From positions 1-35,813 of the forward strand of contig JAAYMU010000022.1 in assembly GCA_012521215.1 (NCBI GenBank): DNA of 35,813 nucleotides. The letters are read 5' to 3'. Below are positions 1 through 35,813 of the stretch, in pieces. The stretch's first letter is position 1; every line of letters starts with the position of its first letter. The notes under the pieces were generated by a model, which was not told the DNA's origin, searched no databases, and was given only the letters and a program-made list of their open reading frames with translations. This DNA is from Peptococcaceae bacterium. GTDB taxonomy: Bacteria > Bacillota > Desulfitobacteriia > Desulfitobacteriales > Syntrophobotulaceae. Position numbers and translations under genes: made by a program.

Positions 1-890
1 TTCTTGGCCTTTTGGGCATCAGCCACTAAAACAGCCGGATCCCCGCTTCTTCTAGGACCTATATCATGAGGAATACTGCTGGCTACCACTTTTTCCGCCG
101 CTCTGATAATCTCCTTAACGGAAAAACCATTGCCATTTCCCAAGTTGAATACATCAGACTTGTTATTACTTCTTAAGTAATTCAAGGCTAGGACATGGGC
201 GCGAGCAAGATCATTAACATGAATATAGTCTCTAATGCAGGTTCCGTCTTTAGTAGGATAGTCATCACCGTATATACTAATCTTGGTTCTTAAACCTAAA
301 GCTGTTTGTAAAACCAAGGGAATAAGATGGGTTTCCGGCCGATGATCTTCTCCTATTAAACCCTCGTCATCTGCTCCGCAAGCATTAAAGTATCTTAAGG
401 AAACATATTTTAAACCGTAGGCGAGGTCATAGTCTTCGAGTATATTTTCTATCATAAGTTTAGTCCGGCCATAGACATTGGTAGGTTGTTTTGAACTATC
501 TTCCGTGATAGGAATAAGATCAGGTTCTCCATAGACCGCAGCAGTTGAGGAAAAAACTATTCTTTTCACCTTACACGCCAGTATTGTATCTAATAAGGAA
601 AGAGTTCCTACCACATTATTTTGATAGTACTTTTGAGGATTCTGCATAGATTCCCCGACTACGCTGGAGGCCGCAAAATGAATTACATCGGTTACCCCAT
701 AACTCTTAATTGTATTTTCAAGCAAGGGCCGGTCAGAGATATCCCCTTGTACAAATTGGTAACCGCAAATTGACTCTCTGTGACCAGAGCTCAGGTTATC
801 ATATACAATAAAATCATATCCCTGACGTTTTAGACTTAGGGCTGTATGAGACCCTATATAGCCGGCCCCACCTGTGATAAGAATGGTCAT
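1..890 (-). CDS. galE: UDP-glucose 4-epimerase, C-terminus cut by window edge
   Basis: Interconverts UDP-glucose and UDP-galactose using a tightly bound NAD; a cytoplasmic enzyme feeding surface polysaccharide synthesis. The reading frame is open from an ATG at 890 to the left edge, about 296 of the usual ~330 residues. The N-terminus reads [15 protein letters not shown], the Rossmann GxxGxxG dinucleotide site of extended short-chain dehydrogenases. The catalytic YxxxK appears as YGRTK (near 460), and the last visible residues contain the GalE-typical [14 protein letters not shown] (near 20-60). Its ATG overlaps the hpt stop codon in an ATGA arrangement, so the two are probably co-transcribed and translationally coupled. 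The pairing with hpt has no obvious metabolic logic. The family assignment is secure. The exact substrate could be another UDP-sugar, as for any GalE homologue. Confidence 0.93.
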
Positions 891-1426
891 TTCTCATAAA
901 CCTCTGGTTTTAAAATCCCTACATAGGGAAGATTCCTGAATTTCTCGTCATAATCTAAACCATAACCGACAACAAATTCGTTAGGAATAGTAAAACCGTT
1001 ATAATCGGGACTTATATCCACTTTTCTTCTATCCGGTTTGTCCAAAAGAGTAACAATTTTTAAACTTAAAGGATGTCTTCTGGCCAAATTCTCTTTCAAA
1101 TATTTTAAAGTCAGTCCGGTGTCAACAATATCTTCCACGATGAGAACATGGCTGTCTTCCACAGTGGTATCCAAATCTTTCAGAATCCGGACAGCTCCTG
1201 AAGATACAGCTCCACTTCCATAACTGGAAACAGCCATAAAATCATATCTTAAAGGAATTTTAATTTCCCGAATAAGGTCAGCCAAAAAGGGCACTGCTCC
1301 TTTAAAAATCCCGATAACTAAAAGTTCTTTTCCCCTGTAATCATTGGTAAGCTGCTCGCCTATTTCCGCTACCCTTTTTTTAAGCGTATCTTGGTCTATA
1401 AGTACTTTGCTAATCATTTCTTCCAT
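887..1426 (-). CDS. hpt: Hypoxanthine (guanine) phosphoribosyltransferase
   Basis: Purine salvage enzyme making IMP or GMP from hypoxanthine or guanine and PRPP in the cytoplasm. The 179 residues match the usual bacterial length. The PRPP-binding loop [14 protein letters not shown] lies at residues 94-107, with two acidic residues before the DTG. The flexible-loop SYGSG segment is near residue 68. The ATG at 1426 is preceded by GGGAG at an 8-base spacing, so I keep it rather than the internal Met4. In most Bacilli hpt sits between tilS and ftsH; here it lies instead upstream of galE, overlapping it by 4 bases. A promoter candidate lies about 40 bases upstream, inside the hairpin at 1481-1525. 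Confidence 0.95.
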
Positions 1427-1471
1427 TTATTTTCACTCCCGCCAAATGTTAATAATGCGTTACAACTAACA

Positions 1472-1500
1472 ATTATAGACAAAGAGCAGGCTGTTAACAA
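1472..1500 (-). promoter_or_regulatory. Putative sigma-A promoter for hpt-galE
   Basis: On the minus strand a TTGTTA (1495-1500) and a perfect TATAAT (1472-1477) are separated by exactly 17 bases. Transcription would begin near 1465, giving a leader of about 40 bases before hpt. The -35 box falls inside one arm of the strong hairpin at 1481-1525, so promoter and hairpin share sequence. The call rests on sequence match only. Confidence 0.5.
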
Positions 1501-1525
1501 CCTTCTTGTTAACAGCCTGCTCTTT
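1481..1525 (-). terminator. Perfect 20-bp inverted repeat, probable terminator of the gene at 1620-2288
   Basis: Arms 1481-1500 and 1506-1525 are perfectly complementary over 20 bases (AAAGAGCAGGCTGTTAACAA and its reverse complement) with a 5-base loop. On the minus strand the second arm ends in CTTT and is followed by GTCTATAATTG, a loose U-rich tail. It sits just downstream of the membrane-protein gene and upstream of hpt, as expected for a terminator. The unbroken 20-bp stem is longer than usual. Confidence 0.7.
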
Positions 1526-1545
1526 TCCGAATTTATTATTCCCGT

Positions 1546-1576
1546 TTTATACTTTTCTATCTTTATACTTTTCTAT
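1546..1576. repeat. Tandem direct repeat, 16-bp period, two copies
   Basis: TTTATACTTTTCTAT occurs at 1546-1560 and again at 1562-1576, separated by one C. It is non-coding and lies between the 1620-2288 gene and the hairpin. It is one of several short tandem duplications in intergenic stretches of this window. Confidence 0.85.
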
Positions 1577-1619
1577 TCTGCATGCTCCCTAAACACTGTA
1601 TTTGTCCTCTAACCTCTGT

Positions 1620-2288
1620 CTAACCAACCCCCTCCGGTGGTTGAATTGATATTTTACGACCGATATCTCTAAATTCAATGGTTATGGCCATGTTTTCACC
1701 TGTCTCTTTATTCTTGGCCGTTACCTCTGCTTTAACTACAGTTTTGGTGGCCTTAGCAATATACAGGGTGTATTCAAAGTCAGACCAGAACCTTTCAATG
1801 ATTTGATTTTGAACACTTGGTTTTAAACTATATACTATACAGTTTTTATCATTAACCTCTGCATTCCCTTTAGACACCACCTCCCCAATCTCTTTTAATT
1901 GTAAGGTTGACAAGGGATCAAGTTCCACCAGGAAGACTTTTTGGGCAACCGTGATATCATTGAATTTAATCCATTCATTGGTAAAGGGGTCTTTGTTGTA
2001 GAGAATATCTTTAATTTTAATCATCTCTACCTTACTTCCGGCCAGTTGACCCTGAACATGAATGTTCTCGCCACTTTTATAACCGTTAATTTTTGTGAGT
2101 AAGCGTTTCTGGCCTTCCACATATTGTTCCTGGGTAACACTGTAAGCAAAGGAATCTGCAGTTCTAATGTTTTCCAAACCAAGCGTAACCGCTTTTTGGG
2201 GATCCGGTTGTCTTAGGAATAAAAAACCACCCCCTGCTGCCAATAAAATAATTAGAATAATTGATCCCCAAATAATTTTCCTTGTCAT
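1620..2288 (-). CDS. Membrane-anchored extracytoplasmic protein, unknown function (LolA/LppX-like fold suspected)
   Basis: I do not recognise a characterised family. The 222-residue product begins with a short basic stretch and one hydrophobic segment (about residues 5-25, IIWGSIILIILLAAGGGFLFL). There is no lipobox cysteine, so it is likely an uncleaved N-terminal anchor with the rest outside the cell. The remainder alternates short polar and hydrophobic stretches typical of beta-rich carrier folds such as LppX/LprG/LolA. Phrases such as DILYNKDPFTNEWIKF and the VEGQ region near residue 58 recall Gram-positive lipoproteins that bind hydrophobic ligands. That is an impression, not a motif match. 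The start is an ATG with GGAGGG about 7 bases upstream. It is a single gene between groEL and hpt with its own strong terminator hairpin. Confidence 0.8.
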   Translation of the reverse strand: MTRKIIWGSIILIILLAAGGGFLFLRQPDPQKAVTLGLENIRTADSFAYSVTQEQYVEGQKRLLTKINGYKSGENIHVQGQLAGSKVEMIKIKDILYNKDPFTNEWIKFNDITVAQKVFLVELDPLSTLQLKEIGEVVSKGNAEVNDKNCIVYSLKPSVQNQIIERFWSDFEYTLYIAKATKTVVKAEVTAKNKETGENMAITIEFRDIGRKISIQPPEGVG

Positions 2289-2467
2289 ACCATGCCCTCC
2301 CGGCGGATTCTTATCTAATTAATATGATTATTCCCAGCGTGCTATTACTGGAAAATCCTGTTTTAAAGAAAAGAAGCTGCCCAAAAGTTCAGCGAACTAA
2401 TGAGCAACCTCTATTAAATAACTTCTCAATGTTGGCAAAATGTTGACAAGGTAACTACCTCAAGCTT

Positions 2468-2493
2468 CAAACCCTTTGTTATTAAGGGGTTTG
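2468..2493 (-). terminator. Weak hairpin after groEL
   Basis: CAAACCCTT (2468-2476) can pair with AAGGGGTTTG (2484-2493), leaving one bulged G. It lies ten bases beyond the groEL stop. There is no run of U after the stem on the minus strand, so it may only partly terminate or may act as a 3' stabiliser. Confidence 0.35.
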
Positions 2494-2502
2494 TGGCTCA
2501 GA

Positions 2503-4155
<1,653 letters not shown>

Positions 4156-4164
4156 TTATTTCAA

Positions 4165-4449
4165 TTATTCAATAATTGCTTGAATATCTGATTCTCTAAG
4201 TATTAAGTATTCTTCGCCATCATATTTGATCTCTGTTCCGGCATATTTTGAATAAATAACCTTATCCCCAACTTTGACTTCCATAGGTACCCTTTGGCCT
4301 TTTTCTACTTTACCTGGGCCAACGGCCATGACTTCGCCTTCCTGAGGTTTTTCTTTAGCTGTGTCTGGCATAATAATTCCACTTTTGGTCCTTTCTTCAG
4401 TCGGAAGAGCTTTGACTATTACTCTGTCAGCTAATGGTTTTAGTTTCAT
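4165..4449 (-). CDS. groES: Co-chaperonin GroES (Hsp10)
   Basis: Lid of the GroEL chamber. At 94 residues it is full length. The sequence starts [13 protein letters not shown] and carries the mobile loop region ([19 protein letters not shown], residues 18-36) that contacts GroEL. A GGAGG ribosome binding site is about 9 bases upstream of the ATG. It is first in the groESL operon, with a CIRCE operator and a sigma-A promoter candidate just upstream. Confidence 0.98.
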
Positions 4450-4488
4450 AAATGATTTCCCTCCTTGAAATCTTTATCAACTTCATTG

Positions 4489-4515
4489 TTAGCACTCATT
4501 AGGGATGAGTGCTAA
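4489..4515 (-). promoter_or_regulatory. CIRCE operator (HrcA-binding site)
   Basis: A perfect match to the consensus: TTAGCACTC (4489-4497), nine bases, then GAGTGCTAA (4507-4515). It lies 40 bases upstream of the groES start and just downstream of the predicted promoter. The family role is HrcA repression of groESL, relieved by heat stress. No hrcA gene is in this window. Confidence 0.97.
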
Positions 4516-4527
4516 TATCTAGGTATA

Positions 4528-4556
4528 ATAATATGCAAGGATTTTGTGATATGCAA
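4528..4556 (-). promoter_or_regulatory. Putative sigma-A promoter of groESL
   Basis: On the minus strand TTGCAT (4551-4556) and TATTAT (4528-4533) are spaced by exactly 17 bases. The predicted start, near 4521, places CIRCE at the very beginning of the transcript, the usual arrangement. Confidence 0.65.
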
Positions 4557-4829
4557 CCCTATCCAAGCATAATTATTACCATTTAGGAAAGATTTTCTCT
4601 CGATTTCTAAAGAATACTAAGAAATGCTATGCAATAAAAAATCTTGGGATTTCCTTAATTTATGAGTTTTACAAGGTATATCCTATCCGTTTTTTCCCTT
4701 TTTATACATATTATTTTTATTTCTTTCAATTCCTTGTTTCAACTTTGCCTTTTCACAATCAAACTTCTTCAAGCAGTAACCGCTGTTTCTATCATTGCCG
4801 CAAACTGCTTTTTGTTATGGTAATTAAGC
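4557..4829. other. Intergenic stretch with no gene seen
   Basis: AT-rich sequence between the groESL promoter and mobA. No ORF with a ribosome binding site was found on either strand. The only structure noted is a 7-bp stem, AAGCAGT (4771-4777) with ACTGCTT (4804-4810). It is followed by TTTTTG on the plus strand, but no plus-strand gene precedes it, so I do not call it a terminator. Confidence 0.5.
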
Positions 4830-5447
4830 TTATTTTTCTACCATGGACTCCCATTCTTGGGGGGTATTGACATTTGCTACGCTTTTAATGAATATACTTT
4901 GCATTCGCGGATCAACTATCTCTTTTTCGATGGCAATTACTCTTTTCTTAAGCTCATTTAAGGATCCTCCAAATATTGCTCTATTAATACTAAGCATGTT
5001 TGCTTTTAAGTCCATTTCTATGAAAGGTAAAATCCTCTTATGATAAAAAGCATGCAAAGTATGAATCTTACCAGAAACACTGGGCAAGACAATATCATAG
5101 TCTTCACAAAAACCATGTAGACAAATGATTGCTTCTGCATTTAAAAAAGGCATATCACAGGCCGCTATAAACATATAATCATACTTGGCCTGTTGCAGAG
5201 CCGCATAAAGCCCCGCCATTGGGCCTTGGCCTTTAATCAAATCGGGAATGGTTTTAAAGCCGTAATCTTGGTACATAGTACTTTCTCGGCAGCTTATAAA
5301 CACTTCGGCACACACTTTATCCAGTACCTGTAGATTCCTCTCAAGAAGTGTTTGCCCTTCAATCTTTAGAAAAGCCTTGTTTGTTCCCATTCTACGGCTT
5401 TCCCCACCTACTAATAGCACTCCGGTGCAAGCTAATTTGGTTGCCAA
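4830..5447 (-). CDS. mobA: Molybdenum cofactor guanylyltransferase
   Basis: Transfers GMP from GTP to molybdopterin-bound metal, making the MGD form used by DMSO-reductase-family enzymes. The nucleotide-binding signature LLVGGESRRMGTNKAFLKI and the acidic metal-binding site CDMPFL are clear. The frame is open to an ATG at 5507, but that codon has no ribosome binding site and would add 20 residues absent from the family. The TTG at 5447 has AAGGA about 10 bases upstream and yields MATKLACTGVLLVGG, the normal MobA start, so I choose it. The gene stands alone, away from the Moco operon at 20.9-26.3 kb, but its product is what the bis-MGD enzymes at 26.9-34.2 kb would need. Confidence 0.9.
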   Translation of the reverse strand: MATKLACTGVLLVGGESRRMGTNKAFLKIEGQTLLERNLQVLDKVCAEVFISCRESTMYQDYGFKTIPDLIKGQGPMAGLYAALQQAKYDYMFIAACDMPFLNAEAIICLHGFCEDYDIVLPSVSGKIHTLHAFYHKRILPFIEMDLKANMLSINRAIFGGSLNELKKRVIAIEKEIVDPRMQSIFIKSVANVNTPQEWESMVEK

Positions 5448-5592
5448 TTTTCTCGCATCCTTTTCCCTAAACTCGACTTTAAACCTTAAGCCCAACTCCC
5501 AATTCATTACTTTTTAATTTTTATTTTTAACTTTTAACTCTTAACTTCCAACTCCTCAATACTTTAACATATTTTGGCCACATTTGACAATT

Positions 5593-7572
5593 TTAAAAAG
5601 TTGTTTCCGGCTTTCTCCCCTTTCGAATATAGGCCTTTAGAGCATCATTTTCCTTTTCGGTTTTAAGAAGGGTGTTGCCTGTTTGGGCGCACCAAGCTTT
5701 AATATCCCTGGCAAAACCGGGATCGGTAACCGCCACTTCCATGATCTGACCCTCGTCCATTAACTGGAGGTTTTCAAATACCAACTTTATGGGGCCGGGA
5801 CACTGCAGGCAAGTAGCATCTACTTGGCGGTCGACAGTAATTTTAGCCGCCATTAGGGAGTTGGCAGGCTTACCGGCAAGTGCCCGTCCTGTATCGTCAA
5901 CCTGCTGATTTAAGTCGCGCCTCCTGCTCTCCGAGTTGCCGTACACACTGGCATAAGTCCTGTATCCCCCGTCCAAATTTACCGCTTTAAAACCGTGCTG
6001 GCTAAGAATTCGGCAAGCGATATACCCTCTTAGCCCAATTCTGCAGGTAACGTAAATAGTCTTATCCTTTGGAAGTTCGTTAAGCCTGCTGCGCAATTCG
6101 GGTAGAGGGATATTAATAGAACCTTCAATTTTTCCTAAGTCCAATTCTTCAGGCTGACTAACGTCAACCAGGACATTGCCCTCTGCCAGCAGTTCATCTA
6201 TTTCATGGTACTGAACTGTATCCACCATACCGTCCAAGATATTGGCGGCCGCATAACCAAGAATGTTAACCGGGTCTTTACCGGAGGAATAAGGCGGAGC
6301 ATAGGCCAGTTCCAGATCCTGCAAGTCATAAACCGTCAACTCTCCTTTAATAGCCGTTGCCAGAACATCAATCCTTTTCTCCACCCCTTTGTAGCCGACA
6401 ACTTGAGCTCCGAGTATTGTGCCGTCTTCCTGGAAAATCATTTTCATATCGAGGGGCGTAGCGCCGGGATAATAGCCGGCATGGGAGTTGGGATGAATAT
6501 GAATAACTTTATAATCAATTCCTAGCTGTCTAACGGTCTTTTCATTAAGTCCCGTAGACGCCACTGTCAGATCGAACACTTTGGCCACTGAAGTTCCCAA
6601 GGTTCCCTTGTAGGTTTTTTTAGCCCCATAAATGTTATCGGCAGCCATTCTTCCCTGTCGGTTGGCCGGCCAAGCCAGGGGAATATGAGCAGGATGGCCG
6701 TTGATATAATGCTTAACCTCAACCGCATCGCCAAGAGCATAGATATGGGGATCGCTTGTTTGAAGATATTCGTTTACTTTAATGGCGCCCTTTAAGCCAA
6801 GCTCCAAACCGGCCTGCTCTGCAAGTTTGCTTTCCGGGCGGACTCCGATAGCCATAACCACCATATCAGCTTGAATGGCCCGGCCGCTCTGCAGTATCAC
6901 CTTGGAACCGTCGACTTTAGTTACCTGATCTTCAAGAATAAGCTCTACACCCTTTTCTCGCAAATGAGCATGAACAATACAGGCCATTTCATAATCAAGG
7001 GAAGGCTGGACTTGATTTAAAGCTTCTACCAGTACAACATTTAAGTTTCTGGCCTTGAGATTTTCCGCCATTTCCAGACCAATAAAACCTCCGCCGACCA
7101 CGACAGCGGTTTGAGGGTTATTTTCCCGGATAAAATTCACTATTGCTTCTGCATGGGGAATGGTCCTAAGCGTAAATACTTTGGGGTTACCGGCAACACC
7201 TTCGATCGGAGGCATAATCGGCGTAGCTCCCGGGGAGAGAATGAGATAATCGTAGTTTTCTTGGTAGGTTGCGCCGGTCTCTAAGTTCTTAACCTGGATA
7301 GTTTTTTGCTCCTTGTGAATAGCGGTAACTTCGCTTCTTGTTCTGATATCGATATTAAATCTGGCCGCCATGCCCTGTACAGTCTGAACCAGTAATTTTT
7401 CTTTTTCTTTAATCACACCTCCCACATAGTAGGGCAGCCCGCAATTGGCAAAGGAGATATGAGCTCCTCTTTCTATCACTACAATTTCTGAGTACTCATC
7501 CAGTCTCCTTAATCTGGCAGCCGCGGTTGCTCCTCCTGCCACCCCGCCGACAATAATAATCTTTTTACTCAT
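5593..7572 (-). CDS. CoA-disulfide reductase-like flavoprotein fused to rhodanese and TusA domains
   Basis: A three-domain sulfur-handling protein of about 659 residues. Residues 1-445 are an FAD/NAD(P)H pyridine-nucleotide-disulfide oxidoreductase: GGVAGGATAA binds FAD, the active cysteine is Cys44 in FANCGLPYYVGG, and VVVGGGFIGLE is the second dinucleotide site. A rhodanese domain follows, with Cys510 in the loop CRIGLRG. A TusA-like domain ends the protein, with CLQCPGP (cysteines near 588 and 591). Relatives reduce CoA disulfides, CoA persulfides or polysulfide and pass sulfane sulfur between domains. Some longer relatives add a DsrE domain, which is absent here. I use the ATG at 7572 (AGGAGG, 7-base spacing) rather than the GTG two codons earlier. 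It lies 32 bases after an ArsR-family gene and is probably controlled by it. Confidence 0.92.
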   Translation of the reverse strand: MSKKIIIVGGVAGGATAAARLRRLDEYSEIVVIERGAHISFANCGLPYYVGGVIKEKEKLLVQTVQGMAARFNIDIRTRSEVTAIHKEQKTIQVKNLETGATYQENYDYLILSPGATPIMPPIEGVAGNPKVFTLRTIPHAEAIVNFIRENNPQTAVVVGGGFIGLEMAENLKARNLNVVLVEALNQVQPSLDYEMACIVHAHLREKGVELILEDQVTKVDGSKVILQSGRAIQADMVVMAIGVRPESKLAEQAGLELGLKGAIKVNEYLQTSDPHIYALGDAVEVKHYINGHPAHIPLAWPANRQGRMAADNIYGAKKTYKGTLGTSVAKVFDLTVASTGLNEKTVRQLGIDYKVIHIHPNSHAGYYPGATPLDMKMIFQEDGTILGAQVVGYKGVEKRIDVLATAIKGELTVYDLQDLELAYAPPYSSGKDPVNILGYAAANILDGMVDTVQYHEIDELLAEGNVLVDVSQPEELDLGKIEGSINIPLPELRSRLNELPKDKTIYVTCRIGLRGYIACRILSQHGFKAVNLDGGYRTYASVYGNSESRRRDLNQQVDDTGRALAGKPANSLMAAKITVDRQVDATCLQCPGPIKLVFENLQLMDEGQIMEVAVTDPGFARDIKAWCAQTGNTLLKTEKENDALKAYIRKGRKPETTF

Positions 7573-7604
7573 TTTCACTCCTCCTAACCTACTTATTGGT
7601 TCCC

Positions 7605-7898
7605 TTAATTTTCGGCAAAAAGTATCTCTATTAAGCCTTTAACCACTTCATTTTCTAAAGAATAATAAACCTCAAGCCCTTTGCGCCTTCCCTTAATAAT
7701 GCCTGCCGCCTTCAAAACGGATAAATGCTGGGAAATGGTTGACTGGGGCAGTTGCAAGCAATGCTGCATATTCATAACGTTGCTTGTCCCCCGTTCCAGT
7801 AGACCTCTTACTATACAAAGCCTGGCCGGATGAGAGAGAGCTTTTAATAGTTTGGCTTTGGATTCAAATAGCTGCGGATTGGTATAAAAAGTTTGCAT
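7605..7898 (-). CDS. ArsR/SmtB-family repressor, probable sulfur-stress sensor
   Basis: A 97-residue winged-helix repressor. The recognition-helix region reads PQSTISQHLSVLKAAGII, followed by the wing GRRKGLEVYYSL. The classic metal site ELCVCD is absent. Two cysteines remain, Cys28 (ARLCIVRG) and Cys47 (MQHCLQL). That pattern is compatible with a thiol or persulfide sensor rather than a metal sensor; this is inference. The ATG at 7898 has AAGGTG 6 bases upstream; an in-frame TTG at 7916 lacks a site. Its promoter carries a perfect 30-bp palindrome, so autoregulation is likely. The gene downstream encodes a CoA-disulfide reductase/rhodanese/TusA fusion, which suggests response to reactive sulfur. 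Confidence 0.9.
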   Translation of the reverse strand: MQTFYTNPQLFESKAKLLKALSHPARLCIVRGLLERGTSNVMNMQHCLQLPQSTISQHLSVLKAAGIIKGRRKGLEVYYSLENEVVKGLIEILFAEN

Positions 7899-7976
7899 AA
7901 TCTTCACCTTCGTCAAACATGTACTTATAAAACTATATCCCGCCGAAAATATTTCAAAGATATATGGTTGTATCAG

Positions 7977-8006
7977 TATATCGTAATATTATAATATTAC
8001 GATATA
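7977..8006 (-). promoter_or_regulatory. Perfect 30-bp palindromic operator, probable ArsR-family binding site
   Basis: TATATCGTAATATT (7977-7990), AT, then AATATTACGATATA (7993-8006): a perfect inverted repeat. It covers the -10 box and most of the spacer of the promoter at 7986-8014, the expected place for a repressor site. The ArsR-type regulator is the first gene of the transcript. Confidence 0.85.
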
Positions 8007-8014
8007 TAAGTCAA
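7986..8014 (-). promoter_or_regulatory. Sigma-A promoter of the ArsR/CoA-disulfide-reductase operon
   Basis: On the minus strand TTGACT (8009-8014), a 17-base spacer and TAATAT (7986-7991). The start would be near 7979, about 80 bases before the regulator's ATG. Confidence 0.75.
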
Positions 8015-8017
8015 GCC

Positions 8018-8090
8018 AAAACCCACTCCTCTTAAAAATTAGTTTTGTTTTTTTAAAAAAACTTATACCAAGATATTAGAAGTGGGCTTT
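8018..8090 (-). terminator. Possible terminator after the DegV gene
   Basis: AGAAGTGGGCTTT (8078-8090) can pair imperfectly with AAAACCCACTCCT (8018-8030). An AT-rich inner hairpin of complementary T and A runs (around 8043-8062) lies between them. On the minus strand the outer stem ends GTGGGTTTTGGCTT. The large interrupted loop keeps confidence low. Confidence 0.4.
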
Positions 8091-8114
8091 CAATTTAGAT
8101 TCATTTTTTAGTTC

Positions 8115-8960
8115 TCAATCGTCCTTGAGACAGCAGAAACCAACACAACCAACCCCGATATGGGTGCCAACCACAGAACCAATTTCACATTCAATGATTT
8201 GCTGCGGCTTAAAACGAGCTAAAATCATCTGTTTTAAGTCCTCCAGAGCCTCAAGATTAGCAGCATGGGCCAAATAAACGGTCTTAGAGTTAAAATCAGC
8301 ACCGTTTTTTATGGCGTCTTCCAACATCCAAGCAAATGCTTTCTTTAAGCCCCTGGCCTTAGAGATTAATTCTACGGAACCGTTTTTTATGGTTATAATA
8401 GGCTTAATTCCTAGCAAAGTGCCGGCTAAAGCACCGGTGGTTGTAAGTCTTCCGCCTTTTTTCAAGTTTTCCAAAGTATTGATCGCCCCATAAAAATGGA
8501 TCTCTTTTTTGATCTTTTCGATCCGTGCCACTATTTCCGGAGCGCTTTTTCCCTCCCGGACCATCTCGGCAGCTTCGACCACCAAAAGGCCCAAGCCAAA
8601 AGTCGCAAATTCGGAATCGATTAAATTTATTCTGTTATCATTTAACATATCCTTGGCGATGACCGCTGAACTATAAGTGCCGCTTAACTTCGAGGAAATA
8701 AAAATTCCCAAAACCTCATCTCCATTATGCAGGTGTTTGCTGAATTCATTAACGAATTCACTGGGATTAACTTGCGCCGTTTTGGGAAGTTCTTTGTGCT
8801 CTGCCATTTTAGAATAAAATTCTTGGTTAGTGATATCTACTCCTTCGGTATATACTTCTTCACCAAAAAGCACTTTTAAAGGAATCACTGTAATTCCCAA
8901 ATCCTCAACTAATTGAGCAGTTAAATCGCATGTACTGTCTGTTATAACTTTTAAGGGCAT
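8115..8960 (-). CDS. DegV-family fatty-acid-binding protein (FakB-like)
   Basis: DegV proteins bind a fatty acid and, where characterised (FakB), present it to a fatty-acid kinase for phosphorylation and entry into phospholipid. The 281 residues fit the family. MPLKVITDSTCDL opens the protein, and SSKLSGTYSSA (near residue 100) is the conserved head-group-binding region. I choose the ATG at 8960 because GGAGG lies 5 bases upstream; the in-frame ATG at 8981 lacks a site. It is directly downstream of a FabT-like regulator (35-base gap) and probably in the same transcript, which supports a lipid role. No kinase gene (fakA) is in the window. Confidence 0.92.
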   Translation of the reverse strand: MPLKVITDSTCDLTAQLVEDLGITVIPLKVLFGEEVYTEGVDITNQEFYSKMAEHKELPKTAQVNPSEFVNEFSKHLHNGDEVLGIFISSKLSGTYSSAVIAKDMLNDNRINLIDSEFATFGLGLLVVEAAEMVREGKSAPEIVARIEKIKKEIHFYGAINTLENLKKGGRLTTTGALAGTLLGIKPIITIKNGSVELISKARGLKKAFAWMLEDAIKNGADFNSKTVYLAHAANLEALEDLKQMILARFKPQQIIECEIGSVVGTHIGVGCVGFCCLKDD

Positions 8961-8995
8961 TCCATCCTCCACATTAAACAATCATTAATTGAGCA

Positions 8996-9475
8996 TTAAT
9001 CAGTTTTTTCATTTTTTGCTTTGCTTTTCTTTAAATTGTATTTTTCTTTAAAATAATTACTGATATTTTCCAGGGCAGAGACCAACACCTTCTTTTCATC
9101 CTCAGAGAGTCTGGAGATAGTCGTGTTTATCATCTCATCATGAAAGTCGGCGTGGTGCCGAAAGGCCTCTTGGCCCTTGTCTGTTAAAGAAATCAATACT
9201 ATACGGCGATCTTCTTGGCTTCTCCGACGGGTGACATAACCCTTGCGCAAAAGATTATTTATAGCTATGGTCAAAGTTCCGATAGTAATGTTAAGGTCTC
9301 GGGCTACAGAGGACATATTGCGAGATCCTTCCAAGCCAATTTCTTCCAGAACATGGATCTCACTAATAGACAGGTCCTGAAATTGATCGGACTTAAGGGC
9401 CTGCTCCTCAATTTGCAGAATATCGTTAAACAATTTCACCAATAGTTCATTTAAGGTTCCATAAAGATTACTCAT
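8996..9475 (-). CDS. MarR-family regulator, FabT-like
   Basis: A winged-helix repressor of about 159 residues. The N-terminal LFNDILQIEEQAL and the following DLSISEIHVLEEIG resemble FabT, the MarR-type repressor of fatty-acid synthesis in streptococci. The recognition region is TIGTLTIAINNLLRKGYV and the wing RRRSQEDRRIVLISLT. I place the start at the ATG at 9475. The frame is open to an ATG at 9526, but that codon falls inside the predicted -10 box, and a FabT-type operator lies in the extra 51 bases, so the longer form would not be translated from this promoter. The ribosome binding site is weak (AGTGGTG). The neighbour downstream is a DegV fatty-acid-binding protein. FabT function is inferred from sequence similarity and the operator. 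Confidence 0.85.
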   Translation of the reverse strand: MSNLYGTLNELLVKLFNDILQIEEQALKSDQFQDLSISEIHVLEEIGLEGSRNMSSVARDLNITIGTLTIAINNLLRKGYVTRRRSQEDRRIVLISLTDKGQEAFRHHADFHDEMINTTISRLSEDEKKVLVSALENISNYFKEKYNLKKSKAKNEKTD

Positions 9476-9496
9476 TGCAACACCACTATTCAATAG

Positions 9497-9509
9497 TTTG
9501 ATTGTCAAA
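9497..9509 (-). promoter_or_regulatory. FabT-type operator
   Basis: TTTGATTGTCAAA is a perfect inverted repeat TTTGA-N3-TCAAA. It differs from the core of the published FabT motif (TTTGATTATCAAA) at one base in the centre. It lies just downstream of the predicted -10 box and about 22 bases upstream of the regulator's likely start codon, suggesting autoregulation. Confidence 0.7.
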
Positions 9510-9521
9510 GTAATATCTTTA

Positions 9522-9550
9522 AGCATATTCTAAAAAACCAGGTTTGTCAA
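9522..9550 (-). promoter_or_regulatory. Sigma-A promoter of the FabT-like/degV operon
   Basis: On the minus strand a perfect TTGACA (9545-9550), a 17-base spacer and TATGCT (9522-9527). The start would be near 9515, immediately before the operator at 9497-9509. Confidence 0.65.
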
Positions 9551-9704
9551 TCGTAAAGATAAGAACAAACTACAGACAAGCCGCATATTATAGAGCAGAC
9601 AAACCCGAAATAGTTCAAAGGACAACAGAGGTTAAGACAACCACAGCCGTCCTTTCTTATGGTTCCCTTAGGGGATGATCTTTATGTTGTAAGGAGGAAC
9701 AAGT

Positions 9705-9905
9705 ATGGCATTATTTGGCCGATTCAATAACTGTTGTTGCCGTCCTGTTGTTCAATCAGCTTGCGGACCTCTACCCGGTTTCAATCTATTTCGCTTTTTT
9801 ATTGCTCCGAGATCACTAATTAACGTGCTTGGTCTGCTTGAATTATCTTCACCTTCGGGAGTATGTGTGAATTTAAGAGTCCCTCCTCCTCTTTCCAGAA
9901 GATGA
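9705..9905 (+). CDS. Small cysteine-containing ORF of unknown function
   Basis: A 66-residue plus-strand ORF in an otherwise empty 550-base gap. AAGGAGG lies exactly 7 bases before the ATG, as good a ribosome binding site as any in the window. The first 30 residues contain a CCC triplet and a fourth cysteine (MALFGRFNNCCCRPV, then SACGP). The C-terminal half, ending PPPLSRR, looks unlike a folded domain. I do not recognise it. It may be a short sporulation or coat-type peptide, or the 5' end of a decayed gene. Neighbours on both sides are on the opposite strand. Confidence 0.4.
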   Translation: MALFGRFNNCCCRPVVQSACGPLPGFNLFRFFIAPRSLINVLGLLELSSPSGVCVNLRVPPPLSRR

Positions 9906-9963
9906 AAAAACCCATTTGAATTCCAGAGGCCAAGGCTGAAACAACATCTCGGGATGTCTAAAA

Positions 9964-9996
9964 GGGCCGTCTCAAAGCTTACTTTTGAGACGGCCC
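9964..9996 (-). terminator. Terminator hairpin after fthC
   Basis: GGGCCGTCTCAAA (9964-9976) pairs perfectly with TTTGAGACGGCCC (9984-9996) across a 7-base loop. On the minus strand the stem is followed by TTTTAG. It lies 28 bases past the fthC stop. It also lies downstream of the small plus-strand ORF, but the plus side has no U-run. Confidence 0.75.
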
Positions 9997-10024
9997 GCCA
10001 TATGGTTATCTTACATCCATATGG

Positions 10025-10615
10025 TTAACTAGCATTAATTACGCCGTTTTCGGTGACAAGTAAGGGTAGTTTATAATCATATTCTTCCCAGGGCAAATTG
10101 TCAAACAACTGACATGCAAAGGCTATTCCTATAATTACGGTATCCTGCCGTAACCTGGGTAGGAAACGATCATAGTATCCGGCCCCAAAACCTATTCTAT
10201 GGCCATGATAATCAAAAGCAAGTCCGGGAACTAAAACCAGGTCGATTTCTTCAGGAGAAACAGGTTCCAGCCTATCCGGCAGCGGTTCACGAATTCCAAA
10301 TTTGCTCAGCTGAACATCCTTAACCAAGTCGGTAATAGCACAAGGTACAATTTCTCGCCGCTGGCAAAAGGGAATAACCAAGCGTTTTCCATCTTGAAGT
10401 ATTTTCTCGGCAATGGGAGTAGTTTCTACTTCATCCCTAAAATTCAAATAAGTCATAATGGTTTGGCAAGGCTCAAAAACCCCTAAAGATTGCAATTCCT
10501 CAAATATCCGGGCACTTTTTTGCTTGCGTTCCGAAGGGCTAAGGGCCTGGCGACGCTCAAGGGCCTCTTGACGAAAAAAATCTTTTTTCAACCTGTTACT
10601 CGCTCCTTTTTTCAT
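10025..10615 (-). CDS. 5-formyltetrahydrofolate cyclo-ligase
   Basis: Converts 5-formyl-THF to 5,10-methenyl-THF with ATP, returning the stored folate to the one-carbon pool. The signature LVPGLAFDYHGHRIGFGAGYYDRFL is clear: GxGxGYYDR binds nucleotide. The N-terminal RQEALERRQALSPSE is family-typical. The start is uncertain. The ATG at 10615 has no ribosome binding site. A TTG at 10591 has AAAGGAG about 11 bases upstream and would give MKKDFFRQEALERR, a very typical start. A still earlier TTG at 10654 has little support. The upstream intergenic region contains DnaA boxes. It is the last gene of the tsa cluster direction. Confidence 0.92.
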   Translation of the reverse strand: MKKGASNRLKKDFFRQEALERRQALSPSERKQKSARIFEELQSLGVFEPCQTIMTYLNFRDEVETTPIAEKILQDGKRLVIPFCQRREIVPCAITDLVKDVQLSKFGIREPLPDRLEPVSPEEIDLVLVPGLAFDYHGHRIGFGAGYYDRFLPRLRQDTVIIGIAFACQLFDNLPWEEYDYKLPLLVTENGVINAS

Positions 10616-10667
10616 TAAACGGGGGACTTCTGAAATCGGATTTTTTATTAACAATGCCCCGAAAAAT

Positions 10668-10743
10668 TTATCCCCAAAGATAGTAGCGATAAATCCTTGC
10701 TTTTCGCAGCTTTATCCACATCATGCACATTTGCTGTGGATAA
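10668..10743. promoter_or_regulatory. DnaA-box cluster between tsaD and fthC
   Basis: Two perfect consensus DnaA boxes lie in inverted orientation: TTATCCACA (10712-10720) and TGTGGATAA (10735-10743), 14 bases apart. A one-mismatch box, TTATCCCCA, lies at 10668-10676. All three are in the 145-base intergenic region upstream of fthC. There is no U-run for the inverted pair to act as an intrinsic terminator. DnaA may bind here as a regulator or titration site; binding is inferred from sequence only. Confidence 0.55.
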
Positions 10744-10759
10744 CTTTCTTTATAATTGG

Positions 10760-11782
10760 TTAAAGATTTAGACCCGGTACCGCATTTAATTTCCAGGATG
10801 CATAATTACCTTTTATAAAATGGTAATAGCCCGCCATGGCAATCATCGCTCCGTTATCAGTACACAGCTTGAGCGAGGGATATACAAAACGGATATCTCC
10901 GCCCTCTAGCTCCTTCGCTAAAGCCTCTCGCAACAGAGAATTGGCAGCCACGCCTCCTGCCAGAGCCAAGGTTTTTACTTGGGGTAGTTTCAGCAAAGCT
11001 CTCTTGGTTTTGGCAACCAGTACATCCACAACCGCCTCTTGAAAGGAGGCTGCCAGATCATTTTTATCCACATGTTCACCTTTCATCCGGGCTATATTTA
11101 AGGTGTTCAAAACAGCAGATTTCAAACCGCTGAAACTAAAGTCCAAGCTCTCCGCTTCCAACATAGCCCGTGGCAAATTAAAAGCCTTAGGATCTCCCGT
11201 TGCGGCTGCTTTTTGAATATATGGTCCGCCCGGGTATCCTAGACCCAAAGCCCGGGCTATTTTGTCAAAAGCTTCTCCTGCAGCATCATCCCGTGTTTTT
11301 CCTAAAACCTCATAATCAAGATGTCCCTTGAATAGTATCAAGTTAGTATGCCCGCCTGAGGCCAGTAAACATAATATCGGAAACTCCAGATTGGGATGTT
11401 CCAGAAAATTAGCATAAACATGCCCTTCCAGATGATTTATGCCCAGCAAGGGAATCCCGGCGGCATAAGCCATAGCTTTAGCGGCTGCCACTCCGACTAA
11501 AAGAGATCCGACCAGCCCCGGACCGTAGGTAACAGCTATGGCCGATAAATCGATAAAATCCACTTCAGCTTGGGTTAGGGCCTGCTCCACTACATTTTTG
11601 ATATGCAGACAGTGTTCCCGAGATGCAATTTCCGGAACCACTCCCCCGTACTTGCGGTGGGTTTCGATCTGAGATGAAATTATATGACTCTTTAGCTCTT
11701 TGCCGTTAACAAGAACCGCCGCGGAGGTTTCATCGCAGCTGGTCTCTATCCCCAATATTACAATGTCTTTGGTTCCGGCCAA
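10760..11782 (-). CDS. tsaD: tRNA N6-threonylcarbamoyladenosine (t6A) transferase TsaD
   Basis: Transfers the threonylcarbamoyl group to A37 of ANN-decoding tRNAs, working with TsaB and TsaE. The 340 residues match the family. The nucleotide-binding GIETSCDETS is at 11-20, and the metal-binding histidines His117 and His121 are in NHLEGHVYAN. The SGGHTNLI phosphate loop and the late GGVAANSLLRE are also present. The start is TTG at 11782 with AGGGGG 7 bases upstream. It lies 43 bases after rimI in the tsaE-tsaB-rimI-tsaD arrangement common in Firmicutes. Confidence 0.97.
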   Translation of the reverse strand: MAGTKDIVILGIETSCDETSAAVLVNGKELKSHIISSQIETHRKYGGVVPEIASREHCLHIKNVVEQALTQAEVDFIDLSAIAVTYGPGLVGSLLVGVAAAKAMAYAAGIPLLGINHLEGHVYANFLEHPNLEFPILCLLASGGHTNLILFKGHLDYEVLGKTRDDAAGEAFDKIARALGLGYPGGPYIQKAAATGDPKAFNLPRAMLEAESLDFSFSGLKSAVLNTLNIARMKGEHVDKNDLAASFQEAVVDVLVAKTKRALLKLPQVKTLALAGGVAANSLLREALAKELEGGDIRFVYPSLKLCTDNGAMIAMAGYYHFIKGNYASWKLNAVPGLNL

Positions 11783-11825
11783 ATCAATTCCCCCTATGAG
11801 TTATGCAAATCTTACCGCTTATATC

Positions 11826-12317
11826 TTACAGCTTAGCCCACATAATAAAGGCATCTTCCTTGTTATCTGAATAATACTTCCTACGCACTCCTGCAGCTTT
11901 AAAGCCTAGCTTGGTATATAATTTCTGGGCAGGGATATTGGACACTCTGACTTCCAAAGTTATGCTCACCAGACCGCGCTTTTTCAGATCCTGCATGACA
12001 TATCGCATAAGATACTCGCCCCAGCCCTTACTTCGAAAGCCCGGCCAAATAGCCACATTGGTTATATGAGCTTCTCCTGCCACAAGCCAAACACCCATAT
12101 AGCCCACAACTTTATCATTTATCACTAAACAATAATAGCGGGCGATTCTATTATCTTTTAGTTCCGAAAGAAAAGACTCCGCTTTCCATGGGTTGGGAAA
12201 TGAAGCTTCCTCGATAGCAGTTATGGCCGGAATATCTTCAACGGTCATAAGTCTGATAGCTACCGCAGTATCTTCACTCCCTTTTTCTCGCTGTTGATCT
12301 TCAACATTTTTTTTCAT
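11826..12317 (-). CDS. rimI: Ribosomal-protein-alanine N-acetyltransferase RimI-like (GNAT)
   Basis: A GNAT acetyltransferase; RimI acetylates the N-terminal alanine of ribosomal protein S18. The core begins IRLMTVEDIPAI, followed by EEASFPNPWKAESF, typical of RimI. The acetyl-CoA-binding loop is RSKGWGEYLM and the LEVRVSNIPAQKLYTKLGF motif is intact. I take the ATG at 12317 (AGGTGG about 4 bases upstream). An alternative ATG at 12359 would add 14 residues. It sits between tsaB and tsaD, the usual place for rimI in this operon. The true substrate may be broader than S18. Confidence 0.9.
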   Translation of the reverse strand: MKKNVEDQQREKGSEDTAVAIRLMTVEDIPAITAIEEASFPNPWKAESFLSELKDNRIARYYCLVINDKVVGYMGVWLVAGEAHITNVAIWPGFRSKGWGEYLMRYVMQDLKKRGLVSITLEVRVSNIPAQKLYTKLGFKAAGVRRKYYSDNKEDAFIMWAKL

Positions 12318-12386
12318 CCTACCACCTGATTCTCTTTTTTCTAATATGATATATGACATCAACAGCAGTCCTGTTTCCCCTCCGGA

Positions 12387-13124
12387 TTATATTTCTTTCT
12401 CTTTATTGTGTTTCATTTTGCTAAGTTTTTTTCTATAGTTTACTTCCGCCTCGGATAGCCTTATATAAAAAGGCAAGACCGTACCGACCGCTATGTCAGG
12501 GTTATCTTTGGCTTTAAGCCACTGTTTCCATGCTTCACAAGCTGCATAAGCTCCCCGCGGCAGGTAATGGTACTCTGGGGGAATAACTGCTTGTACCCCA
12601 AGATTTTCTTTAAGGTATTGCTTGGCGCCTTTGGCAGCATCCCCGACAAAAAAAACTTGTTCTTCATTGCGCTTGAGCTTAGATATCAACTCCTCAGGCC
12701 TAATAGCCATAGGCCCGTCTATACATACCATGGTCTGCTCATAGCGGTAGCAGGCATAATACCATTCTCCCTTGCGGGCGTCAAGAATAACCGCAATATT
12801 CTCCGATCTTCCCCAGCCGGCCCAGGCCAGGGCATCTAAGGAAGTCATTCCAACCAAAGGTATGTTCAAAACCTGGGCCAAGCCCTGGGCGGTGGCAATT
12901 CCTATGCGAATTCCGGTAAAAGACCCCGGCCCTCTTACTACCCCGATAAAATCAAGCTCCTCAAGCTGCCAGGCAGCAGCATTAAGAAGCTGGTCCAACA
13001 TCGGAATCAACCTCTCGGAGTGGGTCTTGCCGGTATGTAGGAATCCTTCGCCCACCAAATTGCCGTCTTGGGCTAAAGACAGGGCGGTAACTTTTGTCGT
13101 GATATCTATGGTTAAATATTTCAT
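12387..13124 (-). CDS. tsaB: t6A biosynthesis protein TsaB (YeaZ)
   Basis: An ASKHA-fold partner that bridges TsaD and TsaE in the threonylcarbamoyl-transfer complex. The opening MKYLTIDITTKVTALSL and the internal GVVRGPGSFTGIRIG (near residue 60) are the family hallmarks. At about 245 residues it is normal length. The start could be the ATG at 13124 or the GTG at 13133; both are close to a GTGAGG that would serve as ribosome binding site only poorly. A tandem repeat lies directly upstream, at the tsaE end. Confidence 0.94.
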   Translation of the reverse strand: MKYLTIDITTKVTALSLAQDGNLVGEGFLHTGKTHSERLIPMLDQLLNAAAWQLEELDFIGVVRGPGSFTGIRIGIATAQGLAQVLNIPLVGMTSLDALAWAGWGRSENIAVILDARKGEWYYACYRYEQTMVCIDGPMAIRPEELISKLKRNEEQVFFVGDAAKGAKQYLKENLGVQAVIPPEYHYLPRGAYAACEAWKQWLKAKDNPDIAVGTVLPFYIRLSEAEVNYRKKLSKMKHNKEKEI

Positions 13125-13160
13125 AAGCCTCACACTAATTATTCAATAACTAAGATATTC

Positions 13161-13208
13161 ATCCTTATAACTAATTATCCTTATAACTAATTATCCTTAA
13201 AACTAATT
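13161..13208. repeat. Three tandem copies of a 16-bp unit
   Basis: ATCCTTATAACTAATT occurs at 13161-13176, 13177-13192 and, with one mismatch, 13193-13208. The third copy overlaps the tsaE stop codon, so the array arose at the very end of that gene and fills most of the gap to tsaB. Confidence 0.93.
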
Positions 13209-13691
13209 GTCTCTATATACAATATTTAAGTTCTCATTGATTTTTTCTCCCTGCTTGGCAGCTAGCAGCCGGATATGCCTGGGCAAGTCACCGCTGCCTT
13301 CAATCCGGACTTGCCAGTGATCCGGAGGCAATAAATCCTCAATTATTTCCGGCCATTCCAGCAAACAAACACAATCGTCCTGAAAATAATCCGTAACACC
13401 GATAATCTCAGCCTCTTCAGGACTAGTAAGCCTATAAAGGTCCATATGAATAAATCGCAATCCCTTAGACGGAGATTCGTACTCTTGAATTAATGTAAAG
13501 GTAGGGCTTGTAATCTCGGCTTCTACTCCTAAACCTCGACCCAATCCCTTGGCCAAAACTGTCTTGCCCGCTCCTAGATCTCCATATAGACAAATTACTT
13601 CTCCACCTTGAAGACTTTCCCCTATCTTTTTTCCTAAATTAAAGGTTTCTTGCGGGCTTACTGACAAAACGGTCGATTCCAAATGTTCCAA
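13203..13691 (-). CDS. tsaE: t6A biosynthesis ATPase TsaE (YjeE)
   Basis: A small P-loop ATPase that drives turnover of the TsaBD complex. The Walker [15 protein letters not shown] (about residues 40-53) is preceded by a typical [11 protein letters not shown] helix. [12 protein letters not shown] and the HMDLYRL segment are TsaE signatures. The start is TTG at 13691. Its GGAG lies about 10 bases upstream, inside the last codons of the amidohydrolase gene, which suggests coupling. It is first of the tsaE-tsaB-rimI-tsaD series. Confidence 0.95.
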
Positions 13692-13698
13692 TGATAAA

Positions 13699-14922
13699 TC
13701 ACTCCGGTTTAACTACTCGGCCGTTAATGAGCACCACTAGCGGCACAGCTTGAAAACTCAAGGGCTTCTGGTCCCAAATTACCAGGTCGGCGTCTTTTTC
13801 TTCAGCCAGAGAGCCGATTCTATGATCAACCCCCAAGATTTCCGCCGGCCAGATGGTAATGGCCTTAAGGGCATCCTGTTCATCCATGCCGCTTTTCACA
13901 GCCAGAGCCGCGCAAAGAGGCAAGTATTGCATAGGAGTAACAGAATGGTCGGTCATAATCGCCACCTTTAGCCCGGCTCGGGCCAAAATTCCAGGGGTCT
14001 CAAAAGTCTTGTCCTTAAGTTCCACTTTGGAGCGATTAATAAGAGAGGGACCGACTACAGCCGGATAACCATACTCCTTTAATATATCGGCAATTTTGTG
14101 TCCATCTGTACAGTGATCTAAAACAAGATCAAGGTTAAATTCCCGGGCAATCCGGATAGCGGTCATAATATCATCCGCTCTATGAGCATGAGCTCTTAAG
14201 GGAATTTTTCTTTCCAAGACTAAACTAATGGTTTCCAGTCCCAGATCCCTTTCCGGCAGCTTATCGGGATCTTTTTTCCCCTGTTCCAGTTTGTCCCGGT
14301 AAACCTGAGCATCCACCAGGGCCTGCCGGAGAAGAGCAGCAGTACCCATCCTGGTCATTGGCATTTTCTTTTGTTCCCCGTAGACAAATCTGGGGTTTTC
14401 TCCAAAGGCTGCCTTGAGGCCGGCCGGATCCCTGACTATCATTTCTTCCACAACCCGGCCTGCTGTTTTAAGTACCACCCCTGTCCCGCCCAGGACATTG
14501 GCGCTGCCCGGACCGGTGAAAGCGGCGGTCACTCCCCCCAGACGGGCATCCCGGAAGGCTTCATCTTCAGGATTGATGCCGTCAATAGCTCTTAGCTCGG
14601 GAGTCAAGGGATCGGTCATCTCATTGATATCATCACCTTCATACTGGTAAATCTCTTCGCCTATCCCTATATGGCTATGAGCGTCAATAAAGCCGGGTAA
14701 GACCCAATGGCCGGAGGCATTAAATATTTTAACCGCACTGTCAGACTCTAAACCGAACATGGCTTTAAGCTCCGTCTCCTCAGGTATTTCCGACTGCAAA
14801 GGGTGTTTTATAATTTTAGCTATTTTCCCTTTTTGAACTAAAATACTGCCGGTGAATTCCTGATCGTCTTCCATGGTCTTAATATTTCCTTGGGCAATAA
14901 TTATATGTTGATAGTCAGTCAA
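13699..14922 (-). CDS. Amidohydrolase, imidazolonepropionase-like
   Basis: A metal-dependent amidohydrolase of 407 residues. The HxH metal motif is in GFIDAHSHIG (His82, His84). Further likely ligands are the histidines of LRAHAHRADD and LVLDHCTDGHK and the aspartate in IMTDHSVTP. The C-terminal GVDHRIGSLAEEKDADLVIWD is the conserved small beta domain. This subgroup (COG1228-like) has few characterised members; the substrate may be an amide, dipeptide or cyclic compound, and I do not assign one. The start is TTG at 14922 with GGAGG 8 bases upstream. It lies 18 bases after tex and 7 bases before tsaE, suggesting one transcript with both. Confidence 0.9.
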   Translation of the reverse strand: MTDYQHIIIAQGNIKTMEDDQEFTGSILVQKGKIAKIIKHPLQSEIPEETELKAMFGLESDSAVKIFNASGHWVLPGFIDAHSHIGIGEEIYQYEGDDINEMTDPLTPELRAIDGINPEDEAFRDARLGGVTAAFTGPGSANVLGGTGVVLKTAGRVVEEMIVRDPAGLKAAFGENPRFVYGEQKKMPMTRMGTAALLRQALVDAQVYRDKLEQGKKDPDKLPERDLGLETISLVLERKIPLRAHAHRADDIMTAIRIAREFNLDLVLDHCTDGHKIADILKEYGYPAVVGPSLINRSKVELKDKTFETPGILARAGLKVAIMTDHSVTPMQYLPLCAALAVKSGMDEQDALKAITIWPAEILGVDHRIGSLAEEKDADLVIWDQKPLSFQAVPLVVLINGRVVKPE

Positions 14923-14940
14923 TTCTTTATCCTCCCCGTA

Positions 14941-17082
14941 TTAGCATAAGTCTTTCATGGAAAGACCAACTCGTCCCCGTTCAGCATCGATGGCTTTAAC
15001 TTTAACCTTTACTATATCACCTACTGCAGCCACTTCCATCGGGTGACGGACATAGTTGGCACTAAGTTCGGAAATATGCACCAAGCCGTCATTTTTAAGG
15101 CCTATATCCACAAATAAACCAAAATCAACAATATTTCTGACTGTTCCTTCCAGAACCATACCTTCTCTCAAGTCTTCCAGATGGGTAACATCTTTGCGCA
15201 AAAGCGGGCGGGGCAAATCTTCACGAGGATCCCGACCCGGTCTTTGCAAAGCTTCGATTATATCCTTGACTGTCGGAACTCCCGCTCCCAGCTCTTCCGC
15301 CAGTTCTTCTGCTGAAAACAAGGCTAAGGCCGAGCGTACTTCAGCCGTTTTGCTTTTTAAATCTTGTAAACTAAAACCTGCTTTGGCCAAGATATTAAGG
15401 GCCAGATTATATGATTCGGGATGAACGGGTGTATTCTCCAGATAATTGTCCCCATCGGGTATGCGGATAAAACCCGCGCATTGGACAAAGGTTTGTTCGC
15501 CGATTCTGGGGACTTTTTTTAGTTCTTCACGTAAGCGGAATTTCCCATGCTTCTCCCTGTAAGCGACAATATTTTTAGCCGTCGCACTGTTCAGGCCGGC
15601 CACAAATTTAAGAATAGCAGATGAGGCCGTATTTAAATCCACACCAACCGTATTGACGCAAGATTCTACTACTCCACCCAAAGAATTCTCCAAAATTTTG
15701 GGCTGAATATCATGCTGATACTGGCCCACCCCTATGGCCTTAGGCTCTATCTTTACTAATTCAGCCAGGGGATCCTGGAGCCGGCGGGCAATGGACACTG
15801 CACTGCGAAGGGACAGATCAAAATCAGGAAACTCATCTTTAGCCAGTTGAGATGCAGAATAGACTGAGGCCCCGGCTTCGCTGACAATAATATATTCCAA
15901 AGATAGATTGTGCTCCCGAATCATTTCAGCCACTACTTCTTCTGTTTCTCGGGAAGCTGTCCCGTTGCCGATGGCAATAATCTGCACCTTATGGGCCAAA
16001 GCGGCTTTCATAATTTCTTTTTTGGCTTCTTCTCGCTTATTCTGAGGAGGGTGCGGGTAGATTACTCCTACTTCCATAAGTTGGCCTGTATCGGAAATTA
16101 TGGCCCATTTACAGCCTGTCCGAAATCCGGGGTCAATTCCTAAGATAATCTTATTGCGTACCGGAGGTTGGAGCAGGAGCTGCTGCAAGTTGGCGGCAAA
16201 GACTTTAACTGCTTGCTCTTCCGCCTTGGTGGTTATTTCCGCCCTGATTTCTCTCTCGATGGAGGGCGCCAGCAAACGTTTATAGGCGTCGTGTACAGCT
16301 TCTTGAACCAGAGGTGTACAGGGGCCCTTTTTCAAATATCTTTTTTCCATAAGCGGTAAAATTATCTCCCGGTCAATCTCCAAGTTTACCGTCAAATATT
16401 CTTCTTTTTCCCCTCTATTGAGGGCCAGTATTCTGTGGGGCGGTATTCTGCGCACAGGTTCCCTATAATCGTAGTACATTTCATAGGGAGAACGTTCTTC
16501 TTTTTTGGCTTTGGCCACTATATCGGCCTTTTCATAGGTTTTGGCCCGGATATGTTTTCTGACTTCGGCATCATCCGAAACCTGTTCGGCAATAATGTCC
16601 TGGGCACCTTTTAAGGCCTGCTTTATTTCCGCTATCCCCTTCTCAGGATTAAGGTATTTAACGGCTTCCTGCTCAGGGTCGGCATCCGGAGGCTGGCTTA
16701 GCAGCCAGAGGGCCAACGGTTCCAGTCCCTTTTCCCTGGCCTCGGAAGCCCTGGTCCTTTTCTTTTGTTTATAAGGCCGATAAAGGTCTTCTACTTCCTG
16801 CAACTTTACAGCAGCTAAGATCTTTTCTTTAAGTTCAGGATTAAGTTTCCCTTGCTCATCAATAAGCCGGATAACTTCTTCTTTTCTTTTTTCCAGGTTT
16901 CTAAGATATTCTAACCTGTCTACCATAGTCCTAAGTACTGTTTCATCCAGCTCGCCGGTGGCTTCTTTGCGGTATCTGGCAATAAAGGGAATAGTATTGC
17001 CAGAATCAAGCAGTTTTATTGTTTCTTCAACCTGCCAGGGTTTAAGATTCATTTCACCGGCAATAACCTTAACTAAATCCAA
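14941..17082 (-). CDS. tex: RNA-binding transcription accessory protein Tex
   Basis: A nucleic-acid-binding protein of 713 residues, the standard Tex length. The helical N-terminal region contains RKEATGELDE. A YqgF-like RNase-H fold starts at LGIDPGFRTGCKWAI. The helix-hairpin-helix region includes LNTASSAILKFVAGL and VPRIGEQTF. An S1 domain ends the protein (GTVRNIVDFGLFVDIGLKN, about residues 645-710). Tex helps RNA polymerase under stress and is widely conserved. The start is TTG at 17082 with AGGAGG 7 bases upstream. A terminator at 17114-17144 separates it from ndoA, so it probably has its own promoter in the short gap. Confidence 0.96.
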   Translation of the reverse strand: MDLVKVIAGEMNLKPWQVEETIKLLDSGNTIPFIARYRKEATGELDETVLRTMVDRLEYLRNLEKRKEEVIRLIDEQGKLNPELKEKILAAVKLQEVEDLYRPYKQKKRTRASEAREKGLEPLALWLLSQPPDADPEQEAVKYLNPEKGIAEIKQALKGAQDIIAEQVSDDAEVRKHIRAKTYEKADIVAKAKKEERSPYEMYYDYREPVRRIPPHRILALNRGEKEEYLTVNLEIDREIILPLMEKRYLKKGPCTPLVQEAVHDAYKRLLAPSIEREIRAEITTKAEEQAVKVFAANLQQLLLQPPVRNKIILGIDPGFRTGCKWAIISDTGQLMEVGVIYPHPPQNKREEAKKEIMKAALAHKVQIIAIGNGTASRETEEVVAEMIREHNLSLEYIIVSEAGASVYSASQLAKDEFPDFDLSLRSAVSIARRLQDPLAELVKIEPKAIGVGQYQHDIQPKILENSLGGVVESCVNTVGVDLNTASSAILKFVAGLNSATAKNIVAYREKHGKFRLREELKKVPRIGEQTFVQCAGFIRIPDGDNYLENTPVHPESYNLALNILAKAGFSLQDLKSKTAEVRSALALFSAEELAEELGAGVPTVKDIIEALQRPGRDPREDLPRPLLRKDVTHLEDLREGMVLEGTVRNIVDFGLFVDIGLKNDGLVHISELSANYVRHPMEVAAVGDIVKVKVKAIDAERGRVGLSMKDLC

Positions 17083-17113
17083 AAAAATTCCTCCTATTTA
17101 ATGTAGCTTTAGG

Positions 17114-17144
17114 AAACAAAATCAGCGTTTCGGTTCAACGCTGA
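17114..17144 (-). terminator. Intrinsic terminator after ndoA
   Basis: On the minus strand TCAGCGTT (17144-17137), a 7-base loop and AACGCTGA (17129-17122) are followed directly by TTTTGTTT (17121-17114). An 8-bp perfect stem plus a U-rich tail is a textbook rho-independent terminator. Confidence 0.8.
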
Positions 17145-17193
17145 AGTTGGCAATGACTTATGCTATTTAATCTAATTAATCAAAAAAATCAGA

Positions 17194-17544
17194 TTATAGA
17201 TCAGTTAAACCAAGACTGATTTCGATAGCTTCATCAACTCTGAGCATAACTTCTTCATCAAGAACAGCCACTTTTTCTTTGAGCCGACTTTTGTCAATCG
17301 TTCTTATCTGCTCGGCTAAAATTACCGAGTCTCTTTCCAGTCCGCTTCTTCTGGCTTTTACTTCCACATGAGTGGGAAGTTTGGCTTTGGTAATTTGTGA
17401 GGTTATGGCAGCTATAATGGTTGTAGGACTGAACTGATTGCCGATATCATTCTGAATTACCAGAACCGGACGGGTACCGCCTTGTTCTGAACCAACAACG
17501 GGGTTTAATTCAGCATAAAAAATTTCCCCACGTTTAATATTCAT
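17194..17544 (-). CDS. ndoA: mRNA interferase EndoA (MazF/PemK toxin)
   Basis: A sequence-specific ribosome-independent endoribonuclease of about 116 residues. [23 protein letters not shown] opens the MazF fold; the conserved [12 protein letters not shown] and [10 protein letters not shown] carry the residues expected at the active site. The ATG at 17544 has GGAG 8 bases upstream; the in-frame ATG at 17574 lies within the antitoxin gene and would add 10 residues. It overlaps the antitoxin gene by 11 bases, the usual coupled antitoxin-toxin arrangement. The pair corresponds to ndoAI-ndoA of Bacillus. Confidence 0.95.
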
Positions 17545-17821
17545 ATCCGCCACTCCAAGCCAATTTCCTTTCATAGCGAATTGTTGCTTCTTCTTCAGCT
17601 TGGCATAAATCCTTGGCTAAAGTGAGATTTATCTGAGCCATTTCCAAATAACCCTGTCGCATTTGTTCTCTTAACCCGGCTTTGCGCCGTTCTAATAAAA
17701 CACTGTAAATAGCTTCTTTGATAAAATCACTTCGATCTCTCTTTTCCATGGATACAATATCGTCGACTTCTTCGATGATATTCTCCGGTAAACATACTAC
17801 AATACGTCTTGTTTCCGCCAA
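17534..17821 (-). CDS. ndoAI: Antitoxin EndoAI (ribbon-helix-helix)
   Basis: Partner of EndoA; a ribbon-helix-helix (CopG/Arc-like) DNA-binding protein that also neutralises the toxin. The N-terminal strand [18 protein letters not shown] and helix [18 protein letters not shown] match EndoAI. The acidic, amphipathic C-terminal half would wrap the toxin. I choose TTG at 17821 with GGAGG 8 bases upstream; a GTG at 17830 overlaps that site. A strong consensus promoter lies about 70 bases upstream. In Bacillus this pair follows alr; here no alr is adjacent. Confidence 0.92.
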
Positions 17822-17887
17822 GTGAGGCACCTCCTAGATTAAAGGCCGGTTTTCTCAGGCAATAGCCACTCTTTATAAGTATACTTT

Positions 17888-17917
17888 ATTATAGCTACTT
17901 ACCACTAAAAGTGTCAA
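17888..17917 (-). promoter_or_regulatory. Strong sigma-A promoter for ndoAI-ndoA
   Basis: Both hexamers are perfect on the minus strand: TTGACA (17912-17917) and TATAAT (17888-17893), with an 18-base spacer. The start would be near 17881. Confidence 0.8.
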
Positions 17918-17990
17918 CGAACTAGGCCTATAGTACAAGCAAATTTGCCATTAATTTCATAAAATCGTCAAGGTAATTTGTGCCAGTATG

Positions 17991-18728
17991 CTAGCTAAAC
18001 CTTTTGACAATAGCTTTGTGGGCTCTTATTTCCAAACTATCATCCAACATTCTAAGGTCAGAATTATAGTCCCTGCGCTTTAAGGCCGCTCTCAATATAT
18101 TGTCCGCCAGATGAGGGTTTTTGGGCAGAAGAGGTCCTTGCAGATAAGTGCCCCAAACATTTTTGTACCTTACTCCTTCCAAACCGTCTTCCCCGTTATT
18201 ACCATAGCCCCGAACAATCTCCGCCAGGGGACTAAGTCCCGACCCCAGATAGGTTTTACCGGCATGATTTTCAAATCCGACCAGGGTGTTAAGGTCCGTC
18301 TTACTATGAGCGGGATTGGCAACTTTAGCGATTACATTGCCGATCATTCTTTTAGAGCCGGCTACCGTATAATAGTCTATAATTTCCAACCCCGGAACTT
18401 TATGACCGTCGACTGTCTGATAGTATTTACCGAGGAGTTGGTAACCCCCGCCAATTGCCAGGACCACCAAACCGTCCTCCACAGCTTGCTTCAATTCTTG
18501 GGCCCTGGAGCTTAGGTCCTGAATCAGAAAATTTTGTTCCCGGTCCGAACCTCCGCCCATAAAAAGAATATCCCCTTGGGTAAAATCTATATTTTCCCCA
18601 AGGCTAACCGGGTGAATCTGCAAATCGATATCTCGCCATCGGCACCTGGCCTTAAAGGTCAAAAGGTTTCCCCTGTCCCCGTAGAAATCCAGCAGATCGG
18701 GATAAAGATGGTACAATGTCAACTTCAT
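17991..18728 (-). CDS. gatD: GatD-family lipid II amidotransferase subunit lacking catalytic Cys and His
   Basis: GatD is the glutaminase partner of MurT; together they amidate the D-Glu of lipid II. The 245 residues align well with the family: IGGGSDREQ-like text appears as FMGGGSDREQN, and GFENHAGKTY is present. The nucleophile loop, normally xCGGYQ, reads AIGGGYQLLG (Gly93 in place of Cys; codon GGC). The conserved TYLHGP near the C-terminus reads GTYLQGPLLPKN (Gln, codon CAA, for the catalytic His). Two independent losses argue against one sequencing error. The protein may be a scaffold, may use free ammonia, or may have a different role. Its ATG overlaps the murT stop by 4 bases. Confidence 0.9.
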   Translation of the reverse strand: MKLTLYHLYPDLLDFYGDRGNLLTFKARCRWRDIDLQIHPVSLGENIDFTQGDILFMGGGSDREQNFLIQDLSSRAQELKQAVEDGLVVLAIGGGYQLLGKYYQTVDGHKVPGLEIIDYYTVAGSKRMIGNVIAKVANPAHSKTDLNTLVGFENHAGKTYLGSGLSPLAEIVRGYGNNGEDGLEGVRYKNVWGTYLQGPLLPKNPHLADNILRAALKRRDYNSDLRMLDDSLEIRAHKAIVKRFS

Positions 18729-20179
18729 AAACCTTCCACCTCAGTGTGACTGATTATCGGACTGGAACTTACCTTTTTGCTGTTTAAAATTTCCCTGAGC
18801 GGGAAGAGGGCCGTATAGGTAGGTAAAACGAAAACGACTTCATTAGGTAATATTTGCTTGGCTTCCAGCTCAGCCACCGCTTCTTTCAGATTCTTATTTA
18901 TACTTATCAGGTCTTCGCTCCAGTCGGCGTATTTCAATCTTAAGGCCATATCCTCGGCTCTTAAACCGGAACAGATTACTGTTTTCAGTTTAAGCCCGTC
19001 GGAAACAAGCCTTTCAAAATCCACATCCCATAACCAGGAAATATCACGGCCGTCGGCGGCAAGATCATTAATAGCCAGTAGCAAATGCATAGGTCTGCCC
19101 AGTTCGATAAGGGTACTGACCACCTGGTTAAAACCCGTGGGATTCTTAACCAAAGTAAGCGTAAGTTGACAAGAGGGGAGAGCAAATTGCTCCATTCTTC
19201 CGGCATCGGAAACAAACTTAAGCAGCCCTTGTTTACAATCCTCCCTGCTGAGGCCTAAGCATTCGGCAGCACTCACAGCTGCCAGGGCATTATATAAGTT
19301 GTAATAACCTTGAAGGGGGATTAAATATTTCCCTGTTTCTTGAGTAACAGTTTGACTGCCATAACTGTCCCCTTCTCTGTACTCCGGACGAATTGACAGA
19401 CGAAAAGATATCCCGTTCTGCTTTTGTCGAACTTCCCGAGCTTCAATATGGGGTTGAGGACGTTTAAAGCCGCATTGTTCACAGCGGTAAATACCAAGCT
19501 GACCATAATGAAAAATTTCATAAAATAGTTCATGGCCGCAAGGCAAACAGTATCTGCCTTCCCTTGATTCCGGGTTTTTTGACCCGCTTACCGGCAGGCT
19601 TGCAGCACCATAATAAAAAGCTTGGGTTCGATTTAGACCGATTTGAGCTACCAGTGGGTCATCAGCATTGAGAATAAGTTTGGTGGAAGGAGGCAGGGCC
19701 TCTTGAACTAGTTTTATGGTAGTATCAAGCTCCCCGAAACGGTCAAGCTGATCAGGAAAAAAATTGGTTACTACTGCCCATCCGGGCGTTAACTGTCGGC
19801 ATAAGCGGGGAACTGTAGCCTCATCCACTTCCAAAAGTAAATAGCTTTTTTTTACTCGGCCCCCAAAAGAAGTATTTTGCAGCAGGGCTCCTGCAATTCC
19901 GGGAAGCATATTAGCTCCTTCCCGGTTAAAAGCAACTGTTTTGTCAGCTGTTTTCAAGATGGAAGCCAGCATATTATTCGTTGTGGTTTTGCCGTTGGTT
20001 CCGGTAATTAAAACAATCTCCCCTTGGAAAGAAGTGCCCAAAAACTTGATAAAATCGGGACACACTTTATTAGCTACCAGCCCCGGGAATGTTGTTCCTT
20101 TCTTCCCGAGAATTCTAAGTGCTATGGATATTAATTTTCCTGACCATAAAGCAAGCCAGAACCTTATGCGCATTCCCAT
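18725..20179 (-). CDS. murT: Lipid II isoglutaminyl synthase subunit MurT (Mur-ligase fold)
   Basis: An ATP-dependent Mur-ligase-like enzyme that activates the D-Glu carboxylate of lipid II for amidation. The P-loop LITGTNGKTTTNN is clear. A zinc-ribbon insertion (CLPCGHELFY then CEQCGFKRPQP) is a MurT hallmark, and the C-terminal domain (DUF1727) contains LAINDLAADGRDISWLWD. I place the start at the ATG at 20179, with AAGGGG about 10 bases upstream. The frame is open to a TTG at 20287, but that codon has no ribosome binding site and the extra 36 residues are not typical. It is co-transcribed with gatD. Confidence 0.94.
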   Translation of the reverse strand: MGMRIRFWLALWSGKLISIALRILGKKGTTFPGLVANKVCPDFIKFLGTSFQGEIVLITGTNGKTTTNNMLASILKTADKTVAFNREGANMLPGIAGALLQNTSFGGRVKKSYLLLEVDEATVPRLCRQLTPGWAVVTNFFPDQLDRFGELDTTIKLVQEALPPSTKLILNADDPLVAQIGLNRTQAFYYGAASLPVSGSKNPESREGRYCLPCGHELFYEIFHYGQLGIYRCEQCGFKRPQPHIEAREVRQKQNGISFRLSIRPEYREGDSYGSQTVTQETGKYLIPLQGYYNLYNALAAVSAAECLGLSREDCKQGLLKFVSDAGRMEQFALPSCQLTLTLVKNPTGFNQVVSTLIELGRPMHLLLAINDLAADGRDISWLWDVDFERLVSDGLKLKTVICSGLRAEDMALRLKYADWSEDLISINKNLKEAVAELEAKQILPNEVVFVLPTYTALFPLREILNSKKVSSSPIISHTEVEGL

Positions 20180-20271
20180 TTTAAGCAATCCCCTTAATTC
20201 TGCTCCAAATAAAAAAAAGTTGTAATAATAGATAATATAACCTAACAAACACTTCTTTAAAAGTCCCGGTC

Positions 20272-20301
20272 TGGACAAAAAGCGCAATTAGATTCTATAA
20301 T
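20272..20301 (+). promoter_or_regulatory. Putative promoter of the carbonic-anhydrase-like gene
   Basis: On the plus strand TGGACA (20272-20277), an 18-base spacer and a perfect TATAAT (20296-20301). The leader would be about 75 bases. The site sits in the divergent gap shared with murT. Confidence 0.5.
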
Positions 20302-20383
20302 ACAACTATTATTCTGTATCTTATAAAATAAAAATATAAAGATATATAAATATAAAACGCTGAGTAATGAAAGGAGAACATGT

Positions 20384-20902
20384 ATGCTTATATCTTTTGA
20401 TGGATTTACACCCCAAATCGGCAAAAACGTTTACATAGCCCCCGGGGCTAGTATTATCGGCCAAGTCCAAATCGGCGATAACTCCAGTGTTTGGTTTAAC
20501 AGTATTCTGAGGGGGGATATTGGCCCTATCACTATCGGCCAAGGAACGAATATCCAGGATCTATGTGTTATCCACCTTAATGAGGGACAGCCGGTTATTA
20601 TTGAAGATAATGTTAGTATCGGTCATTCTTGCGTTCTTCATGGCTGCCGAATCCGTCAGGGTAGTTTAATCGGCATGGGTTCCATTATTCTCGACAACTC
20701 CGAAATCGGCGAAAACTGCTTAGTTGGAGCAGGGTCTCTCATTCCGGAACGCAAAGTGTTTCCGCCCCGTTCTCTGATTCTGGGTTTTCCCGCCAGAGTT
20801 GTCCGGGAATTGACAGATGAGGAAATTGAATCCATATATCAAAACGGTGAAATATACAAAAAAAGAGGGCTGTTATACCTGAAGAATCAGCATGTTGATT
20901 AA
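20384..20902 (+). CDS. Gamma-carbonic-anhydrase-like hexapeptide-repeat protein
   Basis: A left-handed beta-helix protein of 172 residues. The three histidines that bind metal in gamma-class carbonic anhydrases are present: His64 (VIHLNEG), His81 and His86 (IGHSCVLHGC). Hexapeptide repeats run from about residue 10 to 130, ending GFPARVVREL and a C-terminal helix. Family members bind Zn, Co or Fe; many bacterial ones have no proven activity. The start is an ATG with AAAGGAG 7 bases upstream. It is the only confident plus-strand gene and converges with the MOSC gene, sharing four bases at the stop codons. Confidence 0.93.
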   Translation: MLISFDGFTPQIGKNVYIAPGASIIGQVQIGDNSSVWFNSILRGDIGPITIGQGTNIQDLCVIHLNEGQPVIIEDNVSIGHSCVLHGCRIRQGSLIGMGSIILDNSEIGENCLVGAGSLIPERKVFPPRSLILGFPARVVRELTDEEIESIYQNGEIYKKRGLLYLKNQHVD

Positions 20903-21360
20903 ATTACCGGCAACTGCCCGTCTCTTTCCTGCACTTTAATTTCGTCACCCGGTTTAATCCAACCCGGCACGATTACTTTGGCAAAAATCCCTTCACGGGG
21001 CATAACACAGTCGCCGGTAGCTCTTTTAATAGCACAGCCGCTGTTATGGCAGACCTTACCTATTTGAGTAACTTCCATCACAGTTTCTCCAATCTTAAGC
21101 CTGGTGCCGATAGGGAGTTCATGAAGAATCAGGCCTTCCGTGGTTAAATTCTCGGCAAATCTGCCGTTAGTAAGATCTTTAAGCCCGGCCGCCCTTAGTT
21201 TATCAACACTTTCAACTCCTAACAGGCTTACCTGTCTGTGCCATTCGCCGGCATGGGCATCTCCAACCAGCCCATGTCCCACTTCAAAATAACCCTTTTC
21301 AATCTCCTGCTTGGGAACACCTTTAGTTTCACTGATATTAACAGCCAGTACTTTAGGCAT
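20899..21360 (-). CDS. MOSC-domain protein
   Basis: A 153-residue stand-alone MOSC domain, the C-terminal domain of Moco sulfurase-like proteins. HGLVGDAHAGEWHRQVSLL and the conserved cysteine near CHNSGCAIKRATGDC are present. Stand-alone forms are thought to handle the cofactor or sulfur in Mo-enzyme assembly; no precise reaction is known. It is the last gene of the Moco operon direction, 98 bases after mobB. The ATG is preceded by AGGGG, and an 11-bp tandem duplication containing AGGAG lies just upstream. Confidence 0.92.
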   Translation of the reverse strand: MPKVLAVNISETKGVPKQEIEKGYFEVGHGLVGDAHAGEWHRQVSLLGVESVDKLRAAGLKDLTNGRFAENLTTEGLILHELPIGTRLKIGETVMEVTQIGKVCHNSGCAIKRATGDCVMPREGIFAKVIVPGWIKPGDEIKVQERDGQLPVI

Positions 21361-21370
21361 TTAGATACCC

Positions 21371-21392
21371 CTTTCTCCTATCTTTCTCCTAT
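21371..21392. repeat. Tandem 11-bp duplication upstream of the MOSC gene
   Basis: CTTTCTCCTAT occurs twice in a row (21371-21381, 21382-21392). On the coding strand this duplicates an AGGAG ribosome-binding-like sequence 10-30 bases before the MOSC start. Confidence 0.9.
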
Positions 21393-21458
21393 ACACTGTA
21401 ACGCGCTCCATATCCTTCTTTTTTAGAAGATCTAATCAATATGCTTTATACTTAATGC

Positions 21459-21962
21459 TTATTTTTTAGTTAGAAAGCGGTCCACAATTAAATCGGCAGC
21501 CCCCTGATAATCATTGATATCCAGTAGCGGAACGGGAACTTTAAGTTCTTTAACGTCAGTAACCACTGCTACCAGATTCTCAAGGCTAGAGACTATTTCC
21601 GTGCCCCGCTCCCGCCTTACAATTTCAATTTTGGGCCTGTTGGCCGCTTTATAGCCTTCCACAAAGATAAGATCAACGCCTTGTATAAAAGGCAGAACAT
21701 GCTCCAGATCGCTTTTGCTGTCGGTTTTTTGAATCAAAGCATATTTATCCGGACCTATAATAGCGGTTGCTTTGGCTCCGGCTTGGGCAAACCGCCAGCT
21801 GTCCTTCCCCGGCACGTCTATTTCAAAACTATGAGCATCGCTTTTAACTACTCCCAGTTCATAGCCCCTGCTGGTCATTTCGCGAATTAGCTTTTCTAAA
21901 AAAGTGGTCTTGCCTGTGCCTGATTTAGCTGCTACAAAACAAATTACCGGGATATCTGCCAT
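21459..21962 (-). CDS. mobB: Molybdopterin-guanine dinucleotide biosynthesis adaptor MobB
   Basis: A P-loop GTP-binding protein that assists MobA. Walker A is AAKSGTGKTTFLEKL (about residues 11-25), and the conserved DAHSFEIDVPGKDSWRFAQAGA follows. The 167 residues fit the family. The ATG has AGGAGG 7 bases upstream. It lies 15 bases after mogA in the Moco operon. Confidence 0.95.
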   Translation of the reverse strand: MADIPVICFVAAKSGTGKTTFLEKLIREMTSRGYELGVVKSDAHSFEIDVPGKDSWRFAQAGAKATAIIGPDKYALIQKTDSKSDLEHVLPFIQGVDLIFVEGYKAANRPKIEIVRRERGTEIVSSLENLVAVVTDVKELKVPVPLLDINDYQGAADLIVDRFLTKK

Positions 21963-21977
21963 AAACTTTCCTCCTAT

Positions 21978-22493
21978 TCAGGAACCTTGACCAGGGTTTA
22001 CCGGCCGAGCACATTCGCCGGCCTGGCCTGTTAAGATATCCAAGCCATGTTCAAGTGATGATAATATAACTTGCAGGCATTCTTGTACGCTTTTGGGGCT
22101 GCCCGGCAGGTTAACAATAACGGTCTGTCCCCTGATACCCGCACAAGCCCTGGACAACATGGCCCTGGGAGTAATCTGCAAGCTCGCCCAACGCATAGCT
22201 TCAGGTATACCCGGAGTCAATTTTTCTACCACGGCCAAGGTAGCTTCAGGTGTTACGTCTCGCGGGGAAAAACCTGTGCCGCCGGTGGTAAAAACAGCAT
22301 TTAGTTTTAACTCATCGGCATAAGCGATAAGCTTTTCTTCAATAATACTTTGCTCATCCGGAACAATTTCCGCAACTTTAACTTGCCAGCCAAGCTGTTC
22401 CACCATTTCTTTTATCACTTGACCGCTGCGGTCTTCTCGCTCTCCCCGGGAACCTTTATCGCTCACAGTAAGAATACCTACAGTGTACTTCAT
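21978..22493 (-). CDS. mogA: Molybdopterin adenylyltransferase (MogA/MoaB family)
   Basis: Adenylylates molybdopterin before metal insertion by MoeA. The start VGILTVSDKGSRGEREDRSG and the MPT-binding TTGGTGFSPRDVTPEAT are diagnostic. The 171 residues match MogA/MoaB; the two cannot be told apart here. Its ATG overlaps the moaC stop (ATGA), showing translational coupling. Confidence 0.95.
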   Translation of the reverse strand: MKYTVGILTVSDKGSRGEREDRSGQVIKEMVEQLGWQVKVAEIVPDEQSIIEEKLIAYADELKLNAVFTTGGTGFSPRDVTPEATLAVVEKLTPGIPEAMRWASLQITPRAMLSRACAGIRGQTVIVNLPGSPKSVQECLQVILSSLEHGLDILTGQAGECARPVNPGQGS

Positions 22494-22969
22494 GCTTTCA
22501 CCTCATAGTCTCCGCTTTTGCCGCCGGATTTTTTGACTAGGTAAATATCGCTTATTACCATACTTTTTTCCGCGGCTTTGCACATGTCATAAATAGTCAA
22601 AGCAGCGACAGAAACGGCGGTTAGAGCTTCCATCTCTACGCCTGTCTGGCCGTTATTTTTTACAACCGCTTGGATTTCGATTTTACTTTCAGGCTCATTA
22701 ATCTTAAAAGAGACATCGATTCCGGACAACAACAAGGGATGGCACATGGGGATAATGTCCGGTGTTTTTTTTGCTCCCATAATGGCTGCCACCTGAGATA
22801 CAGCCAGGACATCTCCTTTGGCTAGGGATTTGTCTTTGATCAGTTTTAAGGTTTCAGGTTTCATTCTTATTTCGCCGCGGGCTACTGCTACCCTGGCTGT
22901 TTCAGCCTTCTGACTGACATCAACCATCCTGGCCCGGCCTTCCTGGTTAAAATGAGTAAGCTCTCCCAT
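22490..22969 (-). CDS. moaC: Cyclic pyranopterin monophosphate synthase MoaC
   Basis: Makes cyclic pyranopterin monophosphate from the MoaA product. The active-site region KKTPDIIPMCHPLLLSG and the later MEALTAVSVAALTIYDMCK are intact. The ATG at 22969 has AGGTGG 8 bases upstream; the GTG at 22981 overlaps that site, so I use the ATG. It lies 4 bases after moaA. Confidence 0.96.
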   Translation of the reverse strand: MGELTHFNQEGRARMVDVSQKAETARVAVARGEIRMKPETLKLIKDKSLAKGDVLAVSQVAAIMGAKKTPDIIPMCHPLLLSGIDVSFKINEPESKIEIQAVVKNNGQTGVEMEALTAVSVAALTIYDMCKAAEKSMVISDIYLVKKSGGKSGDYEVKA

Positions 22970-22973
22970 ATTT

Positions 22974-23933
22974 TCATCCACCTATTTCATGCATATTTCT
23001 TCTAATCGGCTCATACTCGCTGCTTTGAATACAGTGCTTGTGAGGTTTCCTTGAAATCCCGTCCAACAGAAAACGTTCTAAATCTCCATCATAATCACGT
23101 AGGTCAAGCTCAATATTGGAATGCAGGCAAGGTTTCAATTTCCCGTCAGGAGTAATTCTTAACCGATTACAATAGTTACAAAAATGGCTGCTTAAAGGAC
23201 TAATAATGCCCACTTTACCTTTACTGTTAGGTAGCTTGAACATCCGGGCTACTGTACCATGACCTTTAAAGGGGAGGGGAATTAAACGCGGCACTCTTTT
23301 AAGAATTTCATTACTGGCCAAAAAATGCTCCCTATCCCATTCTCCCGCCTCACCGATAGGCATGAGTTCGATAAAACGTATTTCGATCTCCTTATCTGTG
23401 GTTAAGTTAACAAAGTCTTCAATTTCGTCATCATTAAAACCGCCAATTAAGACCACATTTAGTTTTAACGGCAAAAGCTTGGCTTCCTTAGCTGCTTTAA
23501 TCCCGGCCAACACATCCTCTACCTTGCCGCCCCGGGTAATCTCCTTGTATTTTGCCCCATCCATGGTGTCAATACTTATATTAACCCTGTCCAGACCTCT
23601 TTTTTTTAGTTCGGAGGCATAATTTTTAAGTAAAACACCATTGGTAGTAAGGGCTAATTCTTTGAGGCCCTTGGCCTTTAAACTCGCAATGTCTTGCACT
23701 AAATCCAGAATTCCCCTGCGGACCAAGGGTTCGCCGCCGGTTAGCCTAATCTTGGTAATTCCAAGTTTTACTGCGGCTTCAGCTAGGCGGGCTATTTGTT
23801 CCAGGCTCAGAATATCATCATGGTTCTTTTTGACAATACCTTTCTCCGACATACAGTAGGTGCACTTGAGATTGCATAAATCGGTTACCGATATTCTCAA
23901 ATAATTTATATCCCTGCCGTAACCATCGATCAT
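22974..23933 (-). CDS. moaA: GTP 3',8-cyclase MoaA (radical SAM)
   Basis: First step of molybdopterin synthesis: radical SAM cyclisation of GTP. The N-terminal cluster is Cys20, Cys24, Cys27 (CNLKCTYC). The GGEPLVRRG motif is present. The second cluster is in CNYCNRLRITPDGKLKPCL. It lacks the C-terminal GG tail as a free end in the strict form, but ends HEIGG, matching the family. I use the ATG at 23933 with GGAGG about 9 bases upstream. It lies 26 bases after the MoeA-like gene. Confidence 0.97.
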   Translation of the reverse strand: MIDGYGRDINYLRISVTDLCNLKCTYCMSEKGIVKKNHDDILSLEQIARLAEAAVKLGITKIRLTGGEPLVRRGILDLVQDIASLKAKGLKELALTTNGVLLKNYASELKKRGLDRVNISIDTMDGAKYKEITRGGKVEDVLAGIKAAKEAKLLPLKLNVVLIGGFNDDEIEDFVNLTTDKEIEIRFIELMPIGEAGEWDREHFLASNEILKRVPRLIPLPFKGHGTVARMFKLPNSKGKVGIISPLSSHFCNYCNRLRITPDGKLKPCLHSNIELDLRDYDGDLERFLLDGISRKPHKHCIQSSEYEPIRRNMHEIGG

Positions 23934-23959
23934 GACCTCACCCCTCCTCCCTTGCCTAA

Positions 23960-24979
23960 TTACCGGCAAAAATAACAGTTGGGATACTGGCACATCTGAC
24001 AGTTGTTACATAAGCCGCCTTCTCCCATGCGTATAAAATCGTTTTTATTTAATTTCTCTCCTGAGAAAATTCTCGGCAGAACCACGTCAAAGACCGTAGT
24101 TTTAAAATAGGCGGCCGCTCCGGGCACTCCTAAGATCGGGACTTCATCCAGATAGGCCAACATAAACATATTACCCGGCTGGACCGAAACCCCATAAGTA
24201 ACAATTTCCGCCCCGGTGCTTCTAATTGCTCCCGGTGTAAGGTCATCAGGATCTACCGACATTCCCCCGGTAATAATAATCATTTCCGCGCCTTTTTCTT
24301 TAAAAGCCAATATTTTTTCCTTAATAACCTCGACCTCATCCGGACAATACTCTTGGCCGAGCATTTCGGCTTCATAATATTCTAATTTTTTCTTAATTAC
24401 AGGCCAAAATTTATCCTTAATTCTTCCTTTATAAACCTCGTTACCTGTAATGACCACGCCAACTTTTAATTTTTTATAAGGATGGACCTGAAATACCTGA
24501 CCGTGAACCTTGCACAACTCTTCAACTTTTTCTATATTCTTTTCTTTAGTAACCAAAGGAACTATGCGGCCGGCAGCAACCTTTTGACCTTGCTCAACCT
24601 TAAAATTATTAGGAAGAGAAGTTATGGTAACATCTTCAATAGAATTGATTTCATACAGCAAAGCGCTTTTTAATTTAAAGAAACCTCTAATGGTTGCTTG
24701 CAGGACAGTTTTTCCCTCTTGGGGATCAGAAAAAGAAATATTTTCACCCTTTACAGCCCTGGCAATTCGGATTGCGGCGTCATCTTCGTGGATCTCGCCG
24801 GCATTTTCTTCCCAGACGTAAATACTTTCTTTGCCAAGTTTTAATAGTTCTTCCACATCCTCTTTTTGAATTACATGTCCTCTTTTAAATACCGCGCCCT
24901 TGAATTCTCCCGGCACCATTTTGGTTATATCGTGGCATAATATCATGCCAACAGCGTCTTGTACAGCAATTTTTTTCAC
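23960..24979 (-). CDS. Molybdopterin-binding MoeA-like protein with cysteine-rich tail
   Basis: A 339-residue protein with a MoCF-biosynthesis domain (VGVVITGNEVYKGRI and ITGGMSVDPDDLTPGAIR) but without the full MoeA architecture. The N-terminal half (AVGMILCHDITKMVPG) is MoeA-like. The C-terminus is a cysteine cluster, GGLCNNCQMCQYPNCYFC, with spacing C-x2-C-x2-C-x4-C-x2-C, able to hold a metal or an iron-sulfur cluster. Such proteins occur in clostridial Mo-enzyme loci; the exact role is unsettled. The start is GTG at 24979 with GAGG 7 bases upstream. An 18-bp tandem repeat lies between it and moeA. Confidence 0.88.
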   Translation of the reverse strand: MKKIAVQDAVGMILCHDITKMVPGEFKGAVFKRGHVIQKEDVEELLKLGKESIYVWEENAGEIHEDDAAIRIARAVKGENISFSDPQEGKTVLQATIRGFFKLKSALLYEINSIEDVTITSLPNNFKVEQGQKVAAGRIVPLVTKEKNIEKVEELCKVHGQVFQVHPYKKLKVGVVITGNEVYKGRIKDKFWPVIKKKLEYYEAEMLGQEYCPDEVEVIKEKILAFKEKGAEMIIITGGMSVDPDDLTPGAIRSTGAEIVTYGVSVQPGNMFMLAYLDEVPILGVPGAAAYFKTTVFDVVLPRIFSGEKLNKNDFIRMGEGGLCNNCQMCQYPNCYFCR

Positions 24980-24992
24980 TTTTTGATCCTCA

Positions 24993-25028
24993 CTTTCCTT
25001 CTTTCCTTAACTTTCCTTCTTTCCTTAT
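24993..25028. repeat. Tandem 18-bp repeat, two copies
   Basis: CTTTCCTTCTTTCCTTAA (24993-25010) is followed by a copy with one change at its last base (25011-25028). On the transcript it is a purine-rich tract with repeated AAGGAAAG, located just upstream of the MoeA-like gene. Confidence 0.9.
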
Positions 25029-25048
25029 TTGTTTTCGTTAATCGTTTC

Positions 25049-26263
25049 TTAAATCAAATAAGCTGTAAGTTTTTGACCGGCTTGTAACGGACCGCTTTTA
25101 GCCGGAACCTCAGCCAGGAGATTGCATCCCTCCATGGAACTCAATACGCCGTTACCCTGCCCACCTGTTATTTCCATAAAGGCAGTACCGTTCTCAATAA
25201 CTAATTTCCCGCGTAGGAATCTGCGACGAGGACTGGCTTTGGGGAAATCGGTTTTTAGAATTACATCCAATTTCGGGTTCAAGTATTCCTGCCTACCCAT
25301 GATTTTTCTAATCAAAGGGGCTACTAAAAGTTGAAAAGTAACCATTGCTGCCGCCGGATTGCCGGATAAACCGATAATTAATTTATCATTCTTGATGGCC
25401 GCCAAACAGGGCGAACCAGGTTTAATATCAATTTTCCAGTATAAAGTTTCGGCTCCAAGGTAGTCCACGGCGTGCCTAACTACATCGTAGTCACCTACTG
25501 AAACTCCCCCGGTCGTAAGCACAAGATCCGCTCTCTCCAGTCCATGTTCAATAAGGGAAGCGACTTCTTCGACCTTATCCGGACACATACCGATTACTAT
25601 AGGTTCGGCACCAATCGAGCGAATATAGCCCTGAAGGGTATAACTGTTGCTGTTGCGAATTTTACCCGGTGTCAAGGTCTCGGAAACATCCCGCAACTCG
25701 TCACCTGTGGAGACAATAGCAACCAGAGGCCGTTTGTATACCGGTACCACCGGTATTCCCAAAGCGGCCAACAAGCCCATAATTGGCGGAGTGACAACCG
25801 TCCCTTTAGTAGCTATTATTGTACCTTTGGTTATATCTTCACCGGCGGGAACGATCCCTTCTTGTGGCTTGTAGGGTTTATAGAGGGTTACATTGTTATC
25901 TTTTACTGTGGTTTCTTCAAATTTGCATACGGCATCCGCTCCTTCGGGAATTGGAGCGCCGGTAAGGATTTTAATTGCTTGCCCGGCACTTATACTGTTT
26001 TTGGCCGTATAGCCTGCCGGTACTTCTTCAATGACATTTAGGATAACAGGGTTATCCCGGCTTGCAGACATGGTATCGGCAGACCGGAAAGCAAAGCCGT
26101 CATAGGGTGAACGTGGAAAAGGAGGTACATTTTCTTGAGCAATAATATCCTTACTTAAAACTCTTCCTAAGGTGTCCGTTAAATTATTATTTTTTTGGCC
26201 AATGTCCATAGCCCTAGCCAACAGCATGGCCTGTGCCTCTTCCAGGGAGATATTTGTTTTCAC
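25049..26263 (-). CDS. moeA: Molybdopterin molybdenumtransferase MoeA
   Basis: Inserts molybdate (or tungstate) into adenylylated molybdopterin. At 404 residues it is full length. PPFPRSPYDGFAFRS, GAPIPEGADAVCKFEE and TGGVSVGDYDVVRHAV are MoeA signatures, and GLSGNPAAAMVTFQLLV lies in the active-site domain. The start is GTG at 26263 with GGAGGG 5 bases upstream. It heads the Moco operon moeA-(MoeA-like)-moaA-moaC-mogA-mobB-MOSC, behind a structured leader with a riboswitch and terminator. Confidence 0.96.
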   Translation of the reverse strand: MKTNISLEEAQAMLLARAMDIGQKNNNLTDTLGRVLSKDIIAQENVPPFPRSPYDGFAFRSADTMSASRDNPVILNVIEEVPAGYTAKNSISAGQAIKILTGAPIPEGADAVCKFEETTVKDNNVTLYKPYKPQEGIVPAGEDITKGTIIATKGTVVTPPIMGLLAALGIPVVPVYKRPLVAIVSTGDELRDVSETLTPGKIRNSNSYTLQGYIRSIGAEPIVIGMCPDKVEEVASLIEHGLERADLVLTTGGVSVGDYDVVRHAVDYLGAETLYWKIDIKPGSPCLAAIKNDKLIIGLSGNPAAAMVTFQLLVAPLIRKIMGRQEYLNPKLDVILKTDFPKASPRRRFLRGKLVIENGTAFMEITGGQGNGVLSSMEGCNLLAEVPAKSGPLQAGQKLTAYLI

Positions 26264-26291
26264 GATTACCCTCCTTTGAATTTATCTTAAC

Positions 26292-26357
26292 AGTTCTTAT
26301 TTTGAAGTTCTTACTTTAAAATTCTTACTTAAAATTTTTATTTCAAAGTTCTTATCC
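26292..26357. repeat. Five degenerate tandem copies of a ~14-bp unit in the moeA leader
   Basis: AGTTCTTATTTTGA, AGTTCTTACTTTAA, AATTCTTACTTAAA, ATTTTTATTTCAA and AGTTCTTATCC follow each other head to tail. They lie between the riboswitch terminator and the moeA ribosome binding site, so they are only in transcripts that pass the terminator. Confidence 0.85.
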
Positions 26358-26385
26358 TGCTCTTTAATTCTTGCTTATACAGATG

Positions 26386-26415
26386 AAAAAATATCCTGCG
26401 CAGATATGCAGGATA
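26386..26415 (-). terminator. Riboswitch-associated intrinsic terminator
   Basis: On the minus strand TATCCTGC (26415-26408), an 8-base loop and GCAGGATA (26399-26392) are followed by TTTTTT (26391-26386). It lies 18 bases after the riboswitch and about 120 bases before moeA, so it can stop transcription of the whole Moco operon. Confidence 0.88.
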
Positions 26416-26433
26416 AAAGTACTTAAGCTTTAA

Positions 26434-26573
26434 GCCTATTAACCTTCTGGCATATCTCCTTCGCGAATCAGGCAAGTAATAGAATTTCTTCCACTACTCC
26501 GTGGACCTTCTAGTCCAGACCTCATATCCATAGTAAATTACTTTAGGATATAAGGCTCGGAGAAATTAAAAGC
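26434..26573 (-). promoter_or_regulatory. Molybdenum-cofactor (Moco/Tuco) riboswitch candidate
   Basis: A 140-base structured leader of moeA on the minus strand. Outer stem: GCTTTTAA with TTAATAGGC (one bulge). Inside, CTCCG pairs with CGGAG and encloses two hairpins: a 10-bp stem (CCTTATATCC with GGATATGAGG) and TGGAC-TAGAAG-GTCCA. The 10-bp arm carries CCTAAA opposite TATGG, close to the 11-nucleotide GAAA-tetraloop receptor. A third stem, TAGTGGAA-GAAA-TTCTATTA, is capped by that GAAA tetraloop. A GNRA tetraloop with its receptor is a recalled feature of the Moco RNA motif, and the genes downstream are Moco synthesis genes. The structure was folded by eye. Confidence 0.8.
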
Positions 26574-26574
26574 C

Positions 26575-26602
26575 TATTTATTTAATATCTTAATATTGTC
26601 AA
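26575..26602 (-). promoter_or_regulatory. Putative promoter of the Moco operon
   Basis: On the minus strand a perfect TTGACA (26597-26602), 16 bases, then TAAATA (26575-26580). The start would fall at the first bases of the riboswitch, slightly inside my outer stem, so either the stem is a little shorter or the start a little earlier. The -10 match is poor. Confidence 0.45.
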
Positions 26603-26865
26603 AATAATCAAAAAACATTTTATCTCGACAAATAATATTATATGCAATAGTTATACCATAAATAAAGCCCAAAATAATTCCAAAGCAAACTAAATTTTTT
26701 GTAGTCCCTACATTGCCTATTTTACAGGAGATTTTTTACTTTTGCTAGAGAAAATGGATAAAAAATATTTTTATCAATCAATTATTTATTTTCAAAATAG
26801 ATCTAGCCGTCTCATTATGAAACGAATGTATAATTTACAAATTGCCGGGTCTTTATTTTTTTATT
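26603..26865. other. AT-rich intergenic stretch, nothing recognised
   Basis: This lies between the last gene of the oxidoreductase operon and the Moco-operon promoter. I see no ORF with a ribosome binding site, no convincing terminator hairpin and no repeat. With the leader it makes a 600-base gap between genes. Confidence 0.5.
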
Positions 26866-29070
26866 TTATTCTTGTATTTTCTCGTGTATTTTTTCTATTC
26901 TACAACTAAGTCCGTTATATATCCAAGTACCAATTAAAGGATCGGAGGATTCAAATTCGGCACCGGTTAAAATATTGGCATTGGAAAGCCACAAGCCGCC
27001 CAAGCTAGGTTCCGCAGCCTCCATTTCCGGATACCACCAGCCATATTCCACGCTTATAACATCATCGCACATTTCTGAGATCTTGGCAACAAAACGGGCT
27101 TTTCCTTTTTCAGTCTCCACCCAAAGCCAGCTGCCATCCTTAAGACCATATTTAGCCGCTGTGGTCAAGCTCATTTCAGCCCAAGGATGGGGATGAAGCC
27201 GGCGAAAGTCTTTTAATTGATGGTAACTGGAAGCGTAGTAGGGGTGAAAACGCGCTCCGGTTATCAGCTTAAGTGGATAGCTGGAGCTTACTTCCGGCAT
27301 AGGTTTGGGGGTGGGGAGAGCATCAGCCTTTAATTGTTCTAAAAATTTGCTGTATAACTCAACTTTGCCACTGGCAGTGGCAAAGCCCAAGGGTTGCCCG
27401 GTCTGCGGATTTATTTCCTGATACTTGAAATATTGGTTAGAACCACAGTATAAGCCTGTCTTGCAGAAATCTTCCCAGCCTACCCCGGCCGGAGATAAGG
27501 AAGCTTGTAAAGCCTCCCGGTAAGTTTCCCAGGGCCATTCTTTTGTTTGACCCAGGCGTAGCCCTATTTCCCGCCAAAAATAGTAATCAGGACGCCTTTC
27601 ATAATAGGGCTCCACGGCTTGGTCCCCGCCATAAGCGATATTTGCCGTCCCGGCTTTGGTCTCCATTAACGGTCGTTCCATTACTCCCGCTGCAGGCAAA
27701 ACATAATCTGCCAACATGGCGGTTGGGGTTTTAAATAGCTCCAAAACCACGAGCAAATCCAGGCTCTTTAAAGCTTGGTAAATTAATTGGGTGTCGGCCT
27801 GGGTAAGTAACGGGTCAGAGGCCATAACTATCAGGGAACGCACAGGATAAGGTTCGCTATTGAGCATCGCTCGCCAGATCAAATTAGGATGGGCCGAAGT
27901 CAGGTAGCGCATGGGGAGCCGCTTATTATGCTTCATAGTTAAAGACTTTAAACCCTCATAACCGCTGTAGGACTGAAGAAGCAAGCGATTATCGGCAATA
28001 TTCTTGCGGCGGGAATGTTCCGGGAATTGAGCACTTAATTCCAGATCTACTTCCGGCACAAAATCCGGCATTTCGCTTATATGCGACGCTCCAGGCACAT
28101 CAATATTTCCGGTTACCGCCCGTAAGATTGCTAAGGCCCGATGGGTTGGCACACTATTAGGGCCAAGCTGATCAATCCCTCGCCCGCTATACAAAGTAGC
28201 CGGAAATTTGCCGGCAAAAAGACGAGCTGTTTTTATTACATCTTCAGCTTTAACCCCCGTTACGGCCTCCACATAGGAAGGGGGGTAAGAAGCAACATGC
28301 TTCTCCAACTCAGCAAAGCCATGACACCACTGTTCAACAAAATTCAAGTTGTAAAGTTTCTCTCTTATTATGACATGCAATAAACCCAGCGCCAAAACAG
28401 GATCTGTACCCGGCCGGACCGGAAGCCAAAGGGTTGCCAGTTTGGCCGTCCCGGTTCGTCTGGGATCTACCACAATTAAAGGTTTTCCCTGACGGCTAAA
28501 TTCCTGAATAGTATGCCAAAATAAGGAATTATCCGATTCGGCGGGATTAACTCCCCACAGAAGGGCACATTCGGTTAAGTCCGGATGCAATTCCATATCA
28601 ATAGGCCAGCCATAGGTTATGGTGTTGACCAAAATTCCCGGGTTCCAACAAATTTGGCCTATCCCCATATTGTTGGGACTGCCGAACAGGGTCATAAAGC
28701 GGTGCAGCGGCCAAAACGTTGTATGGGGACCTCCAATACTGGTAGCCAGCGTTTCCGGTCCATAGGTTTGTTTCAGGGACCGAAGTTTATCGGCTATCTC
28801 ATCCAAGGCTTGCTCCCAGGATATGCGCTGCCACTTGCCGCTACCCCGCTCCCCTGCTCTTTTAAGGGGGTAGTTAATTCTCTGGGGATGATCCAAGACC
28901 TTAGGTACCTGACGCCAGCGACGACACCCGGCTTGAATACTCTCGTCATAGGGAAAGCGACTGGCATCGGGTCTAACTTTTATTACTTTTCCGTCCACTA
29001 CCTCAGCCTGTAAACCGCACTGGTAACCGCAAAAGCGACAGTTAGCTGCCATAATTTTTTGTTTAGACAT
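26866..29070 (-). CDS. DMSO-reductase-family molybdopterin oxidoreductase, acetylene-hydratase-like clade (paralogue 2)
   Basis: A 734-residue bis-MGD Mo/W enzyme, cytoplasmic (no twin-arginine signal). The [4Fe-4S] ligands are Cys11, Cys14, Cys18 and Cys49. The likely metal ligand is Cys141, in GQICWNPG, the same position as Cys141 of Pelobacter acetylene hydratase. LIVVDPRRTGTAKLATLWLP and WQRISWEQALDEIADKL match that clade. The catalytic Asp of acetylene hydratase (after the second cysteine) is Gly15, and Ile142 is Trp142, so I do not assign that activity. The ATG has GAGGT 7 bases upstream and overlaps the radical SAM gene by 8 bases. It is last in the five-gene operon; substrate unknown. 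Confidence 0.9.
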   Translation of the reverse strand: MSKQKIMAANCRFCGYQCGLQAEVVDGKVIKVRPDASRFPYDESIQAGCRRWRQVPKVLDHPQRINYPLKRAGERGSGKWQRISWEQALDEIADKLRSLKQTYGPETLATSIGGPHTTFWPLHRFMTLFGSPNNMGIGQICWNPGILVNTITYGWPIDMELHPDLTECALLWGVNPAESDNSLFWHTIQEFSRQGKPLIVVDPRRTGTAKLATLWLPVRPGTDPVLALGLLHVIIREKLYNLNFVEQWCHGFAELEKHVASYPPSYVEAVTGVKAEDVIKTARLFAGKFPATLYSGRGIDQLGPNSVPTHRALAILRAVTGNIDVPGASHISEMPDFVPEVDLELSAQFPEHSRRKNIADNRLLLQSYSGYEGLKSLTMKHNKRLPMRYLTSAHPNLIWRAMLNSEPYPVRSLIVMASDPLLTQADTQLIYQALKSLDLLVVLELFKTPTAMLADYVLPAAGVMERPLMETKAGTANIAYGGDQAVEPYYERRPDYYFWREIGLRLGQTKEWPWETYREALQASLSPAGVGWEDFCKTGLYCGSNQYFKYQEINPQTGQPLGFATASGKVELYSKFLEQLKADALPTPKPMPEVSSSYPLKLITGARFHPYYASSYHQLKDFRRLHPHPWAEMSLTTAAKYGLKDGSWLWVETEKGKARFVAKISEMCDDVISVEYGWWYPEMEAAEPSLGGLWLSNANILTGAEFESSDPLIGTWIYNGLSCRIEKIHEKIQE

Positions 29071-30409
29071 GATAATTACCTCGTAGGTTAGTTAATAGTT
29101 CATCTCTTTTCTGGCCTGACGTATTGGTCAGCTGATAGGAACAAAAGGGCACTATTCCGTCGTCTTTGTCCAACACAGTCATACTGCATTCTCTGAGCCG
29201 CTTTAAATCCATAGTAAAGGCATCCATATAATTCATGATGACGATAGACAGACCTGACTTTAAATCCGGGTATTTTTTATAGGCAATATCACCTAGGACT
29301 GAACCCTGCGGGCTTTGGGGGTCAAATTCCGCTATATACTCCTCTATGGTGAGTTTGCGGGTCAAGGGTTCGATTTTTCCCTGATAATCTAAAAGATAGG
29401 TAGCACTTGAACATAAAGGGTGAGAACAACCTAAGGGCCAAAAATCATAGGGTTTAAGCAAGCCTTGGCTTTGTTCAGCGAGCATAAAGATTACATCTCC
29501 CATGCCCAGCCGTTTGCTTGTGACCACATCAAAGCGGCCGGAACCAAAAGCCGGCTGATAGGCAAGACCGGCAATTACATCCTTGTTTAATAAGGCAAAA
29601 TCCAAGACCCTTCCCATTTGATCATGATTGATGCCTTCGATAACCGTCATAGCCAAGACAACCTGAATCCCGGCCTGGCGACAATTTTCAATGGCTTTTA
29701 GTTTGATAGGCAGTAAATTTTGACCGCGTATTTTCCGGTAAACCTCGGGGGTTAGTCCGTCAAACTGAAGATAAATACCGCTGGCGCCGGCCTGAACCAG
29801 TTTGTCCAAGAAAACATAATCATTGGCAATAACCACACCGTTGGTGTTGATTTCAATGGCCGTAAATCCCATGCTAAGACCAAGACGGACAATTTCCGGT
29901 AAATCTTGACGAACAGTCGGTTCGCCACCGGTTATTTGTATGCTGGTCTGTGGCCCGGTTTTCTCCAAAACAGCACGGTATTTAGCTTCCAAAGCCTCTA
30001 TCCCGGGATCTTGATTTTCTATCCCGGAATGGGGCTTCAAAGCAGCAGGCGCTGCTTCAGCTGCCATAAAACATACCGGACAGCGTAAGTTGCAGCGCTC
30101 TGTTACTTCAATTTCCACAAGGGTGGAGTGACGAAGATGAGCCTTACATAACCCACAGTCCCTGGGGCACCCACGAGCGGTATCAACCTGTAACTTGGGA
30201 CGGATATAGGGAAGTTTGAGCCCCGACATCCAGCGATAGTGCTCAACATCGGGCCAAAGATAGGTTACAACCTCTCCATGTTCAGGGCAACGTTTTTTCA
30301 GATAGACGGCATTTTCCTGAACAACAATAGCAGCTTCCACTATATTTAAACAGACGGGGCACACACTCTTGGTGCTATCGAGAACTGTTATTCCCTGGTC
30401 TGACTGCAT
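29063..30409 (-). CDS. Radical SAM protein of MJ0619/Tes-like architecture
   Basis: A 448-residue radical SAM enzyme. The N-terminus has CPVC (Cys17, Cys20) and RCPEHGE (Cys41), then an auxiliary triad CPRDCGLC (Cys81, 85, 88), then the SAM-binding CNLRCPVC (Cys106, 110, 113) and the TGGEPTVR motif. GCSHPLC (Cys328, Cys333) follows near the C-terminus. This layout matches the archaeal pterin methyltransferase MJ0619 and tetraether synthases, as I recall them. The ATG at 30409 has GGAG 8 bases upstream; a TTG at 30445 lacks one. It lies between an NrfD-type gene and a molybdopterin oxidoreductase gene and overlaps the latter. Role unknown; cofactor modification or enzyme maturation is inferred from context. 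Confidence 0.88.
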   Translation of the reverse strand: MQSDQGITVLDSTKSVCPVCLNIVEAAIVVQENAVYLKKRCPEHGEVVTYLWPDVEHYRWMSGLKLPYIRPKLQVDTARGCPRDCGLCKAHLRHSTLVEIEVTERCNLRCPVCFMAAEAAPAALKPHSGIENQDPGIEALEAKYRAVLEKTGPQTSIQITGGEPTVRQDLPEIVRLGLSMGFTAIEINTNGVVIANDYVFLDKLVQAGASGIYLQFDGLTPEVYRKIRGQNLLPIKLKAIENCRQAGIQVVLAMTVIEGINHDQMGRVLDFALLNKDVIAGLAYQPAFGSGRFDVVTSKRLGMGDVIFMLAEQSQGLLKPYDFWPLGCSHPLCSSATYLLDYQGKIEPLTRKLTIEEYIAEFDPQSPQGSVLGDIAYKKYPDLKSGLSIVIMNYMDAFTMDLKRLRECSMTVLDKDDGIVPFCSYQLTNTSGQKRDELLTNLRGNYHV

Positions 30410-30435
30410 GACTATTTCTCCTTTATGGGCCCGGT

Positions 30436-31392
30436 TTACTTCCAAACTTTCAAAAATTCTTCGTCACCTACCGGCAGACGGGAGCGGTACTTTTGCTCTC
30501 CCGGAAGCCAGGTACGATCCTCGCCGGCACGCACAACCAAATAGCGCATAATCGCACCGCCCAAAATCGCTAAGCAAGCACCCACACTATGAATAGCCGG
30601 GGTGGTGAAAAGCAGAAGGACAATCGGTACGATGGTTCCCAATAAGATAAAGCCTAATTGAAATGAAGCAGAAAGGTCACCGTTAACCCATCTTTGAGCT
30701 GCTTCAGCTTCCCGTTCTGTACCTCCGCTTCTTTTAATCCATATATATCCGGCCCAGAAAATCAATTGAAACAGCAGCATAATCGCGGTCAAATGTGGTA
30801 AGTCCTGCAGAACCAAGGAAGAAAAGGAGCTAACAATATAACCTTCAGCTATAAACCAAGAAGATTCGCCGATAACATAACCGCTCAGAATATGTCCCGC
30901 CATGCCGGTAATGAAAGAGGAAAGGAAGAACAAGACCATAATCCCGGGACCGTTCCAAAAGGGACGGGCTTTATGCCTGGCCAACAGGACTCCCGGATAG
31001 GTAGCCACAACCAGACCAAAAATCACACAAAAAGCAGCTAAAAATTTACGAACCAGAATAAAGCCGCTCCAAGGCAAAATTGTAATCCCAAAGGAAGCAA
31101 ACAACAAGCCGGCTATAATAGCAAAAGTCATATTCCAAGCCCCAAAGGTCAGAATAGATTTAGGATTCATAAAGACCCGAAAGGCCTGAAAGGGACGCCC
31201 TAATTCCAAAATCAAAAGGCCGGCGCCGATGGCGATAAATATTGCACCGGCGAAATTGCCCAGCACAGATGTCTGGGCATCTCCCAGAAATAAATCAGCG
31301 ATCCCGGCAATGGCAAGCATTGCCCCGCCCAAGCCGGCGAAAAAAAAGTCCGCGGCCAGCATCCAACCCCATTCGTCATGTTTGCGACTCAT
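30436..31392 (-). CDS. NrfD/PsrC-type membrane subunit
   Basis: A polytopic membrane protein of 318 residues with about eight hydrophobic segments. Examples are MLAADFFFAGLGGAMLAIAG, ILTFGAWNMTFAIIAG and SSFITGMAGHILSGY. NrfD-family subunits exchange electrons between a quinone pool and a ferredoxin-type subunit. The gene follows the ferredoxin gene with an ATGA overlap, and the pair forms the usual B and C subunits of polysulfide/thiosulfate-reductase-type complexes. GGAGG lies about 10 bases before the ATG. The family call is good; quinone use is assumed from the family. Confidence 0.92.
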   Translation of the reverse strand: MSRKHDEWGWMLAADFFFAGLGGAMLAIAGIADLFLGDAQTSVLGNFAGAIFIAIGAGLLILELGRPFQAFRVFMNPKSILTFGAWNMTFAIIAGLLFASFGITILPWSGFILVRKFLAAFCVIFGLVVATYPGVLLARHKARPFWNGPGIMVLFFLSSFITGMAGHILSGYVIGESSWFIAEGYIVSSFSSLVLQDLPHLTAIMLLFQLIFWAGYIWIKRSGGTEREAEAAQRWVNGDLSASFQLGFILLGTIVPIVLLLFTTPAIHSVGACLAILGGAIMRYLVVRAGEDRTWLPGEQKYRSRLPVGDEEFLKVWK

Positions 31393-31952
31393 TTCATCCG
31401 CGCCTCCAATCCATAAATATAGAATACTGAAGGTTTGCTCCCCAGTTCATCCAAAAGTCGTACAGTATGGTGACTATTTTTAAGTTTGGCGACTTCACTA
31501 TTAGGATCATCCAGATCGCCAAAGATACGCGCTTTCTGATGGCAGCTCTGCACACAGCGGGGAATATTGCCTTTTTCAACCCGGTCCAGGCAAAAGTCAC
31601 ACTTTTGAACAATACCTTTTTCCTGATTGAAAATGCGAGCCCCATAAGGACAAGCCATAACACAGGCTTTGCAGCCTACACATTTTTTCTCGTCAATCCA
31701 GACAATTCCGTCTTCCCGACGTAGAGAAGCGCCCGTCGGACAGGCATCAACACAGGGGGTATTCTCGCAGTGCATGCATAACAAGGGTATATGAACCATA
31801 TGCAGGTTAGGAAACACCCCGGTAGGGCCAACGGTTGTAACCGGGTTATAAATCATATCTACCGGTAGCTCATTATGAACCTTGCAGGCTACAGTGCATG
31901 ATTGGCAGCCTATACAACGACGGGTATCAATAACCATTGCATAACGCGCCAT
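31389..31952 (-). CDS. Four-cluster [4Fe-4S] ferredoxin subunit (DmsB/PsrB-like)
   Basis: An electron-transfer subunit of 187 residues with four cysteine clusters: CIGCQSCTVAC (Cys13-23), CMHCENTPCVDAC, CVGCKACVMACPYG, and CDFCLDRV with CVQSC. This is the standard B subunit of DMSO-reductase-family complexes. The ATG at 31952 has GGAGG 9 bases upstream and follows the catalytic gene's stop by one base. The frame is open to 31985, but that start lies inside the neighbour. It would carry electrons between the catalytic subunit and NrfD. Confidence 0.95.
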   Translation of the reverse strand: MARYAMVIDTRRCIGCQSCTVACKVHNELPVDMIYNPVTTVGPTGVFPNLHMVHIPLLCMHCENTPCVDACPTGASLRREDGIVWIDEKKCVGCKACVMACPYGARIFNQEKGIVQKCDFCLDRVEKGNIPRCVQSCHQKARIFGDLDDPNSEVAKLKNSHHTVRLLDELGSKPSVFYIYGLEARMK

Positions 31953-31953
31953 G

Positions 31954-34200
31954 TTAGTTATCCTCCTTTTGCTCAGTACTATCAACTTTATATATTTTGC
32001 ATAACAAGCCCCGGTTGGCCCAAGTTCCGCTCAGGGGACAGCAATCCTCATCCCTGGTGCTGGTCAAAACATTAGTATTGGATTCCAGGCAGCCTGCCAG
32101 GTCCGGTTCCTCCATTTTTCTTTCCGGGAACCACCAGCCCCGTTGGGTAATAATAACTCTGGGAGCCACGGCCTGAGTAACGTCAGCTTTTTGTTTCATG
32201 CGGCCCCGCTGAGTTTCGATCCAGACCCAGTCTCCTTCTTTAATACCGTATTCTTCAGCAGTTTCCGGATTTATTTGGAAATATGGTTCACTGTTCAGGA
32301 AACGCACGTCCGGAATCTGAAAATGTTCGGAATGGTGGAAAGGCATAAAGCCGTTACCTGTAGATAGTACCAAAGGATATTCCTTGGCTAATTCCGGATG
32401 ATCAATTTCATTCTCTACGGGTCCCACATACTCCGGCAAAGGAGAATAACCTAAATCTTTTAAGACACTGGAATAAAGTTCAATCTTACCGGAAGGTGTA
32501 CCAAACCCTCCTTTATCCAGGTATTTCTGATATTGCCTCTCTGGGAAATGAAAACGCCAGTATTCCACAAACTCATCATAACTATCACTGCCATAACCAA
32601 GGGGTTCAAGCTTGTGCAGATAAGCATCTTCCACGGTCTCCCAAGGCCACATGTCTTCTTGTCCCAGGCGGATCCCAAGATCCCTCCAGAAGTTATAATC
32701 ATTGCGTCTCTCATACATGGGTTTAATTGCCCGCTGGGAAGCCAGTAGGAAATCCGAACAGCCGTAACTGCTGGTTATGGTCGGTCTCTCCAGGGCCCCG
32801 GCAATGGGCAGGACATAGTCGGAGAGAGCGGCGGTGGGAGTCATCCAATACTCACAGGTTACCATAAAATCGACTGCTCTCAAGGCTTCCAGGACCAGCT
32901 TGCTCTCGCCGTAAGAGTTAACCGGATTGGTTGCGGAAACCAAAAGGGCTTTGACAGGATAAGGATCTCCGGTTAGAATCGCCCTAAACACCGAAGGCGG
33001 ATGGGCCTCGCACATCCATTCGGCGGTGGGTGCCTTACCCCAGTATTTTTTGCTCATCTCGGCAATTTTGCTGTATCCCGGCCAGGTTAGTAGTTTAAAT
33101 TTGTCGGCACCAATCTGTTTGGCCTTTTGTTCCTCACTCAAATACTCATTAGCTTCCATTTCCTCATCAGTAATAAACTCCAGACTAGGACCGGTTAAAA
33201 GGTCGGATCCGGGTACATCAAGATTACCGGTAATAGCGCGGATTAGGATCCGGGCATGGATCGCTGCCCCTGAAGCTCTGCCCTGCTGATCCATAGCGAC
33301 TCCCCATTGAATATTACCGGGTTTATTCATGGCATACATCCTGGCACTTTCCCTAATGAGATCAGCACTAAGCCAAGTGAGCGGCTCCGCCCACTCCGGT
33401 GTAAACTGTTCAACATGGTTAGCCAGTTCACCAAAACCTTCACAATAATTTTCTACGAAAACCGGATCGTACAAACCCTCATAAATAATAACATGCAACC
33501 AGGCCAGAGCCAGAGCCAGATCGGATCCAGGGCGCAAAGGCAGCCATAAATCTGATTTGGCAGCTGTTTCCGTAAAGCGAGGGTCAATAGTAATAATCTT
33601 TAAGCCATTTTTTTGTTTTAGTTCGCTGAGATGGTGCATTTCCGGCATATTGGAAGCCCCCGGATTTTGTCCCCATAAAACAATACAGCGGCTGTTGGCT
33701 AAGTCAATTTCAAATGGACTCCAACCACAGACTGCTGTTTCGATCATAAAAGTTGGAATCCAACACAAGTGCGAATTATGGAAGCCGTTAGGACTACCGA
33801 ACAAGTTCATAAAGCGGCGACGGGCCCAATCATCAGTGCGCTGCGTACCCCCGGCTGTTGCTACAGCCTCGGCACCATATTCCTCCCGTATTTGGGCCAG
33901 CTTGGCCGCAATCTCATCCAGAGCCTGATCCCAGGAAATTCTTTGCCATTTACCTTCTCCCCGTTTGCCAATTCTCTTTAGGGGATAATTAATCCGATCA
34001 GGATGATCCAGATGGAGTAAGGCTATATTGCCCCGGCAGCATAATCCGCCGGTATTGGTCGGAAAATCGGGATCGCCTTCAATGGCCAATACTTTGTCAT
34101 CCTTAACATAAGCAAGTACCCCACAGTTCTGGTGACAAAAATAACAGCAAGACTTTTTGACTTGAATACCTTCCTGTTCAAAATCGAAATTTCTCTTCAT
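31954..34200 (-). CDS. DMSO-reductase-family molybdopterin oxidoreductase, acetylene-hydratase-like clade (paralogue 1)
   Basis: A 748-residue bis-MGD enzyme without a signal peptide, first of the five-gene operon. The [4Fe-4S] ligands are Cys19, Cys22, Cys26 and probably Cys54 (GGLCCRGN). The probable Mo/W ligand is Cys146 in SHLCWIPT. RISWDQALDEIAAKL, GKIELYSSVLKDLGYSPLPEY and DHPELAKEYPLVLSTG closely resemble acetylene hydratase of Pelobacter. The residue equivalent to its catalytic Asp13 is His23, Lys48 is Arg56, and Ile142 is Trp147. It is therefore a relative with a different active site. GGAGG lies 6 bases before the ATG. A perfect sigma-54 promoter lies about 55-70 bases upstream. The B and C subunits follow directly. 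Confidence 0.92.
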   Translation of the reverse strand: MKRNFDFEQEGIQVKKSCCYFCHQNCGVLAYVKDDKVLAIEGDPDFPTNTGGLCCRGNIALLHLDHPDRINYPLKRIGKRGEGKWQRISWDQALDEIAAKLAQIREEYGAEAVATAGGTQRTDDWARRRFMNLFGSPNGFHNSHLCWIPTFMIETAVCGWSPFEIDLANSRCIVLWGQNPGASNMPEMHHLSELKQKNGLKIITIDPRFTETAAKSDLWLPLRPGSDLALALAWLHVIIYEGLYDPVFVENYCEGFGELANHVEQFTPEWAEPLTWLSADLIRESARMYAMNKPGNIQWGVAMDQQGRASGAAIHARILIRAITGNLDVPGSDLLTGPSLEFITDEEMEANEYLSEEQKAKQIGADKFKLLTWPGYSKIAEMSKKYWGKAPTAEWMCEAHPPSVFRAILTGDPYPVKALLVSATNPVNSYGESKLVLEALRAVDFMVTCEYWMTPTAALSDYVLPIAGALERPTITSSYGCSDFLLASQRAIKPMYERRNDYNFWRDLGIRLGQEDMWPWETVEDAYLHKLEPLGYGSDSYDEFVEYWRFHFPERQYQKYLDKGGFGTPSGKIELYSSVLKDLGYSPLPEYVGPVENEIDHPELAKEYPLVLSTGNGFMPFHHSEHFQIPDVRFLNSEPYFQINPETAEEYGIKEGDWVWIETQRGRMKQKADVTQAVAPRVIITQRGWWFPERKMEEPDLAGCLESNTNVLTSTRDEDCCPLSGTWANRGLLCKIYKVDSTEQKEDN

Positions 34201-34254
34201 CTCTTGCCTCCAGTTAAAAATTTAACGATTTGTCTTATCCATATACATAATCAA

Positions 34255-34271
34255 TGCAAATTTTGTGCCAA
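34255..34271 (-). promoter_or_regulatory. Sigma-54 promoter of the oxidoreductase operon
   Basis: TTGGCACAAAATTTGCA on the minus strand has GG and GC separated by exactly ten bases, a full match to the -24/-12 consensus TGGCAC-N5-TTGCA. The start would be near 34245, giving a 45-base leader before the first oxidoreductase. An adjacent gene encodes a sigma-54 activator. Confidence 0.85.
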
Positions 34272-34297
34272 CTTATTATCTATACAAAGGCCGCAAA

Positions 34298-34314
34298 ATA
34301 CGATGGCCACGTAT
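34298..34314. promoter_or_regulatory. Inverted repeat upstream of the first sigma-54 promoter
   Basis: ATACG (34298-34302), seven bases, CGTAT (34310-34314). It lies about 30 bases before the -24 element and could bind an activator or another regulator. It is closer than most sigma-54 enhancer sites, so this is tentative. Confidence 0.35.
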
Positions 34315-34340
34315 CACAAATTACCGCGAGTTATTAATCA

Positions 34341-34373
34341 GGGGACACTCCTTATAAAATAAGGTGTGTCCCC
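34341..34373 (-). terminator. Strong hairpin between the zinc-ribbon gene and the operon
   Basis: GGGGACAC-T-CCTTAT (34341-34355) pairs with ATAAGG-T-GTGTCCCC (34359-34373) across a 3-base loop with one T-T mismatch. An outer stem, ACCGCGAG with CTTGCGGT, can extend it. The minus-strand tail (TGATTAATAA) is not a U-run. It lies 41 bases past the zinc-ribbon stop and probably ends or stabilises that transcript. Confidence 0.55.
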
Positions 34374-34413
34374 TTGCGGTTATACCTAGCCTTGTTCAAG
34401 AACAGGCCTTAAA

Positions 34414-34566
34414 TTACTTATCTGCAGGTTTATCTGGTGTTTCGGTAGGTAATTCAGTCTTACAGAAAGGACATACCTTTTGTTTAACTCCGCCAACTAC
34501 CGGGATCTTTTTTTTACAATTCGGGCATTCCACGGGTTTAGCTGCTGATGGTGGTCTAAAACACAT
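34414..34566 (-). CDS. 50-residue zinc-ribbon protein
   Basis: A small protein with two CxxC pairs, ECPNCKKKIP (Cys14, Cys17) and VCPFCKTELP (Cys32, Cys35), forming a single zinc ribbon, then an acidic PETPDK-like tail (TETPDKPADK). AGGAGGT lies 8 bases before the ATG, so it is surely translated. It is preceded by its own sigma-54 promoter match and followed by a strong hairpin. It resembles the small zinc-ribbon proteins sometimes found beside Mo/W formate or polysulfide enzymes. No function can be assigned; a chaperone, regulator or metal carrier would fit. Confidence 0.85.
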   Translation of the reverse strand: MCFRPPSAAKPVECPNCKKKIPVVGGVKQKVCPFCKTELPTETPDKPADK

Positions 34567-34635
34567 TATATATTACCTCCTAGTTAATATTAGCTGTTTA
34601 ATTCTACCAATTTACTTCAAGACTTTTTATAATTA

Positions 34636-34653
34636 TTGCAAAAAACATGCCAA
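34636..34653 (-). promoter_or_regulatory. Sigma-54 promoter of the zinc-ribbon gene
   Basis: TTGGCATGTTTTTTGCAA on the minus strand has GG and GC ten bases apart, a full match to the -24/-12 pattern. The start would be near 34627, about 60 bases before the zinc-ribbon ATG. Confidence 0.82.
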
Positions 34654-34737
34654 CTTAAAATGTAAAACAAATATTTAACGATGTCAACCAATTATTACTA
34701 ACCTAATCTGTTGTATAAATGCAGGCCTACAGCTTAA

Positions 34738-34756
34738 AATTGGAAAGTAGCCAATT
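34738..34756. promoter_or_regulatory. Candidate activator (enhancer) site
   Basis: AATTGG (34738-34743), seven bases, CCAATT (34751-34756), a perfect inverted repeat. It lies 85-105 bases upstream of the zinc-ribbon sigma-54 promoter, a normal enhancer distance, and just downstream of the sigma-54 activator gene. Its role is inferred from position. Confidence 0.4.
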
Positions 34757-34845
34757 GTTCCCATGTAACACTGTTTGGTTTAATTATCTAATCTTTCTTA
34801 TCAATTGTTTCCTTTTTTGGGAATGGAGTATTGTTTTAAGATAAC

Positions 34846-35813
34846 TCAATACTGAATTTCATATTCTTTTAATTTTCGATAGAGCGTTGATTTACTGATT
34901 CCTAAGATCTCGGCAGCCGCGGGAATATAGTTTTCGGCCCTTAACATAGCCGCTTTAATAGCATTTTTTTCTATGTTTTGCAAACTGAGTGCCTTATCAT
35001 CGTCAAAATAATCCATCATTCCATCCACTTTGGACGGCACTATTTCCAAATTAACATAACTCGGCAAATCATCAGCCGTAATGGTATCATTCAGAGCGGT
35101 ATTGACAGCATAAATCATGGCATTTTGCAACTGGCGAACATTACCGGGCCATTCATATTCATTGATTCTGGCCTGAGCCGCCGAGCTAAGAGTGGGAACT
35201 TCCCAGCCTTGTTTTTGACAGTAAGTTTCTATGAAATATTTGCTCAAAATTTCTATGTCTTCTTTTCTGGCCCGTAAAGGAGGAATATTAATAGTCAAGA
35301 CTGAAAGCCGGAAATAAAGATCTTCACGAAACTGGTTTTCCTTGACCATGTTATAAAGGTTTCGATTAGTAGCTGCGATCAACCTAAAGTCTACTTTGTT
35401 GTAACGCCGCCCGCCTATCCGCATAACTTGTTTATCTTCAATGGTTCTAAGCAGAACAGCCTGCAATTCAAGAGGCATATCTCCAATTTCATCAAGAAAC
35501 AGAGTCCCACCATGGGCTAGTTCAATTTTACCGGGTCTGCCACTGCGTTCCGCACCCGTAAAGCTCCCCCCTTCATAACCGAAGAGTTCACTTTCAATTA
35601 ATTCCCGAGGTAAAGCAGCACAGTTAACAGCCATAAAGGGGCCTTGCGGTCGGCTTTCAGTATGAATAGCCTGGGCAAAAAGCTCCTTTCCTGAACCGCT
35701 CTCACCGATCAGAAGAACATTTTCCGGCGAATGGGCAAAGCGCCTGGCCAAATCAACTACTTTTTTTAAACCGGTATCTTTACCAATAATATCTTCAAAA
35801 CGGTATCTGACAA
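34846..35813 (-). CDS. Sigma-54-dependent transcriptional activator, N-terminus cut by window edge
   Basis: An NtrC-family activator; about 322 C-terminal residues are visible and the frame is open to the right edge with no start codon needed. The AAA+ domain has Walker A GESGSGKE, the sigma-54-contact loop as GSFTGA (a variant of GAFTGA with Ser for Ala), Walker B GGTLFLDEIGDM, and the WPGNVRQLQNA sensor-2 region. The C-terminus is a Fis-type helix-turn-helix (AAEILGISKSTLYRKLKEY). The signal-sensing domain lies outside the window, so the inducer is unknown. It is the next gene upstream of two sigma-54 promoters and most likely controls them. Confidence 0.95.
   Translation of the reverse strand, partial: VRYRFEDIIGKDTGLKKVVDLARRFAHSPENVLLIGESGSGKELFAQAIHTESRPQGPFMAVNCAALPRELIESELFGYEGGSFTGAERSGRPGKIELAHGGTLFLDEIGDMPLELQAVLLRTIEDKQVMRIGGRRYNKVDFRLIAATNRNLYNMVKENQFREDLYFRLSVLTINIPPLRARKEDIEILSKYFIETYCQKQGWEVPTLSSAAQARINEYEWPGNVRQLQNAMIYAVNTALNDTITADDLPSYVNLEIVPSKVDGMMDYFDDDKALSLQNIEKNAIKAAMLRAENYIPAAAEILGISKSTLYRKLKEYEIQY

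Follow-up and report, generated by a model that had tools for sequence, protein, structure and literature searches.

A GatD homologue without its catalytic cysteine and histidine in a Peptococcaceae genome that has lost most of its glutaminase sites

Amidotransferases are generally regarded as drawing their nitrogen almost universally from glutamine, and channelling is assumed to be needed as free ammonia is scarce. Single ammonia-adapted amidotransferases are already known. The closest to the case presented here is the MurT/GatD pair of Staphylococcus aureus. There, MurT without GatD is inactive with either donor, the pair can use NH3 at pH 8.5 and fails to do so at pH 7.5, and the GatD C94G mutant has lost its glutamine activity while keeping full NH3-dependent MurT activity at pH 8.5 (PMC3266927). 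Glutamine-driven activity is also lost or nearly lost, with folding intact, in the C94S and D349N mutants, D349 of MurT being the third member of the GatD triad (PMC6113224). Tetrapod CPS1 has retained its amidotransferase domain with a replaced nucleophile and takes its nitrogen from ammonia (PMC4655335, PMC7657897); in the human protein, the Ser present instead of the nucleophile Cys explains that the enzyme is ammonia-only (PMC4655335). In PurF, loss of the N-terminal Cys abolishes glutamine use and ammonia use stays, and for an archaeal homologue, PurF', which lacks the active-site Cys, ammonia dependence was raised as a possibility (PMC3261824). Lastly, evolutionary exchange between glutamine and ammonia donors is known in the NAD synthetase family (PMC3376133).

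The window analysed here, i.e. the whole stretch of 35,813 nt from a Peptococcaceae bacterium, carries a gatD gene overlapping murT (Table 1). Family scans and comparison with PDB entries leave little doubt as to its orthology to GatD: the GATase_3 Pfam domain was matched at 2e-36 and S. aureus GatD (PDB 5n9m) at an E value of 2e-56, and the best NCBIfam models were those of GatD/MurT, with scores under the strict equivalog cut-offs. The AlphaFold model, derived from a 21-sequence alignment, had a pLDDT of 91; the closest structures were the GatD proteins of S. aureus, S. pyogenes and S. pneumoniae, the top match being 5n9m (TM 0.89). The nucleophile region of the translation reads VLAIGGGYQLLG, with AIGGGYQLLG as the nucleophile loop, and the late motif is TYLQGP (within GTYLQGPLLP). 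When aligned with S. aureus GatD (PDB 5n9m/6gs2), G93 falls on C94 and Q197 on H189. The claim of the initial annotation that both the catalytic Cys and the catalytic His are missing was thus borne out, and so was its description of a complete murT with a zinc ribbon: the Mur ligase middle and C-terminal domains, the P-loop, the Cys4 ribbon and the catalytic Asp are all kept. The true murT start is probably downstream of the annotated TTG since homology to MurT begins only near Met37-Met39. Immediately downstream of gatD is a gene pair that, by sequence, resembles the MazEF/EndoA toxin-antitoxin system.

Table 1. Features of the gatD-murT region, and other amidotransferase sites of the same genome (G000; G001, sister species; G002, third species of the genus)
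Feature	Position in window	Strand	Sequence and state	Contig of G000	Evidence or occurrence
gatD	17991..18728	-	245 aa; class I GATase fold (MurT/GatD type); catalytic Cys and His both missing		family scans, alignment, AlphaFold model
GatD Gly93	18450..18452	-	codon GGC (read 18452-18450), nucleophile position (S. aureus GatD C94)		alignment; relatives TGT/TGC
GatD Gln197	18138..18140	-	codon CAA (read 18140-18138), catalytic His position (S. aureus GatD H189)		alignment; relatives CAT/CAC
murT	18725..20287	-	520-aa ORF from TTG, 4-base overlap with gatD		
MurT nucleotide-binding motif	19985..20002	-	GTNGKT, residues 96-101, intact		
MurT Cys4 zinc ribbon	19472..19549	-	C247, C250, C269, C272, intact		
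MurT Asp415	19043..19045	-	equivalent of S. aureus MurT D349, intact		alignment; PMC6113224
MazEF/EndoA-like pair	17194..17830	-			by sequence
CobQ, class I			VGGGYQ, Cys to Gly	C108	also in G001; Cys in G002
CbiA, class I, two copies			AEGGGY in both, Cys to Gly	C54, C107	also in G001
CarA of pyrimidine operon, class I			GIGLGHQ, Cys to Gly	C156	all three species of the genus
PurQ, class I			GISNGFQ, Cys to Ser	C87	also in G001; Cys in G002
GuaA, class I			most of glutaminase domain gone, including Cys loop; synthetase SGGVDSS intact	C121	
hisH, class I			cleanly deleted between hisB and hisA		also in G001; G002 has hisH with Cys
GlmS, class II (Ntn)			start MGVFGYIG versus MCGIVGYIG	C34	also in G001
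NadE nitrilase domain			ELSEDLW, Cys to Ser	C10	Gly in G001; Cys in G002
Second GatA, amidase-signature fold			without catalytic Lys and Ser nucleophile; first GatA intact	C110	all three species of the genus

Both its ancestry and its partner therefore mark the gene as a GatD, but two defining catalytic features fail; judged by sequence, it is best classed as a pseudo-glutaminase form of GatD and not as a functional glutaminase subunit. By analogy with the S. aureus C94G and C94S mutants, glutamine-dependent lipid II amidation by this GatD is predicted to be negative. The likeness to the S. aureus system (PDB 6gs2, 6h5e) extends to the gene pair, the fold, the MurT motifs and the Asp, and the Cys-to-Gly change is identical to that of the C94G mutant. 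Wild-type S. aureus, in contrast, uses glutamine, and the natural case described here has also lost the His, together with most other glutaminase sites of the genome.

The distribution of the two changes was followed in an alignment of 87 GatD sequences (that of the window and 86 others). A Cys occupies the nucleophile position in 81 of the 86; 80 of these have the His as well, and the remaining one is broken before it. The two nearest sampled species of the genus (88% and 75% GatD identity) have both residues, so that a genus-wide change, the clade-sharing which the initial annotation had proposed to look for, is rejected, and the GatD change is recent and specific to this genome; it is known from one metagenome assembly. 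Among the sampled genomes of the same family, the Cys is kept everywhere outside one other genus (g11). Five other Cys-less GatD were found. Three are from genomes of genus g11 (G012, G017 and G020; L179, L180 and L181), with Gly at the nucleophile and the His position lost; the fourth, from an Eggerthellales MAG (L103, 6001-6723), has Gly for Cys and Tyr for His; the fifth, from a rumen Clostridia MAG (L099, 6001-6717), has Gly for Cys and retains the His. The replacement was Gly in all Cys-less GatD of the sample; because the S. aureus structure shows C94 as a Ramachandran outlier (PMC6113224), Gly would be a natural substitute at this strained turn. In genus g11, GatD lacking both residues has a dN of 0.08 for a dS of 1.07 between two species, and murT adjoins gatD in G012, the genome in which the neighbourhood was read. 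These proteins have been long kept by purifying selection; that a GatD incapable of Cys/His glutaminase activity is still maintained argues for a structural role.

A second gatD, which the initial annotation had suggested searching for, was looked for and none was found in the genome (2.5 Mb, 96% complete), hence redundancy through an intact copy is rejected. The search gave two weak matches, CobQ and CbiA, both of which are themselves Cys-less amidotransferases. When the amidotransferase families were searched one by one, about nine further glutamine-splitting sites, belonging to four unrelated folds, proved to be lost or deleted in the same genome, with intact synthase partners (Table 1). 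The sister species has the CobQ, CbiA, CarA, PurQ, GlmS, second GatA and hisH losses in common with it. GltB and AsnB were found neither in this genome nor in that of the sister species, and are present in the third species and in others; TrpE/PabB (anthranilate/aminodeoxychorismate synthase component I) is absent from the genome. In the neighbouring genera except g11, the nucleophile is kept in every CobQ, CbiA, CarA, PurQ, NadE and GlmS that was compared. The sites that remain intact are those of the CTP synthase PyrG (GICLGMQ, HPE), of PurF (ECGLFG) and of the first GatA copy. Since these are present alongside two glnA genes, glutamine synthesis and some use of glutamine persist, which counts against a switch of donor; the two glnA genes also lead to the rejection of glutamine synthetase loss as the cause.

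A few additional observations concern other sequences of the family. The third species has a CarA paralogue (C135, L056) with Gly at the nucleophile, and a further one (L063) with Cys. In genus g11, parallel losses are seen in G017 and G020, where CarA is without Cys and His (L271, L272) and where PyrG (L260, L261) has Phe for His and retains the Cys.

For the GatD of the window, we consider it likely that the protein is a structural pseudo-glutaminase letting MurT use free ammonia, as one step in a lineage-wide change from glutamine to ammonia. GatD would fold and pair with MurT but could not hydrolyse glutamine, as neither the nucleophile (Cys to Gly) nor the catalytic His (to Gln) is left. 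As an ATP-dependent Mur-type ligase, MurT would activate D-Glu of lipid II at its alpha-carboxyl and amidate this group with free ammonia, GatD being required, by analogy, as the structural partner of MurT. Such a scaffold function enabling ammonia use by MurT was demonstrated with the mutant of the homologue and is expected here. Of the three options offered by the initial annotation, free ammonia combined with a structural GatD thus fits best, given that S. aureus C94G keeps its NH3 activity and that MurT alone is inactive. The non-glutaminase role it claimed is well supported; selection for the change, which it also claimed, is no better supported than relaxed constraint.

Its third option, loss of amidation, would make GatD an early pseudogene and MurT an idle enzyme, with D-Glu instead of D-isoglutamine in the peptidoglycan. 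Both catalytic residues are indeed gone and, of 138 GatD sites conserved in four other genomes, 7 have changed on this branch versus 1 on the sister branch, an excess that is suggestive only (p 0.07-0.12). We nevertheless hold this outcome to be unlikely: the GatD frame is open, the motifs of MurT are intact, the dN/dS values against the sister species (0.14 for GatD, 0.19 for MurT) place both genes under purifying selection, neither of them decaying freely, MurT displays no excess of changes at conserved sites (3 versus 4), and Cys/His-less GatD persists under purifying selection in the three g11 genomes. Full retention of the GatD fold would also suit a protein that has acquired another activity or a new Cys/His pair, but of all the explanations this is the one we find hardest to credit: the alignment offered no candidate for a new pair and no new Cys or His in the two places, the sole remaining Cys, C29, is common to relatives that also have the catalytic one, and gene order and the overlap with murT are maintained. 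An error of sequencing, assembly or binning appears very improbable as well, even though the assembly is metagenomic, in 234 contigs, and shows two irregularities. The GlmS contig (G000:C34, L201) is 99.96% identical to its counterpart in the sister assembly (G001:C75, L210) over the whole 5.2 kb, for species otherwise at a dS of about 0.3, and the purQ contig (G000:C87, L108) aligns with G001:C25 (L109) as a mosaic, at 98.3% identity in some parts and 93.5% in others. Both irregularities may be due to gene flow or cross-binning, and for that reason the GlmS and PurQ losses, firm for the genome pair, are less so for this genome alone. To produce the gatD sequence, an error would have to consist of two transversions placed precisely at both catalytic codons of an otherwise clean ORF. 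Besides, the CobQ, CarA, CbiA and hisH losses occur in both assemblies, and those of CobQ, CarA and CbiA are not copies of one error because the genes show normal synonymous divergence from the sister (dS 0.26-0.33; 0.37 for NadE). Other cysteines are unaffected: PyrG, PurF, the four ribbon Cys of MurT and cysteine clusters elsewhere in the window are intact, so that a systematic bias against Cys codons is rejected.

From the genome-wide pattern, it would seem that glutamine has been largely abandoned as nitrogen donor in this lineage, in favour of free ammonia. In the fuller form of this reading, which we favour with somewhat less confidence than the one proposed for GatD, the lineage would have disabled or deleted, step by step, most amidotransferase glutaminase sites (class I, class II (Ntn), nitrilase and amidase-signature) and would run amide and amino transfer directly on free ammonia with the synthases kept; among these losses, that in GatD would be the latest, and another genus of the family would be following a parallel path. 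The donor in vivo would then be ammonia and the niche ammonia-rich, and the advantage may lie in the ATP saved on glutamine (glutamine synthetase). Neutral decay, where the synthases are already saturated by intracellular ammonia and losing the sites brings no benefit, is compatible with the same ammonia mechanism; we regard it as quite possible, without being the account on which we would settle. The stepwise losses differ between the sisters (Ser in one NadE and Gly in the other; GatD affected in this genome only), and the suggestive excess of GatD changes on this branch points the same way, but the repeated Cys-to-Gly or Cys-to-Ser changes and clean deletions such as that of hisH could equally have been favoured, and the data do not discriminate between decay and adaptation. 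As to the proposed niche, the two relatives bear the names of Peptococcaceae MAGs of one series (AS21, AS09), presumably the biogas-reactor set of PMC7038595.

Compared with the systems described so far, what differs is the extent. CPS1 is one enzyme adapted to ureagenesis, with no genome-wide pattern. The ammonia-using NAD synthetases described are single-domain proteins, whereas here the nitrilase domain is retained with Ser or Gly for its Cys. The archaeal PurF' proteins are additional PurF-like proteins of putative function, whereas PurF is here among the few intact sites. Two of these comparisons weigh against the ammonia reading: S. aureus MurT/GatD accepted NH3 only at the higher of the two pH values, and the GlmS of E. 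coli is not known to accept ammonia, so that a form without the Cys would have to be altered in some other way too. In the open-access papers searched, no report of a genome-wide loss of this kind was found, and nothing relevant on this trait in papers on relatives or digester genomes; a lineage shedding most of its amidotransferase glutaminase sites in four folds would be what is new.

The interest of the finding comes mainly from this genome-wide pattern, seen in metagenomic assemblies. A single organism would offer GatD/MurT, CobQ, CbiA, CarA, PurQ, NadE, GuaA, HisF and GlmS in natural and probably ammonia-only forms, for which the third species of the genus supplies natural controls. It would become testable why CTP synthase and PurF keep glutamine, whether the glutaminase domains serve a structural purpose, and whether energy-limited anaerobes save ATP by using ammonia.
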